DNA from: Salibacterium aidingense DSM 18341
GTDB taxonomy: Bacteria; Bacillota; Bacilli; Bacillales; Marinococcaceae
Length of the DNA stretch: 64,000 nucleotides
Reading direction: 5' to 3'
Assembly: GCF_000429685.1 (NCBI RefSeq)
Contig: NZ_AUCI01000013.1
Coordinates: 62,001 to 126,000, forward strand
In this document: positions 1 to 64,000 of the stretch, in pieces
Position numbering within the stretch: the stretch's first letter is position 1
How the letters are laid out: every line of letters begins with the position of its first letter
Notes under the pieces: model-generated
What the model was told of the DNA's origin: nothing
The model's input: the letters and a program-made list of their open reading frames with translations, nothing else
The model's database searches: none
Translations under genes and position numbers: made by a program

Positions 1-1
1 G

Positions 2-694
2 AATTTTTGGGAAGCTTTCCGGAACACCACGATGTTCGTCATTTTTTCGACCCCGGGAATGGTTATTTTAGCCCTCATCTTAGCCTTGCTCGCTAACTTA
101 AATACCAAAATGAAAACATTGTTCCGCGGAGCTTATTTCCTTCCCAGTATTCTATCTGTTTCCGTCATTTCTTACGTCGCGATCTTTATGGCGCAGCCGT
201 ATAACGGTGTGGTGAATAATATTATTCAAATGTTCGGTATAAATGTAGAGCCGTTTTGGCTGAACACGCCGTCTCTCGCATGGGTAACGATTATTGCGGT
301 GACCTTGTGGTGGACCGTAGGGTTTAATATGATTCTTTTTTTAACAGCCCTGCAGGATATTCCGGAGGATTTATATGAGGCGGCAGAAGTAGACGGAGCT
401 ACACGTATGAACATGTTTTGGTCGATTACCTTTCCGCAGCTGCTCCCCATCGCCAGAGTTATCCTCTTACTGCAGGTGTTGGCTTCCTTCAAAGTATTTG
501 GCCAGATATTATTGATTACAGAAGGAGGGCCCGGTACCGCTACTAGGCCGATGATTCAATATATTTATGAAATGGGGTTTGAGCGGGCCGACCTCGGTTA
601 TGCGGCGGCGATGTCTTATATTTTATTTATTGTGCTGCTGCTGCTGTCGATAGTACAACTGCGATCCGGCGGAAGAGGGGGTAGAATCATATGA
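2..694 (+). CDS. Carbohydrate ABC transporter permease, MalF/UgpA type (5' end outside window)
   Basis: One of the two membrane subunits of a binding-protein-dependent sugar importer. The reading frame is open from base 2, so the true start lies before the window; the first ATG at 32 is internal to the family. At least five hydrophobic segments are visible, and the cytoplasmic EAA loop that docks the ATPase reads EAAEVDGA near residue 120 of the visible part. It overlaps the next permease by four bases (ATGA), the usual coupling of MalF/MalG pairs. The substrate is unknown; the sulfatase downstream suggests a sulfated oligosaccharide. Neither a binding protein nor an ATPase of this system is in the window. 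Confidence 0.9.
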   Translation, partial: NFWEAFRNTTMFVIFSTPGMVILALILALLANLNTKMKTLFRGAYFLPSILSVSVISYVAIFMAQPYNGVVNNIIQMFGINVEPFWLNTPSLAWVTIIAVTLWWTVGFNMILFLTALQDIPEDLYEAAEVDGATRMNMFWSITFPQLLPIARVILLLQVLASFKVFGQILLITEGGPGTATRPMIQYIYEMGFERADLGYAAAMSYILFIVLLLLSIVQLRSGGRGGRII

Positions 695-1542
695 GTCAGA
701 AAGGGCAGACCTTACTGGAAAAAAAGCGGGATCCATTTCATTTTCTAAAGGTTATTCTTGCGTTTGTTATGGCGTTAATATTTCTCTTTCCCATTGTATG
801 GATGATATTTGTGTCGTTAAAACCAGAGGAGGCCGCGGCAGCAGAGCCGCTTTCCTGGTTCCTGCCGCCGTATACGTTAGAGAACTTTATTGAAATTATA
901 ACCGGCAGTGATGTGTTCCTTTGGACCTGGAACAGCTTTATTGTCGGAATAATGACTACTATTGTGACGTTAATCCTAACTTCCCTCGCCGCCTTTGCGA
1001 TTTCCAAAATGCATTTTACCTACCGGAGATTTATCTTTATTTTCTTTTTAGCGGGGTTGATGGTGCCCGGGGAAGCGATGATCATACCACTTTTTGAAAT
1101 AGTAGGAGACATGAATATGCTCGACACGTACAGCGGACTGATCCTGCCCATGGTCGCTACACCGCTTGGCGTCGTTATTTTGAAAAGTTTTTTCGACGGG
1201 GTTCCCAATGAACTTATTGAAAGTGCAAAAGTCGATGGCTGCTCGGATTGGCGCCTATATTGGAATATTGTTCTGCCGCTTGCTAAACCTGCGATGGCCG
1301 CGATAGGAATACTGACCTTCATTGCGTCCTGGAACAATTTCCTCTGGCCTTATTTAGCTATCGTGTCTGAAAGTCTCTATACCCTTCCTGTTGGTATTCC
1401 AGCCTTTAATTCAGCTTATTCGGATACGTATGTGGAACCGATGACGGTAAATGCCCTGGCATCCATCCCTGTTATCATCGCCTTTCTCCTCTTTGAAAAA
1501 CAAATTATTAAAGGAGTCAGCTTTTCCGGGATAAAAGGATGA
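691..1542 (+). CDS. Carbohydrate ABC transporter permease, MalG/UgpE type
   Basis: Second membrane subunit of the same importer, 283 residues, full length for the family. It shows six hydrophobic segments, the first at about residues 19-42, and an EAA loop (ESAKVDGC, about residues 177-184). The start ATG overlaps the stop of the upstream permease, so the two are translationally coupled. It is followed after 24 bases by a DUF624 gene and then by a sulfatase, all on the same strand and probably one operon. Confidence 0.92.
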   Translation: MSQKGQTLLEKKRDPFHFLKVILAFVMALIFLFPIVWMIFVSLKPEEAAAAEPLSWFLPPYTLENFIEIITGSDVFLWTWNSFIVGIMTTIVTLILTSLAAFAISKMHFTYRRFIFIFFLAGLMVPGEAMIIPLFEIVGDMNMLDTYSGLILPMVATPLGVVILKSFFDGVPNELIESAKVDGCSDWRLYWNIVLPLAKPAMAAIGILTFIASWNNFLWPYLAIVSESLYTLPVGIPAFNSAYSDTYVEPMTVNALASIPVIIAFLLFEKQIIKGVSFSGIKG

Positions 1543-1566
1543 GAGAGAAGAAAGGAGAGAAAAAAA

Positions 1567-2244
1567 GTGGGGAAAACAGAAAGTTCCAGAAACGTCCTTT
1601 TTCGAGCGATCGATGGGATAGTGCAAATTGTTTACCTGCATGGGCTGTGGGTTGGGTTCTCCCTGCTCGGCGGGATCCTGTTTGGTGTGTTTCCTTCCAC
1701 AATTGCTCTATATGAAGTCATCAGAAAGTGGGAGACGGAAGGGTTCCATAAGGAAACCAGTACATTCCTAACATTTTGGAGCGCTTATAGAAAGGCATTT
1801 CGAAAAGGGAATGCCGTGGGTGGAATCTTATTCGTAACCGGAGGGTTTTTAGGCGCTGATCTGCTTATAGTTTCCCGGATCGATCATATCGCAGGGCTCG
1901 GGTTAACGTTTATTTTTTCAATCTTGCTGGGTCTCTTTCTTCTGGTTCTGCTGTTCATCTTCCCAGTCATCATTTACTTTGAAGAACCTCTTTTTCGTCA
2001 GTTGAAATATTCCTTGCTCCTTGGTATGTCGTCGCTGCCTTATGTCGTTCTTCAGGCAGCTGCGTGGACGGTGGTTCTGTCCTTCTTTCTCTTTGTACTG
2101 CCGGCGGCAGCCATCGTTTCTATCAGCAGTATATTGGCTCTTGTCCATATGAAAATAGCGGGGAAAGCAATAAACCGTGCCCATTTAAAGCAGCAGCAAG
2201 GGAGAAAGAAAGAGTCTTCTTCCCTTATGATACAAGAAATATAA
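1567..2244 (+). CDS. DUF624 (YesL-like) membrane protein
   Basis: A 225-residue membrane protein with about five hydrophobic segments. The motif near the N terminus (GLWVGFSLLGGILFGVFPS) is typical of the DUF624/YesL family, which is found beside carbohydrate ABC transporters and YesMN-type two-component systems in Firmicutes; its biochemical role is unknown. Translation starts at GTG 1567 after the purine-rich site GAAAGGAGAG. It sits between the permease pair and the sulfatase. Function can only be inferred as accessory to sugar uptake or regulation. Confidence 0.8.
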   Translation: MGKTESSRNVLFRAIDGIVQIVYLHGLWVGFSLLGGILFGVFPSTIALYEVIRKWETEGFHKETSTFLTFWSAYRKAFRKGNAVGGILFVTGGFLGADLLIVSRIDHIAGLGLTFIFSILLGLFLLVLLFIFPVIIYFEEPLFRQLKYSLLLGMSSLPYVVLQAAAWTVVLSFFLFVLPAAAIVSISSILALVHMKIAGKAINRAHLKQQQGRKKESSSLMIQEI

Positions 2245-2265
2245 TATCTCTAGGAGGCAGAATAA

Positions 2266-3798
2266 ATGTCAGCGAACAAGCCCAATATTATTTTGATATT
2301 AACGGATGATTTAGGTTATTCCGACTTAGGGTGTTACGGCAGTGAAATCGATACGCCGAATATCGATCAATTAGCCGGCAATGGCCTGCGCTTCACCCAA
2401 TTTTATAACTCCGCCCGCTGCTGCCCCAGCAGAGCGTCCCTCCTAAGCGGCCTGTACCCCCATCAAGCAGGCGTCGGAGAAATGGATCAGGACCGTGAAA
2501 CCCCCGGTTATCGCGGCTATTTAAAAGATCAGTGCGTAACACTCGCAGAGGTATTAAAGAAAGGCGGGTATCACACGTACTTAGCCGGGAAATGGCATGT
2601 CGGGAAAACGGGACCGACGGAACGCGGTTTTGACGATTTTTACGGCCTTTTAGGGGGATTCGCAAGTTTCTGGGATAAAAAGAATTATATTCGACTGCCG
2701 GAAGGAAAACCCGGGCAGACTTACAGAGAAGAGGAATTTTACGCTACGGATGCGATCACGGATCACGCCCTGGATTTTATAGAGGAGTCTCGTCATAAGG
2801 ACCAGCCCTATTTCCTCTATCTTTCCTATAATGCTCCGCACTTCCCATTGCAAGCACCGAAAGAAGACATCGAAAAATATAAAAAAGTATATGAAAAAGG
2901 CTGGGATATAATTCGGGAAGAGCGGTTGGAGCGGATGAAGGAATTAAACATTGTGGATGAAAATGTTCCCCTGCCGCCACGCTCCGAATATTGGAATAGA
3001 GACCGGGATATTCACGGCATCAATCCAGCTTGGGAGTCTATTGATCCAGATCGTCAGAAAGACCTGGCGCGGCGGATGGCAGTTTACGCTGCTATGGTGG
3101 ATCGTATGGACCAAAACATCGGCAGGGTGCTGCAGGATTTAAGGGAGCAAAATGAGTTGGAGGATACCTTAATTCTTTTCTGTTCGGATAACGGCGCCTG
3201 TGCGGAATGGGATCCATGGGGGTTTGACAACTGGATCACCACTTCCAATATGCTGCATCGAAAAGAAGATATCGATCATATGGGAGGACCTGGGTCGTAC
3301 CATAGTTACGGCTCCGGATGGGCGAACGCCTGCAGTACCCCTTTACAGCTTTATAAGCATTACATTCACGAGGGCGGGATCTGTACGCCGCTGATTGCCC
3401 ACTGGCCGGAAAAAGTGAAACGTAAGGGAGCCATTGACCACCGCCCGGGACATTTTATCGATTTTATGGCCACATTCGTTGATATTACAGAAGTAGAATA
3501 TCCTAAAACACATCAGGGTCGTGACATTCTCCCGATGGAAGGCGAAAGTTTACTGCCTGCTTTTTTAGGGGAGACCGCCACAGAAAGAACATTATGTTTT
3601 GAGCATGAACAGAATGCCGGCGTCCGTCAAGGCAGCTGGAAACTCTCCAAGGTAAAAGAAAAAGAGTGGGAGCTTTACCACATAGACTCGGATAGAAATG
3701 AAATGCATAACCTGGTGGAGAAGTACCCGGAAAAGGTAGAGGAGATGAAAAGGATTTGGGAAGAATGGGCGCACCGTACAAATGTCTATCCTCGTTAA
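2266..3798 (+). CDS. Sulfatase (arylsulfatase family), cytoplasmic
   Basis: A 510-residue type I sulfatase. The metal-binding start (LTDDLGYSD, D14-D15) and the active-site signature C52-C-P-S-R are intact; C52 would be converted to formylglycine by a maturase, which is not seen in this window. The second metal cluster is the DNG motif near residue 308. No signal peptide is present, so desulfation should occur in the cytosol after import of a sulfated oligosaccharide by the upstream ABC system. A strong AGGAGG site precedes ATG 2266. Last gene of the operon. The exact sugar substrate cannot be read from sequence. Confidence 0.93.
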   Translation: MSANKPNIILILTDDLGYSDLGCYGSEIDTPNIDQLAGNGLRFTQFYNSARCCPSRASLLSGLYPHQAGVGEMDQDRETPGYRGYLKDQCVTLAEVLKKGGYHTYLAGKWHVGKTGPTERGFDDFYGLLGGFASFWDKKNYIRLPEGKPGQTYREEEFYATDAITDHALDFIEESRHKDQPYFLYLSYNAPHFPLQAPKEDIEKYKKVYEKGWDIIREERLERMKELNIVDENVPLPPRSEYWNRDRDIHGINPAWESIDPDRQKDLARRMAVYAAMVDRMDQNIGRVLQDLREQNELEDTLILFCSDNGACAEWDPWGFDNWITTSNMLHRKEDIDHMGGPGSYHSYGSGWANACSTPLQLYKHYIHEGGICTPLIAHWPEKVKRKGAIDHRPGHFIDFMATFVDITEVEYPKTHQGRDILPMEGESLLPAFLGETATERTLCFEHEQNAGVRQGSWKLSKVKEKEWELYHIDSDRNEMHNLVEKYPEKVEEMKRIWEEWAHRTNVYPR

Positions 3799-3857
3799 AT
3801 GCATAAAAAAAGCCCGGCCGCACCTTTTCCTGGTGCTTAGGAAAGCCAGCAACAGCT

Positions 3858-4054
3858 GTGGAGGACACAAACCACTAGAACGAAACTCTTATTGTCCTCC
3901 AACTTAGCTTTTGAACCCAACAGTAAAGGAATAAGGAAAAAGACTGGTCTCCAAAAGCATTTGGGGGACACAAAAACCAAAAAAGGAATGCGTAGGGGCC
4001 TCCATCCCCAAGTGGAGACCCCTAGGACAAAATAATTCCGCGCTGTTGTCCTCC
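3858..4054. repeat. Structured intergenic repeat family A, copy 1
   Basis: About 197 bp that align along their whole length with 10786-10981, clearly similar by eye with scattered substitutions. Both copies begin with GTGGAGGAC and end with GTCCTCC, giving short inverted termini. Both contain an internal hairpin (here around 3996-4025, arms GGGGCCTCCA and TGGAGACCCC), and both are followed by a related strong terminator hairpin. No coding frame is shared by the copies. It may be a MITE-like element or a structured RNA. The rest of 3799-4337 holds only the two hairpins listed separately. Confidence 0.7.
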
Positions 4055-4090
4055 GATTACTTCTGCAGTGAATGCGCTGCAAAAGTATTT

Positions 4091-4130
4091 AAAAAACGGA
4101 GCTTGGGTGATTTCCCCAAGCTCCGTTTTT
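4091..4130 (+). terminator. Strong hairpin terminator, part of repeat family A
   Basis: A perfect 12-bp stem (ACGGAGCTTGGG with CCCAAGCTCCGT) is closed by a six-base loop, preceded by A's and followed by five T's, so it could work in both directions. A closely related hairpin with two G-U substitutions follows the second repeat copy at 11098-11134. Confidence 0.8.
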
Positions 4131-4295
4131 CCAGCGCCGGACAGCTTTTGAAGACATCTATAGGAAAGGCTATGCTGAGGCAGACGGGAAGCAGCGGAAC
4201 ATTAATTCCATTATTTCACAAATGTCCGCGCCGGGACCGGATTTTTTGGGACAGCTCTCTAACTGCCGCTTAAGAATTATCCATGCACCATTAAA

Positions 4296-4335
4296 AAACA
4301 GAGGTTAAGCGGGCTTCTTAACCTCTGTTTTTCTT
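4296..4335 (-). terminator. Terminator of the siderophore-binding protein gene
   Basis: Inverted repeat CAGAGGTTAAG / CTTAACCTCTG with A's on one side and T's on the other, just beyond the stop codon of the minus-strand binding-protein gene. Confidence 0.8.
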
Positions 4336-4337
4336 AC

Positions 4338-5351
4338 TTATTCACTTTCGGCGAGATAATCTTCAATATCATCCAGCATGAGGTTTGCTGCACGGACACC
4401 GCCGGCTGTGTTCCAGATCGCGTCACTCACTTCGTGAACGTTTCCTTCCTGTACGACGTCAAGGTTTTGGAAAAGCGGATCCTCGAGCCATTCTTCCTGA
4501 ACGCTGGTGGCTTCGCCGTCCCCGGTTTCATAGGTGAAATGGAAAAGAACGTCGCCTTCCATCAGCGGGATCTGTTCTTTTGTGGCTTCCATGATCGCCA
4601 GTTCCTCCTCGTCCTGAGGTTCAGGGCGGTTAAAGCCGATTTGATCCAGAATGATACCGGAAAAGGAATCTTTCTGATAGATCCGTACGTCTCCTGCTGT
4701 AAAGCGGACAACGGAAACTTCCTGATCCAGCTTATCTCCGGCCTGTTCTTGAATGTCTGCAATGCGCTGATCGTATTCATCCAGGACGGCTTGACCTTCT
4801 TCTTCTTTATTAACTGCTTCTGCGATCAACTCAAAGTTGGCCTGCCAGTCCCCGCGGAGCCTTTCTTCGAAGATCGTGGGAGCAATGTCATTTAGCTGCT
4901 CGTAGACATCTTCCTGCCGCATCTTATTTCCGATAATCAAGTCAGGATCGAGCGCCGCAATTTGTTCGAGGTTTACCTGACTTTCGGTTCCGACCACTTC
5001 TACGCCTTCCATATCCTCTTCGATATGGTCATACCATGGATCTCCTGTCCAAGACTGAACAGCCCCCACAGGTGTGATGCCAAGAGAAAGAAGGGCTTCT
5101 GTGCCATGATTGGTGAGAATAACGATATCCTCCGGAGTTCCTTCGAGCTCTGTGGTTCCCATCGCATGTTCGACGGTGTATGAATCCTGGCTTTCTTCTG
5201 TCGTCTCATCTGATGTTTCTTCTGTGTCCTGGCTGTTTTCTCCCTCTTCCTCTGTGTTTTCCTCCGCTCCGCATGCAGATAATAGAAGGATAAAGGTTAC
5301 AGCAAGACAGAGAATGCTGAACCAGGAACGAGATGTTAAATAGTTCACCAT
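4338..5351 (-). CDS. Iron-siderophore ABC transporter substrate-binding lipoprotein
   Basis: A 337-residue periplasmic-binding-type (FecB/FhuD/YfiY) protein that captures ferric siderophores outside the membrane. The signal peptide ends in the lipobox LLSAC (lipidated C27) and is followed by a very acidic linker. The body carries typical family segments (VEHAMGTTELEGTPEDIVIL and LDPDLIIGNKM). Start ATG 5351 follows GGAGG at good spacing. It is divergent from the permease genes that start at about 5519, and Fur-like boxes lie in the shared promoter region, so iron-repressed expression is likely. Confidence 0.93.
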   Translation of the reverse strand: MVNYLTSRSWFSILCLAVTFILLLSACGAEENTEEEGENSQDTEETSDETTEESQDSYTVEHAMGTTELEGTPEDIVILTNHGTEALLSLGITPVGAVQSWTGDPWYDHIEEDMEGVEVVGTESQVNLEQIAALDPDLIIGNKMRQEDVYEQLNDIAPTIFEERLRGDWQANFELIAEAVNKEEEGQAVLDEYDQRIADIQEQAGDKLDQEVSVVRFTAGDVRIYQKDSFSGIILDQIGFNRPEPQDEEELAIMEATKEQIPLMEGDVLFHFTYETGDGEATSVQEEWLEDPLFQNLDVVQEGNVHEVSDAIWNTAGGVRAANLMLDDIEDYLAESE

Positions 5352-5402
5352 TGATATGTACCTCCAGCGTTAAAATAATTGGGATAGAAGTATGATTTCT
5401 TC

Positions 5403-5470
5403 TCTGATAATGATATTATAGAGAATGATTCTCACTGTCAATAAATTAATGATAATGATTTTCAACATCA
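5403..5470. promoter_or_regulatory. Cluster of Fur-like boxes in divergent promoter
   Basis: Three A/T-rich sites resemble the Fur consensus TGATAATNATTATCA: TGATAATGATATTATA near 5405, GAGAATGATTCTC near 5422 (a perfect palindrome around the centre), and ATGATAATGATTTTCA near 5449. They lie between the divergently transcribed binding protein and permease genes, so one set can control both. Confidence 0.75.
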
Positions 5471-5518
5471 TTGACAATGCCCTCTTCTTTTCTTTAAACT
5501 TAAAGGTGCAAGAGTAGG

Positions 5519-6556
5519 ATGGTTAGTGAAGTTAGATTGGAGATTGGCCATATGATACTGAAATCCCCGAAAGCGAAAGTGGCGGGACTGCTTATAGGTA
5601 TGATTGTTTTCGTTGCATGCATTCTGGGAAGTATCATATTCGGCTATACCTCTATAACATTTTCAATGGTCATTGATGCTTATACACAATTTGATCAATC
5701 CAATGAACATTTAGTGATACGAAATGAAAGAATGCCCCGTGCCTTAACAGCTGCTGTAATAGGAGCAAGCCTGGCGGTAGCCGGCGCCATCATGCAGGCG
5801 CTGACGAGAAACCCGCTCGCTTCCCCGGGAATCTTGGGGGTGAATGCGGGAGCCGGCTTTTTTGTGGTCACTGCTGTGTCCTTATTTTCTATTACAAGCA
5901 TGCAGCATTTTATATGGATTGCCTTTTTAGGTGCTGCTACAGCGGCTTTTATTGTTTATTTTTTAAGTTCTTTCGGAAAAGAAGGGCTCAGCCCCATGAA
6001 ATTAGTCCTTGCCGGTTCTGCGATGGCAGCGCTGTTTTCCTCTTTCACGCAAGGCCTGCTTGTTCTTAATGAGCAGGCGCTTGACGAAGTGCTGTTCTGG
6101 CTGGCCGGTTCGGTGCAGGGAAGGGACATTGAATACTTATTATACGTGCTTCCGTATATAGGCGCAGCCTGGATCCTGGCCATGTTTATCGCGCGGCCGG
6201 TCAATGCTTTGGCCATCGGAGAAGACGTCGCCGCAGGCCTTGGACAGAAAATCGGGTTAACCAAGCTCTCCTGTGCTTTACTGGTGATTGTGCTTGCGGG
6301 CGGATCTGTCGCGGTGGCAGGCCCGATTGGGTTTATCGGTATCGTCATTCCGAATATTGTCCGCCCTCTTGTAGGGCTGGATCACCGCTGGATCTTCCCG
6401 TATTGCGCTGTTCTTGGCGGAATTCTTTTAATGGCGGCTGATGTCTCTGCAAGATTTATTATTATGCCGCAGGAAGTTCCTGTCGGGGTGATGACGGCTG
6501 TTATTGGAACCCCCTTCTTCATCTACATTGCCAGGAGGGGGATGAGCATGAAATGA
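5519..6556 (+). CDS. Iron-siderophore ABC transporter permease, FecCD family (first)
   Basis: A 345-residue polytopic permease of the FecCD/BtuC family with about nine to ten membrane segments. Family motifs include RMPRALTAAVIGASLAVAGA (about residues 65-85), RNPLASPGILGVNAGAGF, and the C-terminal GPIGFIGIVIPNIVRPLVG. The start is ambiguous: ATG 5519 follows AAAGGTG at long spacing, while ATG 5552 follows GGAG at nine bases and gives a more typical N terminus. It overlaps the second permease by four bases. Transcription probably starts from the Fur-controlled divergent promoter. Confidence 0.92.
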   Translation: MVSEVRLEIGHMILKSPKAKVAGLLIGMIVFVACILGSIIFGYTSITFSMVIDAYTQFDQSNEHLVIRNERMPRALTAAVIGASLAVAGAIMQALTRNPLASPGILGVNAGAGFFVVTAVSLFSITSMQHFIWIAFLGAATAAFIVYFLSSFGKEGLSPMKLVLAGSAMAALFSSFTQGLLVLNEQALDEVLFWLAGSVQGRDIEYLLYVLPYIGAAWILAMFIARPVNALAIGEDVAAGLGQKIGLTKLSCALLVIVLAGGSVAVAGPIGFIGIVIPNIVRPLVGLDHRWIFPYCAVLGGILLMAADVSARFIIMPQEVPVGVMTAVIGTPFFIYIARRGMSMK

Positions 6557-7605
6557 AAAAATACCTTCCGATTCGATTTAAAAACTGGTTTTCTTTTCTT
6601 CTGGACTGGAAGGCATTCCTTACAATTGTTGTCCTGCTGGTTCTGACACTCACTCTCCTGATCGCCAGTATCAGCTTGGGGGATATGCGCATTCCACCTT
6701 TGGATGTGATGCGTGTTCTCTTTGGGGGAGGAGAAGAGACACAGCAGCTGGTTATTACATCATTCCGGCTCCCGAGAATCATCATAGCGATGCTGGTTGG
6801 GATGTGTCTGGCTGCCGCCGGGGCGATTCTTCAGGGGATTATCCGGAATCCTCTGGCGTCGCCGGATATTATTGGTATTACCGGCGGGGCAGGAGTTGCA
6901 GTTGTTACATTTTTAGCGGTATTCAGTAATGAAAACAATGCTCTTACGGTAAGTATTCACTGGCTTCCGTTGGCCGCTTTTATCGGGGCTACGCTGGTTG
7001 CTTTTCTTGTATACGGTCTCGCTTGGAAAAATGGTGTTTCCCCTGTGCGTCTCGTATTGATTGGAATTGGAATTTCCACGCTGGCCCAGGCTCTGACCAC
7101 GTTACTGATGATTGTTGGTCCTATCTACCGGGCCAGTCAGGCGAACATATGGCTGACGGGAACGGTTTATGGATCAACCTGGGATGATGTCACAATATTA
7201 ACTCCCTGGGCTCTTGTTTTACTTACAGCGACGTTTCTCTTATCCAGGAACTTGAACCTTCAGGAACTTGGAGATGAAATGGCTAAAGGGCTGGGAAGCA
7301 GAGTACAGGTACAGCGTGTAGGACTGTTGTTTGTGAGTACTGCTTTAACGGGAGGAGCGGTTGCCTTTGCGGGAGGGATTGGTTTTGTCGGGCTGATGTC
7401 TCCTCATATCGCGAGAAATCTGGTAGGTTCCGCGTTCGGGGCGCTTATCCCCGTTTCCGCCTTTATCGGGGCAATGCTCGTATTAGCCGCCGATCTGGTT
7501 GGCAGAACCGTGTTCTCTCCGCTGGAAGTACCCGCAGGCGTGTTCACTGCATTAATTGGAGCCCCTTACTTTATTTATCTATTATTTAAGAATCGCAACT
7601 TGTAA
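6553..7605 (+). CDS. Iron-siderophore ABC transporter permease, FecCD family (second)
   Basis: A 350-residue partner of the preceding permease, with the same family landmarks: RLPRIIIAMLVGMCLAAAGA, RNPLASPDIIGITGGAGV, and GGIGFVGLMSPHIARNLVG near the C terminus. The two would form a heterodimeric channel. The start ATG overlaps the upstream stop (ATGA), and the ATPase gene follows after 40 bases. Complete and apparently functional. Confidence 0.93.
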   Translation: MKKYLPIRFKNWFSFLLDWKAFLTIVVLLVLTLTLLIASISLGDMRIPPLDVMRVLFGGGEETQQLVITSFRLPRIIIAMLVGMCLAAAGAILQGIIRNPLASPDIIGITGGAGVAVVTFLAVFSNENNALTVSIHWLPLAAFIGATLVAFLVYGLAWKNGVSPVRLVLIGIGISTLAQALTTLLMIVGPIYRASQANIWLTGTVYGSTWDDVTILTPWALVLLTATFLLSRNLNLQELGDEMAKGLGSRVQVQRVGLLFVSTALTGGAVAFAGGIGFVGLMSPHIARNLVGSAFGALIPVSAFIGAMLVLAADLVGRTVFSPLEVPAGVFTALIGAPYFIYLLFKNRNL

Positions 7606-7645
7606 CCATAGTCAGGGAAAATCTGAAAGATTGAAGGAGCGGTAC

Positions 7646-8470
7646 ATGATGAGTCGGCTGCAAACTGAATCGTTAACATTATCCTATGGTCAGGACAAAG
7701 TCATTGATGAGCTTTCCATCCGCATTCCCAAGGGAGAAATTACAGTCTTAATCGGAGCAAACGGGTGCGGCAAATCAACCCTGCTTCGTTCGATGGCCCG
7801 ACTAATGAAGCCGGAGTCAGGGTCTGTCATGCTGGATGGGAAAAAGATTTCTAAATTATCCACGCGCAACATTGCCAAGGAGATGGCTATCCTTCCCCAG
7901 GGCCCTTCAGCTCCCGAAGGTTTAACGGTTCTGCAGCTGGTGAAGCAGGGGCGTTATCCTCACCAAAGTTGGCTGAAGCAGTGGTCGGAAGAAGATGAGC
8001 GCAGTGTGAACAAGGCGTTAAAAGAAACGAATATGGATGAATTGGCAGAACGCCCGGTCGATTCTCTTTCCGGCGGACAGCGTCAGAGAGCGTGGATTGC
8101 GATGACACTGGCGCAGGATACCGATACCATATTGCTGGATGAACCAACGACATACCTGGACATGGCCCACCAAATTGAAATTCTCGACCTTTTATTCCAT
8201 CTTAATCAAAAGGAGAACCGTACCATTGTGATGGTGCTCCACGATTTGAATCTGGCGTGCCGCTACGCTCATAATCTTGCGGCGATTGCAGATAAGCAGA
8301 TTTTTGCCCAGGGACGGCCGGAAGAAATTATTTCTTGCGATACGGTTCGTCATGTATTCGGGATGGAATGCCAAATCTCTGCAGATCCACTGTTCGGAAC
8401 CCCTTTATGTGTTCCATACGGAATGGGCCGCTGCATCGGCGGAGCCATGCAGCAGGATGGCACGGCGTAA
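7646..8470 (+). CDS. Iron-siderophore ABC transporter ATPase, FecE type
   Basis: ATP-hydrolysing subunit of the siderophore importer, 274 residues from ATG 7646 (an in-frame ATG at 7649 is equally possible; AAGGAG lies just upstream). Walker A is GANGCGKST at about residues 37-45, the ABC signature is LSGGQRQRAW, and Walker B is ILLDEPTTYLD followed by the switch histidine in VLHDLNLA. The longer open frame that starts at 7556 overlaps the permease and has no binding site, so it was not chosen. Last gene of the operon. Confidence 0.93.
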   Translation: MMSRLQTESLTLSYGQDKVIDELSIRIPKGEITVLIGANGCGKSTLLRSMARLMKPESGSVMLDGKKISKLSTRNIAKEMAILPQGPSAPEGLTVLQLVKQGRYPHQSWLKQWSEEDERSVNKALKETNMDELAERPVDSLSGGQRQRAWIAMTLAQDTDTILLDEPTTYLDMAHQIEILDLLFHLNQKENRTIVMVLHDLNLACRYAHNLAAIADKQIFAQGRPEEIISCDTVRHVFGMECQISADPLFGTPLCVPYGMGRCIGGAMQQDGTA

Positions 8471-8493
8471 AACAGGACCTGGTTTAGAAACGG

Positions 8494-8530
8494 CAAGGGT
8501 TTCAAACAATAGAAACCCTTGTTTTTTTTA
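8494..8530 (+). terminator. Terminator of the siderophore uptake operon
   Basis: Ten-base perfect inverted repeat CAAGGGTTTC / GAAACCCTTG followed by eight T's, 24 bases after the ATPase stop codon. The remaining bases up to 8693 show no gene or further clear signal. Confidence 0.88.
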
Positions 8531-8693
8531 TGCCATTAAGTGATTTTTATCCTTCTTCAGCAGTTCCCTCTCTCTTTTTCCCTGCACCTTGCTTTTTCGG
8601 GAAATCCCAGTTTTTATAATACTATTCATAATCCACTCCTTTTGTTCATATCGTGTCGTTGTACAACCTAATTTGTGCAGGAAGGGGAACGAA

Positions 8694-9746
8694 ATGGACG
8701 AGCAGGTAATCTTTCATTATTTTTCTGAATTTGGGGATTTTTTCGTTGGTGTATTACTCCTTTTTCTGTGCCGATGGCTGCTCCGCTGGTTTTTTCTTAT
8801 TGTTCGAAAACATAAAACACCGCTTTATCAAAGCATGCTGACAGCAGTGCTCAATTGGTGCACGTATTTTGCAATTTTACTATTTACGTTTGTCTACTGG
8901 GATTTCCTTGTAAGCGAAAATTGGTCCAAAGAGACCTTATTTTCTCTCGGTGATGTAAATGTTTCCATTGTGCTGATTATCGTATTGATTATGCTGGTTT
9001 CCCTGGCCAATCGATTATCTAAAGTCATGACAAGGCTGCTGTTTCCAAAAGTATACGATTACTATGATTTTGACAAAGGCATCCGTTTTACATTAAATCG
9101 CGTGTTTCACTACACGCTGATGGTCATTGCTGTATTTGTTAGTTTGCATACAGCAGGAGTCAATCTGAGTGCTCTCTCCATTTTCGCAGGTGTGATTGGT
9201 GTAGGGATTGGGTTTGGCCTGCAAAATTTATCTTCCAATTTCATTGCCGGCATTATTTTGTTAATGGAACGGCCGATCCAGGTGGGAGACCGGGTCGAAG
9301 TGGATGGAGTGACGGGAGATATTGAAGACATCCAGATCCGTGCGGCCGTGGTGCGGACATTAACGAACGAGCACATGATTATTCCCAACTCATACTTTTT
9401 AGAAAAACGGGTCACCAATCTTTCTCACGGCGATACACGTCTTCGTGTAGATCTTCCGGTCAATGTTTCGTACGCAGCGGACGTAAAGCAGGCGCGGAGA
9501 ATTATGCTTGATGTGGTGCAAAAGGAGATCGACCACCACGTTTATGTATTAAGCGATCCGGCCCCGGCTGTTCAATTCAGAGAATTTGGCGACCTGTATC
9601 TGAACCTTGTATTACAGGTTTGGGTTTCGGATCCGGTGTATATGTCGTCCATCAAAAGCCGGTTGAACGAACAGATACATGAACAATTCCACAAACACCG
9701 TGTGCCGCGGACAACAGAGTCCGTTGATACGATAGAGTGGAAATAA
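8694..9746 (+). CDS. MscS-family mechanosensitive ion channel
   Basis: A 350-residue small-conductance mechanosensitive channel that should open on hypo-osmotic shock. Several N-terminal membrane segments are followed by the glycine/alanine-rich pore helix (IFAGVIGVGIGFGLQNLSSNFIAG, about residues 160-185) and the conserved beta domain (MERPIQVGDRVEVDGVTGDIEDIQIRAAVVRT, then MIIPNSYFLEKRVTN). Start ATG 8694 follows AGGAAGGGG; upstream in-frame starts lack a binding site. Useful in an organism facing salinity changes. Stands alone with its own upstream region. Confidence 0.92.
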   Translation: MDEQVIFHYFSEFGDFFVGVLLLFLCRWLLRWFFLIVRKHKTPLYQSMLTAVLNWCTYFAILLFTFVYWDFLVSENWSKETLFSLGDVNVSIVLIIVLIMLVSLANRLSKVMTRLLFPKVYDYYDFDKGIRFTLNRVFHYTLMVIAVFVSLHTAGVNLSALSIFAGVIGVGIGFGLQNLSSNFIAGIILLMERPIQVGDRVEVDGVTGDIEDIQIRAAVVRTLTNEHMIIPNSYFLEKRVTNLSHGDTRLRVDLPVNVSYAADVKQARRIMLDVVQKEIDHHVYVLSDPAPAVQFREFGDLYLNLVLQVWVSDPVYMSSIKSRLNEQIHEQFHKHRVPRTTESVDTIEWK

Positions 9747-9766
9747 TGGAAGGAGGGAATAGCATT

Positions 9767-10252
9767 ATGCCGATAGAGGAGCAAATTAGTGCCAGTATTT
9801 ATGAATGGGCCGAAGTCAATGCAGATAAGATGGAGATATTATATCAATTTAAGGGAGGCTGGGAGATTTGGGCCCAGTGTGAAATAGCCCTGTTTCTGTA
9901 TAATAAATTTACGTTTCATTATAATATTCCAGCGCCCCGTGAAGAAAAAGTATACGGAAATGGGCAGCGCTGTGATTTATATATCCCTTTCTCAGAGAAT
10001 CAGAAGATGATTATGGAATTAAAATGTTTTAGCATCCAAAACGAGCAGAACTTCTTTAAAAATCTTCGTAATGATTACCTAAAACTATCCCGATTACCCA
10101 GGAGGCATACCAATGATTTAAAAATATCGATTGGCTTATTTCCTCCAGTGAATGAGACCAAATGGGACCCGGACGAAATGGCTTTTGTGAAAGGACATTA
10201 TGACATATTACCTCTTCAAAATAATATGAACCTTGCGTGGTGCGTTATTTAA
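9767..10252 (+). CDS. Hypothetical protein with a PD-(D/E)XK nuclease-like motif
   Basis: A 161-residue soluble protein that I do not recognise as a named family. It carries the pattern D70-(13 residues)-E84-L-K86 in the segments RCDLYIP and MIMELKC, with a glutamate at 39, which is the arrangement of PD-(D/E)XK nucleases. Start ATG 9767 follows GGAGGG at nine bases; an ATG at 9737 overlaps the MscS gene and is less likely. It lies 20 bases behind the channel gene. Nuclease activity is inference only; no partner methylase, helicase or toxin is nearby. Confidence 0.6.
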   Translation: MPIEEQISASIYEWAEVNADKMEILYQFKGGWEIWAQCEIALFLYNKFTFHYNIPAPREEKVYGNGQRCDLYIPFSENQKMIMELKCFSIQNEQNFFKNLRNDYLKLSRLPRRHTNDLKISIGLFPPVNETKWDPDEMAFVKGHYDILPLQNNMNLAWCVI

Positions 10253-10562
10253 CTATCCGCAGCAAAGAAACACGGTGATCCTCGTCCTTGGGCTCTGGAG
10301 TCATCTTTGTTACCAAGTATTCTGTCGTTGTTTGGATTTGATACAGCCTGTTTGCTTTTTTCTACAGGAAACTTATTGGAAGTACCCGTCCAATACCAAC
10401 CCTCCAGCTCATAGGCGGGCGGTTTATTTTGTTCATAACGAGTGATACGGGATAAAATAAAATCGATTTTTTCCAATCGGAAGTTGGTTTGATGATCAAA
10501 GGATAAGGCGTTTCAAGTTGTTCCAAACGGTCTAAATCATGAAATCGAATGGTCATAGGCAA
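10249..10562 (-). pseudogene. Frameshifted unknown ORF
   Basis: Two overlapping minus-strand frames (10562 down to about 10470, then down to 10249) read as one protein if a frameshift is placed at the A-run near 10465-10472: the first frame ends ...IIKPTSDWKK and the second continues IDFILSRITRYEQNKPPAYELEGWYWTGTSNKF. The joined product would be about 100 residues and starts at a weak TTG. I do not recognise the family. It could be a decayed gene or a chance reading; confidence is low. Confidence 0.3.
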
Positions 10563-10785
10563 AGCTGCTGGAGGAAATTGAGGGGAAAAACAATAGCGGT
10601 AATCTGAAAACTTTTTTGTTGGCAGGGATAGGCCGCATGTAGCTGGCCGCTTGGAATGAGGACAGATTAACCAGGCTCCAGGATAGGACTTCTCTAGTCT
10701 TGCCCCCGTTTTTTTAATTCGTAATCGGAAGAATTTTATTGCTGCAGTCAGAACTTGGATGCTTTGCTTCGGAGATTAAGCAGTG
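10563..10785. other. Intergenic stretch without recognisable feature
   Basis: No reading frame with a ribosome binding site, no tRNA and no clear terminator is seen between the broken ORF and repeat copy 2. Confidence 0.5.
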
Positions 10786-10981
10786 GTGGAGGACGCGAAC
10801 CACCGGAACGAAGCTCTTAATGTTCTCCAACTTCGTTTTGAACCCTATAGCCAAGGGATAAGGAAAGGGACCGGTCTCCAAACGATTTTGGCGGCCACAA
10901 AAAGCAAAAAAGGAAAGCGTAGCGTCCTCCACTCCCAAGTGGGGACCATTAGGAGAATATAATTCCGCTCTGCTGTCCTCC
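10786..10981. repeat. Structured intergenic repeat family A, copy 2
   Basis: About 196 bp matching 3858-4054 throughout, with the same GTGGAGGAC start and GTCCTCC end. The internal hairpin is retained with changed bases in both arms (TCCTCCACT with AGTGGGGA, around 10924-10948), which suggests selection on structure rather than on a protein. A region of about 115 bp then leads to the matching terminator at 11098. Confidence 0.7.
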
Positions 10982-11096
10982 AATTACCCTGCATATCTTC
11001 CGCCGGAACGATATATCGGATGCTGGCTGGCTGTGAGAAAATCAGAAGAATGCTTCTGCCTTCAGCTCATGTGCTATAACAGTAATCAAATCAAAA

Positions 11097-11138
11097 AAGG
11101 ACGGATCTTGGGTGTTTTCCCCAGGGTCCGTTTTCTTA
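11097..11138 (+). terminator. Hairpin terminator of repeat family A, copy 2
   Basis: Stem CGGATCTTGGG with CCCAGGGTCCG pairs over all eleven positions if two G-U pairs are allowed, followed by TTTTCTT. It corresponds to the hairpin at 4091-4130, with different bases but conserved pairing and loop. Confidence 0.7.
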
Positions 11139-11268
11139 TTTCCTGCAGGGTTCTGGATTTTCATTTGTCTTCTCTACGAAACGGAACAAGCAAAAATAAT
11201 TTTAATTCAGTCAAATTAGTTACATGTATTGATGTGCTTAGAAACGTACAATGAATCTTAACAACAAA

Positions 11269-11282
11269 TGAAAACGCTTCCT
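11269..11282 (+). promoter_or_regulatory. Possible catabolite-responsive element
   Basis: TGAAAACGCTTCCT matches 12 of 14 positions of the CcpA cre consensus (TGWAANCGNTNWCA) and lies 25 bases upstream of the first gene of the polysaccharide operon. Role as a carbon catabolite repression site is inference. Confidence 0.4.
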
Positions 11283-11307
11283 TTGTTGCGTTGAAAGGGG
11301 TGAGTTG

Positions 11308-12264
11308 ATGGAAGCAAAAACGGAGGCGCAGACTCAGAAGGTAGAGCAGCAGCGGAAAAAAACAGCAAAGTCCCGCTGGTTCAGCAGCAAGACCTTTAAA
11401 GAAAATGTGGCGGGATATTTATTTATTGCTCCTATGTTTATCGGGACGACAATTCTTGTGATTATCCCCATTATTCTTTCCCTTATCGTCAGTTTTACAG
11501 ATTGGGTATTTATCAATGGATTGGACCAGGTGAATTTTGTAGGTCTTGAAAACTTCAAGCAGCTGCTGCAGGATAAACCATTTATTCAATCTCTTGTTAA
11601 TAATTTCTGGCTGATTTTATCCGTTCCGGTGACGATGTTTATCGCGCTGATTCTGGCTATCATTATTAACAAGCATGTGTATTTCAAGGGTTTTTTTAAA
11701 GTTGTCTATTTCATGCCCTATATTTCAAGTATAGTAGCGATTGCAATTGTGTTTCAGCTGTTGTTTCACCCGTCCTTTGGCCCGATTAATGAATTCTTAA
11801 TGGCCGTCGGCATAGATAATCCGCCGAAATGGCTGGCTGACTCAAGCTGGGCCTTGATTTCTGTCATTATTATTACGATCTGGACGTCAATTGGTTTTAG
11901 TTTAATTATTTATCTAGCTGGATTACAGAATATTCCGACGGACCTATATGAAGCGGCCGATATGGATGGAGCTTCGGCGCTGATGAAATTCAGAATGATC
12001 ACCGTCCCCATGTTATCACCAACGACATTCTTTTTATTAATCACCGGCATTATTTACAGTTTCAAAGCGTTCGAATTAATAGTGGTTCTCACAGACGGCG
12101 GTCCGGGATATTCCACCTCGGTGATCGTTTATTACCTGTATGAACAGGCATTTGATAATCTCAAATCCGGTTATGCTTCGGCCATTGCGATCACACTGCT
12201 TGCCTTGTTACTGCTGATTACCCTAATTCAATGGGTAGGGCAGAAGAAATGGGTGAATTATTAA
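11308..12264 (+). CDS. Carbohydrate ABC transporter permease, MalF type
   Basis: A 318-residue permease. A hydrophilic N terminus of about 35 residues precedes six membrane segments. The EAA loop reads EAADMDGASA (about residues 215-224), followed by the conserved GGPGYST segment. Start ATG 11308 is preceded by AAAGGGG; the in-frame TTG three bases earlier is less likely. It opens an operon with a second permease, a binding protein and a polysaccharide lyase-like gene. The only possible operator seen is the cre-like site just upstream. Confidence 0.92.
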   Translation: MEAKTEAQTQKVEQQRKKTAKSRWFSSKTFKENVAGYLFIAPMFIGTTILVIIPIILSLIVSFTDWVFINGLDQVNFVGLENFKQLLQDKPFIQSLVNNFWLILSVPVTMFIALILAIIINKHVYFKGFFKVVYFMPYISSIVAIAIVFQLLFHPSFGPINEFLMAVGIDNPPKWLADSSWALISVIIITIWTSIGFSLIIYLAGLQNIPTDLYEAADMDGASALMKFRMITVPMLSPTTFFLLITGIIYSFKAFELIVVLTDGGPGYSTSVIVYYLYEQAFDNLKSGYASAIAITLLALLLLITLIQWVGQKKWVNY

Positions 12265-12285
12265 CGAAAGGAGGGGGCAAAAGGG

Positions 12286-13122
12286 ATGGATAAACTTAAA
12301 GAAATAAGCATAAAAAAAGCTGGTATCACTCTTATTATGGGGGTATTCGGAATTTTCTTCCTGCTTCCTTTTATATGGATGGTGTCTGCTTCTTTAAAGC
12401 CGGAAATCGAAGTGTTTTCCTACCCCATTCAATGGATCCCTAGTGAATGGCGCTGGGAGAACTATGAAAAAGTATGGTTTGGAGAGCAGCCTTTCATTCT
12501 TTACTACTGGAACTCTATTAAAGTGACCCTGGCCACCACCTTCATTTCCGTTACAGTATCTGCGATGGCAGCATATGGGTTCTCTAAAATTAAATTCAAA
12601 GGGAGAGACGTGCTGTTTCTTCTGGTTCTTGCTACATTTTTGATTCCAGCCCAGGCTATTCTGGTTCCTCAGTTTATTATGTACCGCTATTTGAATTTGT
12701 TTGATACGCATATCGGCCTTATTTTGTTAAACAGTTTTAGTGTACTGGGGACGTTCCTGCTGCGGCAGTTTTTTTCCAGTATCCATGATGACTTTATCGA
12801 TGCGGCTAAAATGGATGGGGCGAGCCATCTCACTGTGTTCCGGAAAGTGGTCGTTCCAATGATGATACCGGCGATTTCCACGTATGCGATTCTTCGGTTT
12901 ATCTGGACATGGAATGATTATCAGGGTCCTCTCATATTTCTGCGTTCGGAAGAGCTTTCGACCATTCAACTGGCGATTGATAAGTTTTCCACGTCCAGCG
13001 GGGAACTTTACAGTTTAATTATGGCCGGCTCCGTGTCTGCCATTCTTCCGCTTCTCCTTATCTTTATTATCGGACAGAAGTATGTAATTGAAGGGATTGC
13101 ACGGGGCGGTGTGAAAGGATAA
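12286..13122 (+). CDS. Carbohydrate ABC transporter permease, MalG type
   Basis: A 278-residue partner of the upstream permease, with six membrane segments and the EAA loop DAAKMDGASH (about residues 173-182). The gene starts after AAAGGAGGGGG and ends with the usual GIARGGVKG tail. Spacing to both neighbours is short (21 and 35 bases), consistent with one transcript. Together with the downstream lipoprotein it forms an importer that lacks its own ATPase. Confidence 0.93.
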   Translation: MDKLKEISIKKAGITLIMGVFGIFFLLPFIWMVSASLKPEIEVFSYPIQWIPSEWRWENYEKVWFGEQPFILYYWNSIKVTLATTFISVTVSAMAAYGFSKIKFKGRDVLFLLVLATFLIPAQAILVPQFIMYRYLNLFDTHIGLILLNSFSVLGTFLLRQFFSSIHDDFIDAAKMDGASHLTVFRKVVVPMMIPAISTYAILRFIWTWNDYQGPLIFLRSEELSTIQLAIDKFSTSSGELYSLIMAGSVSAILPLLLIFIIGQKYVIEGIARGGVKG

Positions 13123-13157
13123 GTAAAAGAAATATAATACATGAAGGAGGAGAATAT

Positions 13158-14489
13158 ATGAGAAAATCTTGGTTTGTTCTTATGGGTGCTTTATTGATTG
13201 CTGGACTGACAGCTTGTTCCGATGGGGGAGGCAGTGAAGAAAGCGAAGCGGACACAGGCGAAAATGACGGGGAAGTAACGGTCCGTCTGCATCACTGGTA
13301 TAATGAAAGTCAAGACAATTGGGATGAAGTCATAGCTTCCTTTGAAGAGGAGCATCCAAATATTAATGTAGAATCGGTGACGCCGGAAAACAATGATGCC
13401 AATGAAACGATGAAACAAATCGATCTTGCGGCCTCTTCCGGGGACCAGCTGGACGTTATCATGATTAATGATCCGGCAAATTATGCCCAGCGGGTGAGTC
13501 AGGGAATGTTTGAACCGCTTGACGCTTTTATCGAAGACGCTGATTTCAATTATGATAACGAGTACAGGGTGGACACGAGTGTGGATGGCAGTTATTATGC
13601 CCTGCCGGGGAAATATAATATGAATTTTGTGATGATGAATCAGGATGCCCTCGAGAAAAATAATCTGGACATTCCGACCGAATGGACGTGGGAGGATTAC
13701 ATGGATTATGCCGCGGAACTGACAGAGGGAGAAGGAACCGATAAAATGTACGGGACCTACTTTCATACCTGGATTGACTATATTAAACTCGCAGCTATGA
13801 ACCAGATGAAAAATAATGATCTTGTCAAAGAGGATGGCGAGACATCCAATATCAACAGTGACATTATGAGAAAATCACTGGAAATCCGGGAGCGCGGCCA
13901 CGATGAAGGATCTGCGGTACCGTATGACGAAACTATTTCACAGGACTTAAATTACAGAGATCAATATTTTAATGAATCCGCCGCGATGATTATGACTGGC
14001 AGCTGGATGATTAATGAAGCCGGGGGTATTGACGGCAGCCCCTCGCCATTTACGACAGCGTTTGCCCCTTATCCGAAAGCCTATGAAGACGATCCTGTGA
14101 CAACTCCTGCCGGAGCTGATTTCTTATCTGTGTATTCGGGCTCGGAGCATAAGGAAGAGGCATTCGAATTTATCCGCTGGTACACAACAGAGGGAATAGT
14201 CGAGCAGGGGAAATATCTCCCGGACTACAAAGAAGCAGATTTAGATACAGTCGTTGATAATTTATTAGCGGACTCTGATCCGGAAAAAGTGAATAAAGAA
14301 TCTCTGCTGCGGGTTCTGGAGGATTCGGAAGCCGCTGACGTTACGATCCCGCCGCCTTTTATTGGGGAGGTTGCCGATGCCTACATGAACGAATCCGATG
14401 CTTTTCTTTTGGGGGAACAGGATTTAGAAACGACTATTACAAATGCCGATGATCAGGTCCAGGAAATTATCGACAATAATACGGAGTAA
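13158..14489 (+). CDS. Extracellular solute-binding lipoprotein (sugar ABC importer)
   Basis: A 443-residue family 1 binding protein anchored outside the membrane by C20 of the lipobox GLTAC. The mature protein starts with a long acidic, serine-rich linker and then VTVRLHHWYNESQDNW, typical of the family. It delivers an oligosaccharide to the two permeases upstream. Start ATG 13158 lies behind AAGGAGGAG. The hairpin just downstream may protect or separate the mRNA of this highly expressed subunit. The ligand is unknown but probably an acidic oligosaccharide given the lyase that follows. Confidence 0.92.
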   Translation: MRKSWFVLMGALLIAGLTACSDGGGSEESEADTGENDGEVTVRLHHWYNESQDNWDEVIASFEEEHPNINVESVTPENNDANETMKQIDLAASSGDQLDVIMINDPANYAQRVSQGMFEPLDAFIEDADFNYDNEYRVDTSVDGSYYALPGKYNMNFVMMNQDALEKNNLDIPTEWTWEDYMDYAAELTEGEGTDKMYGTYFHTWIDYIKLAAMNQMKNNDLVKEDGETSNINSDIMRKSLEIRERGHDEGSAVPYDETISQDLNYRDQYFNESAAMIMTGSWMINEAGGIDGSPSPFTTAFAPYPKAYEDDPVTTPAGADFLSVYSGSEHKEEAFEFIRWYTTEGIVEQGKYLPDYKEADLDTVVDNLLADSDPEKVNKESLLRVLEDSEAADVTIPPPFIGEVADAYMNESDAFLLGEQDLETTITNADDQVQEIIDNNTE

Positions 14490-14500
14490 AAATGGCAGTG

Positions 14501-14532
14501 AGATTAGAGTCCCGCGTAGACTCTAATCTTCC
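14501..14532 (+). terminator. Intercistronic hairpin after the binding-protein gene
   Basis: Eleven-base perfect inverted repeat AGATTAGAGTC / GACTCTAATCT with a seven-base loop but no proper T-run. More likely an mRNA-stabilising or attenuating stem between the binding protein and the next gene than a full terminator. Confidence 0.6.
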
Positions 14533-14556
14533 TTGTATCAGCTGGAGGGCTGAATA

Positions 14557-16332
14557 ATGACTATGACGATTCCCGCCTTGACCCAACGTTCCGGCCTGCA
14601 GCTGCTGCCGGATAAAACAGGACAGAAAGAATGGTGGGAAACCCGGAACAAAGATCCCGCCTATAAAAAACTAGTCGAAGAACTCTACGCGGAGGCCGGT
14701 GTGGAAATACAAAGGCCTGCTCCGCATCTGACGTTCACCCATTTTAAAGAATATTTTGAAACAGGAGACAGAAAAGGGTACGAAAATCTTTATTTTAAAA
14801 GAAGAAAACGGTTAAATATTTTTACATTGATGGTATTACTGCATACCGGAGATTCAAAGTATCTGGAAGCTTTGCATAATGAAATCTGGGATATCTGTAA
14901 TGAATACACCTGGTGTCTTCCGGCGCATGTCCATCTCGACGATAAAGCTCCCATTGACTTATTCGCTGCAGAAACGGCTTTTGCACTCGGTGAGATACGA
15001 AGCCTGGCCCAGGCCTGGCTGGATCCCTGGCTGGCGGACGTTATAAATAGAGAAATCCACCGCAGGGTACTGGAGCCCTTTCGGTGTTATACGTATGAAT
15101 GGGAAACGGCCCGGCATAACTGGGCTGCGGTATGCGCTGGTTCCATCGGGGCAGCAGCGCTGCATATTGTAGAGGCGGAAGAAGTGCTGCGTGAGATTCT
15201 GGAACGGAACCTTCGCTCTATGAACTGTTTTTTAGAAGGATTTGAAGCTGACGGGGGCTGTAAGGAAGGCTACCAATACTGGCAGTATGGCTTCGGCTTC
15301 TTCGTATATTTTGCTGACATGATGAAAACAAAATCAGAAGGAACAGTGGATTTGTTTCAAGAGGAAAAAGTTTATCATATAGCGCTCTTCCAGCAGAAAT
15401 GCTTTCTTTATCAAAACAACACAGCGAACTTTTCCGACTGCCCCGCCCAAAGCTCCGTTCTGATAGGGCTCAGTCATTACCTTCATCATATTTATCCGGA
15501 TGTAGAGGTGCCTTCTGCCGCTTATCGCTTCCCGTTTCCTTCCGATCATTGTGCGCGCTGGGCTCCATTGCTCCGGGAGTGGATATGGATGGATGAGGAG
15601 CTGGAAAGCAAAGATTGGAGCGATGCGGTGTATTATCTTCCGCAATCCCAGTGGCTCACAGCCAGGCACACGGCAGGCGCGGACCATTTTGTATTTGCCG
15701 CTAAAGGAGGGCATAATGATGAACCGCACAATCATAACGATGTCGGTCATTTTATACTCGGCCGCAATGAACAATTTATGCTAAAAGATTTAGGGGCCGG
15801 CCTGTATCAAAAGGGGTATTTTGGAAGGGAACGCTACCAATTTATAACCAATAGTTCCAGAGGACATTCTCTTCCCTGTATTGATGGGGTCTATCAGTCG
15901 GCTGGCATAAACAAAAAGGCAGAAGTGACGCATTATCACACGGAAAAAGATATCGTGACGTTTGGATTGGATTTGAAACATACGTACATGCTGCCGCAGC
16001 TTCAAACGCTCCACCGCATGTTTATTTGGAAGCAGACTGCATCACCGGCGTTAACTGTCAGGGACAGTTACTGCTTCACGAAAAAACCAGGTACTGTGGT
16101 GGAACGGTTTATCATGAGCGACATGGACATGGAGATTCAGGAAGGAAGCATTATTAGCAGCGGCCTTTCATTGACGATCTTCTTTGATTCCCGGCAGCTG
16201 GAAGCAACGCTGAAGCGCTGCTCCTTTATAAACCATTCCAATACAACCCAATGGATGAACGTTTTGGATCTACACGTATTGAAGCCGGGAAAGGAATTTA
16301 CCGTAGACGTACACTTTCTTCCGCACGGATAA
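14557..16332 (+). CDS. Heparinase II/III family protein (polysaccharide lyase-like)
   Basis: A 591-residue protein with an N-terminal alpha-helical toroid region and the heparinase II/III C-terminal signature GGHNDEPHNHNDVGHF near residues 385-400, including the histidines and asparagines typical of the family. Members cleave uronic-acid-containing polysaccharides such as heparin, heparan, chondroitin or alginate oligomers by beta-elimination. No signal peptide is present, so it should act on imported oligosaccharides in the cytosol. Start ATG 14557 follows GGAGGG. The substrate is not deducible, but nearby sulfatase and DUF2264 genes fit an acidic, sulfated glycan. Confidence 0.85.
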   Translation: MTMTIPALTQRSGLQLLPDKTGQKEWWETRNKDPAYKKLVEELYAEAGVEIQRPAPHLTFTHFKEYFETGDRKGYENLYFKRRKRLNIFTLMVLLHTGDSKYLEALHNEIWDICNEYTWCLPAHVHLDDKAPIDLFAAETAFALGEIRSLAQAWLDPWLADVINREIHRRVLEPFRCYTYEWETARHNWAAVCAGSIGAAALHIVEAEEVLREILERNLRSMNCFLEGFEADGGCKEGYQYWQYGFGFFVYFADMMKTKSEGTVDLFQEEKVYHIALFQQKCFLYQNNTANFSDCPAQSSVLIGLSHYLHHIYPDVEVPSAAYRFPFPSDHCARWAPLLREWIWMDEELESKDWSDAVYYLPQSQWLTARHTAGADHFVFAAKGGHNDEPHNHNDVGHFILGRNEQFMLKDLGAGLYQKGYFGRERYQFITNSSRGHSLPCIDGVYQSAGINKKAEVTHYHTEKDIVTFGLDLKHTYMLPQLQTLHRMFIWKQTASPALTVRDSYCFTKKPGTVVERFIMSDMDMEIQEGSIISSGLSLTIFFDSRQLEATLKRCSFINHSNTTQWMNVLDLHVLKPGKEFTVDVHFLPHG

Positions 16333-16357
16333 TGCTTGACGGCAAAGGGGAATTCCT

Positions 16358-18168
16358 ATGAGGAGGTTGCGGCAGGCTTTCGTTGTGCGATGGCTGCGTT
16401 CTTTTTCCTTTAAACAAAAATTACTAGCGCTGATTTTTCTCTGTATGCTGCTGCCGATGCTGTTCAGCGTACTGAACTTAAATGTTACGAGTTTCCATAT
16501 TTTACAGCAGCGGATGGTCCAAAGTGAGGAAAATGCGGCTGAATTAACAGAGGTTTATTTATCCAACTTATTGGACGATGTGATTCAGACAATGAATTAT
16601 GTTCAATACGATGAGGACGTTAGAAGTGCCGTGAACGGAACCCCGGAGAAAGAGCTGGCAGCCCGGGGAATTCTTCGAATCAATGAACAACTGAGTCTTT
16701 TGACCAGAAACAAGGATATTTCTCTTTCTATTATTACAGCGGAAAACCGCCAGGTCATGTCCGGTTCCCGGTGGAGACCGGCGTTCAGTGAAGAGGAAGA
16801 AACGTATCAGCAGATCATGGAAGTTATGGAAGGGATGTCACCTTTTGAAGTATATTGGATCGGTCCTTCATCGTTTCTTCCCCGGGGGAGGGAAGCAAAG
16901 GAGACGATGAATTCTTCTATTCTGCTTGGAAGAAGGCTGGCGAATTACAATGGCGAGACGACCGCTCATTTGTTTGCGAGCATTCATCAGGCAGAACTGG
17001 ACCGGGTTCTGCTTTCCGATGAAGCAACGGACCGCCATTATCTACTTTTAAATGAAGAGGGCAGGGTTTTATACGGAAGTGAAAAATTTCCGCCGGGGGA
17101 GATGTTTCCCTATTTTAAAGAAACCGAAGGGGCCTCTTCCACCATCAGTGAAATGGAGAACGAAGAAGATTACATTGTCGTCCAGCAGAGCCTGCAGCAG
17201 GAGAATTGGAAGCTTGTAAGCTATGTTCCATATCAGCAGGCCGTCAATGATATGGACCGTGCGTATCAGCAGAATTTTTTCATTCAAGCTGGTGCTTTTG
17301 CCGTTTTTATTGGAGTGATGATGTGGATCATCCACCGTTTTTTCCGTCCGATTCAACAGCTGGTCCGTACCGCGGAAAAAGTGGAAGAGGGGAACCTGGA
17401 TATCCGGGCCAATTTAAAAAGAGAGGACGAAATAGGAAGGCTGGGTTTGGCATTTGATCACATGCTGCACAGAATTCAGCAGACTATCCACCAGATCAAG
17501 ACAGAACAGGCTATGAAGCGAAAGGCGGAAATAGCCTGCAATCGAAAATACAGCCGCATTTTTTATTCAATATCCTGAATACCATCCGTATCCAAATCAT
17601 GCGGGACGGTAATATGGAGAATGCGAAGCTGATTTCCTCTCTGAGTACGCTGCTCCGTGCTATCTACCGGGGCTCAGAATGGGTGACGCTGAAAGAGGAA
17701 ATCGCACAATCGGAAGAGTATATGAAATTATTGAACATAATGCGTAAACATTCGGTCCAATTTGAACACGAACTGGAGCCGGCAGCGCTGGAAGTCGAAG
17801 TGCCGCAGTTTATTCTTCAGCCTATAATTGAAAATGCCTGCTATCATGGGGTGCCGGACAGTACCGGTACCATTATCGTATCTTCTTGGACAGCTGAGCC
17901 GAATATTTATATTGAAATAGCAGATAACGGGTCAGGGATGGAACCTGAGAAACTCGAAGAAATAAAAGAGAAAATGCTGGTGGATAAGAAATATATTAGG
18001 GAAAGCTATGAACAGCAGAAAAACAGCATGTTTGGCATTGGGCTGAAAAATGTTTATGACCGGATGAAGTTAACCTACGGCAAAGCTTTTCAGATGAATG
18101 TTGAAAACAATGCAGGCGGGGGAGTTACTGTTTCGATGCAATTTCCGATGGCTCGGAAAGGGGGATAA
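16358..18168 (+). pseudogene. YesM-type sensor histidine kinase, interrupted by a one-base frameshift
   Basis: The frame from ATG 16358 encodes a YesM-like membrane kinase: N-terminal membrane segment, extracellular sensing region, second membrane segment near residues 308-328, and a HAMP domain. It breaks at about 17534-17537. In the next frame from 17536 the sequence continues LQSKIQPHFLFNILNTI, the conserved phospho-acceptor region (QPHFLFN), and then runs through the N box and GIGLKN ATP-binding motifs to 18168. One missing C restores the whole protein of about 603 residues. It is either a real inactivating mutation or a sequencing error. It pairs with the response regulator downstream. 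Confidence 0.9.
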
Positions 18169-18171
18169 GCT

Positions 18172-19749
18172 TTGAAAGTACTTTTAGCTGAAGATAACTA
18201 TCAAATGCTTGAATTCATGTATGACTGTGTTCCGTGGAAGAAGAAAGGACTTCAGGTTTCCGGAAAGTGTGAAACAGGTACAGAAGCGTGGACGGCAGCC
18301 AAGAAAGATGTTCCAGATATCGTAATTACCGATATTAGTATGCCTGGCATGAGTGGCCTCGAACTTATTGAAAAAATAAAGGAATTAAACCCGGAGCTCG
18401 AGTCCCTTGTCATTACCTGCCATGATGATTTTGAATACGCCCGTCAGGCCCTGCGTCTTTATGTGTGCGATTACATTTTAAAAGAGAAGCTCGAACCCGA
18501 TATGCTTGGGGAGGTGCTCGACCGTACTCTGGTCCGGGTAACCAATAAAAAAGCACAAAAACAGAATATGCACCAATGGAAATCCATCGCAGAACAGTCG
18601 AAGAGCAGTATGAAAAAAGAATGGATCCGCGGGCTGCTTACCCATTCATTGGAAGCGCCGCCAAGCAGTGGAATGGAATTCATCGAAATGGATTTTAGCG
18701 GTCTTACACATATTCCAGTGACAGCACGCGTAATCAATACAGAAGAAGAAGGCAGACTCCCGGCTGTAGAAAAAATAAGTCATGAGACCGTGGAAAAAAC
18801 AATGGAAGCAGAAAGCTTTATCTGCAGTCTTCAGGACATGTACTGGTTGTTTCCTGTTTCTTCTTCCCTTTCCTCCGGCCGTCAGCTGGAAGATATGACG
18901 GCAGCTCTGAAAAAAATGCAGCGGCAGCTGTGGCAGAGAAACGAAATGGAGATATGCTTTGTCATAGGAGTAACGATTTCCGGTGTGAAGGAAATGAAAA
19001 GAGGTCTCCGGTCCCTGGCCGCATTGAAGCATGAATGGTTCTATATGGATAAACCGGGGATATACCGGCTTGAAGATAGGCTGATGGATTTTCAGGAAGA
19101 GGATATTTTTTGTCACTATGCTCCGGCTCTTGATGAGTTAAAACAGCTGATTGTAACGGAAAGCAGCAGCCATGTAAAAACCTGGGTGCGAACCTGGACC
19201 AAAATATTACGGGACGAACAGCACCATCCGGATCGGATAAAAAGCTGGGCGCACAAAATCTTGACCGAAGTAGAATTAAAATACCACTCGCTGCAGCATT
19301 ATTCCCATAAATCTTCCTCTGTTTTATACAGTGAAATACACTCCTTGAAAAATTTTTCTCAATTACATGATTATTTAGATTCGTATATTCAAAAGAAAAT
19401 AGAAACAGCCGGACGTCTTCAGGCGAGGATGGACAGAAAAGAAATTCGGGAGGCCAAGAAATACGTCGAGATTCATATGGATAAACGCATCACGATGGAG
19501 GAAGTGGCTCAGCATTTACACTTGAACCCCAGCCATTTCAGCCGGATGTTTAAACAGGAGACCGGGGACACGTTCATCGAATATGTCACCAAGAAAAAAA
19601 TGGAGCAGGCCCAGCATTATCTGCTTCACACGGACCGAACCGTGGATGACATATCTTTTTCCCTTGGTTATGACAATACAAGTTATTTTAATAAATTATT
19701 TAAAAAATATAATCAAATGGCACCAAGTCAATTTCGAAATATCAGATAA
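18172..19749 (+). CDS. YesN-type response regulator with AraC DNA-binding domain
   Basis: A 525-residue regulator. The N-terminal receiver has the acidic pair ED at 8-9, the phospho-acceptor aspartate in VITDISMPGMSG (about residue 54) and the conserved lysine in YILKEKL. The C terminus, about residues 420-525, is an AraC-type double helix-turn-helix (VEIHMDKRITMEEVAQHLHLNPSHFSRMFK). Start is TTG 18172 behind AAAGGGGG, three bases after the kinase stop. It should activate the polysaccharide operon in response to the extracellular signal sensed by the kinase, which is frameshifted here. Confidence 0.92.
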   Translation: MKVLLAEDNYQMLEFMYDCVPWKKKGLQVSGKCETGTEAWTAAKKDVPDIVITDISMPGMSGLELIEKIKELNPELESLVITCHDDFEYARQALRLYVCDYILKEKLEPDMLGEVLDRTLVRVTNKKAQKQNMHQWKSIAEQSKSSMKKEWIRGLLTHSLEAPPSSGMEFIEMDFSGLTHIPVTARVINTEEEGRLPAVEKISHETVEKTMEAESFICSLQDMYWLFPVSSSLSSGRQLEDMTAALKKMQRQLWQRNEMEICFVIGVTISGVKEMKRGLRSLAALKHEWFYMDKPGIYRLEDRLMDFQEEDIFCHYAPALDELKQLIVTESSSHVKTWVRTWTKILRDEQHHPDRIKSWAHKILTEVELKYHSLQHYSHKSSSVLYSEIHSLKNFSQLHDYLDSYIQKKIETAGRLQARMDRKEIREAKKYVEIHMDKRITMEEVAQHLHLNPSHFSRMFKQETGDTFIEYVTKKKMEQAQHYLLHTDRTVDDISFSLGYDNTSYFNKLFKKYNQMAPSQFRNIR

Positions 19750-19774
19750 AAGAAGGAGAAAGGACGATAAAAGC

Positions 19775-21655
19775 ATGGCTCTTTCGATCACTCAGAACTC
19801 TCTGCAGACCCGGGAGGATCTGATTCACCTGATAACGGAACTGTACCACCCGTTGGAAAAATACTACACGAAGGGAAAAACAAGATTGAATCTGGGCAGC
19901 AGCAGTGCTCATTTCGGGCTTGATATTGCAGGAATGGAAGGTTTTTCACGGCTGCTTTGGGGGATGGTTCCACTGGCCGCAGGCGGAGAGGAGACAGAAC
20001 TGTGGAATGTGCACCTGGAGGGTATAAAGAACGGAACCAACCCGGATCACGAGGAATACTGGGGGGATATAAACGGGATTGATCAGCGGATGGTGGAAAT
20101 GGCTGCTTTTGGTCTGGCTCTGGCCCTTGTCCCTGACAAAGTCTGGGCTCCCTTAAATGACGAAGAAAAAGATAACCTGTATCAGTGGCTGGATCAGATA
20201 AATCAGTATGAGGTCGTAGAAAACAATTGGCAGTTTTTTCGGATATTAGTGAATACCGGTTTCCACTCGGTCGGTCTACCTGTAAATCATGCCAGGCAGG
20301 AGGAGTCGTTTGAAAAAATTGAATCCTATTATCAGGGGGACGGCTGGTATGCTGATGGTCACGCGCAACAATGGGATTACTATATTTCATTTGCTTTTCA
20401 TTATTACGGTTTGATATATGCAGAGCTGATGAAAAAAGCCGATCCTGAACGTTCAGGCTTGTATAAACAGCGCGCTTCCATGTTCGCCAGGGATTTTATG
20501 TACTGGTTTGCTGCAGATGGTTCTGCCCTTCCGTTCGGACGCAGTTTGACGTACCGGTTTGCCCAGGTGTCGTTTTGGAGTGCGTATATTTATGCGGGTC
20601 TGGAGGATATAAGCATGGGGGTGTGCAAAGGGCTGATTTTCCGCCATCTCCGCTGGTGGATGAAACAGCCCATTTTTACGGAAGACGGGGTGCTCACGAT
20701 TGGGTACGGCTATCCGAATCTGATTATGGCTGAAAACTACAATTCTCCCGGCTCTCCGTACTGGGCTATGAAAACATTTTTAGTTTTGGCTCTGCGGGCA
20801 GGCCACCCCTTCTGGCAGGTCGAAGAAAAGCCGCTGCCAAAGCTGGATAAAATCAAAAAACTGCCTCATCCGCGCATGGTTATTACAAGAGAGGATGATC
20901 AACAGCATGTGTATGCTCTCGTATCCGGACAATATTCGGACACGGAGCATGCTCATAATGAAAGCAAGTATGCCAAGTTTGCCTATTCCACTCATTTTGG
21001 TTTTCATGTCCCGAAAGGAATTTACGGGGAAAAGCAGGGTGCGTTTGACTCTATGCTTGCCTTCAGTGAAAAGGATACGTATTACAGAGTAAGACGGAGA
21101 TGTGAAACGATGGAGTGGCAGGATAGCGCCTTATATTCCCGGTGGAAGCCGTGGACGGATGTCGAAGTGAAGACGTGGCTGATCCCTATGGGGATGTGGC
21201 ATGTCCGGATTCACCACATTTATACAGAAAGAGAACTGGATACTGTCGAAGGCGCTTTTTCTGTGCCGCTGGAGCAGCGGCCGACAAAACCGAAATCGGA
21301 GATCACCCCCCACGTGGAAAGCTTCGAAGAATACGGTATCGGTGTGTGTCTGGACACAGGCACTAGTGCTATTTATGATTTAACAAAGAAGAGAATAGCA
21401 AAATTGGTAGAAACAGATCCTAATACCAATCTTCTATACGCCAGCCCGGCCCTGCTTCCGTCCTTGACTCATTCTCTTCCCGCCGGAGATCAGCCTGTGC
21501 ATCTTGTCACTGCTGTTTTTGCAAGCAGTAAAACGAGGGACCCTCTAAACCATATGATACCGGAATGGGTGCAGACAGCAGAAAATGAAGCGGAGCTCTG
21601 GCAGGGAAGCGGGAGGATCGGAGTGTTGAGAGATAACAAATGGTTCGACCGCTAG
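19775..21655 (+). CDS. DUF2264 domain-containing protein
   Basis: A 626-residue protein whose N-terminal half carries the DUF2264 signature (EYWGDINGIDQRMVEMAAFGLALAL, then VVENNWQFFRILVN and DGHAQQWDYYISFAFHYYGLIYAEL). Members occur in polysaccharide utilisation loci beside heparinase- and hydrolase-type genes, and the helical N-terminal region resembles (alpha/alpha) barrels; the reaction is not known to me. No signal peptide. Start ATG 19775 follows AGAAGGAGAAAGG; the longer frame from 19583 overlaps the regulator gene. Probably transcribed together with the regulator, 25 bases upstream. Confidence 0.85.
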   Translation: MALSITQNSLQTREDLIHLITELYHPLEKYYTKGKTRLNLGSSSAHFGLDIAGMEGFSRLLWGMVPLAAGGEETELWNVHLEGIKNGTNPDHEEYWGDINGIDQRMVEMAAFGLALALVPDKVWAPLNDEEKDNLYQWLDQINQYEVVENNWQFFRILVNTGFHSVGLPVNHARQEESFEKIESYYQGDGWYADGHAQQWDYYISFAFHYYGLIYAELMKKADPERSGLYKQRASMFARDFMYWFAADGSALPFGRSLTYRFAQVSFWSAYIYAGLEDISMGVCKGLIFRHLRWWMKQPIFTEDGVLTIGYGYPNLIMAENYNSPGSPYWAMKTFLVLALRAGHPFWQVEEKPLPKLDKIKKLPHPRMVITREDDQQHVYALVSGQYSDTEHAHNESKYAKFAYSTHFGFHVPKGIYGEKQGAFDSMLAFSEKDTYYRVRRRCETMEWQDSALYSRWKPWTDVEVKTWLIPMGMWHVRIHHIYTERELDTVEGAFSVPLEQRPTKPKSEITPHVESFEEYGIGVCLDTGTSAIYDLTKKRIAKLVETDPNTNLLYASPALLPSLTHSLPAGDQPVHLVTAVFASSKTRDPLNHMIPEWVQTAENEAELWQGSGRIGVLRDNKWFDR

Positions 21656-21756
21656 TAACAAATCAAAATAAAATCAAAAGAAAGAAAGGGTTTTGCAGAT
21701 AAAAGTCGAATCTTACGTATGATAGAGAAGTGGTTAAGAAAGGAGAAAGGAAAGCG

Positions 21757-22554
21757 GTGGGAATCCAGCATTCTGAAATCGATGACGTGATTACCTATAT
21801 CCATGCCCATCTCGATGAGCCTCTGGAGCTTTCGTGGCTGGCTTCCCAGGCCGCTTACAGTCCTTATCATTTTGCCCGCATTTTTAAATCCAGAACCGGG
21901 CTCCCCCCTCTTTATTATGTCTCCTCTCTCCGCCTGCAGAAAGCAAAAGAACTGCTTTTGCGGACAGATTTAAACATTCGTGATATCGGTATGGAAATTG
22001 GCCAGCAAAGTCTTGGGACCTTCACGACCCGCTTTACGAACAAAGTAGGGCTGTCGCCTTCTCAATTTCGACAGTACGGCCCCCAGGCCGGCACTCATTT
22101 TTCTTCCCTGCGCCAATTGAATAACTGGTCCAGGGCTCCCCGTTTTTCTCAGACGGATACAAGCGTGGAAGGGACCATTAAAGCTGCTTCTTCGTTACAT
22201 GGTGTTATCCTGATTGGTTTATTTCCAAAGCCGATCCCGGAAGGCCTGCCTCCGCACGGTACATTGATCCCCTCCCTTGGTGACTTCTGCATTTCCGGAG
22301 TGACCCCCGGGATTTATTATTTAATGGCCACCGCTATTTCCTGGAAAACATCGACGATCGATTATTTACTTCCGCATACCACCCTGCGTACAAGATCGAA
22401 GCAGCCTATCGTAGTGGAACCATTTACCGCTATTGCTCCGCAGCATTTGGAACTTCATCCTCCGCGGCTGGAAGATCCGCCCATCCTTATTTCCCTCCCT
22501 TTATTAATGAACCAATTTCTGCAGCGGGTGGAGCAGCAGCTCAGCAATCCGTAA
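21757..22554 (+). CDS. AraC family transcriptional regulator
   Basis: A 265-residue regulator with the AraC DNA-binding domain at the N terminus (about residues 5-100: VITYIHAHLDEPLELSWLASQAAYSPYHFARIFK ... SPSQFRQYGPQ) and an unrecognised C-terminal part of about 160 residues. GTG 21757 is taken as start with AAAGGAG upstream; GTG 21730 in the same frame is the alternative. The domain order (DNA-binding first) is that of the MarA/SoxS/Rob-like and BltR/GyrI-associated regulators. Target genes are unknown; it may control the neighbouring DUF2264 gene. Confidence 0.85.
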   Translation: MGIQHSEIDDVITYIHAHLDEPLELSWLASQAAYSPYHFARIFKSRTGLPPLYYVSSLRLQKAKELLLRTDLNIRDIGMEIGQQSLGTFTTRFTNKVGLSPSQFRQYGPQAGTHFSSLRQLNNWSRAPRFSQTDTSVEGTIKAASSLHGVILIGLFPKPIPEGLPPHGTLIPSLGDFCISGVTPGIYYLMATAISWKTSTIDYLLPHTTLRTRSKQPIVVEPFTAIAPQHLELHPPRLEDPPILISLPLLMNQFLQRVEQQLSNP

Positions 22555-22613
22555 GAAACATCACCTGGCCCTGCCTGTTATTCTAAAAGCATACAAATCG
22601 GGGAGGCGATAAA

Positions 22614-22970
22614 ATGGGAACAAAAAACCAGGAATTTATCCGGGCATTCAACGAAGCGTTTGCCAGGGAAGATGTTGATTATTTGATCGAAAATGTAAGC
22701 GAAGATGTGGTGTGGACGATGGTGGGTACGCCGCCAATCAAAGGAAAATCTGCGTTTGCCGGGGAATTGAAAAAAATGAAAAGCGGGGAAGCCTGGGAGC
22801 TTGAGATCCATCACATTATTACGCACGGTGATACAGCTGCAGTGGATGGGACAATAAAAAAGGCAGACAAGCAAGGGAAAACGTATGCGTTTTGTGACAT
22901 ATACAGGCTGAGTGCTTTCAAAAACGGCAAAGTGAAAGAACTAACGTCTTATGTGGTAGAAGTGAGGTGA
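22614..22970 (+). CDS. SnoaL/NTF2-like small protein
   Basis: A 118-residue soluble protein with the NTF2-like (ketosteroid-isomerase-type) fold pattern: FIRAFNEAFAREDVDYLIENVSEDVVWTMVGTPPIKGK at the start and VDGTIKKADKQGKTYAFCDIYRLSAFKNGKVKELTSY at the end. Such proteins have diverse small-molecule roles and the function here is unknown. A GGGGAGG site precedes ATG 22614. The stop codon is only a few bases before the start of the DHFR-like gene, so the two form an operon. Confidence 0.8.
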   Translation: MGTKNQEFIRAFNEAFAREDVDYLIENVSEDVVWTMVGTPPIKGKSAFAGELKKMKSGEAWELEIHHIITHGDTAAVDGTIKKADKQGKTYAFCDIYRLSAFKNGKVKELTSYVVEVR

Positions 22971-22975
22971 GGAAA

Positions 22976-23590
22976 ATGGCCAAGGTCGTCATTGATATGT
23001 CCTTATCCCTGGATGGTTTTATTGCCGGCGTTCATGATAATGAAAAACAGCCGCTTGGGGAGAATGGCAGTGTCCTTCATGAGTGGCTGTTTCAGGGAAC
23101 TGCTCCGATCAGGGATAATGATTTTTTCAAACTTTCCGAGCCGAGTCATTCTGTGTTGGAAGCATCGTTTGAGAATACGGGGGCAATTCTTACTGGCAGA
23201 CGCACCTATGATATTGTCGGCGGATGGGGCGGCAGCCATCCGTTTCAAGGTGTTCCCGTATATGTTATGACACATCAAGCTCCGGAAACGGTTCCGGAAG
23301 GCACAACGTCTTTTCATTTTGTTACAGATGGGATAGAACAGGCTGTGGTACAGGCAAAAAAGGAAGCAGAAGATAAAAACATTGGGGTTTCGGGTGCCGT
23401 AGTAGCACAGCAATGCTTGGAAGCAGGACTTGTTGATGAACTGCATCTGCATCTTGTGCCGGTCCTTCTTGGCGGAGGCATTCGATTGTTTAAGGAGCAA
23501 AAAGCGGAGCTGGAATGGATGAAGGCGGTCGAAGCCCCCGGAGTTACTCATCTTTTTTATCGGGTTAGGAAGAATAGAAGCAGGGCATAA
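22976..23590 (+). CDS. Dihydrofolate reductase family protein (RibD C-terminal type)
   Basis: A 204-residue NADPH-dependent reductase-like protein. The start KVVIDMSLSLDGFIAG and the motif GAILTGRRTYDIVGGWGG belong to the RibD-C/DHFR superfamily group of free-standing proteins of unknown substrate; the C-terminal segment GLVDELHLHLVPVLLGGGIRLF is also typical. ATG 22976 is chosen with GAGGTG upstream; GTG 22967 overlaps the preceding stop. Forms an operon with the NTF2-like gene. Confidence 0.85.
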   Translation: MAKVVIDMSLSLDGFIAGVHDNEKQPLGENGSVLHEWLFQGTAPIRDNDFFKLSEPSHSVLEASFENTGAILTGRRTYDIVGGWGGSHPFQGVPVYVMTHQAPETVPEGTTSFHFVTDGIEQAVVQAKKEAEDKNIGVSGAVVAQQCLEAGLVDELHLHLVPVLLGGGIRLFKEQKAELEWMKAVEAPGVTHLFYRVRKNRSRA

Positions 23591-23603
23591 AGGGAGGAAA
23601 CCC

Positions 23604-23797
23604 GAGGCTGCTGAAAAGCATCTATCAAAAATACGATGCATCTAAATACGGATGCAGTTATATCAGCACAGGAGGTGTGACCGCGGAAGGCGACACTCCT
23701 GCGGGAAAAGCATGAGTCGAAGACCCCGCAGCATATTCAAGGCATCTTCTAAATATACAGCAGACATTCTTATATATAGTTTTTCAGCAGCCTCAGA
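23604..23797. mobile_element. MITE-like element with 14-bp terminal inverted repeats
   Basis: The stretch starts with GAGGCTGCTGAAAA and ends with the inverse, TTTTCAGCAGCCTC. It contains the internal segment GGCGACACTCCTGCGGGA and GACCCCGCAG, a kind of GC-rich inverted repeat that I recall as common between genes in Bacillaceae. No coding capacity. The termini match the single end of the IS1182-like remnant at 52892-52906 in all but one base of 14, so a related transposase may have moved it. Fills most of the gap between 23591 and 23899. Confidence 0.65.
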
Positions 23798-23899
23798 AAA
23801 ACCTCATCCAGACAACCAAGCAAATGGTTAGACTTTCTATTTCCAGATTATTTAACATGAGAGAGAGAACAAAATTTGGAAGTAGAAGGAGGCTGCAAC

Positions 23900-24928
23900 A
23901 TGGCAGAGCGTAAAGGAACAATGCGTTCGATCCGGCTTGAAAAAGAGGGAAGCGTGGAAAATCTGAACATGGTGACCGAGGATATCCCAACGGTCCAGCG
24001 AGGGGAAGTGCTGGTAAAAGTGAAAGCCACATCCCTGAACTACCGTGATCTTGCCATGCTGAAAGACCAGTACCCGGGAGGGATGCATCCGAATCTTATC
24101 CCGCTGTCTGACGGGGCAGGGGAGATTGTTGAAGTTGGAAAAGGAGTACGGCGCTTTGAGGTTGGCGATCGGGTTGCCGGCAACTTTACAAAAGAATGGT
24201 TCGGAGGCAGCCGCCGCCCTTCGTACACAGAACCGTACGGCTCTCACAGTGACGGCTGGCTGACAGAATATAAAGTCATTAATCCGGAACTGCTCGTACA
24301 AGTGCCTTCCCATTTAACGTTTGAACAGGCTGCCACCCTGCCCTGCGCCGGCGTCACCGCCTGGAACGCACTGCACGGCCCAAGCCCGCTTCATGCTGGG
24401 GATACCGTATTGACACTGGGAAGCGGCGGCGTCTCCGTGTATGCCATACAATTGGCGAAAGCAATGGGTGTAAATGTCATTGCGACAACGTCCAGTGAAG
24501 AAAAAGCAGACAAGCTGAAAGACATCGGGGCGGATGAGGTAATTAACTATAACAAGACACCAAACTGGGGAGAAAAAGCGAAAGAATTAACCGGAGGGGC
24601 CGGTGTGAACCGTGTTGTGGAAGTGGTGGGACCTGCAACCATACAACAGTCCCTCAAAGCGGTGGCCCCGGGAGAGGAACTCGCTCTTATTGGGGTGCTC
24701 AGCCGTACCGGCGACAAGATAGATTATTTTGATCTCTTCGGACGAGCTTCCACCCGCACCATCGGAGTAGGCAGCCGCAATGACTTTGAAGACATGAACC
24801 GCATGATCCGAGATAAAGAAATGGTCCCCGTCATCGACAGCGTGTTTCCGTTAGAGGAGGCCGCCCAGGCTTATGAATACTTGGAAAGCCAAACGTTCTT
24901 CGGTAAAATTGCCATTTCGCATGAATAA
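23900..24928 (+). CDS. Zinc-type alcohol dehydrogenase-like / quinone oxidoreductase (MDR family)
   Basis: A 342-residue medium-chain reductase. The N-terminal GroES-like domain has LNYRDLAMLKDQYPG, and the Rossmann part has VLTLGSGGVSVYAIQLAKAMG with the glycine-rich NADPH site. The usual catalytic and structural zinc cysteines are absent, pointing to an NADPH:quinone reductase-type enzyme. The start ATG 23900 follows AAGGAGG. Monocistronic by spacing. Substrate unknown. Confidence 0.88.
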   Translation: MAERKGTMRSIRLEKEGSVENLNMVTEDIPTVQRGEVLVKVKATSLNYRDLAMLKDQYPGGMHPNLIPLSDGAGEIVEVGKGVRRFEVGDRVAGNFTKEWFGGSRRPSYTEPYGSHSDGWLTEYKVINPELLVQVPSHLTFEQAATLPCAGVTAWNALHGPSPLHAGDTVLTLGSGGVSVYAIQLAKAMGVNVIATTSSEEKADKLKDIGADEVINYNKTPNWGEKAKELTGGAGVNRVVEVVGPATIQQSLKAVAPGEELALIGVLSRTGDKIDYFDLFGRASTRTIGVGSRNDFEDMNRMIRDKEMVPVIDSVFPLEEAAQAYEYLESQTFFGKIAISHE

Positions 24929-25034
24929 AAGGAGCCGAAGATGCAAAGCCGCTGCAGGCGGACGCTCGACGCTACTACCTATAGGAGCTGTCACTTTTTG
25001 ATGCAGCTCCCTATTGGTCTATACTTGCCAGCGA

Positions 25035-25210
25035 GGACATTTATTCCGTTATCAACCCGTATTATGGGAATATATTGGGAGGTTCGGACATTTGATTCGC
25101 TATTTGTCGTTTTCACTCTCAAAATTAGTTGATTTCTTCAAATAAGGGAACAAACGTCCGTTTCCTGGGGAAAAATTCTCTCTATAGTCTATATAAAGGA
25201 ATAAATGTCC
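25035..25210. repeat. Four-box palindromic element, copy 1
   Basis: Four related boxes: forward at 25035 and 25086, inverted ending at 25159 and 25210. Offsets are 51 bp within each pair and the arrangement is symmetric about 25122.5. Box consensus over the window is GGACATTTGTTCCGCTATTT. Sequence between boxes is not conserved. It occupies most of the 24929-25264 gap, just before the nucleoside hydrolase gene. Confidence 0.8.
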
Positions 25211-25264
25211 GGATCCACCTTAATTCTTTGTCATGATACCATCAGTTATAAGGAGCAGGGACAT

Positions 25265-26194
25265 ATGCCGAAAAACATAATACTAGACTGCGATCCGGGA
25301 CATGACGATGCGATTGCTATCTTTCTGGCAGCGGGTCACCCGGCATTAAACATAAAAGCGATCACTACGGTCTCCGGGAATGCCTCTATTCAGCATACCA
25401 CACGCAACGCGCTGATTATTGCAGAGATGGCGGAATTGACTCAAGTACCGGTAGCTCAGGGGGCGGAAGAACCGCTTGTCCGAAAGCCGAAAACAGCTCC
25501 TCATATTCATGGAGAGTCCGGGCTGGAAGGTCCGGAACTGCAGGAACCGACAAAGCAGCAGGAATCGTTGCATGCCATTGATCTGATGGCGGACCTTCTG
25601 GATCATCCAGAAGAACCGCTCACCCTTGTCCCGACAGGACCGTTGACCAACATCGCCTGGCTTCTGAAAAGAGCGCCTCACGTAAAAAAGAATATAAAAG
25701 AAATCGTGCTGATGGGAGGCGGATCTTTCGGCAACTGGACTCCTGCAGCGGAGTTTAATATTTACGCGGACCCGGAAGCGGCTCATGTGGTGTTTGAAAG
25801 CGGGCTGCCGCTGACGATGGCCGGGCTGGATCTCACGCATCAAGCGATGGCGGCAGAAAAGGAAAAAGAATGGCTGCGACACGCTGATACGAAAGCCGCT
25901 TCCTTCACAGCAGAACTGCTGGATTATTTCACGGCCACGTACAAAGAGCTGTTCGGTTTTCCAGGAGCCCCGATTCACGATGCCTGCGCAGTAGCTTATT
26001 GTATAGACGACAGAGTATTCTCCACGACACACCTTCCCGTCACTGTGGAAACCGCTGGAACCTATACAACGGGCATGACAGTCATTGATTACCTGCAGAC
26101 TACGGGGAAAGCCCCTAATGTGAACGTAGCCGGGCAGCTGAACCATTCCATGTTCTGGACAATGCTAACAGACGCATTGGAACGTCTTCCCTGA
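25265..26194 (+). CDS. Nucleoside hydrolase (inosine-uridine preferring type)
   Basis: A 309-residue enzyme that hydrolyses the N-glycosidic bond of ribonucleosides for salvage. The calcium-binding N terminus IILDCDPGHDDAIAI (about residues 5-19) and the later motif MGGGSFGNWTPAAEFNIYADPEAA are diagnostic, as is the catalytic-site histidine in GAPIHDACAV near residue 240. ATG 25265 follows AAGGAG at nine bases; the longer frame from 25205 starts inside the repeat and was rejected. Soluble, cytosolic. Monocistronic. Confidence 0.93.
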   Translation: MPKNIILDCDPGHDDAIAIFLAAGHPALNIKAITTVSGNASIQHTTRNALIIAEMAELTQVPVAQGAEEPLVRKPKTAPHIHGESGLEGPELQEPTKQQESLHAIDLMADLLDHPEEPLTLVPTGPLTNIAWLLKRAPHVKKNIKEIVLMGGGSFGNWTPAAEFNIYADPEAAHVVFESGLPLTMAGLDLTHQAMAAEKEKEWLRHADTKAASFTAELLDYFTATYKELFGFPGAPIHDACAVAYCIDDRVFSTTHLPVTVETAGTYTTGMTVIDYLQTTGKAPNVNVAGQLNHSMFWTMLTDALERLP

Positions 26195-26309
26195 CACCCG
26201 GGTCAAACGGGGGGCAGCCAGGCTTCTGCCACGATTCTTTTCAGGTGTGTTCTGTTTCATCAAACGTTTGTTTAACCCCCTGTCTCCCGTGGAGAAATCG
26301 TTCCCAAGT

Positions 26310-26335
26310 GTTTACAGGTTATCCTGCGGGGGAAT
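26310..26335 (+). promoter_or_regulatory. SigB-like general stress promoter
   Basis: GTTTAC, 14 bases, GGGAAT closely fits the SigB consensus (GTTTAA-N13-15-GGGTAT) and lies 37 bases before the start codon of the PPOX protein. The Bacillus subtilis relative YdaG is a known SigB-dependent general stress protein, which supports the assignment. Confidence 0.6.
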
Positions 26336-26371
26336 GATTAGAATAGAGAGAAAAAAAGAAAGGGGACAAAC

Positions 26372-26797
26372 ATGGAGCAGACAGAGCTACAAAATAAAAT
26401 TCTGGAGATCATTGATAAATATAAAACAGGGGTGCTGGCCACGGTGGAACAGGGGAAACCGCACTCCAGGTATATGACATTCTATCATGAGGATTTAACT
26501 CTTTATACCCCGACGTATAAAGAAACGCACAAAGCCGAAGAAATTAATAAAAATCCATATGTGCATATTCTTCTTGGCTATGAAGGAGAGGGGCTGGACG
26601 ATCTTTATGTCGAAGTATCAGGAAAAGCTGTGCTCAGAGAAGATCGGGAAACAAAGGAAAAAATCTGGCGTGAGACGATGAACAGATGGTTTGATGGGAT
26701 AGAGGACCCGGAGTATACCGTTCTCGAAGTTCACCCGGAGAACATGAGATTAATGAATAAATCAGGAGAACCTCCACAGGAATTGGAAATAAATTAA
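26372..26797 (+). CDS. Pyridoxamine 5'-phosphate oxidase-like general stress protein
   Basis: A 141-residue flavin-binding split-barrel protein of the PPOX family, related to general stress protein 26 (YdaG type). Landmarks are ILEIIDKYKTGVLATVEQGKPHSRYMTFYHED at the N terminus and PYVHILLGYEGEGLDDLYVEVSGKA in the middle. Start ATG 26372 follows AAAGGGG. A SigB-like promoter upstream and a strong terminator downstream make it a single-gene stress unit. The physiological substrate is unknown. Confidence 0.85.
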   Translation: MEQTELQNKILEIIDKYKTGVLATVEQGKPHSRYMTFYHEDLTLYTPTYKETHKAEEINKNPYVHILLGYEGEGLDDLYVEVSGKAVLREDRETKEKIWRETMNRWFDGIEDPEYTVLEVHPENMRLMNKSGEPPQELEIN

Positions 26798-26798
26798 G

Positions 26799-26844
26799 AA
26801 CAGCCCGGCTGAACCTCACGTTTTTTCAGCCGGGCTGTTTTTTT
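26799..26844 (+). terminator. Terminator of the PPOX gene
   Basis: Perfect stem AACAGCCCGGCTGAA / TTCAGCCGGGCTGTT followed by seven T's, immediately behind the stop codon. Confidence 0.92.
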
Positions 26845-26932
26845 GCAGGATGGAAGACTGGAAACATTGTTACGTCCCGGAATGTTCTTTATTTCCAGTT
26901 AAGAGATATAGGAAGAACAAGGGGGAAGCGAA

Positions 26933-27004
26933 ATGTCTCAAATAATACTGGGACCGTTTATTCTAGCCAGGCTCCAATTATATATGCCAGGGAAAACTAA
27001 ATGA
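26933..27004 (+). CDS. Possible 23-residue leader peptide
   Basis: A short frame starting at ATG 26933 behind AAGGGGGAAG and ending in TGA at 27004, which overlaps the first in-frame ATG (27001) of the chemoreceptor frame. The peptide (MSQIILGPFILARLQLYMPG...) is mildly hydrophobic. The good binding site and the ATGA overlap suggest translational coupling, but such a small frame may be fortuitous. Confidence 0.3.
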   Translation: MSQIILGPFILARLQLYMPGKTK

Positions 27005-27066
27005 GTAAAATAATGCTAAATCGGAAAGGGGATTCAACCGATATTTATCTAAAGGGGGGAAGTTTG

Positions 27067-28610
27067 GTGATAAAACAAAAGAACAAAGTGATGATTGTTA
27101 TTTCGGTCTTATCTGTTTTATTATCCGTCATTATACATATTTTAGGAAGAGTATATCATTTGTTTGATTATACCATGCTTGCCGATTCAGCTGTGTCTTC
27201 CATATATTTGGAAGAAAATTACGGAGGTATATTATACGCACTGCTTTTCCTGCCGATATTTCTGGCAGGTATAAGTTTATTTCTGTACAAACTAAAAAAA
27301 GAGCATACGCTTCTCCCGTTTATGAACACGTTATGCCTGACTTTTGCCAGTATTTCGATGATTGCTGGAGGAAGCGGAAGAATTGAATTTCATTTTTCTA
27401 TTTTTATGGTTGTGGCAGCGCTTGCCTTTTATGGCAGTATATCGTTGATTTCGATTATGACTACTATTTTTGCCGTTCAGCATCTTCTTGGTTTTTTTGT
27501 CCTGCCGGAGATTGTTTTTGGATATACCGATTATTCTCTCCGCATGCTGATCATCCATGCCTTATTCCTCGTGCTTACTTCTGGGGCGACGTCATGGCAG
27601 GTGTTTTCGAACAAAAACATTCAGAAGCAATTGGAAGTGGATAAAAAGCAGGAACGCAAATCGGTGATTGATGATATTGTCGGCCGTATGTCGGCCACTT
27701 CAGCAAGCGTATTGGAAACAGCAAAGCATTTAAACCAGAAAGCAGAATTAACAGACGACAACAGCCGCAGGATGGCGTCCTCCATCAGCGAACTTACAGA
27801 GGGCGCCCAGAGACAGTGGAATCGTTTAAACGAGAATGTCCATGTGATGAACGAAATGAGTGATGGAATGGAGCAAATGGCCGGAACTTCTGTGGAGGTA
27901 TCAATAAGTCGGAAGAAACTGCTGCAACGGCGGAAGCAGGGGAGAAAACCATGGAATCATTTATGGATGCTTTTGAACACATGAGGGGATCGGTAGAAGC
28001 ATCCTATTATTCTTTTCGGGAGTTAGAAGAAAAAATACGTTCGATTGATCAAATGCTTGAGGTGATAAGGGATATCGCCGCCCGGACGAATCTATTGTCG
28101 CTAAATGCTTCCATTGAAGCCACAGCAGCCGGGGAGAAAGGCAAAGGATTTGCCGTTGTGGCAGAAGAAGTCCGCAAACTGGCGGCACAATCGGGGGCTC
28201 CTGTCTATCGAATATCAGAACAAATAAAAACAATTACCCATGGAACCAATGACACAGTGGACAGCATGGATAAGGTTAAAGAAGACGTGGAAGCTGGTCT
28301 GCATACTCTTCAGGACGTAAGAACATCTTTTTCCACCATTCTTCAAACCACAAAAGAAGTAGACAGCCAGTTGAAGGAGCATTCTTCGTCAGTCCGGCAA
28401 TTAGTGGCCGGTACGGAACAGGCTGCAGCTTCGATGGAAGAGGTAAGGGACATTGCAGGACGGACCCAGGAGGAAACCTTCGCCATGGGCGCTTCTTCCA
28501 ATCAGCAGCTTGATCACATTGAAAAAATTTCGGATTCGGCCGACCTGCTGCATCAGTTCGCTGCTGATTTGGATGAAGTTATTCAAAAAATAAAAGAAGA
28601 CGAGGAATAA
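27067..28610 (+). pseudogene. Methyl-accepting chemotaxis protein, interrupted by a one-base frameshift
   Basis: The first frame encodes five to six membrane segments (about residues 10-190) and the start of the coiled signalling domain. At about 27900-27905 it breaks. In the next frame the sequence resumes with KSEETAATAEAGEKTMESFMDAFE, and then the conserved hairpin tip IRDIAARTNLLSLNASIEATAAGEKGKGFAVVAEEVRKLAAQS. One missing A (TCAATAAG for TCAAATAAG) explains it. The intact protein would be about 514 residues. GTG 27067 is chosen as start behind AAAGGGGGG; ATG 27001 is possible. No other chemotaxis gene is nearby. Confidence 0.88.
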
Positions 28611-28623
28611 AGCGGTAATAAGC

Positions 28624-29619
28624 TTATCTCCTCGGTTTTCTAAAAAAGGCAAACGGTTCAACCGCAGGCTGAGCAATTGTTTTAACGAGCGGAGTAGATA
28701 AGAAATACGTGAAGGCAGCGGTTCCTATCATAAGCAGTAGTACTTCGAATACGGTGTCCATCCCTTCATAAAAGGACGTTTCCCGCAGGTATCGGAATAT
28801 GAAACCGTGCAGAAGATAGACATACAGGGTGTTTTGGGCATATTCCGAAATGACGATTTTCTGCTTTGGTACCAGGATTAAGAAACAAATGGATAAGGCG
28901 GCGGACAAGACGTAAGCAAGCATTCGGTACAAGCTGCCTTCCCATGTTTCAAACCCAAGCATTTGATACGTTTCATCGCCGAAAAACAAATTCCTTGGAA
29001 TGTCAAAGGCGTAAAGATAAAAACCGAGAAATGCCAGCAGAAATAAAAGCACAGCTGCTAGTTTCATGCCCCAGTAATAAATAAAGTTTAAGTGGCAGCG
29101 TTTGACATAAAAGCCGGCAAGAAAAAACGGAAAGAACACCGCCATTCTCGAAAGATTAATCAGAGTATCTGCATTGGCAAAACCAACACCGGTACCAAGC
29201 AGAACAGCAGGAATCAGCATATAAGGGGTGAACTTAAACAAGTGCACCAGAAAGTAAAAAGCAAATAATGTCACAAGGAACCACAGGGACCAGTGCGGTT
29301 CAAGCAGGTGAAACTCGAGAGGGTCCCCCTGCATATCGTAATAATAAAACGTATAGATGACCTGGAAAATAAGGTAGGGCACCAGCAGCCTTTGTATCGG
29401 CTTCAACCATTCTTTTCTCGCCGTTGCATTTTTAGCAAAAAATCCTGAGATAAAAAAGAAGAGCGGCATATGAAACGCAAACATTAACAGATACAGAGCT
29501 TTGCTAAAAGTCTGATCATAGGTCAAAGGGGTAATGGCATGGGTTAATACCACGAGGCCGATCAGGATGAATTTCGCATTATCGAAAAAATAATCTCGCT
29601 TTGAGGTGGACGAATTCAT
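28624..29619 (-). CDS. Acyltransferase 3 family membrane protein
   Basis: A 331-residue polytopic protein with about ten membrane segments of the acyltransferase 3 (OatA/YrhL/NodX-like) family. The start RDYFFDNAKFILIGLVVLTHAITPLTYDQ and the following MFAFHMPLFFFISGFFAK segment, with the catalytic-type histidine in VLTHAI, are diagnostic. Such enzymes acetylate or acylate cell-envelope or secreted sugars. ATG 29619 follows AGGTG; an upstream in-frame ATG at 29706 lacks a binding site. Ends 14 bases from the chemoreceptor stop, convergent. The acceptor is unknown. Confidence 0.88.
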   Translation of the reverse strand: MNSSTSKRDYFFDNAKFILIGLVVLTHAITPLTYDQTFSKALYLLMFAFHMPLFFFISGFFAKNATARKEWLKPIQRLLVPYLIFQVIYTFYYYDMQGDPLEFHLLEPHWSLWFLVTLFAFYFLVHLFKFTPYMLIPAVLLGTGVGFANADTLINLSRMAVFFPFFLAGFYVKRCHLNFIYYWGMKLAAVLLFLLAFLGFYLYAFDIPRNLFFGDETYQMLGFETWEGSLYRMLAYVLSAALSICFLILVPKQKIVISEYAQNTLYVYLLHGFIFRYLRETSFYEGMDTVFEVLLLMIGTAAFTYFLSTPLVKTIAQPAVEPFAFFRKPRR

Positions 29620-29887
29620 GATTTTCACCTGTCTTTCTACACCAAATAGTATAGACAGGGTGTTTACAGGCGGGCAAGTAAAAAAGTATGGGATTATTAA
29701 GCGCAAGTTTGGGTAGAAAAAACGATGAAATGAGGAAGATTCCCTTTTTGGGTGGTGTCAAGTACGGTCGTTTTAAAAATGAAACTGCCATGCTCCTGCG
29801 CCGAATGCAGAAGCATAGCAGTCTGGTCTATTCCCTGGTTCCTATTTTCAAGTCAGCTGCGTTTTCGATGATCATTGGTTTAAAAGT

Positions 29888-30304
29888 TTAACCAATGATT
29901 TCTTCAAAGGTTTGAACTCCGGCTTTTGCGACTTGGACATCATCAGGGACAGCACTTCCGCTCACTCCGACCGCACCAACAACTTTGCCATCCTGCTGCA
30001 GCGGGATGCCGCCGCCGAATACAACGATACGTCCGTTGTTGGTGGTGTTTAACCCATAAAGTTCGGAGTTTGGGACGGTGGCTTCTGCTAAATTGGATGT
30101 AGGCATTTTCAGGGCAACGGATGTCCATGCTTTGTCTTCGGAAATGGCAATACTTGCTATCCAGGCATCATCCATTCTGTGTTTGGCGATTAAGTTGCCG
30201 CCATCATCGACAACCGTGATAACCATGGACACTCCGATATTTTCTGCCTCTTTTTCTGCACCGGCAATCACTTTTTCAGCCGTATCTAATGTTAATTTAT
30301 CCAT
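29888..30304 (-). CDS. GlcG/HbpS family heme-binding-like protein
   Basis: A 138-residue protein of the GlcG/HbpS (DUF336) family: LTLDTAEKVIAGAEKEAENIGVSMVITVVDDGGNLIAKHRMDDAWIASI, then FGGGIPLQQDGKVVGAVGVSGSAVPDDVQVAKAG. Members bind heme or cobalamin-like ligands or act as accessory subunits; the function here is not certain. A GGAGG site precedes ATG 30304. It lies 26 bases behind the formaldehyde dehydrogenase gene on the same strand and is likely cotranscribed with it. Confidence 0.85.
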   Translation of the reverse strand: MDKLTLDTAEKVIAGAEKEAENIGVSMVITVVDDGGNLIAKHRMDDAWIASIAISEDKAWTSVALKMPTSNLAEATVPNSELYGLNTTNNGRIVVFGGGIPLQQDGKVVGAVGVSGSAVPDDVQVAKAGVQTFEEIIG

Positions 30305-30330
30305 TACATCTCCTCCAGTTCAGTTAAAAA

Positions 30331-31548
30331 TTATTTGTTGAACATGCCATGAGGGTCGATAACGAATTTTTTGGCGACACCGCTGTCAAACTCACTATAT
30401 CCCTGAGGGGCTTCATCCAAAGAAATGAGCGTTGCATTAACGGCTTTTGCAATATTTGCTTTTCCATGAAGAATGGAGTTCAAGAGGGAGCGGTGGTACT
30501 GCATGACGGGAGTTTGTCCTGTTACAAACGTATGTCCCTTAGCCCAGCCCAGACCAAAACGTATGCTGAGAGATCCTTGTTTAGCTGCTTCATCTGCAGC
30601 CCCGGGATCTTCTGTGACATAAAGACCTGGTATACCTAGTTTTCCGGCAGCCCGTGTGACGTCCATGATAGAATTTAAGACCGTGGCTGGAGCTTCTTTG
30701 GCGTCTTTCCCGTGGCCGGATGCTTCGAATCCAACCGCGTCAATCGCGCAATCCACTTCGGGGACACCCAGAATCTGTTCAATTTGTTCTCCTATCTTAT
30801 CGTGATCTCGTAAGTTTATGGTTTCACACCCGAAACTTCTTGCCTGTTCGAGTCGTTCAGGGATTAAATCACCAACGATAACGACGGAAGCTCCTAATAG
30901 CTGAGCGGAATGGGCGGCCGCTAATCCTACAGGTCCAGCACCAGCGACATAAACAGAAGAACCAGGTTTCACTCCGGCACTGTAAGCACCGTGAAAGCCC
31001 GTTGGAAATATGTCCGAAAGCATGGTTAAGTCAAGAATCTTGTCCATTGCTTGATCTTTATCTGGAAATGTCAGCAGTTGAAAGTCAGCGTAGGGAACCA
31101 TAACATATTCGGATTGACCGCCAACCCAGCCTCCCATATCGACGTATCCATACGCCGATCCAGGGCGATCCGGATTGACGTTGAGGCAGACGTGGGTATT
31201 TTGTTCCTTGCAGGACTGACAGCGCCCACAGGCAATGTTAAAGGGAACAGACACCATGTCCCCTTGTTTGATGAATTCAACATCACGGCCTGTTTCAATC
31301 ACTTCGCCTGTTATTTCATGACCAAGAATGAGCCCTTCAGGAGCTGTGGTACGCCCGCGGACCATGTGTTGGTCACTCCCGCAGATGTTGGTTGTTATCA
31401 CTTTTAGAATAACGCCATGTTCACATTTTCTACCAACGTTCAGAGGGTTAACCCCAGGCCCGTCTCGTAAAATCAGTTCGGGGTAATCAATATCTTTTAC
31501 TTCTACCTTCCCAGCTCCAGCGTAGGCAACAGCACGGTTTCCTCCCAT
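30331..31548 (-). CDS. fdhA: Glutathione-independent formaldehyde dehydrogenase (zinc MDR)
   Basis: A 405-residue zinc-dependent medium-chain dehydrogenase that oxidises formaldehyde with NAD without needing glutathione. Evidence: NRAVAYAGAGKVEVKDIDYPEL at the start, the catalytic zinc segment NICGSDQHMVRGRTTAPEGLILGHEITGEV, the four-cysteine structural zinc loop CGRCQSCKEQNTHVC, and the NAD site VAGAGPVGLAAAHSAQLLGA. ATG 31548 is seven bases behind GGAGG; ATG 31554 overlaps the binding site. Divergent from an HxlR regulator, which in Bacillus relatives responds to formaldehyde, so induction by formaldehyde is likely. Confidence 0.9.
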   Translation of the reverse strand: MGGNRAVAYAGAGKVEVKDIDYPELILRDGPGVNPLNVGRKCEHGVILKVITTNICGSDQHMVRGRTTAPEGLILGHEITGEVIETGRDVEFIKQGDMVSVPFNIACGRCQSCKEQNTHVCLNVNPDRPGSAYGYVDMGGWVGGQSEYVMVPYADFQLLTFPDKDQAMDKILDLTMLSDIFPTGFHGAYSAGVKPGSSVYVAGAGPVGLAAAHSAQLLGASVVIVGDLIPERLEQARSFGCETINLRDHDKIGEQIEQILGVPEVDCAIDAVGFEASGHGKDAKEAPATVLNSIMDVTRAAGKLGIPGLYVTEDPGAADEAAKQGSLSIRFGLGWAKGHTFVTGQTPVMQYHRSLLNSILHGKANIAKAVNATLISLDEAPQGYSEFDSGVAKKFVIDPHGMFNK

Positions 31549-31561
31549 TGTCATACCTCCT

Positions 31562-31612
31562 GTTCATGTTATTGAACGTGTTGAAGTTTGTAAGCGGGTA
31601 CATTAAAATGTA
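31562..31612. promoter_or_regulatory. Two palindromes in the fdhA-HxlR divergent promoter
   Basis: GTTCA-N6-TGAAC at 31562-31577 and the 14-base perfect palindrome TACATTAAAATGTA at 31599-31612. Both lie between the divergent starts and are candidate operators for the HxlR protein encoded next door. Confidence 0.5.
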
Positions 31613-31752
31613 ATAAAGTGTAAGTGAACTTGTTTAAATTATCTGAATTTTATTTCCTTACCTACAGTCTACAGAGCAAGCCAATGAAAGAAAAGAAGGC
31701 ACTTTTTGGTTACACAGTAACTTCAAGGATACTTTTAAAGGGTGGCGGGCTT

Positions 31753-32130
31753 ATGGAGGATTTAAGAAAAGATGTGTTAAAAAAGGTGAAAAACGGCACG
31801 TTCAATTGTGAAAAAGAATTAACCCTTTCGCTTATAAACGGAAAATGGAAAATTACAACAATCTATCATCTCGGTCATAATGGTGCCATGCGTTTTAATG
31901 AAATAAAACGGCTTTTTCCAACGATTACGCACAAAGTATTAACGTCGCAGCTGCGTGAATTGGAGGAAGACGGTCTTATCCACCGAGAGGTCTTCCCAGA
32001 AGTTCCTCCGCGGGTGGAATATTCATTAACAGAACTCGGAGAAAGTTTAATGCCAATTATTCAAAGTATGTATCTTTGGGGACAGGAGAACATGAAATAT
32101 TTTACAAAGGACACTGCTAATCATCAGTGA
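31753..32130 (+). CDS. HxlR family transcriptional regulator
   Basis: A 125-residue winged-helix regulator. Diagnostic pattern: [81 protein letters not shown] 31753 is chosen because it gives the normal family length; the longer frame from 31624 has no support. Bacillus subtilis HxlR activates formaldehyde assimilation genes, so its position opposite a formaldehyde dehydrogenase suggests control of formaldehyde detoxification here. The cysteine near the N terminus may be the sensor, as in related aldehyde regulators. Confidence 0.9.
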
Positions 32131-32144
32131 GTGTGAACCCATTG

Positions 32145-32831
32145 TTATTGCCGGACAGGACGAAAGCCTGCTTTTTCTGCTTCTTCTTCGGAGCAGAACA
32201 TTTCTTCCGCTTCGGTGGCTTCATAATACGGACTGTCTGGGGTGTGGTAGATGTAATCCCCGCTGGAACTATGGTTCCCTTTTATATCCGGTGATTCACA
32301 AGAGCCGCTCTGCACGGCATCAGGGTTGAAACCTTCATCCGTAACATACCCCTCTTCGCTCCAGATTCCTCTGTTCTCTTCTCTGGCCTTTTCTTCTGTT
32401 TGCTGCAGTCTATCCACATATCGGGTATTTGGCTCGATGATATAAGCAACCCGGGCCAGACCTTTTTCTATCACTTTTTCATTAAACATTTCCCCGTCCA
32501 CCCAGATATAGGCGAGAAACCGGTCGTAATCATCCCGTATGGACGTATCAATTTCTATCGTTACGTTCTTGTTTTCCGGTAAGTATTCTTTGGCAAATGC
32601 ACTGGCTTCTGCTCCATAAGGCTGAACGGGTTTATCAGGATGGATGGTTTCCGGTGCATCCACTAAAAGCAGACGAATCGTTTCCCGGCCGCCTTTTTCC
32701 ATATCAACCTTTATGGTGTCGCCGTCCACGACCTCAAGAATGTCTGCTTCTACTTTTTCCCCGGCTTCATAAGACGGATGACCGCAACTGCTTGTGATCA
32801 GCAGTAGTGCAAGAAATAAATATAATTTCAT
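32145..32831 (-). CDS. Thermonuclease-family lipoprotein with C-terminal sunset-like domain
   Basis: A 228-residue secreted nuclease. The signal peptide ends in SSC (lipidation at C16). The SNase domain follows: ADILEVVDGDTIKV, RLLLVDAPET (catalytic Arg and Asp), and DRFLAYIWVDGEMFNEKVIEKGLARV. The C-terminal part (KGNHSSSGDYIYHTPDSPYYEATEAEEMFCSEEEAEKAGFRP) matches the short sunset/excalibur-like module often attached to such nucleases. It would degrade extracellular DNA while tethered to the membrane. Convergent with the HxlR gene. Confidence 0.88.
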   Translation of the reverse strand: MKLYLFLALLLITSSCGHPSYEAGEKVEADILEVVDGDTIKVDMEKGGRETIRLLLVDAPETIHPDKPVQPYGAEASAFAKEYLPENKNVTIEIDTSIRDDYDRFLAYIWVDGEMFNEKVIEKGLARVAYIIEPNTRYVDRLQQTEEKAREENRGIWSEEGYVTDEGFNPDAVQSGSCESPDIKGNHSSSGDYIYHTPDSPYYEATEAEEMFCSEEEAEKAGFRPVRQ

Positions 32832-32983
32832 AGATAACGCTCTCCTCTCTTTTGCGCGAATGAAAAAACGGGTATATAACTACTCAAGCCCTGTATATTG
32901 CAGGAAATTTAAGGAGAATAACGAATACAAAGAGTAAGGTATGTGAGAAACAAATCATTACTTCTGGGGAAAGGGTGATACAA

Positions 32984-33805
32984 ATGTCAGTCCAGTATGA
33001 AGATCAGCAGGTGACGGTGTTTCAGAGTGCCCTGCATCAAACGACCTCCACGGTGGTGGCTACGGACGACATGATCCTGATTGTGGATCCGGCCTGGCTG
33101 CCGGAGGAAATTGCAGCGATCCAGGAACATGTAAAGAGCAAGGATAAGGGCCAGCGTCAGTATTTGTTGTTCACGCATTCTGATTTTGACCACATCCTTG
33201 GCTGGAATGCATTTCCGGAAGCAGTGACGATTGCATCGCGGGGGTTTGCAGCCAGATCCGGCAAGGAAGAAACGATTCAGGAAATAAAAGATTTTGACGA
33301 TCATTATTACATCCAGCGTCCTTATATCATTGATTATCCTGCCATAGATATTATCATTGATTACGATGAACAGACGATTGAAATGGGAAACACCTCTGTA
33401 TCTTTCTATTTAGCGCCGGGCCATCAGGCAGACGGGGTGTTTGCTGTTGTCCATGAGCTCCACACCCTAATTGCCGGAGATTATTTAAGCGACGTAGAAT
33501 TTCCCTTTATTCATCATAACAGCGAAGCGTATGAAAGAACGATTGATAAACTGGAGCAGGTGTTATCACAGAAAAATATCGGCCTGCTTGTCCCGGGCCA
33601 TGGAAAAAGTACAGCCAATGTCAATGAAATGAGAGACCGCATCGAAGATTCCCGCTGGTACATCCAGGTACTGCGGGATGAAGTAAGACAGAAAGAAAAA
33701 TTTGAGGTACTGCAGGCTTTTGTGGACAGCTTTCTGTTTTCACGTTATCTTGGAGAAGAGCATGAGAACAATAAAGCCCAAATGAAGGAAGAAGAAAAAG
33801 GATAG
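32984..33805 (+). CDS. MBL-fold metallohydrolase
   Basis: A 273-residue metallo-beta-lactamase-fold protein. The metal motif appears as THSDFDHILGW (HxDxDH variant), with further metal ligands in APGHQADGV, AGDYLSD and VPGHG. Start ATG 32984 follows AAAGGGTG. It is 14 bases before a EutH-type transporter gene and probably cotranscribed with it. The hydrolysed substrate is unknown; the pairing hints at a metabolite linked to ethanolamine or amino-alcohol uptake, but this is speculation. Confidence 0.85.
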   Translation: MSVQYEDQQVTVFQSALHQTTSTVVATDDMILIVDPAWLPEEIAAIQEHVKSKDKGQRQYLLFTHSDFDHILGWNAFPEAVTIASRGFAARSGKEETIQEIKDFDDHYYIQRPYIIDYPAIDIIIDYDEQTIEMGNTSVSFYLAPGHQADGVFAVVHELHTLIAGDYLSDVEFPFIHHNSEAYERTIDKLEQVLSQKNIGLLVPGHGKSTANVNEMRDRIEDSRWYIQVLRDEVRQKEKFEVLQAFVDSFLFSRYLGEEHENNKAQMKEEEKG

Positions 33806-33819
33806 AGAGAAGGGTCTCC

Positions 33820-34887
33820 ATGTTTGAACTTCAGGATGCCATCCTTCTGGTATTAGCCATCTTCATGATGGTTGGGGCTGTTGATAAAGCATTAGGAAAT
33901 CGTTATGGATACGGTGAAGCGTTTGAACGAGGTTTTTCGGCGATCGGCCCTATTGCAGTGGTGATGATCGGCATGATTTCCCTTGCACCGGTGCTGGCTG
34001 ACATTCTCCGTCCTGTCGTTGTTCCATTATACCAGTGGATGGGGGCGGACCCGGCAATGTTTGCAACGACACTTTTGGCACTGGATATGGGTGGTTATGC
34101 GCTGGCCGGTGAACTGGCGGAAACAGAAGAATCCGCCAGATTCGCCGGTATTTTATTGGGAACCATGCTTGGGCCGACATTGACCTTTACGATTCCCATT
34201 GCCCTCACTATATTAAAAAAAGAAGACCACGCTGTGTTTGCCAAAGGGATGCTTGCCGGTATTTCCACGATTCCTGCCGGGATGCTCGCAGGCGGGCTGG
34301 CTGCTGGTTTTTCCATGGCTCAGATGCTCGGAAATTTGATTCCGATTCTATTATGCTCCGGCCTGGTTCTACTCGGATTATGGTGGAAACCGACGGTGAT
34401 GGTAAGAGGGTTTCAGCGGTTTGGAAGACTGGTGGTGGCGTTTACGACCCTCGCTACTGCGGTGGTGGTGTTTGAATCATTAACCGGCTGGACGGTTCTT
34501 CCAGGAATGGCTTCCTCGGATAAAGGACTATTAACCGTTGGTGCTATTGCATTTTCGCTGGCGGGCGCCTTTCCTCTCGTTCATTTTATTCAAAAGCACG
34601 GCCGAGGCAGAGGCGGACGATTTTTCATGAATGAAACTGCCTGGTCCGGCTGGTTTGCTTCGCTGGCCCACACGATTCCGATGTTTGCCTTAAGCGATGA
34701 GATGGAGGAAGAGGGGAAACTGATGAATTTTGCTTTTGCCGTAAGCGGCGCTTTTATTCTAGGCGGTCATTTAGGATTTACCGCGGCAGTAGACCGGCCG
34801 ATGATCGTGCCGATGTTGATAGGCAAGGCTGTTGGCGGCTTCAGCGCGATGGCCGCCGCCTTCTGGATGATCAGGAAAGCAAAATAG
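33820..34887 (+). CDS. eutH: EutH-type ethanolamine transporter
   Basis: A 355-residue membrane protein with about ten hydrophobic segments, matching EutH: MVGAVDKALGNRYGYGEAFERGFSAIGPIAVVMIGMISLAPVLA and the conserved core LALDMGGYALAGELAETEESARFAGILLGTMLGPTLTFTIP. EutH brings ethanolamine into the cell. No ethanolamine ammonia-lyase, microcompartment or EutVW genes are nearby, so uptake is uncoupled from a local catabolic operon. Starts 14 bases after the MBL hydrolase. Confidence 0.9.
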   Translation: MFELQDAILLVLAIFMMVGAVDKALGNRYGYGEAFERGFSAIGPIAVVMIGMISLAPVLADILRPVVVPLYQWMGADPAMFATTLLALDMGGYALAGELAETEESARFAGILLGTMLGPTLTFTIPIALTILKKEDHAVFAKGMLAGISTIPAGMLAGGLAAGFSMAQMLGNLIPILLCSGLVLLGLWWKPTVMVRGFQRFGRLVVAFTTLATAVVVFESLTGWTVLPGMASSDKGLLTVGAIAFSLAGAFPLVHFIQKHGRGRGGRFFMNETAWSGWFASLAHTIPMFALSDEMEEEGKLMNFAFAVSGAFILGGHLGFTAAVDRPMIVPMLIGKAVGGFSAMAAAFWMIRKAK

Positions 34888-34967
34888 CCGTTTTTCCACC
34901 TCACAAATAATGATACGATATGAGTGAGTTTATTTCATCACATCAAGAAAAAAAAGGACAGGATACT

Positions 34968-35780
34968 ATGAATAAAAAAATAATCAGTTTAGGCTTTGCC
35001 GTGCTGTTGACAGCCGGGGGTTGTTCGGCAGCGGGTCAGTCCGAGGAAGATGCCAAGACCCCGGATACAGAAACAAAAGAGGAACAAACGAATCAGGAAG
35101 AAACGAAGCCGGTATTTGAGGAAGACGAGGAGCAGGAAGAAACTGCCGATCGGGAAGAAGACCAAGCAGCAGCTCCTCCGCCAACAGATGAAAATGGAGT
35201 GCTGGAGAATCCGGAAGCGCTGGATGCGCTGGTGAACAGAGACTATCACCTTCCTTCCGATTATGTCCCGGAGGACTTGACTGTCCCGGATGTTCCATTT
35301 CCGTTTGAAGAAGACGTTCCGAAAAAACAGCTGCGTGAACCAGCAGCTGCTGCTCTGGAGGAATTATTCAGCGGGGCAGAGGAAGAAGGACTGAATCTAT
35401 TTGCTGTCTCCGGATATCGTTCCTATGACCGCCAGGAAGCAATTTTTGCCGCTAACGCCGAAGAAGATGGAGTGGAAGAAGCCAATCAATACAGCGCTCA
35501 GGCGGGGGAAAGTGAACACCAGAGCGGTCTGGCGATGGACGTAAGCTCCCAATCGGCTGACTTTTCATTAACCGATGAATTCGGTGAAACGCCGGAAGGA
35601 CAATGGCTGAAAGAAAATGCGTACGAATACGGCTTTGTCATCCGTTATCCGGAAGATAAAACGGAGATTACTGGGTATCAATATGAACCGTGGCACCTCC
35701 GTTATGTCGGGGAGGATTTGGCAGCTGAACTTCAGGATAAGGATGAAACCCTGGAAGAATATTACGACACAACAGAATAA
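34968..35780 (+). CDS. VanY-type D-alanyl-D-alanine carboxypeptidase lipoprotein
   Basis: A 270-residue exported zinc peptidase that trims terminal D-Ala from peptidoglycan stem peptides. The signal peptide ends at the lipobox-like GGC, followed by a very acidic, low-complexity linker to about residue 75. The catalytic domain has SGYRSYDRQEAIF, the zinc motif SEHQSGLAMDV (H and D ligands) and EPWHLRYVG (third zinc ligand). ATG 34968 follows AAAGGAC. Monocistronic; repeat boxes lie directly downstream. Confidence 0.9.
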   Translation: MNKKIISLGFAVLLTAGGCSAAGQSEEDAKTPDTETKEEQTNQEETKPVFEEDEEQEETADREEDQAAAPPPTDENGVLENPEALDALVNRDYHLPSDYVPEDLTVPDVPFPFEEDVPKKQLREPAAAALEELFSGAEEEGLNLFAVSGYRSYDRQEAIFAANAEEDGVEEANQYSAQAGESEHQSGLAMDVSSQSADFSLTDEFGETPEGQWLKENAYEYGFVIRYPEDKTEITGYQYEPWHLRYVGEDLAAELQDKDETLEEYYDTTE

Positions 35781-35801
35781 GAGCAGGACGGCGGTTCGTG
35801 C

Positions 35802-35876
35802 GGACGCCTGATCTCTTATTTCTCTTTTTTAACAGCAAAAGGCCATTGATTTCATGAAATAACGGAATAAATGTCC
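35802..35876. repeat. Four-box element, reduced copy (inner pair only)
   Basis: A degenerate forward box (GGACGCCTGATCTCTTATTT) starts at 35802 and a good inverted box ends at 35876. The 74-base offset is exactly that of the inner boxes in the other copies. The outer boxes are absent: the upstream one would fall in the vanY-like gene. Confidence 0.6.
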
Positions 35877-35900
35877 TCGCCCTGCTTCCTGCTGCCCACA

Positions 35901-35929
35901 ACCAGCTGCAAAAAAGCAGCTGGTTTTTT
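35901..35929 (+). terminator. Hairpin terminator
   Basis: ACCAGCTGC / GCAGCTGGT stem with a loop of five A's, followed by TTTTTT. Serves the vanY-like gene, though 120 bases downstream, and ends just before the convergent cydS stop. Confidence 0.75.
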
Positions 35930-35932
35930 CAT

Positions 35933-36040
35933 TTACTCCTCGTAAAAGTAGTCGCCGCGGCGCCCGCCCCATAGGAATACGGCCAGCACACTGGCCCCGA
36001 GTACCAGGTGCGGCGCAATCATAATCAGAAAAAAGCCCAT
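35933..36040 (-). CDS. cydS: Cytochrome bd oxidase small subunit CydS
   Basis: A 35-residue single-span membrane peptide (MGFFLIMIAPHLVLGASVLA, then VFLWGGRRGDYFYEE). Its size, N-terminal helix and position 18 bases behind cydB match CydS, the third subunit that stabilises the heme region of bd oxidases in Bacillus and Geobacillus. It has a GGAGG/AAAGGAG ribosome binding site. The gene is easily missed by gene callers because of its length. Confidence 0.8.
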   Translation of the reverse strand: MGFFLIMIAPHLVLGASVLAVFLWGGRRGDYFYEE

Positions 36041-36058
36041 CCTCCACGTCTCCTTTCG

Positions 36059-37072
36059 CTAGCGGTTTCCCCGCACATAATCAGCATCAAATAAAAATAG
36101 TCTCATGAGTAGAATTAACGATGGAATAAGCAGAAGAAGTCCTGCAATAAAGGCAGCGATCAGGGCGAGTGCCATGGTTTCATTGACAAACCCATCATAT
36201 ATCGTCAAGTGCGGATATAATAAATAGGGAAGGTGCGACGCTCCGTACCCAAACCATGCACTGAAAAATTGCAGCATCACGAGTACAAAGGCCAGGCCAA
36301 GCTGTCGTTTTCGATAGATGAGGAACACGGCACCAAGAAAAAAGAGCAGCGACAGCAGGAACATCCAGCTGATATCAAGCATGCTGCTGAAATGCTGTGG
36401 ATTGTGACGGCGAATCGCAAAGAAAATCAGCACGCTGGCAAGAATCGTAGGACCTGACCAGAACAGCGTATAGCGCCGGAACAGCCAATATGATGCCACA
36501 TCTCCGGCTTTAAAGGCATAATACGTCAGAAACGACGCCGAAATGAACAGAACGCTGACGACTGCCAGAACAACGACACTCCAGGAATACATGCTCGTGA
36601 ATAATTCCCCAAGCAGAAGGGTGACCAATCCATCCGAGACATCCAGATAACCACCTTCTGAAATGGTCAGTACGATGGTAAAGGAAGCCGGAATCAGCAG
36701 TCCGCTCATCCCATATAAAAACGAATAAATCCGGCTGTCTTTCGAACCATACGTATTAAAGGCATAGTAAGAACCGCGGATAGCAATCAGTACGATAGAA
36801 ATACTCCCTGGAACGAGCAGCGCCGTCCCGTAATAATAAGCGGTGTCTGGAAAAAAACCGATGATCCCGACAAAGAAGAAAACAAGAAATACGTTGGTAA
36901 CTTCCCATACGGGGGATAAATACCGCTGAATCAGTTTATTAACCTGATAGTTTTTGTGGGAGACTTTGTTGTAATAATGAAAAAAACCTGCTCCAAAATC
37001 AACAGAAGCTACAATTAAATAGCCATATAAAAAAAACCACAGCACGGCAATGCCCAGGATTTCATAGTTCAT
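36059..37072 (-). CDS. cydB: Cytochrome bd ubiquinol oxidase subunit II
   Basis: A 337-residue membrane protein with about nine membrane segments. The start LGIAVLWFFLYGYLIVASVDFGAGFFHYYNK (with the conserved D-x-G-x-G) and the later WEVTNVFLVFFFVGIIGFFPDTAYYYGTALLVP are typical of the CydB of Bacillales. It scaffolds CydA in the quinol:O2 oxidoreductase used at low oxygen. The start overlaps the cydA stop by four bases. Part of cydABS; the cydCD assembly exporter is not in the window. Confidence 0.92.
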   Translation of the reverse strand: MNYEILGIAVLWFFLYGYLIVASVDFGAGFFHYYNKVSHKNYQVNKLIQRYLSPVWEVTNVFLVFFFVGIIGFFPDTAYYYGTALLVPGSISIVLIAIRGSYYAFNTYGSKDSRIYSFLYGMSGLLIPASFTIVLTISEGGYLDVSDGLVTLLLGELFTSMYSWSVVVLAVVSVLFISASFLTYYAFKAGDVASYWLFRRYTLFWSGPTILASVLIFFAIRRHNPQHFSSMLDISWMFLLSLLFFLGAVFLIYRKRQLGLAFVLVMLQFFSAWFGYGASHLPYLLYPHLTIYDGFVNETMALALIAAFIAGLLLLIPSLILLMRLFLFDADYVRGNR

Positions 37073-38421
37073 GACCGATCCCTCCGATCTTCAATACCGC
37101 GGTGCTCCAGTTCGTGTGCGACCGGATTATTGTTGAACATTTTTCGAAGAACAATAGCGCTGGAAGTGCCGAGTAAGGCATAAAGTCCGATAAACAGAAG
37201 CAGCATCGCATCCACGTGCTCGGAAGTGGTTGCTCCTTCCGGGGTTCTCATAATGCCGTATAGTATCCACGGCTGGCGGCCAATTTCCGCAAACACCCAG
37301 CCGAATTCTATCGCCAGAATCGATAACGGACCGCCGGCTGCGATCGCCCACAGCAGAACCTTATGGTGCATCCAGTCTTTCTTTTTCCAGCTGAAGAGCA
37401 GATACAGCAGTGATACCAAAGCAAGGTACATCCCAATAAACACCATGCTGTCAAAAAAGTAATGCACGATCAGCGGTGCAGTATCTTCTTCCGGAAATTC
37501 TTCAAGCCCGATGACTTCGGCAGAAGGATCCCCGTGAGCAAGAATACTTAGGGCATATGGAATTTCTAGAGCATAATTCACCTTTCCATCTTCATTTAAC
37601 ATCCCTCCCACTACAAGCGGGGCCTCTTCTTCGGTTTCAAAGTGCCATTCCGCGGCAGCGAGTTTTTCCGGCTGATATTCGGCCAGGTATTTGCCCGACA
37701 GGTCGCCGATGACGACCGTTCCAATGGAAAAGATGAAGGCTGCCATCATCGTTAAGCGCAGTGCTTTTTTATGATACACATGATGATCGCCTTTCAGCAT
37801 TTTCACCGCGCCGATCATACCGAGAACAAACGCGGAGGTGAGATAACAGGTGACGATCACGTGGGCGGTCTTGGTCGGAGTTGCCGGATTAAACATCGCG
37901 GCAATCGGATGGATGTCGGTAATGACGCCGTCTACCAGCTCAAAGCCCTGCGGCGCATTCATGAAAGCATTAACGGTTGTGATGAAAAATGCGGAAAAGG
38001 AAGCACCTAGCACTACAGGGATCATAAGGAGAAGATGCCGCATCCTGCTTTTGAACCGATCCCATGTGTACAAATAGATGCCGAGAAAGATCGCTTCAAA
38101 GAAAAAGGCAAAGACTTCCATGAACAGTGGCAGCGATATTGTCTGGCCGGCCAGCTGCATAAAATTCGGCCACAGTAAATTCAGCTGCAAACCGATCGCT
38201 GTACCGGTGACTACGCCGACTGCCACGGTAACCACAAACCCGCGTGCCCAGCGTCGGGCCAGCAGCCGGTAGTGTTCATCATTTTTACGGATGCCCATCC
38301 ATTCGGCGAAAGCAATCATTAACGGGACACCGACACCGATCGTGGCGAATATAATGTGAAAACCAAGTGTCAGTCCGGTGAGCATCCGGCTGAACGTTGC
38401 AGCATCATACTCCATAAACAT
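37069..38421 (-). CDS. cydA: Cytochrome bd ubiquinol oxidase subunit I
   Basis: A 450-residue heme-bearing subunit. The N terminus DAATFSRMLTGLTLGFHIIFATIGVGVPLMIAFAEW contains the proximal heme ligand histidine; the GRQPW motif appears as AEIGRQPWILYGIMRTPEGAT in the last third, and the short Q loop is the Gram-positive type. It oxidises quinol and reduces oxygen to water. ATG 38421 follows AGAGGAG. A TGTGA-N6-TCACA operator about 70 bases upstream suggests redox or oxygen control. Confidence 0.94.
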   Translation of the reverse strand: MFMEYDAATFSRMLTGLTLGFHIIFATIGVGVPLMIAFAEWMGIRKNDEHYRLLARRWARGFVVTVAVGVVTGTAIGLQLNLLWPNFMQLAGQTISLPLFMEVFAFFFEAIFLGIYLYTWDRFKSRMRHLLLMIPVVLGASFSAFFITTVNAFMNAPQGFELVDGVITDIHPIAAMFNPATPTKTAHVIVTCYLTSAFVLGMIGAVKMLKGDHHVYHKKALRLTMMAAFIFSIGTVVIGDLSGKYLAEYQPEKLAAAEWHFETEEEAPLVVGGMLNEDGKVNYALEIPYALSILAHGDPSAEVIGLEEFPEEDTAPLIVHYFFDSMVFIGMYLALVSLLYLLFSWKKKDWMHHKVLLWAIAAGGPLSILAIEFGWVFAEIGRQPWILYGIMRTPEGATTSEHVDAMLLLFIGLYALLGTSSAIVLRKMFNNNPVAHELEHRGIEDRRDRS

Positions 38422-38488
38422 GAGGCATTCTCCTCTCTAAACCTATATACATCGTACCCTGAAATGCAATCCGCTAAAATGATTCTTT

Positions 38489-38507
38489 ATGTGAAATGTA
38501 TCACAAG
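38489..38507. promoter_or_regulatory. Rex- or Fnr-like operator upstream of cydA
   Basis: TGTGA-AATGTA-TCACA at 38490-38505 is a perfect Fnr-type inverted repeat; read as 7-4-7 it also resembles the Rex site TTGTGAA-N4-TTCACAA with two mismatches. Rex is known to repress cyd operons in Bacillus. Confidence 0.6.
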
Positions 38508-38684
38508 AAGTAATGAAAGAAAAGGAAGAGGCAGTGATAATCCGAAGAAAAGATACCGATTCTCGTTTTCTTTAAGATATGATAAGATATAGTGGTGTTG
38601 ATGTGTTTTGCTAAAATGTACATAAACGGAAACACAGGCGATTATATATACAGTACAGATAGAAGTAACGTAGAATAGGGGCGT

Positions 38685-39467
38685 ATGATTGTGAACATCG
38701 ATATAGATGGAGTGAAAGTGAATTACTGCGTCTCCGGAGAAGGAGCGGATGTGGTGCTTCTTCATGGCTGGGGGGCTGATATGAATGCTTTTGCTCCCAT
38801 TCATCAATCCCTGGAGAAGCATTTTAGAGTATGGTCGATCGATTTCCCGGGATTTGGTTACAGCGGAGAACCACCAGAGCCTTGGGACGTCGGGGATTAT
38901 ACAAATATGCTCGGAACGTTTCTGCAAAAATTACATATTACCCGGCCCATTCTTATCGGTCATTCCTTTGGAGGCAGAGTGTCGATTAAATACGCTTCCG
39001 CCCATCCAGTTCATAAAGTAATTCTGGTCGACAGCGCCGGGATTAAACCAAAAAGGAAATGGCAGTATTATGTAAAAGTTTATACGTATAAAGCGTTCAA
39101 AAAACTGTTAAATCTTCCGATACTGAATCGGTATAAAGAGACGATTTTAACCAAAGTAAAAGGAAAGCTCGGTTCCACGGATTATAAAAATGTCTCCGGC
39201 ACAATGCAGCAGACTATGGTAAAGGTGGTTAATGAAGATTTACGCCGTCATCTGCCTGACATTCAAGTTCCGACGCTGCTGGTCTGGGGAGAAAACGATG
39301 AGGCGACGCCGGTGGAAGATGCCCGTCTCATGGAGAAAATGCTCCCTGATGCCGGCCTTGTGGTGTTGGAACAAGCGGGACATTATTCGTATCTTGACAA
39401 ATTACAGCAATTTTTATTGGTGATCGATTCTTTCCTTCAAAAAGATAAGGAGGAGCGAGAGTCATGA
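38685..39467 (+). CDS. Alpha/beta hydrolase
   Basis: A 260-residue alpha/beta-hydrolase-fold enzyme with oxyanion-hole motif LLHGWGADMNAF, nucleophile elbow LIGHSFGGRVS (serine near residue 91), the acid in TLLVWGENDEATP, and the catalytic histidine in EQAGHYSYLD. Substrate unknown. It is the first gene of an operon whose next member, a MurF-like ligase, overlaps its stop by four bases, so a role linked to cell-wall precursor metabolism is possible. Confidence 0.88.
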   Translation: MIVNIDIDGVKVNYCVSGEGADVVLLHGWGADMNAFAPIHQSLEKHFRVWSIDFPGFGYSGEPPEPWDVGDYTNMLGTFLQKLHITRPILIGHSFGGRVSIKYASAHPVHKVILVDSAGIKPKRKWQYYVKVYTYKAFKKLLNLPILNRYKETILTKVKGKLGSTDYKNVSGTMQQTMVKVVNEDLRRHLPDIQVPTLLVWGENDEATPVEDARLMEKMLPDAGLVVLEQAGHYSYLDKLQQFLLVIDSFLQKDKEERES

Positions 39468-41050
39468 CAGGCATACTAATCGTACTTTTTCTAGCCGCCT
39501 GGGGCTGGTATACGGCGCGGGCAGTGAAAACAAGCACGCATATGCTGCAGCTGAATTCCTACCGGACGGAACGATATTGGAAGTGGATAACGTCTCATGC
39601 CGCTAAAGCATTTCCGATTCGAAGCATTACCCCGGTGTTTGCCTTTCTTCCTTTGTTATTCGGAAGTGAAAGGCTTGTATTGGTTCTTGGCATCATTATT
39701 TTCGGACTTATTGCTTATTTTATGGAGGAGCAGCAGGAGAAGAAGAAATTAGTATTTACAGCAAGAGTGAAACGGCTGGTTGGAACTACAGGTGTTTTGT
39801 TTGCGGTAACGGCGTGTATAGGTATTTTGATTGGAACCGGTGAAGAAAGCAGCATCGGCTGGTTCGTGCTGCTGACTGTGGCTTCCTCCATTCTCGTCTG
39901 TTTCTACACCCTGGCTGCTAATGTCATCAATTGGCCGATTGAAACACAAATCAGCCAGTATTATTATCACGATGCAGAAAAAGTCATTAAACAAATGCCG
40001 AATCTGGAAGTGATTGGGATAACGGGCAGTTATGGTAAAACAAGCACCAAACACATTCTGGAAACGGTGCTGTCCTCTCAGTTTAATGTATTAATGACAC
40101 CGGAAAGCTATAACACCAAAATGGGTGTGACCAAAACGGTCCGGACCATGCTAAAACCGTATCATGACATATTTATAGCTGAAATGGGCGCGAAACAGGA
40201 GCACGATATCCAGGACATCTGTGAATTGGTCCACCAGAAATACGGGATTCTTACGGCTGTTGGGGAACAGCATCTAGAAACCTTTAAAACGCTGGAAAAT
40301 ATTAAAAAGACCAAGTTTGAACTGATTGAGTCGCTTCCCCATGAAGGAACAGCCTTCTTAAACAAAGATGACCATAACATTATGTCCTATCAGCAGCGTA
40401 ATCAGTGCCGTACGATGTATTACGGTATTGATGCAGTCGATCTTCATTACCGCGCTGCCGATATTTCTTATTCCTCAAAAGGCTCGGAGTTTACCGTTTA
40501 CAAATATGACGGCACCTCTTCCCGTATTCAGACGAAGCTGCTGGGACGCCATAATATCTATAACATTCTGGCGGCTGTTGCGATGGCTTCGGAAAAAGGA
40601 ATTCCGTTTGACAAAATCGCCAGAGCTGTAAAGCAAGTGCCCCCGGTTGAACACCGCCTGGAACTGAAAAAACCTTCCGGGAACATTACCATTGTGGATG
40701 ACAGTTTTAATTCCAATCCTGTCGGCTCCAGGATGGCCCTGGACGTTCTGGGACAAATGCCGGAATATAAGATGCTGGTAACGCCAGGAATGATTGAACT
40801 GGGTGAAAAAGAATATGAATTGAATAAAGCTTTCGCAGAGCATGCGGCGGAAGTTTGTGACTTTGTCATTCTTGTTGGAAAAAAACAAACAGAGCCTTTA
40901 CAGGAAGGACTTCAGGCGAAAAACTATCCCGCAGATCGTTATTATACAGCGGATAATCTTCAGGATGCCCTCAATAAGATGAATGAAATGGCCGTACAGA
41001 AGTCCGTGGTTCTACTTGAAAATGATCTGCCGGATACATTTAATGAGTAA
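39464..41050 (+). CDS. MurF-like Mur ligase with N-terminal membrane domain
   Basis: A 528-residue protein. The first 160 residues form about four membrane segments, unlike canonical cytosolic MurF. The ATP-dependent ligase part follows: GITGSYGKTSTKHILETVL (P-loop, about residue 190), TPESYNTKMGVTKTVR, HNIYNILAAVAMA and EHRLELKKPSGNITIVDDSFNSNPVGSRMALDVL. It should join D-Ala-D-Ala to a UDP-MurNAc-tripeptide, and the ddl gene directly downstream makes that dipeptide. The membrane anchor is the unusual feature; it may be a second MurF-type enzyme for a specialised role. Confidence 0.85.
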   Translation: MTGILIVLFLAAWGWYTARAVKTSTHMLQLNSYRTERYWKWITSHAAKAFPIRSITPVFAFLPLLFGSERLVLVLGIIIFGLIAYFMEEQQEKKKLVFTARVKRLVGTTGVLFAVTACIGILIGTGEESSIGWFVLLTVASSILVCFYTLAANVINWPIETQISQYYYHDAEKVIKQMPNLEVIGITGSYGKTSTKHILETVLSSQFNVLMTPESYNTKMGVTKTVRTMLKPYHDIFIAEMGAKQEHDIQDICELVHQKYGILTAVGEQHLETFKTLENIKKTKFELIESLPHEGTAFLNKDDHNIMSYQQRNQCRTMYYGIDAVDLHYRAADISYSSKGSEFTVYKYDGTSSRIQTKLLGRHNIYNILAAVAMASEKGIPFDKIARAVKQVPPVEHRLELKKPSGNITIVDDSFNSNPVGSRMALDVLGQMPEYKMLVTPGMIELGEKEYELNKAFAEHAAEVCDFVILVGKKQTEPLQEGLQAKNYPADRYYTADNLQDALNKMNEMAVQKSVVLLENDLPDTFNE

Positions 41051-41071
41051 TAAAGCGAAGGAGAGCTATAC

Positions 41072-42280
41072 ATGAAAACAAGAGTGGGTGTATTTTTCGG
41101 GGGAGTGTCGGTGGAACATGAAGTTTCCGTCATTTCAGCACTACAGGCGGTAAAAGCCATGGATGACCAAAAATACGAAGCGGTTCCTGTATATATAAGC
41201 AAGGACCGTCAATGGTATACCGGAGAAGAACTGCTCGATATTGAAGCCTATAAAGACCTGAATAAACTGCTGGAGTCGGCGCAGCAAATCACAGTAACGA
41301 CTTCGGACGATGGAAGTGTCGTATTGCAGAAAAACCCCGTTCCCCGATTTGGAAAGAAAATTGTGGCGGAAATCGACGTCGCCTTCCCGATTGTGCATGG
41401 TACTTTTGGAGAAGACGGGGTTCTTCAGGGCTTTTTTGAATTGTTGAACCTTCCGTATGCCGGCTGTGACGTGCTGTCCTCAGCCAGCGGCATGGACAAA
41501 GTGGCGATGAAACAAATCCTGCGGGACTCAAGCCTGCCTGTGCTGGATTATGTCTGGTTTTACAGCAGCCATTGGATTGAAGACAGTGAAGACATGATTA
41601 CGATGATTGAAGAAAAACTGGGCTACCCAGTTATTGTTAAACCGGCAAACCTTGGCTCCAGTGTCGGTATCAAAAAAGCGGAAAATAAGGAAGAACTGGA
41701 AGAAGCCGTGGAAGAAGCGATGGAGTTCTCTTCCAAGCTGTTAGTGGAAAAAATGGTGCAGGATATGAAAGAAGTAAATTGTTCTGTCCTGGGGGATTAT
41801 GAAGACGTTGAGGCCTCTGTGATTGAAGAAGTCCTGAAATCAGAAGAAATCCTAAGCTATGAGGACAAGTACCAGGGCGGCAGTAAAGAGGGAGAGGGTG
41901 CTAAAGGAATGGAAAGCACCGACCGCATTATCCCGGCGGAACTGCCGGAGCCCCTTACTAATGAAATACAGGAACTTGCTAAGGATACATTCCAGATTCT
42001 AGGCTGCAGCGGTGTATCCCGCATCGACTTTCTCATCGATCAGGCTGAAGACAAAGTATACGTTAATGAAATCAACACTATTCCAGGATCATTGTCCTTT
42101 TATCTCTGGGACCCTGCTGGTAAAGATTATGCCACGTTGACGGATCAACTGATACAATTAGCTTTAAAACGCAAGCGGGAACGGGACAAATTAGTCTTCT
42201 CGATTGATTCAAACCTCTTTTCCATGCAAAACGCGGAAGGGATGAAGGGAAGTAAAAACGGGTCCAAGCGGCAGTCTTAG
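41072..42280 (+). CDS. ddl: D-alanine--D-alanine ligase
   Basis: A 402-residue ATP-grasp enzyme making the D-Ala-D-Ala dipeptide of peptidoglycan. The N terminus VGVFFGGVSVEHEVSVISALQA (the EHxxS motif), the middle PVIVKPANLGSSVGIKKA and the C-terminal YVNEINTIPGSLSFYLWDP are diagnostic. It is about 40 residues longer than usual because of a basic, serine-rich C-terminal tail (KRKRERDKLVF ... GSKNGSKRQS). An SD site GGAGAG precedes ATG 41072. Third gene of the hydrolase-murF-ddl operon. Confidence 0.93.
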   Translation: MKTRVGVFFGGVSVEHEVSVISALQAVKAMDDQKYEAVPVYISKDRQWYTGEELLDIEAYKDLNKLLESAQQITVTTSDDGSVVLQKNPVPRFGKKIVAEIDVAFPIVHGTFGEDGVLQGFFELLNLPYAGCDVLSSASGMDKVAMKQILRDSSLPVLDYVWFYSSHWIEDSEDMITMIEEKLGYPVIVKPANLGSSVGIKKAENKEELEEAVEEAMEFSSKLLVEKMVQDMKEVNCSVLGDYEDVEASVIEEVLKSEEILSYEDKYQGGSKEGEGAKGMESTDRIIPAELPEPLTNEIQELAKDTFQILGCSGVSRIDFLIDQAEDKVYVNEINTIPGSLSFYLWDPAGKDYATLTDQLIQLALKRKRERDKLVFSIDSNLFSMQNAEGMKGSKNGSKRQS

Positions 42281-42332
42281 AGAAACGGCTTGTTGCCCAT
42301 TTAATCCGGAGCAGATGAATATAAAAAAAGTC

Positions 42333-42362
42333 TTGCAGAGGATCCAAGGTTTAAGATATAAT
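42333..42362 (+). promoter_or_regulatory. SigA-type promoter of the tRNA cluster
   Basis: TTGCAG at 42333-42338, an 18-base spacer and TATAAT at 42357-42362, about 43 bases before the first tRNA. A stem CAGCAAGA / TCTTGCTG lies in the leader. Confidence 0.7.
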
Positions 42363-42404
42363 ACCATGTGTCAGCAAGAGAGGGTGCTTTCTTGCTGTGG
42401 CCAT

Positions 42405-42479
42405 GGCCCGTTGGTCAAGTGGTTAAGACACCGCCCTTTCACGGCGGTAACACGGGTTCGAATCCCGTACGGGTCACCA
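42405..42479 (+). tRNA. tRNA-Glu (TTC)
   Basis: Cloverleaf with acceptor GGCCCGT pairing ACGGGTC, anticodon stem CCGCC/GGCGG around CTTTCAC (anticodon TTC), T-arm GGGTTCGAATCCC and encoded CCA. Confidence 0.96.
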
Positions 42480-42546
42480 TCTACATAAACAAATGCTTGA
42501 CAACCTACCGTTTTTTTGTTTAAATGAAACGGTGTCTTTCGAAATA

Positions 42547-42632
42547 GGAGGGGTAGCGAAGTTGGCCAAACGCGGCAGACTGTAAATCTGCTCCCTCTGG
42601 GTTCGGCGGTTCGAATCCGTCCCCCTCCACCA
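42547..42632 (+). tRNA. tRNA-Tyr (GTA)
   Basis: Class II tRNA of 86 bases with a long variable arm (CTCCCTCTGGGTTCGGCGG region), anticodon GTA in ACTGTAAAT, acceptor GGAGGGG pairing CCCCTCC and encoded CCA. Confidence 0.96.
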
Positions 42633-42743
42633 TTTGTTTAAACATTTGAATTTCTGGATAAAATGGAGTACAATGGCTGTTAGCTATTACATATGCTTTT
42701 AGGTAGCCGGGACGAAAGAGGCAGCCAGAAGATTTTTACACAG

Positions 42744-42819
42744 GAGCCATTAGCTCAGTTGGCAGAGCATCTGACTTTTAATCAGAGGGTCGGAGGTTCG
42801 AATCCTCCATGGCTCACCA
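42744..42819 (+). tRNA. tRNA-Lys (TTT)
   Basis: Acceptor GAGCCAT pairing ATGGCTC, anticodon loop CTTTTAA (TTT), T-arm GGTTCGAATCC, encoded CCA; 76 bases. Confidence 0.96.
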
Positions 42820-42902
42820 TTTTTTAAGATAAATAGTCCTTGAAACGGAATACAGCGACAGCACTGGCTTCCGCTTCGTAATAAGAGGTAATAATGTCAT
42901 AG

Positions 42903-42977
42903 GCGGAAGTAGTTCAGTGGTAGAACACTACCTTGCCAAGGTAGGGGTCGCGGGTTCGAATCCCGTCTTCCGCTCCA
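42903..42977 (+). tRNA. tRNA-Gly (GCC)
   Basis: Acceptor GCGGAAG pairing CTTCCGC, anticodon loop TTGCCAA (GCC), T-arm GGGTTCGAATCCC, encoded CCA; 75 bases. Confidence 0.96.
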
Positions 42978-42982
42978 TTCAT

Positions 42983-43056
42983 GCGGGTGTAGTTTAGTGG
43001 TAAAACCTCAGCCTTCCAAGCTGATGTCGTGGGTTCGATTCCCATCACCCGCTCCA
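42983..43056 (+). tRNA. tRNA-Gly (TCC)
   Basis: Acceptor GCGGGTG pairing CACCCGC, anticodon loop CTTCCAA (TCC), T-arm GGGTTCGATTCCC, encoded CCA; only five bases behind the Gly(GCC) gene. Confidence 0.95.
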
Positions 43057-43071
43057 TTATATACATAGACC

Positions 43072-43147
43072 GGGGCCTTAGCTCAGCCGGGAGAGCGCCT
43101 GCTTTGCACGCAGGAGGTCAGCGGTTCGATCCCGCTAGGCTCCACCA
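43072..43147 (+). tRNA. tRNA-Ala (TGC)
   Basis: Acceptor GGGGCCT pairing AGGCTCC, anticodon loop TTTGCAC (TGC), T-arm CGGTTCGATCCCG, encoded CCA; last gene of the cluster. Confidence 0.96.
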
Positions 43148-43162
43148 AATACATAAACTAAT

Positions 43163-43195
43163 CCTTAGCTCTCTTGAGTGCTAAGGTTTTTTATT
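43163..43195 (+). terminator. Terminator of the tRNA cluster
   Basis: Stem CCTTAGC / GCTAAGG with a ten-base loop and a T-run, 16 bases after tRNA-Ala. Confidence 0.85.
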
Positions 43196-43214
43196 TACTC
43201 ATTTCTTGAGAAAC

Positions 43215-43391
43215 GGACGTTTGTTCCGCTATTTCTGCCATTTTTCCCATGTTGAAGGCGCTATAGGACATTTATTCCGTTATTTCCTTTTTTCCGCGTA
43301 AAAAAAGCGGTCCAGAGCCCGGATAGCGGAACAAATGTCCAAAAAAGCTGCCTCCCGACTATAAATCGGCCATTTAACGGAACAAATGTCC
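43215..43391. repeat. Four-box palindromic element, copy 2
   Basis: The best-preserved copy. Forward boxes at 43215 and 43266, inverted boxes ending at 43340 and 43391, exact symmetry about 43303 and 51-base offsets within each pair. Nearly all positions match the consensus GGACATTTGTTCCGCTATTT. It fills the gap between the tRNA cluster and the Spo0E-like gene; 43392-43525 shows nothing else. Confidence 0.85.
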
Positions 43392-43525
43392 GCAAGGTAT
43401 TCCGTCTATAGTATTCGTTTTTAACATTCCCCAGCAGTGGATGCCTTGGAAGAAAACAAAAGACAAAAATAAAAGCCTGTCCCATGCAAGGGCAGACCAG
43501 CAACAACATGATATTGTAATAAGGA

Positions 43526-43702
43526 TTAAATCGTAGCTGCCATCCTCAGTCCAGAGTGATTGTCGTCATATTTGTTCAACAGGTGATCGAGTTCTTTACT
43601 TAGCCGCACGATCTCCTCTGAAAAGAGAGGCTGTTTACAGGCTTGCTTATTTAATTTTTCTCTTTTGATTTCAATTTCCTGCAATAGAAGTTGTTCAGAC
43701 AC
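43526..43702 (-). CDS. Spo0E-like aspartyl-phosphate phosphatase
   Basis: A 58-residue helical hairpin protein of the Spo0E family (pattern LLLQEIEIKREKL ... SEEIVRLSKELDHLLNKY; the SKELD motif corresponds to the SQELD signature). Members dephosphorylate Spo0A-P and delay sporulation. Start is taken as GTG 43702, eight bases behind AAGGGG; GTG 43711 overlaps the binding site. Its presence supports a spore-forming host. Confidence 0.85.
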   Translation of the reverse strand: MSEQLLLQEIEIKREKLNKQACKQPLFSEEIVRLSKELDHLLNKYDDNHSGLRMAATI

Positions 43703-43866
43703 TGATTTCACCCCTTACGTACTAAGTCTTTACTATTATTACTTATTTCCACAGTTTTGAAAACATGGGAATACCTTTTTTCACATAATTGTAAAATACT
43801 AACCTTGATTCCCCATAACATGATACAATATTATTTGCCGAATTGGGATATATTTTTAAAAAAATA

Positions 43867-43893
43867 TGAAACGAATTTCTATTATTCTACGTA
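43867..43893 (+). promoter_or_regulatory. Autoregulatory SigW-type promoter
   Basis: TGAAAC, 17 bases, CGTA, followed by the sigW gene; matches the SigW consensus TGAAAC-N16-CGTA with one extra spacer base. Autoregulation of sigW is established in Bacillus subtilis. Confidence 0.75.
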
Positions 43894-43931
43894 TAGGAGA
43901 TACCCTGAAAAAATGGGTGGAGGTCGAGAAC

Positions 43932-44498
43932 ATGGATGCGGTCGTAAAAAGGCTCATAAGAGAAATAAAAAAAGAAGGAGATCAGGATGCTTTTGCTGAA
44001 TTGGTAGATTTGTATAAAGATAAAGTCTATCAAATCGCATACCGCATGACTGGAAACAGTTATGAAGCGCAGGATATGGCACAGGAAGCATTTCTGCGCG
44101 CTTATGCGAATCTGGAAAGCTATGATGAAAGCCGGAAATTCTCGACCTGGCTGTTTCGAATTACTACAAACCTTTGTATCGACCGGCTGCGCAAAAAGAA
44201 ACCAGATTATTCACTGGATGCCGAGATTCAGGGAACAGATGGACTGACTGGCTATTCCCAGGTAGCAGCATCGGAAACCCTGCCGGAAGATCAGGTTGTC
44301 ACTCTGGAAATGCAGGAATGGGTGCAGCGGGCAATTTCCGGTTTACCGGAAAAATACCGGGCAGCAGTCGTTTTACGTTACATAGAGGATTTGTCTATCA
44401 CAGAAATCAGTGATGTATTGGACCTTCCGGAGAATACGGTGAAGACCCACATACACAGAGGCCGGGAAGCCTTGCGCAAAAGGCTTGGCAATGCGTAA
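43932..44498 (+). CDS. sigW: RNA polymerase sigma factor SigW
   Basis: A 188-residue ECF sigma factor controlling the cell-envelope stress and antimicrobial resistance regulon. Region 2 reads DKVYQIAYRMTGNSYEAQDMAQEAFLRAYANLESYDESRKFSTWLFRITTNLCIDRLRKKK, region 4 reads LPEKYRAAVVLRYIEDLSITEISDVLDLPENTVKTHIHRGREALRK. ATG 43932 follows GGTGGAGGT. The order sigW-rsiW-cdaA-cdaR-glmM-glmS is the same as in Bacillus subtilis, which fixes the identity. Confidence 0.96.
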   Translation: MDAVVKRLIREIKKEGDQDAFAELVDLYKDKVYQIAYRMTGNSYEAQDMAQEAFLRAYANLESYDESRKFSTWLFRITTNLCIDRLRKKKPDYSLDAEIQGTDGLTGYSQVAASETLPEDQVVTLEMQEWVQRAISGLPEKYRAAVVLRYIEDLSITEISDVLDLPENTVKTHIHRGREALRKRLGNA

Positions 44499-44508
44499 GG
44501 AGGGAGGA

Positions 44509-45156
44509 ATGAAGATGGCTTGCCAAAAAAAGTATGAGACATTACTGCATAAATACTTGGATGGGGAAACTAATCAGGAAGAGCGCACAGAACTGTTTCA
44601 TCACCTGAAAACGTGCGAGGAATGTGCCCGGCATTACCGGGAGCTGAAAAAAACGATGATGCTTGTGCAGAGTTCCTCCCATATAGACGCGCCGGCTGGA
44701 TTTACGGAGAATGTGATGAAAAACCTACCGGAAAAGAAAAAACGAGTGAGCTGGAAAAAGTGGTCCAGACGGCACCCCTTTTTTGTCGCTGCCTCTTTAT
44801 TTATTATATTAATGGCATCCAGTCTAATTTCGGTATGGAATGAACAGGCAGGCGAAGAAATCTCCGTCCAGGGCAGCCGGGACGTAGCGATTGATGAGGA
44901 GGCCGGAACGGTTATTGTACCGGAGGGAGAAACGGTTGAAGGAGATCTCACGGTAAGGAATGCTAAAGTGGAAGTAAAAGGGGAAGTCTCCGGTGATTTG
45001 ACGGTCATTAACGGAGAGCAGTACCTGGCTTCTGCCGGAGAAGTATCCGGAGAGATTGAAGAAGTGGATCAGGTGCTGGAGTGGGTTTGGTATCATACGA
45101 AACGAATAACGAAAGATGTTTTTACTATGGGAGAAGAAACCGGAGAACAGGAATAA
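44509..45156 (+). CDS. rsiW: Anti-sigma-W factor RsiW
   Basis: A 215-residue single-pass membrane anti-sigma factor. The zinc anti-sigma domain has the HxxxCxxC pattern in HHLKTCEECARHY (about residues 30-42), the membrane helix is near residues 88-108 (FFVAASLFIILMASSLISVW), and the extracellular part is rich in acidic residues. Regulated proteolysis of such proteins frees SigW. ATG 44509 lies behind AAGGAGG; ATG 44515 is also possible. Starts ten bases behind sigW. Confidence 0.93.
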   Translation: MKMACQKKYETLLHKYLDGETNQEERTELFHHLKTCEECARHYRELKKTMMLVQSSSHIDAPAGFTENVMKNLPEKKKRVSWKKWSRRHPFFVAASLFIILMASSLISVWNEQAGEEISVQGSRDVAIDEEAGTVIVPEGETVEGDLTVRNAKVEVKGEVSGDLTVINGEQYLASAGEVSGEIEEVDQVLEWVWYHTKRITKDVFTMGEETGEQE

Positions 45157-45197
45157 CTGCCTTTTCACATTTTTACAAAATCATAGGTGCAACAAAT

Positions 45198-45240
45198 GAG
45201 ACACCAAGTCGACTAATAGGACGGGTGTCTCTTTTTATTT
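45198..45240 (+). terminator. Terminator of sigW-rsiW
   Basis: Stem GAGACACC / GGTGTCTC followed by TTTTTATTT, between rsiW and cdaA, so cdaA needs its own promoter or read-through. Confidence 0.8.
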
Positions 45241-45361
45241 GCTGAAAAATAAGTCCACGATCCTGTATAGAAAAAAAGTCACCAACGAACAGAAGAAGAA
45301 AATATGATACAATAATGACGTTGTTTTCTTTTTCTGGCCAGACTTAATTGGAGGAAGAGAG

Positions 45362-46183
45362 ATGTTTGTTGGAGAAGATTTTCAATTTGTAAGTCTGCTG
45401 CGGGCTATTGTTGATATTGCGCTTGTAGCTTATGTTGTTTATAAATCAATCACCGTTATTCGTGGAACCCGCGCCGTACAACTGTTAAAAGGAATCACGG
45501 TAATTCTGGTTGTATGGTTTTTAAGCAGCTTCTTCGGACTCCGGACGCTGCAGTGGATTATGTCCCAGGCTGTCACTTATGGCTTGCTGGCAATTATTAT
45601 CATCTTTCAGCCGGAACTTAGAAGAGCACTGGAGCAGCTTGGCCGGGGACGTATTTTTGGAAGAACGGCCACCCCGGAAGAAGAAAACGATATAAAAACG
45701 GTAGAAGCGATTATGAAATCGGTCAAGTACATGGCAAAACGCCGTATTGGTGCTTTGATATCGATAGAAAAAGAAACAGGAATGAACGATTACGTGGAAA
45801 CGGGAATACCGATGAACGCCACGGTAACGTCCGAGTTATTAATTAATACTTTTATACCGAATACGCCGCTTCATGATGGAGCTGTCATTATGAGGAGAAA
45901 TGAAATTTCAGCAGCTGCCTGTTATCTTCCCTTGTCCGAAAATCCGTTCATCTCCAAAGAGCTTGGCACCAGGCACCGGGCCGCTCTGGGGATAAGCGAG
46001 GTTACCGATGCTCTGACTATTGCGGTCTCAGAGGAAACCGGCGGTATTTCCGTTACAAAGAATGGAGATCTACATAGAGACCTGGATGAAGATACACTGC
46101 GGGCGATGCTGGAAAGGGAACTTATTGCAGATGTGAAACACTCCTCAAGTTTATGGCAGTGGGGAGGGAAAAAAGATGGATAG
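45362..46183 (+). CDS. cdaA: Diadenylate cyclase CdaA
   Basis: A 273-residue membrane enzyme making c-di-AMP from two ATP. Three N-terminal membrane helices (to about residue 80) precede the DAC domain, where the catalytic DGA (in PLHDGAVIM, about residue 170) and RHR (in LGTRHRAALG, about residue 203) motifs are intact. c-di-AMP controls potassium and osmolyte uptake and cell-wall homeostasis. The gene overlaps cdaR by eight bases. Start ATG 45362 follows GGAGGAAG. Confidence 0.96.
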   Translation: MFVGEDFQFVSLLRAIVDIALVAYVVYKSITVIRGTRAVQLLKGITVILVVWFLSSFFGLRTLQWIMSQAVTYGLLAIIIIFQPELRRALEQLGRGRIFGRTATPEEENDIKTVEAIMKSVKYMAKRRIGALISIEKETGMNDYVETGIPMNATVTSELLINTFIPNTPLHDGAVIMRRNEISAAACYLPLSENPFISKELGTRHRAALGISEVTDALTIAVSEETGGISVTKNGDLHRDLDEDTLRAMLERELIADVKHSSSLWQWGGKKDG

Positions 46184-47438
46184 ACTGTTTAACAATCCCT
46201 GGTTTGTCAGATTGGTTTCCCTGCTTATTGCTGTGATGCTTTATACAATGGTAAATATGGATAATGTGAGTAACCAGCCTGGTGTCCTGCCGGATAGTGA
46301 AGAAAGTTCTTATACTGTTAACAACGTGGAAGTAGAGGTTTATTACAACGAAGAAGAATATGAAGTGGTGGATGAACCGGAGACAGTCAATGTGGAATTG
46401 TCGGGACCTCAGACCTCAATTATGCTTTTTCAATTGTCGAGACCCTCTTTTGAAGTGTATGCTGATTTAGAGGAACAGGGAGCAGGTGTTCACAACGTTC
46501 GACTGCAGCATCGGGATTTTCCTGCTGATCTGGATGTATCCATTAATCCAAGAGTGGTCAGCATAGAACTGCAGGAACAGAAGACGGTCTCCTACCCTGT
46601 AGAAATAGATGTGAACAATGAAGACGAAACAGAAGAGGGTTATTCCCTTGGGGAAGCGGAAGCCTCCCCGGAAGAAGTAAATATTAAAGCCCCGCAGTCC
46701 GTTCATGAAGAAATTGAAAGGGTTCGTGCGGAGGTAGATGCGGCCGGAGTGAATGAAGCATTGGAGACAGAAGCAGACGTTATCGCATACGATGCTGATG
46801 GGAATGAAGTGGATGTTCCTATTGAACCAGAAACCGTTACGATTTCACTGCCTGTCGACAGTCCAAATGCCAGGGTTCCCATCAGCTTATCCCGGCAGGG
46901 AACGCTGCCCGATGATTTAAGTATCGTATCGCTTGATATTGAACCTACGGAAGCAACGATTTATGGACCGGCTGACGTAATGGAGGAAATAAACACCCTG
47001 GAAGCTGTACTGAACTTAACGCAGATTGAAGAGAACGGGACACTTGAAATTCCAATAAAAGTCCCGGAAGGAATTGAGCAGGTGGACCCCGAAGCCATAG
47101 AAGTGGCAGTAGAAGTCGGGGAACAGGAAGAAAGGACAATGGAGGACATCCCCATCACCATTGATAATATACCGGATTCCTATTCCTATACGGTGCTGGA
47201 TCCGGACGAGCTCACTACAGGAGTAACGGTGTACGGCTCTGCTTCCGTGTTGGACAACCTGGATCAGGGAGATATCTCTCTGTCAGCCGATTGGGAAGAC
47301 GCCGAAGATAATGACAGCCCTGCTGTTCTTCCGCTTCAGACAAACGGCCCGACAGAAGTTCGAATAGAACCCGATATAGATGAAATTGAAATAGAGTGGT
47401 CAGACGAATCATCCTCGGCGGAAACAAACGAGAATTAA
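46176..47438 (+). CDS. cdaR: CdaA regulator CdaR (YbbR-domain protein)
   Basis: A 420-residue protein with one N-terminal membrane anchor (WFVRLVSLLIAVMLYTMVN) and about four YbbR repeats outside the membrane, each with the pattern of a beta-rich SGP...V or GPADV...I segment. It binds and modulates CdaA. The exported part is very acidic, as expected for a salt-adapted organism. The overlap with cdaA and the short gap to glmM support one operon. Confidence 0.93.
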   Translation: MDRLFNNPWFVRLVSLLIAVMLYTMVNMDNVSNQPGVLPDSEESSYTVNNVEVEVYYNEEEYEVVDEPETVNVELSGPQTSIMLFQLSRPSFEVYADLEEQGAGVHNVRLQHRDFPADLDVSINPRVVSIELQEQKTVSYPVEIDVNNEDETEEGYSLGEAEASPEEVNIKAPQSVHEEIERVRAEVDAAGVNEALETEADVIAYDADGNEVDVPIEPETVTISLPVDSPNARVPISLSRQGTLPDDLSIVSLDIEPTEATIYGPADVMEEINTLEAVLNLTQIEENGTLEIPIKVPEGIEQVDPEAIEVAVEVGEQEERTMEDIPITIDNIPDSYSYTVLDPDELTTGVTVYGSASVLDNLDQGDISLSADWEDAEDNDSPAVLPLQTNGPTEVRIEPDIDEIEIEWSDESSSAETNEN

Positions 47439-47480
47439 TGCAAATCATGGAAGAGACGCTAATGAAGGAGAGATCAAGTA

Positions 47481-48833
47481 ATGGGTAAGATTTTTGGCAC
47501 GGATGGTGTACGCGGTATTGCGAATACAGAACTCACACCAGAGCTGGCTTTTCGTCTTGGCCGCAGCGGCGGCTATTATTTGACAAAAGAAGCTGACCAT
47601 CCAAAGGTACTGATCGGCCGGGATACAAGAATATCAGGTGAAATGCTGGAAGGAGCCCTTATCGCCGGCCTTCTCTCGATTGGAGTGGAAGTCATGCGGC
47701 TTGGTGTTATATCCACACCGGGTGTCGCCTATTTGACGAAGGCGGTCAGTGCTCATGCCGGAGTGATGATTTCCGCTTCCCACAATCCAGTGGAGGATAA
47801 CGGAATCAAGTTTTTTGGAGCAGACGGGTTCAAACTTTCCGAAGCGCAGGAAAAAGAAATAGAAGACCTGCTGGAAGGAGAAGATGAACTGCCCCGCCCG
47901 ACAGGGGAAAACGTAGGTGCTGTGAATGATTATTTCGAAGGCGGACAGAAATACCTGCAGTTTTTAAAACAGACCGTCACGGAGGATTTTTCCGGACTTC
48001 ATATTGCGCTTGACTGTGCAAACGGCTCCGCTTCTTCCCTCGGCCCCCATTTATTTGCGGATCTTGATGCAGACATATCCACGATTGGAAACAATCCAAA
48101 CGGGGTGAATATTAACGTGGATGTCGGCTCCACCAATCCGGAAACCTTAGCTTCGTTTGTTAAGGAAAAGGGAGCCGATGTCGGTCTGGCCTTTGACGGG
48201 GATGCCGACCGGCTGATTGCTATTGATGAAACAGGCCGGGTGGTGGACGGTGACAAAATCATGTACATCTGCGCCAAATACTTAAAAGAAGATAGGCTTC
48301 TCTCCGATAATACACTTGTCACCACAGTGATGAGCAACCTCGGGCTTTATAAAGCATTGGAAAAGCTGGGGATTGAAACGAAAAAAACTGCGGTGGGGGA
48401 CCGCTATGTTATGGAAGCAATGAGAGCCGGGGGTTACAGCCTTGGTGGAGAACAATCGGGTCATATTATTTTTCTCGATCATGTGACGACCGGAGACGGG
48501 ATGCTGACAGCACTGCAGCTGGTGGATATCATTAAGTCTTCCGGCAGACCTCTTTCAGAATTAGCAGGGGAAATGGAGAAATTCCCGCAAACGCTCGTAA
48601 ATGTGCCGGTCGTGGATAAACATAATATCCACAGCAATACCCACGTGAGTGAAGCCATCGAACGAGTGGAAAAGGAAATGGACGGCAACGGCCGTATACT
48701 GGTAAGGCCTTCCGGCACGGAATCTCTTGTCCGTGTCATGGCAGAAGCCGAAACAAAAGAGTTGTGTGATAAGTATGTGCAGGAAGTAGCAGATGTAGTC
48801 GAGAAGTATATGGGCCGGAAGGAAGAAGCTTAA
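47481..48833 (+). CDS. glmM: Phosphoglucosamine mutase GlmM
   Basis: A 450-residue enzyme that converts glucosamine-6-P to glucosamine-1-P for UDP-GlcNAc synthesis. The N-terminal [14 protein letters not shown], the phosphoserine loop [19 protein letters not shown] (serine near residue 100), the magnesium loop DGDADR and the sugar-phosphate loop [12 protein letters not shown] are all present. Starts behind AAGGAG. In Bacillus subtilis GlmM contacts CdaA, consistent with the shared operon. Confidence 0.97.
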
Positions 48834-48968
48834 GCAAGTCTCCTCCGCCCGCACTTCTCCGTCACCTCGTGCATACGTTGGCAGAGAAACAGGTTTTATG
48901 AAAAGGAAGAGAGGGAAAGACATCTTTCAGATTCTGGTGTCTCTAGTGTGATGCCAGTTTGACAGGGA

Positions 48969-49144
48969 GGACAATTGTTCCTTTATTTCCCTTCTATGCC
49001 GTCATAATACAGGATAAGGGGACATCTAATCCGCTATTCGGAGAAAAAGAAGGCTTTTTTTGATGAAGAATAGCAATGAGCGGAACAATGTCCTCTACAT
49101 CCTGAACTAAGTGTAAAAAACACGGAATAAGTGATCAAATGTCC
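48969..49144. repeat. Four-box palindromic element, copy 3
   Basis: Forward boxes at 48969 and 49020, inverted boxes ending at 49093 (one base deleted) and 49144 (degenerate). Symmetric about 49056.5 with the same 51-base offsets. It lies in the 678-base glmM-glmS gap, ahead of the ribozyme. The bases 48834-48968 show no further feature. Confidence 0.75.
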
Positions 49145-49275
49145 ATGCCGGCTCATTATTCCGGGAGGGCAGGGTCACGGAATCGATGAAAAGAATTGTC
49201 AGGATAAGGTTCTTATTGTATGATTAATCCAGAATCTAAGCGGAAAGATAAGGAGGGTAAGGACAACTTCATCAT

Positions 49276-49440
49276 TAAAAAGCGCCCGGACTGTTCCCGG
49301 ACGGTGAAGCGGAACAGTTGACGAGGAGGAGGTTCATCGAACGATCGGCGGATGCCTCCCGGTTGCCTGTCACAACCGAAAATCCAGGTTCAAACCACAG
49401 AGGCGACTCTGTGCCCAATAGTTTGGATGATGACGGCCTA
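49276..49440 (+). ncRNA. glmS ribozyme riboswitch
   Basis: The leader contains the conserved glmS ribozyme core: AGCGCC at 49281 (self-cleavage expected between A49281 and G49282), GTTGACGAGGAGGAGGTT near 49317, TCGGCGGATGCCTCCCGGTT near 49344, and the P4 region GGTTCAAACCACAGAGGCGACTCTG. Glucosamine-6-phosphate binding triggers cleavage of the mRNA and lowers glmS expression. The order and spacing match other Bacillaceae ribozymes. The glmS start lies about 70 bases downstream. Confidence 0.93.
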
Positions 49441-49455
49441 ACTTTAAAAAAAGAG

Positions 49456-49478
49456 CGGGGCATGGTGTGCCCCGTGCA
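49456..49478 (+). promoter_or_regulatory. Hairpin between ribozyme and glmS start
   Basis: Stem CGGGGCA / TGCCCCG with a short loop, with no T-run. It lies about 20 bases before the glmS ribosome binding site; function unknown. Confidence 0.5.
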
Positions 49479-49511
49479 TCCCATGGCCCGCCCTCAGGAG
49501 GTCATGACAGT

Positions 49512-51317
49512 ATGTGTGGAATTGTAGGATATATCGGAAACAATCAGGCAAAGGATATACTCATCAAAGGACTGCAGAAGCTCGAATACCGCGGCTATGA
49601 CTCCGCCGGCATTGCCCTGGTGAATGACAGCGGCGTGGAGCTCCATAAGGAAAAGGGACGGATTGCCGCCCTTGAAGATGCGATTGGAAAGGAAGGAAAA
49701 GGGACCACCGGCATCGGTCACACCCGCTGGGCGACACACGGCGCGCCGAGCAGGGAGAATGCCCACCCCCACCAGAGCATCAGCGGCCGCTTCACGCTCG
49801 TGCATAACGGAGTTATTGAGAATTATCAGCAGCTGAAACGTGAATATCTGGCAGATGTGAATATGGCCAGCGAAACGGATACAGAAGTCATCGTTCAGCT
49901 CGTTGAATCCTTTGCGGAAAAAGGGGAAAACATCGACGAAGCCTTCCGCAGGGCCTTATCATTGCTGCATGGTTCTTATGCCATCGCACTCATCGATAAG
50001 GAAGATAACGATACGATCTATGTCGGTAAAAACAAGAGTCCGCTTCTTGTTGGAGTAGGAGATGACGTCAGCGTCGTTGCCTCTGACGCCATGGCCATGC
50101 TTCATATCACGAAAGAATTCGTCGAAATCATGGATCAGGAAATCGTGATTGTGAAGCAGGACGGTATTCAGGTGAAAAAGCTTGATGGCACGGTAGTAGA
50201 GCGTGATACGTTTACCACGGACATCGATGAAAGCGACACGGAAAAAGGCACGTACAATCACTTTATGCTGAAAGAAATCGATGAGCAGCCGTTTGTTATC
50301 CGTAATATCATTCAGAAATATCAGGATGATGACGACGGTGATATAAAACTGGATAACGCTATCCGGGCGGCGTTAAACGACGCGGACCGCCTGTATGTCA
50401 TCGCAGCCGGCACGAGTTACCACGCAGGCCTTGTCGGCAAAGAACTGATGGAAAAAGTAGCAGACAAACCGACAGAAGTTCATATCGCAAGCGAATTTTT
50501 ATATAATGAGCCTTTGCTGTCCAAAAACCCGCTCTTTATCTTTATTTCACAAAGCGGCGAAACCGCAGACTGCCGCGGTGTACTCGTCAATGTGAAAGAA
50601 AAAGGCTATAAATCCTTAACCATAACGAACGTACCCGGCTCTACGCTGACCCGGGAAGCAGATTTCACGCTGCACACGCATGCCGGACCGGAGATCGCAG
50701 TAGCCTCCACCAAAGCTTATACAGCGCAGATGGCCGTGTTTTCCATTCTGGCGATGGACGGCGCCCGCGCGCAGGGGATCAATACTGGTTTTAACGCCAT
50801 TAACGAACTTGGTCTCATTGCCAATGCAATGGAAACCCTCTGTGACCAGAAAGACCGCATGGAGCAGGTGGCCCGTGACTACATGTTCGATACACGGAAC
50901 TGCTTTTTTATCGGCCGCGCCATGGACTATCATGTCGTGCAGGAAGGCGCGCTGAAGCTGAAAGAAATTTCATATATTCAGGCGGAAGGCTTCGCCGGCG
51001 GCGAGCTCAAACACGGCACGATCGCCCTGATTGAAGATGGGACGCCGGTTGTCGGGGTGACAACTCAGGAGCATGTCAACGCTAACATCCGCGGCAACAT
51101 CCAGGAAGTCATCGCCCGCGGCGCCAACGCCTGCATCATCAGCACAGAGGCGACGAAAGAAGAAGGCGACAATATCGTGCTGCCGAATATCAACGAGCTG
51201 CTCACTCCGCTCATCTCTGTTGTACCACTGCAGCTGATTTCCTATTACGCCGCGCTGCATAGAGGATGCGACGTGGATAAACCGAGAAACCTTGCAAAAA
51301 GTGTGACGGTGGAATAG
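49512..51317 (+). CDS. glmS: Glutamine--fructose-6-phosphate aminotransferase GlmS
   Basis: A 601-residue enzyme catalysing the first step of hexosamine synthesis. Translation starts at ATG 49512 so that Cys2 becomes the N-terminal nucleophile (MCGIVGYIG). The glutaminase domain has [10 protein letters not shown] and [10 protein letters not shown]; two SIS domains follow ([13 protein letters not shown], about residue 347) and the protein ends [13 protein letters not shown], as in nearly all GlmS. The C-terminal coding end is the recognition site of Tn7 TnsD. The upstream ribozyme controls expression. Confidence 0.98.
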
Positions 51318-51384
51318 TTTTAAGGAACAGGAAAATAGATTATGTGTTTAAAAATAATAAAGGCATGAAAAAATAATGAAGTTG

Positions 51385-51432
51385 AAAACTGTCAGCATGG
51401 AAAGACTACAATTTCCGTGCTGACAGTTTTTA
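51385..51432 (+). terminator. Terminator behind glmS
   Basis: Long stem AAAACTGTCAGCATGGAAA / TTTCCGTGCTGACAGTTTT with an eight-base loop and a T-run. Either the native glmS terminator or part of the inserted element. Confidence 0.88.
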
Positions 51433-51459
51433 TTGGAAAATTATAGATGGTCAGAGTGA

Positions 51460-51640
51460 CAAAAAAAGAACACCTGGACTGAAGCTAAGATAAAAAAATA
51501 CATTAAAGAGAGTCGAGGTTATGGAGATCTTTCTAATTATAAGCCTTGGTTAAACAATCAAGACGTTCCCTCAAGTGGAAGATCCCATCGTATTATGGGA
51601 TGACAGGTGGGCAACATGAATTTTTATGTGAATGAAATAT
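51460..51640 (+). pseudogene. tnsA endonuclease fragment (Tn7-like)
   Basis: The frame from 51460 reads WTEAKIKKYIKESRGYGDLSNYKPWLNNQDVPSSGRSHRI, the N-terminal TnsA signature (DVPSxGRSxRI preceded by YKPWL). A stop at 51601 is followed, after a frameshift, by TGGQHEFLCE, matching the next TnsA segment. The catalytic core is missing. TnsA cuts the 5' ends of Tn7-like elements. No start codon with a binding site is kept. Confidence 0.75.
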
Positions 51641-51658
51641 TAATGGATCCATGAATCT

Positions 51659-52362
51659 GAGGATATGTATCGCATTCTATGGATAGATGAAAGCAATATT
51701 ATTGCTTTTCTAATTGATCTTCATGACAGTAAAGCTCTGCCCTTTCTATATTTGAGAAGAAAAAACGTTCTACTTACATTCCAGAAGCAATGGAAAAATT
51801 TAAAGTTACATATCCAACTGTCAGAAAATACTACGTAAATACTGGCAGAGAGGTTTGACGATGAATGCACTTCTTCCGGATTATCGAAATTCAGGAGCTA
51901 AAGGGAAAGAAAGACTAGCTGGTGTGAAAAAGCGTGGGCGTCCGAGAGAATTTGGGGAATCAGGGCCTAATGTGGACAATCAAATAAAAAAAATCTTCCG
52001 TTTGGCTTTGGAGAAGTATTATCTAACTTCAAATGAAAATAGGCTGACAGTTGCTTATAAAAGAATTCTTTGTTGAAAATATTTATTATGATGATGGCAT
52101 TCAAAAGGTGATTATTAAAGGTAAAAATGAATTACCTTCTTTAAGACAGTTTAGATATTGGTATAAAAAAGATTACGATGTTGTGGAATCTACGATAGCA
52201 CGTAAAGGAAGAAAAATCCGAAAAAGATCACCGCGATATTTTAAATCACTCGTTATCTGAAGTTCAAGGACCAGGATCTCGATTTCAAATTGATGCGACC
52301 GTTGGAGATGTTTTTCTTCTATCTAAATACAACTCAAATTGGATAATTGGACGACCGAAAGA
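51659..52362 (+). pseudogene. tnsB transposase fragment (Tn7-like), multiply frameshifted
   Basis: Pieces in three frames join into a TnsB-like N-terminal half: EDMYRILWIDESNIIAFLIDLHDSKALP (51659 on), KVTYPTVRKYY, then MNALLPDYRNSGAKGKERLAGVKKRGRPREF and VDNQIKKIFRLALEKYYLT (51861-52050), IKEFFVENIYYDDGIQK and LRQFRYWYKKDYDVVE (to about 52230), and finally GPGSRFQIDATVGDVFL, which contains the first catalytic aspartate of the DDE integrase core. Similarity ends at ...NWIIGRP near 52362, so the rest of the transposase is lost. At least three frameshifts mark it as dead. Confidence 0.8.
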
Positions 52363-52614
52363 ATATCCGTAGCTTCTGCGATAATAACAGAGGCTGCAGC
52401 CTCATATGCAGGTGATGCAATATTAAGTAGGTTTGGCTATAGTTTTGGTCCATATGGTACAGCTGAATTACTAACAGCATCTTTGGCAGGAGCCTCTATA
52501 GCAGATATCGACGTTATATATGCTGGAAAGCACGGTCATAGAGTTAAAGTAACTATGACAGATTATAAAGATTACCATACCTCTTATTCAGTTCAATTTG
52601 ATTATGAGAGATAG
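52363..52614 (+). pseudogene. C-terminal fragment of an unknown protein
   Basis: Open frame continuing from the tnsB junction: an Ala/Ser/Ile-rich segment (SVASAIITEAAASYAGDAILSRFGYSFGPYGTAELL ...) followed by a charged end HGHRVKVTMTDYKDYHTSYSVQFDYER. It has no start of its own and seems joined to tnsB by a deletion, so it may be the tail of a transposon cargo gene. I do not recognise the family. Confidence 0.35.
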
Positions 52615-52685
52615 TATATATAAAGAACCTAAAGAAATAACGATGGCTTTTATTATGCCTTTAGCTGTTGCATTTCATTTTACAA

Positions 52686-52906
52686 TCAAGCGTCTTCTAC
52701 AAAAGAAAAATCGACCAATTCTTTCATTTGCCGAAGAAAGTTATCCTTAGGAATTACAGTTTCATAAAATCCCAATATGGACTTATTGGAAGAGAAGTTT
52801 GAGAATGTAACATTAGACATCACCGCTTCATAAGTTGAAGTGATGAAGAGGATTATAAGGATTTTTTTTCTTAATTTCAATATTTTTGTAGGGGTTTTTC
52901 AGCAGT
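52686..52906 (-). mobile_element. IS1182-family remnant (transposase N terminus and one end)
   Basis: On the minus strand, from a GTG/ATG region near 52820, the frame reads VTFSNFSSNKSILGFYETVIPKDNFLRQMKELVDFSFV, the N terminus of IS1182-type transposases, and stops at 52686. Just upstream (52892-52906) lies an end-like sequence GAGACTGCTGAAAAA on the minus strand. The rest of the element is missing. It adjoins the Tn7-like wreck, so this site has received at least two elements. Confidence 0.65.
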
Positions 52907-52926
52907 CTCCCCCAATAATCCTCAAG

Positions 52927-52957
52927 ACAAAAAGACTCTCCGAGCGAAGAGTCTAAA
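52927..52957 (-). terminator. Terminator of the YxeA-like gene
   Basis: On the minus strand AGACTCT / AGAGTCT stem with a short loop followed by TTTTTG, 27 bases beyond the stop codon of the YxeA-like gene. Confidence 0.75.
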
Positions 52958-52983
52958 ATATTTCCTTTTTCTAACCATTATTT

Positions 52984-53346
52984 CTACGATTCTAATTCTT
53001 CCTTGGCCGCTTCTGGAACGTCCTCCCAGGACACTTCATTGAAAGAAGTTACATCATTTCCATTTCTCACATAAAGCATGAGATAGGCATCCAGACTCAA
53101 CTCGCTGGTAGAGGAATATTCTACCGTTTCTTCGTTGCCGTTTTCATTGTAAGCCGTCGTTTCATACCAATATGTCCGTGCAATTTCTCCCGAGTCTTGG
53201 GTGTGTTCATCTATTTCTACAGGCTCACTTGTTTGGACATATAATTGATCGGTTCCAATCCGGTTAAAATTGATGTTCGCTAATGCTATAATCGCGCCAA
53301 TAAATAAAACGAACCCACTTAAAAAAATAATTATTACCTTTTTCAT
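52984..53346 (-). CDS. YxeA-like (DUF1093) secreted or anchored protein
   Basis: A 120-residue protein with an N-terminal membrane helix or signal (MKKVIIIFLSGFVLFIGAIIALA) and a small beta-rich outer domain containing YWYETTAYNENGNEETVEYSS and AYLMLYVRNGNDVTSFNEVSWEDVPEAAKEEL, the pattern of YxeA/DUF1093 proteins. Bacillus subtilis yxeA lies near the yxd ABC transporter-regulator genes, a similar context to this one. It is 19 bases behind the permease gene and probably cotranscribed with the transporter. Function unknown. Confidence 0.75.
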   Translation of the reverse strand: MKKVIIIFLSGFVLFIGAIIALANINFNRIGTDQLYVQTSEPVEIDEHTQDSGEIARTYWYETTAYNENGNEETVEYSSTSELSLDAYLMLYVRNGNDVTSFNEVSWEDVPEAAKEELES

Positions 53347-53365
53347 CTTTTTTCCTCCTCAGATA

Positions 53366-55198
53366 TTATAGAACGGTTTGTTTGAACTTTTGGACAGAGA
53401 ACCAATAGTAAAGGGTATAGATGACGATATAGCACAGCATCCACATTGTAACCGGGCGTACTAAATTGATTTGCAGTAAACCTGAAAAAGCGATTAGTGC
53501 AATAACGCTGTGTATTAAACCTACGGTCAACGGTACGAGAAAAACGATGCCGACTTGATGGCGAATTGTTTTATTCCTATCTTTTTTTGGTACGCCGATG
53601 TGATGAAGGATCGTGTATTTGTCTTTATCTTCTTCGGCTTCAGTCAGCACTTTAAAAAATATAATACTGCCTGTGGCCATTAAAAAGACGAGCCCTAAAA
53701 ACGTGCTGACAAATAACGTGATGCCGGTTGATTCGATGGTATCCTGATAATCCTGGGGCGCACTCGAGAAATTTTCTGTTTCGGATGATAATGACTGGGA
53801 GAGCGGCAATTGATTTCTATCATCGCTCACTTGAACGGCTTGAAATTTTCTTTCTTCTGCCTCGAGTTCCCTATAGTCCTGGTCTGTGAACACCAATGTG
53901 TTCGCCCCTGTGGTGTCGACGTTAAGAATGGACTCCGTTATCGTGTCCGACAGCTCATATGAATGGTCATGATACGTTATGGAATCTGCTTCTGTCTCCA
54001 GACGTTCGTTAAAAAAAGGATTTATTAATAGGGCTCTCCCTTCGCTGGGAGATGGTATGTTTTCCCAATCCAGTTCTTCTGCCAGTTGTGTGAATGTCGT
54101 ATGATTGATGACATTGTATTCAAATTCGGCAACATCCTGATCATCGATTATGGTTTTACTTTGAATCGATTCTTGAAAGGTAACGTCTGCGTCGTCCATT
54201 TCTTCTGTTTCTCCTTCCCACATGAAGGAAAAAGGTGTATTTTCTTCAACATATTGATCAATGTTATAATATAAACTAAAGACGACTCCGCCTGCAGTAA
54301 TGGTGGTTGCGCTTAGTATAGAGATGATGGTTAATGTCTTTGCATTTGCTTTTATTCGATACAATAATTGAGATACAGTCCATAAATGAAGAGCTTTCCA
54401 AACCAACGTGTGTCGTTTTCGCAAGACACGAAGGATCGCAACGAACACGCTGCTAAATGTCAGGTATGTTCCTAAAATGGTAAGCCCAATAATGACAAGA
54501 GGCGTTCCGAGACCAATGAAACCCCAGACCTCTGATGTTATATCCTGAAGAGCCAGCCAGTATGCGCCTGTTAATGTGAGGATTCCAAGCACAGTAAAAT
54601 AATAGTTGGTTTTAGGCAGCTCTTCTCCTTTTCTACTCGCAGAGAAAAGTTCAACCAATTTGAATCGATAAACGATGCGGTAGCCCTGCAGCGATGTTGC
54701 GAGAAAGATAAGGAGGAAGACGAGTGTTGTGTTCACGATGGCTTCTGGAGAAAAAATGAAGCCAATATCCAATTCGAGTCCCATAAACTGTAATAGAAGT
54801 GAAAGAAATAGCTGCGAGAGCAGAATGCCAAGTCCCATCCCGATGACTAACGAAAACAAACCAATCATGATGTTTTCGAAAAAGAGCAGCCAGCCTATAG
54901 AACGTTTACGACTACCTAATAACGAATACAGACCAACCTCTTTTTTTCTTTTCTTCATAAAGAAGCTGTTCGAATACACAATAAAAATACTGACAAATAC
55001 GATTAAAACAAAAGAGGATGCGTTCAACACGCTGCTTATTTGCTGCGATGTGTCGGACACCGCATTAATTTCTTCATTATATTGAAGGGTCACAAAAGTA
55101 AAATAGATTAGGATAGAAAAAATAGTAGAACCGACATACAAGCCATAGCTTTTCAGGTTACGTTTGATGTTTTTTCGTGCAAGACTAAATAGTGTCAT
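53366..55198 (-). CDS. Bce/Yxd-type ABC transporter permease (antimicrobial peptide type)
   Basis: A 610-residue FtsX-family permease with about ten membrane segments and a large extracellular domain between segments seven and eight (about residues 305-505), the hallmark of BceB/YxdM/VraG proteins that sense and remove peptide antibiotics. The N terminus MTLFSLARKNIKRNLKSYGLYVGSTIFSI is typical. ATG 55198 overlaps the ATPase stop by 14 bases; the longer frame from 55228 was rejected. Divergent from a two-component system. Confidence 0.9.
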   Translation of the reverse strand: MTLFSLARKNIKRNLKSYGLYVGSTIFSILIYFTFVTLQYNEEINAVSDTSQQISSVLNASSFVLIVFVSIFIVYSNSFFMKKRKKEVGLYSLLGSRKRSIGWLLFFENIMIGLFSLVIGMGLGILLSQLFLSLLLQFMGLELDIGFIFSPEAIVNTTLVFLLIFLATSLQGYRIVYRFKLVELFSASRKGEELPKTNYYFTVLGILTLTGAYWLALQDITSEVWGFIGLGTPLVIIGLTILGTYLTFSSVFVAILRVLRKRHTLVWKALHLWTVSQLLYRIKANAKTLTIISILSATTITAGGVVFSLYYNIDQYVEENTPFSFMWEGETEEMDDADVTFQESIQSKTIIDDQDVAEFEYNVINHTTFTQLAEELDWENIPSPSEGRALLINPFFNERLETEADSITYHDHSYELSDTITESILNVDTTGANTLVFTDQDYRELEAEERKFQAVQVSDDRNQLPLSQSLSSETENFSSAPQDYQDTIESTGITLFVSTFLGLVFLMATGSIIFFKVLTEAEEDKDKYTILHHIGVPKKDRNKTIRHQVGIVFLVPLTVGLIHSVIALIAFSGLLQINLVRPVTMWMLCYIVIYTLYYWFSVQKFKQTVL

Positions 55199-55955
55199 GA
55201 TGACTCCCACTTTTTTCCGCCAATTCATTTAGGATGTTTTGATAGAAATCTCTTCGTGATTGATTGCTGCGGTAAATCTCTTTGGACAACTGGCCGTCTT
55301 CGAGAAACAAGATTCTTCGGCAGAAGCTTGCTGCGAACGGATCATGTGTCACCATCAAAATGGTGTTCTCGTTGGTTTGATTTAAGGTCTGCATTCTTTC
55401 CAATAAATCTGTTGCTGATTTTGAATCAAGGGCCCCGGTTGGCTCATCAGCAAATAGTAATTTCGGGTCCGAAATAAGGGCGCGGCACGCTGCCGTACGC
55501 TGTTTTTGTCCCCCTGAAATCTCATAAGGGTATTTGTCCATTATGGTATGAATTTCGAAGGTTTCTGTGATCTCCTGCACCTTTTTTTTCATTTGATGGA
55601 CACTATTTCTCGCGATCGCAAGAGGCAGTAAAATGTTCTCTTTCACGGTCAACGAATCGAGCAAGTTATAGTCTTGAAAGATGAAACCCAAATTCTTGCG
55701 GCGGAAATCTGCTAATGGTTGATCTTTCATGGCTGCAATATTTGTATCTTCCATGTGAATATCCCCTGCTGTAGGAGTGTCAATGGTTGCTAACACATTC
55801 AGCAGCGTTGATTTTCCTGATCCGGACGGCCCCATGATTCCGACAAATCCTCCATGCTCAATTGTAAAAGATATATCTTTGAGTGCTCGAAATGTATTCG
55901 TGCCTTTCCCGTACGTTTTAGATAGTTGGCTCACTGTAACTAATGATTGCATCAT
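55185..55955 (-). CDS. Bce/Yxd-type ABC transporter ATPase
   Basis: A 256-residue ATPase. Walker A is GPSGSGKST (about residues 41-49), the Q loop follows in FIFQDYNLLDSLTVKENILLPL, the signature is ISGGQKQRTAACRAL, and Walker B is LLFADEPTGALDSKS, all typical of the LolD/BceA group. It powers the downstream permease. Start ATG 55955 or the adjacent ATG 55952. The promoter region carries an 11-bp-phased array of candidate regulator sites. Confidence 0.94.
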   Translation of the reverse strand: MMQSLVTVSQLSKTYGKGTNTFRALKDISFTIEHGGFVGIMGPSGSGKSTLLNVLATIDTPTAGDIHMEDTNIAAMKDQPLADFRRKNLGFIFQDYNLLDSLTVKENILLPLAIARNSVHQMKKKVQEITETFEIHTIMDKYPYEISGGQKQRTAACRALISDPKLLFADEPTGALDSKSATDLLERMQTLNQTNENTILMVTHDPFAASFCRRILFLEDGQLSKEIYRSNQSRRDFYQNILNELAEKSGSHHDTI

Positions 55956-55993
55956 TCGAACTCCTTTCGTGTACTTCCACTTTACCGCTCCGT

Positions 55994-56032
55994 CCTTACT
56001 TCAACTTCAAACGAACCTTACAAAATCCTTAC
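55994..56032. promoter_or_regulatory. 11-bp-phased CCTTAC repeats (candidate response-regulator site)
   Basis: CCTTAC occurs at 55994, 56016 and 56027, with a degenerate version near 56005, so the copies sit on an 11-bp grid. Direct repeats with one-turn spacing are typical of OmpR-family regulators. They lie between the divergent ABC transporter and two-component genes. Confidence 0.6.
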
Positions 56033-56089
56033 ATCCCAAGACTTTGTGATAATATACAGAAAAGAAAGCCTTGAAAAGATGGTGATGAT

Positions 56090-56791
56090 ATGACAGAGAA
56101 TCGCATTTTGATTGTTGATGACGAGAAGGATATATGTCAGTTGCTGACGACAACTTTGCAAAAAGAAGGGTTCACAGCTGTTCAAACAGCGGGAAGTATT
56201 CAAGAGGGGTGGGAGCAATTTCAAGCTTTTTCTCCTCATTTGGCCATTTTAGATATTATGCTGCCTGATGGAGAGGGGTACGATTTATGCAAGAAAATAC
56301 GCGAAACTTCTCGTATTCCTATATTATTTCTCTCTGCCCGGACAGAAGAAGTCGATAAAATTCTCGGATTAGCGATTGGTGGAGATGATTATGTCAGCAA
56401 GCCATTCAGCCCGAAAGAAGTAGCTTATCGTGTAAAAGCGCAGCTGAGACGTGCGGGAATGCACTCCATGGAAGATAACCAGTCTGAAGGGGCAACTACG
56501 GTGGGGCTATTTTCTATGAATGCGGAGGAAACCGAAGTCACAAAGGAAGGAAAAAGGCTGGAGTTGACAGCCAAGGAGGTAGGATTAATGGGATGCTTCA
56601 TGAGAAACCCGGACCGTATCTTAAGCAAAGAAACCCTTTTTCAAGTTGTTTGGGGAGAAGACTTTTTCGGAGCAGATAACACTCTCATGGTGCATATTCG
56701 AAGACTGCGGGAAAAGATTGAAGAAACACCGGCTGATCCTCAGCATCTAAAAACAGTGAAAGGGCTGGGGTATCGGTTTAATGGAAAGTAA
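56090..56791 (+). CDS. OmpR-family response regulator
   Basis: A 233-residue regulator: receiver domain with D10-D11, phospho-acceptor in AILDIMLPDGEG (about residue 53) and the lysine in YVSKPFSP, followed by a winged-helix domain (about residues 135-232, RLELTAKEVGLMGCFMRNPDRILSKETLF ... DNTLMVHIRRLREKIEETP ... KGLGYRFNG). It overlaps the kinase gene by 11 bases and should control the divergent ABC transporter, as in Bce-type modules. Confidence 0.93.
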   Translation: MTENRILIVDDEKDICQLLTTTLQKEGFTAVQTAGSIQEGWEQFQAFSPHLAILDIMLPDGEGYDLCKKIRETSRIPILFLSARTEEVDKILGLAIGGDDYVSKPFSPKEVAYRVKAQLRRAGMHSMEDNQSEGATTVGLFSMNAEETEVTKEGKRLELTAKEVGLMGCFMRNPDRILSKETLFQVVWGEDFFGADNTLMVHIRRLREKIEETPADPQHLKTVKGLGYRFNGK

Positions 56792-58184
56792 GAGCGGGAT
56801 GAAATGGAAGCTGACGGGCAGTTACCTTTTTTCCATCGTTAGTATCGTATTCATTGTAATTCTTGTGAACACGTTCATTATTGTGGGAATGCTTTGGTAT
56901 CAGCATTTAAATACAACAGGGGCAGAAGGAGAGAGCAATTCTTCCGAAACTTTTACTAGAAACTTTGATCAATATATGCAGATGGAAAACGAAGAGGTAA
57001 CGGTTTCTGAAGAAGGCACGAACGCTTTAGAAGAATATGGAGCCTGGCTGCAAATCCTTGATAATAACGGGCAGGTTGTTTCTTCTTACTCCACTCCGGG
57101 TACCGTTTCGGACCATTACAGCCCAATGGAGCTTGTTCATAAGTATAAATACATGGATGATGAATTGAATACGTATTTTCTTGGGGAATACGGAAATTTC
57201 AGCTATATAGTAGGCATCCCTGATTCAGACGATGAACGATTTGTGTTTACAGTAGATGTTGAATCTATGATTTCCAATGTGTCACAAGTTTTTCTCGTTA
57301 TTATCTTTGTTGATTTAGTCATCGCTGCCATGATCGGATTGTTGTTCAGCTCTATACTTATAAAGCCGGTAAACACGATGATTGAACGTATTTCTCACCT
57401 TAAACATATGAATTTTGGGTCTTACCCTGCTAAGAAACCAGGTATTTTTAAATCCGTATTTGCAAATTTAAATGAGGTCTCGAGCACGTTATCTAAGCAT
57501 GATAAAGAACGCATGAAGCTCGAGAACATGCGCAAGGAATGGATCAGCAATGTTTCTCATGATTTAAAAACACCCCTTGCCTCCATGCAAGGATATGCTG
57601 AATTGTTGCAGGACAAAGAAGTAGACGCGCAAGAACGAATCGAATACGCAGAAGTGATTGAGAGGCAATCCGTTTATATCAAAGATCTCATAGATGACCT
57701 CAATCTAACGATGCGATTGCAAAACGATGAAATGCCGATGCAATTGCAAGAAACGCGCATCGAACCGTTTGTAAAAGAAATTGTCATCGATGTACTTAAT
57801 GACCCGCAATATAAAGATCGCGACATTTCTTTTACTAGTGATCATCCAGAAAAGACACTATACATTGATCCCCATCTAATGAAAAGAGCGATTCTAAATT
57901 TTATATACAACGCGCTTATGCATAATGAGGAAGATGTCGCTGTCGCAGTAACACTCTCCGATCATACGATTTCCATTGATGATAACGGAAAAGGAATCTC
58001 CGGAGACATTGATCGAGTGTTTGAACGCCACTATCGCGGCACCAATACAAACAACAGTAAAGGCACAGGGCTGGGTATGGCGATTGCCCGTAATATTGTA
58101 ACCGCTCATGGTTGGGACGTAGAAATCACGAGTCACATGGGACAGGGAACAAACATCAAGATACGGTTTGCCGCCAATTTTTGA
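56781..58184 (+). CDS. Sensor histidine kinase with HAMP domain
   Basis: A 467-residue kinase with two membrane helices (about residues 12-38 and 168-192) framing an extracytoplasmic domain of about 130 residues, a HAMP linker, the phospho-acceptor in WISNVSHDLKTPLASM (histidine near residue 257) and ATPase motifs NFIYNALMHN, DNGKGIS and GTGLGMAIARN. The large extracellular domain differs from the short-loop BceS kinases that rely on the transporter for sensing, so ligand detection may be direct. Confidence 0.92.
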   Translation: MESKSGMKWKLTGSYLFSIVSIVFIVILVNTFIIVGMLWYQHLNTTGAEGESNSSETFTRNFDQYMQMENEEVTVSEEGTNALEEYGAWLQILDNNGQVVSSYSTPGTVSDHYSPMELVHKYKYMDDELNTYFLGEYGNFSYIVGIPDSDDERFVFTVDVESMISNVSQVFLVIIFVDLVIAAMIGLLFSSILIKPVNTMIERISHLKHMNFGSYPAKKPGIFKSVFANLNEVSSTLSKHDKERMKLENMRKEWISNVSHDLKTPLASMQGYAELLQDKEVDAQERIEYAEVIERQSVYIKDLIDDLNLTMRLQNDEMPMQLQETRIEPFVKEIVIDVLNDPQYKDRDISFTSDHPEKTLYIDPHLMKRAILNFIYNALMHNEEDVAVAVTLSDHTISIDDNGKGISGDIDRVFERHYRGTNTNNSKGTGLGMAIARNIVTAHGWDVEITSHMGQGTNIKIRFAANF

Positions 58185-58196
58185 TGTTTCAGCCCC

Positions 58197-58490
58197 CTAT
58201 TTGAAGAGTTCGTCGTAGGCGGCTGCTGTTTGCTGGATGAGGGTTTCCGGTTCCTGTTGTGGAAGTTCCTGTGTAAGGACCTCTTGAGAAACGGGACCAT
58301 CGTACCCTGTGGTTTGCAGTGCCTGCAAGAATCCTTTAATGTCGATGACTCCTTCTCCCGGCCAGATCCGGTCGTTGTCGAGCAGGTCTTCTTTTGCCAG
58401 GTTTTCAGCATCGTTGACATGGACGTGGATAATCTCTTCTGGTGCCAGAGCGGCGATATCTTGAAAACGGTCTTCTGCCGTGTAGACGTG
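58197..58490 (-). pseudogene. Sugar phosphate isomerase/epimerase, C-terminal fragment
   Basis: From about 58490 down to the stop at 58197 the minus strand reads VYTAEDRFQDIAALAPEEIIHVHVNDAENL ... DRIWPGEGVIDIKGFLQALQTTGYDGPVSQEVL, the C-terminal third of an AP-endonuclease-family-2 TIM-barrel sugar isomerase (IolE/IolI type). The residues before this in the same frame look random, so the N-terminal two thirds are gone. Convergent with the kinase gene. No product is expected. Confidence 0.8.
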
Positions 58491-58545
58491 ATACGTGTAC
58501 TTTATTATAAAAAATATATACTGATTCATAAATAATGAATCCATT

Positions 58546-59004
58546 TTGATCAGTCTTTTTTTCAAAGCTACAGTCAGCCTCATAGGAGCGGCAGCGGGAC
58601 TCGCTGCCGGTCTTTCCTATACCTTATTTATTTTCGGCTTTAAAAATGCGTCGTCGATCGGCAATCCGCAAACTACGTTACCTATCGCCTTCTTTTCTTT
58701 TTGCCTTTTCCTCTTTCTTTTTACGGACAAGGGAGAGGCGGCAGAGGTGATAATGTCAGGTGATATAGGTTGGTTTCTTCTCGTCGGAGTCTTAGGAGCT
58801 GGGATGTCATTTATTTTTTATGTGATTGATATCGGGTTTACGCCCCCTTCTACTGCGTCGATGGTTGCCATGGTAGAGCCTGTGACAGCTTCTTTGTTTG
58901 GTGTCCTGCTCATGGGAGACAATTTAACCTTCATTCAAATTTTCGGCATGGTTTTCATCCTGTGTACGGTTAGTGTCCTTAGTAGTGTAAAACAGTCCGA
59001 TTAG
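58546..59004 (+). pseudogene. EamA/DMT-family transporter, C-terminal half
   Basis: The frame encodes about five membrane segments: ATVSLIGAAAGLAAGLSYTLFIFGFK at the beginning and FTPPSTASMVAMVEPVTASLFGVLLMGDNLTFIQIFGMVFILCTV at the end, the second EamA domain of a drug/metabolite exporter. Full-length relatives have two such domains (about 300 residues); only one remains. The ATG at 58546 has no good binding site. The break faces that of the neighbouring isomerase fragment. Confidence 0.75.
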
Positions 59005-59699
59005 TCATCTGTCATCGTGTTTCGAAAGCAGACATACGTAAAGATGGCAGCAGCAATTATCCAAATGGCTATAACCACCATCGGCATCCAGGAGCTGCTA
59101 TCGTGAATTTTAATAGCCTGCATAATTGGAAATGTATCTGTAATGGTTATGGCCATGCTGTCTTCCGCAAATCCAAATGTACCCACCATCGATGTGAAGC
59201 CAAATAATAACATAACCGGCATTAGGTAGGCAGACGTTGCAGAAACTGTTTTTGAAAACAACCCTATACCAATCCCCAGCAGGAGAAAGAACAAGAACAG
59301 CAGGATGAGACCAAGGATTACCCTGAATTCTAGAAATGGTTCGATACCGACGATCATGAGGGACGCGACAAGTGAAATCAAGGTAATAATCCCTGTAACC
59401 AGACTTTTTCCGACAATGATATCTACAAACGAAGCTGGTGATTGAATCAGGCCGCGCAGTGTATTCTTTTCATTTTCTTCTGCCATCATCGTCATGATCA
59501 TGGCTGATGTAATCCCTGAAAAAGCCATTCCGACAATCAAGTAGAGCAAAGGCAGTGGTAGTTCCGCTTCTCCTTCACTGGTCAGTGCGTATAATAACGC
59601 TATCACAAGAGGAAGGGCGGGCAACACCAAAAGCATCATGTTTTTCATGAAATCTTTGATGTCTTTTTCAAAAATGGCATGGATACGTTGAATATTCAT
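59001..59699 (-). CDS. ABC-2 type transporter permease
   Basis: A 232-residue membrane protein with six hydrophobic segments. The start IHAIFEKDIKDFMKNMMLLVLPALPLVIALLYA and the middle segment AEENEKNTLRGLIQSPASFVDIIVGKSLVTG are typical of ABC-2 exporter permeases. Its start is adjacent to the stop of the ATPase gene (one-base overlap region), so they are coupled. Substrate unknown; regulation probably by the LytTR protein upstream. Confidence 0.88.
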   Translation of the reverse strand: MNIQRIHAIFEKDIKDFMKNMMLLVLPALPLVIALLYALTSEGEAELPLPLLYLIVGMAFSGITSAMIMTMMAEENEKNTLRGLIQSPASFVDIIVGKSLVTGIITLISLVASLMIVGIEPFLEFRVILGLILLFLFFLLLGIGIGLFSKTVSATSAYLMPVMLLFGFTSMVGTFGFAEDSMAITITDTFPIMQAIKIHDSSSWMPMVVIAIWIIAAAIFTYVCFRNTMTDD

Positions 59700-60547
59700 T
59701 ATACAAGCTCCTTTCCTGTTACTTTTAGAAAGATCTGACCAAGTGTGGGGTTATCCGTGTGCATTGCTTTCACCTGCCTGTTTGCGATCAGTTGCCTTAC
59801 CTGGTCGGCTGTTTCTGGTTCATTTTTAATGACCATTCGTTCTCCTGCCACGGTTTCTACATGAAATGTATGATCGGAGTATTTATAGCGCAGGGCGGCC
59901 GGGCTGTCCAGTTCCTGGAGTTCTCCTTTGTGAAGAAACGCGACACGGTCGCATAATTCTGTGGCTTCCTCCATATTATGAGTGGTTAAAAATATCGTGG
60001 TGCCGACTTCATTCAACTTCTGCAGTGCGCGGTGAATGTGGATCATCGTTCCAGGATCAAGTGCTGAAGTCGGTTCATCTAAAAATACAAGGTCAGGCTT
60101 ATGAATGAGAGCCTTCGCAAGTAACACACGCTGTGCCATCCCTTTAGACAGATCTGAGGCTGTTTTGAATCGCTCCTCATACAAGTGAACATCGTGCAGG
60201 ATATCATCGATGTGATGTAATGGCGCTTTGTACAATTTACAAAATAATTTTAAGTTGTCATAAACAGACAGCCGCTTATAGAGTGTACTGTTATCTGATA
60301 ATATCCCAACCTTTGATTTGAAATCGGACGTTTTAAACTTTGATGAATCCATGCCGAGCACGTTTACATCCCCGGCTGTTTTGGAGAGCTCACCTGTTAA
60401 AATTTTCACCATCGTCGTTTTCCCTGACCCACTCGGACCAAGCAAACCAAAAATCTCCCCTTGCTTCACATTGAAATCAACATGTTTAATGGCTATGTTT
60501 TTGCCAAACACTTTCTGCAATTCTTTTACCTCCATAGCGCTTTTCAA
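59699..60547 (-). CDS. ABC transporter ATPase (exporter)
   Basis: A 282-residue ATPase: Walker A GPSGSGKTT (about residues 36-44), signature in DLSKGMAQRVLLAKAL (a variant LSKGM in place of LSGGQ, common in this subfamily), Walker B LVFLDEPTSALDPG and switch LTTHNMEEA. Start is TTG 60547, eight bases behind AGGAGG; ATG 60535 would be the alternative. Two direct repeats upstream may bind the LytTR regulator. It lies between that regulator and the permease. Confidence 0.92.
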   Translation of the reverse strand: MKSAMEVKELQKVFGKNIAIKHVDFNVKQGEIFGLLGPSGSGKTTMVKILTGELSKTAGDVNVLGMDSSKFKTSDFKSKVGILSDNSTLYKRLSVYDNLKLFCKLYKAPLHHIDDILHDVHLYEERFKTASDLSKGMAQRVLLAKALIHKPDLVFLDEPTSALDPGTMIHIHRALQKLNEVGTTIFLTTHNMEEATELCDRVAFLHKGELQELDSPAALRYKYSDHTFHVETVAGERMVIKNEPETADQVRQLIANRQVKAMHTDNPTLGQIFLKVTGKELV

Positions 60548-60618
60548 CTGAAAAACCTCCTTTGGTCAACTGCTTTCATCATAGCTTGCAGATGCAGCCC
60601 GCACAGTCTTTTTCCAGC

Positions 60619-60649
60619 GGAATGTACCAAATCGAGGATGAATTGTACC
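60619..60649 (-). promoter_or_regulatory. Direct repeats spaced 21 bp upstream of the exporter operon
   Basis: On the minus strand GGTACAATTC and GGTACATTCC recur with a 21-bp offset (two helical turns), about 75-100 bases upstream of the ATPase start. LytTR proteins bind direct repeats of this layout. Candidate operator for the neighbouring LytTR gene product. Confidence 0.5.
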
Positions 60650-60744
60650 GAGAAAATAGCAAGCGCCGCAAGACACTTGCTTCAAATTGAGCTTGGGGTT
60701 GTTGGGTGGCAGGGGCCTGCTCAAAGAGTTTCCGTGAACTGTAC

Positions 60745-61740
60745 TTATTTGAGGTTGAATTTCTCCTGGATGTCCTGAATTTTCGTTCGGGAAAGAGGGA
60801 TCGTGGATTGAATTTTATTATCGATCCGGAGGGAATATGTATTTTTCGACCATGTAATAATCTCTCTTACCTTCTGCAGGTTTACAATATAAGAACGGTG
60901 ACAACGATAAAACCCATACACCTCCAGTTTCTTCTCCACTTCGGCAAGTGTGGAATCCATGGCATACGATTCCTCATTGATTACAATTATTGCCTTGCCA
61001 TCCTGGCTCTCAATGTAGTCGATCTCCGGTGGATCAAACAAAATCATCTTGTCATCGACCTTAGCCGGTATCTTAAATAAATTGGCCGTCATGGGTTCGT
61101 TGTTCTTCTCCGTTTCAATAGTTGTCCCCCCTTCTTCAATCTCCACCTGCTTTATTCCGTTTTTCTGAAGCTTAAAAGAAATGTCTCCCAATAAAAGCGC
61201 GTGTTCCATGTTAGAAACCAAAACGAGCACAGGGATTTGATCCTCCTTCATTTTCTGAAGCATCGAAATAAAGGTTTGCTTTGTTTTATCGTCCACCCCG
61301 TGAATAGGCTCTCGAAACACCACGCATTGATCGCCGCTCATATAATACTTGGCAAAATGCACGCGCCGGAATTCTGAATCCGAGCACGTATGCAAAGGTT
61401 TTTTTGCACAGCTTTGCAGTTCAAAGCGTACAAGAATCTCAGGAAGCGGTGCCTTGCTTTTGAACCATTTATTAAAAAAACGAAGATTGTCTTCCACCGT
61501 TAAACGAGTGTACAAACCATCCTGCTGATCATAAATGGGAATATCCTTATTTCTGCCAAGGGCCTCGACCAGCTCTGTTTGCATATCTGTATCACTGTAC
61601 ACCGTTGTGATATGGGAATCATTGATGGTGAGAGTAAACAAGGGAAGCGACTCCTCATTTATTTCTTGATCGATTGTAAAACTGGCCATGCCTTCATCCA
61701 TTCCTTTTCCAAGATTTTTCATTCCTTTTTCTCTATTCAT
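60745..61740 (-). CDS. LytTR transcriptional regulator fused to a degenerate ABC-ATPase domain
   Basis: A 331-residue protein. Residues about 25-200 follow an ABC ATPase outline without Walker A: YTRLTVEDNLRFFNKWF resembles the Q-loop helix region, SDSEFRRVHFAKYYMSGDQCVVFREPIHGVDDKTK resembles signature plus Walker B (FREP for LDEP, VDD for LDP). Residues about 230-331 are a LytTR DNA-binding domain (IDYIESQDGKAIIVINEESYAM ... FYRCHRSYIVNLQKVREI). The first domain probably serves as a sensor or partner-binding module. Start ATG 61740 has a weak site; other Met codons follow at residues 7, 14 and 18. Confidence 0.82.
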   Translation of the reverse strand: MNREKGMKNLGKGMDEGMASFTIDQEINEESLPLFTLTINDSHITTVYSDTDMQTELVEALGRNKDIPIYDQQDGLYTRLTVEDNLRFFNKWFKSKAPLPEILVRFELQSCAKKPLHTCSDSEFRRVHFAKYYMSGDQCVVFREPIHGVDDKTKQTFISMLQKMKEDQIPVLVLVSNMEHALLLGDISFKLQKNGIKQVEIEEGGTTIETEKNNEPMTANLFKIPAKVDDKMILFDPPEIDYIESQDGKAIIVINEESYAMDSTLAEVEKKLEVYGFYRCHRSYIVNLQKVREIITWSKNTYSLRIDNKIQSTIPLSRTKIQDIQEKFNLK

Positions 61741-61752
61741 AGTACCATATCG

Positions 61753-61908
61753 TTACGTTAAGGAAAGAACTGTTTTATCAAATGTAAAAGGCATTCCTGT
61801 GTCTACAATGTAAATTCCTTCATCAGCTTTCACGATCCATGCGCTCATTTTCAATAAAAACCAAGCTTCGATTTTATATACGTGAGGCGACACGTTAATT
61901 ACCTTCAT
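61753..61908 (-). pseudogene. MBL-fold hydrolase, N-terminal fragment
   Basis: A 51-residue frame starting at ATG 61908 behind AAGGAG: MKVINVSPHVYKIEAWFLL ... AWIVKADEGIYIVDTGMPFT. The motif IYIVDTGM is the N-terminal strand of metallo-beta-lactamase-fold proteins that precede the HxHxDH site, but the frame stops soon after. Everything beyond is lost at the boundary with the LytTR gene 12 bases later. Confidence 0.6.
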
Positions 61909-61961
61909 TTCCTTCCACTCCTTGATTGAGATACGTATGGTTTCGACTTCATAAAGACGAA

Positions 61962-62507
61962 TTAACTGATTCGAGCTTGCATTAGTTCATATATCTTACG
62001 AGTTGTGTTTACATTTCTTACCGTCATTTGTTTATATATCTTAGTTCCTACGATCTTTGCCATCCCGCTTTTGGTTACATTTTTCTTGGCGACGGACCAT
62101 AGGATCGCACCTGGAACATATTTCACCGTATCAATATTTGGTTTAATGACTAACTTCTCCAGAACAGACTCCTCGTCTATTTCTTCCCATAGAAACATGA
62201 CATCGCTTTTCATGTCTTTGTCATTCTTCCAAGTATCAGGAATAGCGTTACAAATTCGTGTAATATCCTCAATACTGCGAACTACTACTTTAATTTGTAA
62301 TCCGAAATCATTATATATCGCTTCTTCCAAAATTCGTGATAATTCAGCTTTTGATTGATGGTTGATTGAAAAAATAATATTGCCTGTATTAATGTACGTC
62401 ACTACATCGTGCATCTCGGCTTTTTCAAACGTTTGTTTAAGTAATGCCATGTCTATTTTATTTTTTCCACCCACATTGATTCCTCGAAGAAGAGCGATAT
62501 AAATCAT
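61962..62507 (-). CDS. DUF1697 family protein
   Basis: A 181-residue protein with the DUF1697 start MIYIALLRGINVGGKNKIDMALLKQTFE and the later segments VVTYINTGNIIFS and PGAILWSVAKKNVTKSGMAKIVGTKIYKQMTVRNVNTTRKIYELM. The function of the family is unknown. ATG 62507 lies nine bases behind AAAGG; upstream Met codons lack spacing. Monocistronic. Confidence 0.88.
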   Translation of the reverse strand: MIYIALLRGINVGGKNKIDMALLKQTFEKAEMHDVVTYINTGNIIFSINHQSKAELSRILEEAIYNDFGLQIKVVVRSIEDITRICNAIPDTWKNDKDMKSDVMFLWEEIDEESVLEKLVIKPNIDTVKYVPGAILWSVAKKNVTKSGMAKIVGTKIYKQMTVRNVNTTRKIYELMQARIS

Positions 62508-62581
62508 AACCATTATCCTTTCATTATGAAATTGTATATTATACATTATAGCTGATCCTTACTTAATCCTCTTTATACATA

Positions 62582-62617
62582 AAGAAAAAACCTCGTAGAG
62601 AACCACTCCACAAGGAT
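62582..62617 (-). terminator. Terminator of the quinone-oxidoreductase-like gene
   Basis: On the minus strand CCTTGTGGAG / CTCTACGAGG pairs over ten positions including G-U pairs, followed by TTTTTT, about 95 bases beyond the stop codon. Confidence 0.65.
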
Positions 62618-62708
62618 TACCCATGGTCAATACCTTACCAAGACAATTAAAATTATAATTCGCGCTCAAGGTGTCGAATCTTTCTTAAGTCTAGTATAAG
62701 GGGTGTTA

Positions 62709-63650
62709 TCATCCATTGATCAAAAGTACAGCCTTTCCTGAAAACTGCCGGTCTATCAATTTTTGAGCAATCGTTTCAATTTTCTCCCATGGGGCTTCTA
62801 CTGCTATATGAGGTTCCAACTGACCATTAGCAACCAAGTCTCCTAAAACCTCCAAATTTTCGTTTGGGGGAAAACGATAGATCTCTTCTCCCAGAAAAAA
62901 CCCATACAAGTTTACTCCACCTACATATGCAAGCTTAGAAAGATCAAAAGTAGCGATTGGTGATGTAGTATAACCTACAGAGACAATTACACCTCCGGCT
63001 ATCAGTTGAGTTAGCAAAGTTGGCAATGTATCACCACCTAAAGAATCGATAATGAGATGATATGGACCATATTTTTCCACTGATTCCGTAATTGATTCAC
63101 CAACGATTACCTCATTAGCTCCCGTCTCTATTACCGTGTTAGCTTTTTCTTCAGTTCGTGCTATACCAACATTGAAAGCTCCACTGAGGGATGCAAGTTG
63201 ATGAGCAAAAACTCCAACCCCTCCAGTCGAACCGGTTATAAGTATTCGTTTACCTAGAAGCATTCCAGCCTTTCTTAGTGTATAAAGCGCAGTCAAGCCT
63301 GCTACTGGCAATGTTGCAGCTTGAGCATACGACACTCTATCAGGAATTTCGGCTATGAATTTTGCGGAGACTGCCACTTTCTCCGCCCATGCCCCTGATG
63401 GGAAAAAGTCCAACAACTCGACTTCCTTTTGGCGGACCTTCTCCATTTTTTGCTTGATCGATAACAACACCGGAAAAATCCCATCCCGGTCTATGTTGTT
63501 CTTTCTGATTCTTCGCATTCCTTCTCCTCGATTAAGAGAAAATGCTTTAACTTTAACAAGTACTTCCCATGGTTTTGGTTGAGGTGCCACCACCTCCTGT
63601 ATTGTTAAGTGTCCTAAAGCCATTTTATCTGTTACAACTGCACGAATCAT
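62709..63650 (-). CDS. Zinc-less MDR reductase (quinone oxidoreductase-like)
   Basis: A 313-residue medium-chain reductase: GroES-like N terminus IRAVVTDKMALGHLTIQEVVAPQPKPWEVLVKVKAFSLNRGE, central YAQAATLPVAGLTALYTLRKAG and the NADPH loop ILITGSTGGVGVFAHQLASLSGA. No zinc-ligand cysteines are seen. Probably reduces quinones or enones. It is divergent from an XRE-like regulator, and a palindrome lies in between. Base composition is lower in GC than the central part of the window, perhaps reflecting acquisition. Confidence 0.88.
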   Translation of the reverse strand: MIRAVVTDKMALGHLTIQEVVAPQPKPWEVLVKVKAFSLNRGEGMRRIRKNNIDRDGIFPVLLSIKQKMEKVRQKEVELLDFFPSGAWAEKVAVSAKFIAEIPDRVSYAQAATLPVAGLTALYTLRKAGMLLGKRILITGSTGGVGVFAHQLASLSGAFNVGIARTEEKANTVIETGANEVIVGESITESVEKYGPYHLIIDSLGGDTLPTLLTQLIAGGVIVSVGYTTSPIATFDLSKLAYVGGVNLYGFFLGEEIYRFPPNENLEVLGDLVANGQLEPHIAVEAPWEKIETIAQKLIDRQFSGKAVLLING

Positions 63651-63733
63651 ATATATTCCCCCTTTGCTTTATTTAAGCTATGATAATAACTAAAGTGATG
63701 TTTCCTAATGTACTATTTGATATTATTTTAACC

Positions 63734-63751
63734 AAGTGTATAACTACACTT
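63734..63751. promoter_or_regulatory. Perfect inverted repeat in divergent promoter
   Basis: AAGTGTA-TAAC-TACACTT, 7+4+7, between the reductase and the XRE-like gene. Candidate operator for an unidentified regulator of one or both genes. Confidence 0.5.
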
Positions 63752-63777
63752 AATATAAAGGTCAGAAAGAGGGTTCC

Positions 63778-64000
63778 ATGCAAGAAAAATGTAATGATCA
63801 ACCTTACAAATTAAAGCAATTATTAGTTGAAATCGAAAAGATTCGGATAAAACGTCAACAAGAATATTCTAATCCACAAACTCATCCATTAAAACGGTTT
63901 ACTCAACAAGAACTTAACGATGTAGCTTGTACAACATATAAAAATTTACTGGTCGGACGTTCCTTAAGAATGCCTAATTGGCAAACCCTAATAAATATTG
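63778..64000 (+). CDS. XRE-like helix-turn-helix protein (3' end outside window)
   Basis: Open frame from ATG 63778 behind GAAAGAGGG to the window end, 74 residues visible. The segment RFTQQELNDVACTTYKNLLVGRSLRMPNWQTLINI follows the XRE helix-turn-helix pattern (tQqeLa..ag...Ykn...G.s..p.w.tl..i). Possible transcriptional regulator of the divergent reductase. Identity is uncertain because the gene is cut off. Confidence 0.55.
   Translation, partial: MQEKCNDQPYKLKQLLVEIEKIRIKRQQEYSNPQTHPLKRFTQQELNDVACTTYKNLLVGRSLRMPNWQTLINI

Follow-up and report, generated by a model that had tools for sequence, protein, structure and literature searches.

The glmS gene is an essential cell-wall gene. Canonical Tn7 (TnsABCDE) inserts behind it with its right end 25 bp past the stop codon, as in Escherichia coli ABW_A19 (locus L225), where the transposon separates the native hairpin from its T run. 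The order in Tn7 is glmS, right end and tnsA, followed by a DDE transposase gene (plasmid-borne copy L182); the end reads TGTG, and in L182 a hairpin with a T run directly precedes tnsA. The available part of PMC2918618 places the TnsD recognition site of Tn7 at the 3' end of glmS, and in the available part of PMC2359905 BCEGI-1 of Bacillus cereus ATCC 10987 is a TnsABCD element behind the same gene. We analyzed a 64 kb stretch (the window) of a 4.4 Mb Salibacterium genome, in which comparison with intact elements supports reading the sequence behind glmS as the wreck of a Tn7-like element that occupies the attTn7 position in the order and orientation of Tn7. The locus shares with Tn7 its insertion point, gene order, TGTG end and hairpin before tnsA. 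Unlike Tn7, it has broken genes and a different end sequence; no TnsC or TnsD was detected in the window, and no convincing left end was recovered. The site is also that of BCEGI-1, whose gene set matches the intact relatives of the window element, but in contrast to Bacillus elements of the BCEGI-1 type the window holds a remnant only. The relic as such is ordinary, one more case at a well-known insertion site; the predicted terminator is probably part of the element, and this feature, treated as a complication in an earlier note made from the sequence alone, is the most interesting part of the finding.

The window glmS is intact (49512 to 51317, forward strand, from the ORF list) and 89-92% identical in three congeners (92% in Salibacterium halotolerans, genome G003, and 89% in S. 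salarium), and its 3' end encodes the 15-residue stretch that is the TnsD recognition region in Tn7. When all 2387 stop-to-stop pieces of at least 15 residues from the six frames of the window were searched with profiles built from intact elements, one TnsA and five TnsB pieces emerged downstream of glmS on the forward strand, colinear and in Tn7 order, with changing frames and with deletions. The tnsA remnant (51469-51600) covers residues 6-47 of about 278 with a profile E of 1.4e-14, and shares 51-62% identity with TnsA of genomes G058, G071 and G069 across 39-43 residues. The tnsB remnants begin with residues 14-45 and 100-129 in two frames (51653-51834; E 2e-5 and 0.13, the latter weak by itself and colinear with the other pieces) and continue with residues 125-209 (51819-52070; E 3e-30; 61% identity to G075 over 66 residues), 206-270 (52048-52242; E 2e-17) and 260-310, the start of the catalytic core (52208-52360; E 1e-19; 69% identity to G075 over 51 residues). 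Recognizable tnsA and tnsB DNA thus extends from 51469 to 52360, and the profile matches bear out the earlier description of tnsA and tnsB fragments following glmS in Tn7 order and orientation, with a recognizable TnsB core start. The frame changes five times between neighboring pieces, the earlier note having proposed at least four frameshifts or stops in all; one of the changes falls between tnsA and tnsB. At this junction some 0.7 kb of coding sequence has gone, corresponding to some 230 TnsA residues and the first 13 of TnsB. In the six frames of the window the profiles detected neither TnsA residues 48-278 nor TnsB residues 1-13, 46-99 and 311-720, so that the catalytic core past residue 310 was not seen, and they returned no further TnsA or TnsB match up to an E of 1. 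No credible match to TnsC or TnsD was present in the window (best E 0.011 and 0.2, elsewhere and noise-like), and the locus is therefore described as a remnant of a TnsABCD element rather than a working member.

Intact counterparts were identified in other genomes. The 71-residue TnsB piece has matches in 30 of the 199 genomes searched, its own included, and in G075, G008, G098, G058, G041 and G086 a TnsB match lies 1.4 to 2.4 kb past glmS on the same strand. The G058 element consists of four genes, assigned by Pfam to TnsA, a Mu-type transposase C-terminal domain, AAA with TniB, and TnsD with TniQ; its TnsD matches PF15978 at an E of 1e-96, and its TnsB aligns with Tn7 TnsB (7pik) at 3e-113, spanning residues 4-689 of 718. 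The comparison of glmS downstream regions that the earlier note had called for thus places the TnsA and TnsB counterparts in TnsABCD elements. Because the intact G058 element carries TnsD and the insertion point is exact, we infer, soundly in our view, that TnsD-type targeting would have operated in this lineage, as had been claimed. In G075, two tnsB copies lie 20 kb apart downstream of one glmS (L076 and L077), and the tnsA and tnsB near glmS are each broken into two frames.

The putative right end of the window element occupies 51343-51384 on the forward strand, a placement based on the position in relatives. It opens with a TGTG starting at 51343, exactly 25 bases past the glmS stop, the end candidate already pointed out in the earlier note. 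Of 101 genomes surveyed, 97 were retained (G011 and G088 lacked a full glmS match, the G084 gene was truncated and G044 had 28 bases after the stop); TGT stands at offset 25 in 23 of these, the window included, compared with a mean of 2.4 over the other 65 offsets, and at offsets 23 and 24 in 9 and 12 genomes. The proposed search for TnsB-site repeats succeeded in part: alignment by eye with the ends in other genomes shows two such repeats at about 51350-51363 and 51368-51384, but they have diverged, and a strict right-end pattern found in 21 of the 97 genomes (shuffled sequences: mean 1.2, maximum 4) matched neither the window nor its congeners G002 and G003. For the left end, one loose pattern run over 51451-54000 yielded a lone, unconvincing candidate at 53034, within a host-type ORF and without repeats. 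For a target duplication, sought as one 8-base string, GATTA stands before the right end and ACAGATTA was located at 52558, inside an ORF and without end-like context, and comparison with relatives showed no empty site of the window species. The same genome carries a second glmS on contig C17 (L075), 43-44% identical and ending in the same 15 residues; by eye, no TGTG or TnsB-type end is present in the 200 bases downstream of it.

Between the end and the tnsA remnant lies a predicted intrinsic terminator (51383-51434, forward strand) assembled from a 21-bp stem (51383-51403 paired with 51412-51432), an 8-nt loop and a T run at 51427-51431. The hairpin at 51383-51432 folds at -32 kcal/mol with a z score of -9.9, a stable stem followed by a T run as expected of an intrinsic terminator, and TACAAT lies at its loop (51407-51412). 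The next hairpin terminator on the same strand, searched up to 53400 at a threshold of -12 kcal/mol, is at 53086 (-13.6 kcal/mol). When the DNA behind glmS was compared with that of G003 by blastn (6.6 versus 9.9 kb, E up to 0.01), the sole shared sequence was 73 bp at 84% identity, corresponding to window positions 51382-51447 around the hairpin; G001 and G002 gave no blastn match behind glmS at an E of 0.01. The congener G002 has a right end like that of G003 without the window hairpin and with a different terminator farther on, and the window hairpin is therefore not indispensable. Selective retention is further weakened in that the hairpin sequence shared by the window genome and G003 could reflect common descent together with chance. 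Taken as a whole, the arrangement suggests that the element brought its own terminator, which probably still ends glmS transcripts.

Is such a hairpin a general property of these elements? We examined 36 loci, 35 of which had a usable TnsA start (29 from one 30-locus list; L199 had none), and in 12 of the 35 glmS was found to end 131 to 474 bases upstream of tnsA. All 12 of these glmS-adjacent loci carry a terminator at least as stable as -10 kcal/mol in the 150 bases preceding tnsA, or in the shorter interval where glmS is nearer. The count overstates independence, since the elements are relatives of one another and were ordered by their similarity to TnsA of G058; L197 belongs to the survey set as well, and the tnsA frames of L200 and L204 are short. 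The corresponding figure was 7 of the 23 loci without a glmS end within 900 bases (Fisher 6e-5), and 9% in shuffled sequences. Both L184, a plasmid copy with no preceding glmS, and the plasmid-borne canonical Tn7 of L182 hold the hairpin inside the element. Outside the 36-locus set, G065 combines a right end and an intact tnsA with no terminator at -12 kcal/mol, its best structure (-11.1) being formed by the end repeats. The hairpin thus lies within the right end and recurs regularly, if not universally, in elements next to glmS. For the native state we turned to the 61 genomes lacking a right-end call. A terminator is present in 59 of them; the first one spans offset 25 in 32 genomes and lies wholly behind it in 27 (some of which, such as G009, G017, G030, G036, G066 and G086, may be uncalled relics with end-like repeats by eye), and in none of the 59 does it lie wholly before +25. 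An insertion at +25 therefore cuts or displaces the native terminator. In G047, G059 and G070, terminators similar to the elements' CCCCTTTGG...AAAGGGG hairpin begin +33, +32 and +16 past glmS with no right end preceding them by eye; these could represent either the final vestige of an element or a source of the element hairpin.

Three other readings of the locus deserve consideration. That the similarity is due to chance or to another type of gene might be suggested by the single pieces, which matched no Tns family in Pfam or NCBIfam and gave only sub-threshold matches to other families; colinear profile matches reaching 3e-30 in the TnsA and TnsB searches, together with the exact placement, leave this practically without credence. 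PF08722 had no match across the window's own genome up to an E of 10 because the surviving TnsA piece precedes that domain, which begins at residue 70. It is very improbable that the relic is young and could still be mobilized in trans by a related Tn7-like element. A right end opening with TGTG at the correct place would fit such mobility, which is opposed by the failure to find a convincing left end and by the genome itself, in which there is no PF08722 match, no second match to the TnsB piece and no second copy of the relic DNA.

Somewhat less remote, yet still improbable, is the alternative raised in the earlier note, that the hairpin is the intact native glmS terminator and the transposon landed just past it. 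The hairpin is shared with G003, where no tnsA was found, and an insertion of this kind has a counterpart in E. coli LR-64-1 (L224), where the Tn7 end lies 61 bases past the stop, behind an apparently intact native terminator and away from the usual place. Against this, the TGTG at +25 precedes the hairpin in the window, the order of end, hairpin and tnsA holds in 12 of 12 glmS-adjacent elements, and the plasmid copies L184 and L182 carry the hairpin within the element.

We therefore return to an element-borne terminator. Very probably, the history comprises a TnsABCD-type insertion at +25, decay of the genes, and retention of the element's terminator as that of glmS. A TnsABCD-type Tn7-like transposon entered 25 bp past the glmS stop in an ancestor of the window Salibacterium. 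Its right end would have borne an intrinsic terminator placed after the TnsB sites and ahead of tnsA, an arrangement seen in many relatives and presumed for the window element. The insertion would have cut or displaced the native glmS terminator, making the element hairpin the only strong terminator found nearby. Frameshifts and deletions then reduced the transposase genes to the one tnsA and five tnsB pieces observed, while the hairpin appears to have been kept as the remainder decayed, a retention suggested because of its position, its conservation and the lack of another terminator nearby.

The fate of the window element is not isolated. A mechanical rule, which required TGT at +24, +25 or +26 and excluded genomes with a terminator call ahead of +45, selected 32 of the 97 genomes, from 20 families, and 30 of the 32 have a hairpin terminator farther on; the rule dropped G010, G018, G032, G038, G067 and G074 for an earlier terminator call, which in G067 and G074 is made by the end repeats. 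A near-complete, single-frame tnsA lies close behind the end in only four of the 32 (G041, G058, G065 and G098). A tnsA profile match (E below 1e-4, first 1.5 kb) was absent from 22 of the 32, a figure that overstates full loss since G040, G068 and G033 offer only 144, 247 and 598 bases of sequence and inspection by eye reveals short tnsA starts in G005, G015, G061 and G100. Within the available stretch, up to 12 kb, 7 of 98 genomes have a tnsA frame that reaches 200 residues or more. We conclude that relics appear to be the rule at the glmS site and that what is left is usually the hairpin, the simplest reason being that it would end the glmS message.

We also make a broader and more tentative proposal, one that we consider nearly as likely right as wrong: many right ends of glmS-inserted Tn7-like elements may be nested promoter-in-terminator insulators, and the hairpins of dead elements may have repeatedly replaced the native glmS terminator across the bacterial order. 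In this model the -10 box of the tnsAB promoter would lie in the hairpin loop, so that read-through RNA from glmS would fold the hairpin and stop, whereas RNA from the element's own promoter would start past the 5' arm and escape termination. In one subtype, folded read-through RNA would also hide the tnsA ribosome site, and on death of the element the hairpin would persist as the glmS terminator.

Because the strict right-end pattern had passed over the window, G002 and G003, we scored promoters on a right-end set of 34 genomes chosen by eye, less G060 and G065, which lack a terminator at threshold (leaving 32), and as comparison the 64 other genomes less four without a terminator at threshold (leaving 60); the hairpin scored was the first starting at or beyond +45 in the right-end set and simply the first in the comparison genomes. 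With a matrix from the promoter consensus, a cut of 6 and sequences that are related, a promoter with its -10 at the loop reached at least 6 in 19 of 32 right-end hairpins and in 3 of 60 others (Mann-Whitney 5e-8); shifted positions around these right-end hairpins reached it in 19 of 128 cases (1e-6). In the TnsA set, 9 of the 12 glmS-adjacent hairpins scored at least 6 (Fisher 5e-7 versus 3 of 60), and the canonical Tn7 hairpin contains TTGTAA and TATGCT separated by 17 bases. The window itself scores 4.1, below the cut, with 19 bases between TTGAAA and TACAAT. Also weighing against the proposal are the 13 of 32 right-end hairpins below 6, the comparison hairpins of G095, G059 and G036 that reach 6 or more, and the exceptional G065.

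Concealment of the ribosome site was most consistent in the subtype whose hairpin adjoins tnsA, where an AAAGGG ribosome site in the 3' arm is fully paired in the long RNA in seven of seven cases, the plasmid copy L184 included; here, however, transcription from the element's own promoter is predicted to begin within the ribosome site, 13 bases ahead of the start codon, so that the resulting RNA may retain the site only in part. In the other glmS-adjacent loci (L198, L203, L207, L215, L216 and L080) the site lies past the hairpin and is not reliably hidden, and in three of them (L198, L216 and, to a slight degree, L215) the long RNA leaves it more accessible than the predicted own RNA does.

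Part of this arrangement may have been seen before. Work by Gay et al. in 1986 on Tn7 in the E. coli glmS terminator reportedly placed the glmS RNA end inside the Tn7 end, which would make part of the promoter-in-terminator case already known. In IS10 and IS50, transcripts that enter from outside fold into a translation-blocking hairpin, one that transcripts of the element's own promoter are unable to form. The model resembles these elements in that only outside RNA folds, and differs in that an end to transcription is predicted here, with the ribosome site also hidden in one subtype. A right-end palindrome is likewise known from VchCAST (Tn6677), 97-107 bp from the end, where earlier work suggested a role in tnsABC transcription, although the subject in the available part of that paper is integration orientation and not termination of a neighboring gene (PMC10201428). 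We found no description of a promoter-in-hairpin arrangement in Tn7 in the literature searched, including the available parts of PMC2918618, PMC2359905, PMC11406308, PMC12823268 and PMC10201428, and word searches of PMC5006887 and PMC8450116 were blank. If the model is true, the element would shut glmS transcription out of its transposase genes while keeping its own. The comparison offers a possible reason for the mildness of Tn7-like insertions behind an essential gene, as the terminator is usually carried along and the destroyed function restored, and suggests how an element may keep the transcription of a busy neighbor out of its transposase genes.

Downstream of the recognizable tnsB DNA, a truncated non-Tns ORF (52339-52614, forward strand) has no Pfam or NCBIfam assignment and matches 3 of 199 genomes, its own included. 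Its relatives are a protein of 145 residues in L186 and, in L187, a frame broken into parts of 83 and 81 residues, both with signal-peptide-like starts; they adjoin a 63-residue membrane-type ORF near replication-like ORFs and are bacteriocin-like, names given by eye, and the window ORF is possibly a cargo remnant. ABC transporter genes (53366-55955) adjoin the relic, and this neighborhood looks particular to the window genome because the permease has matches of only 27-30% in three congeners.
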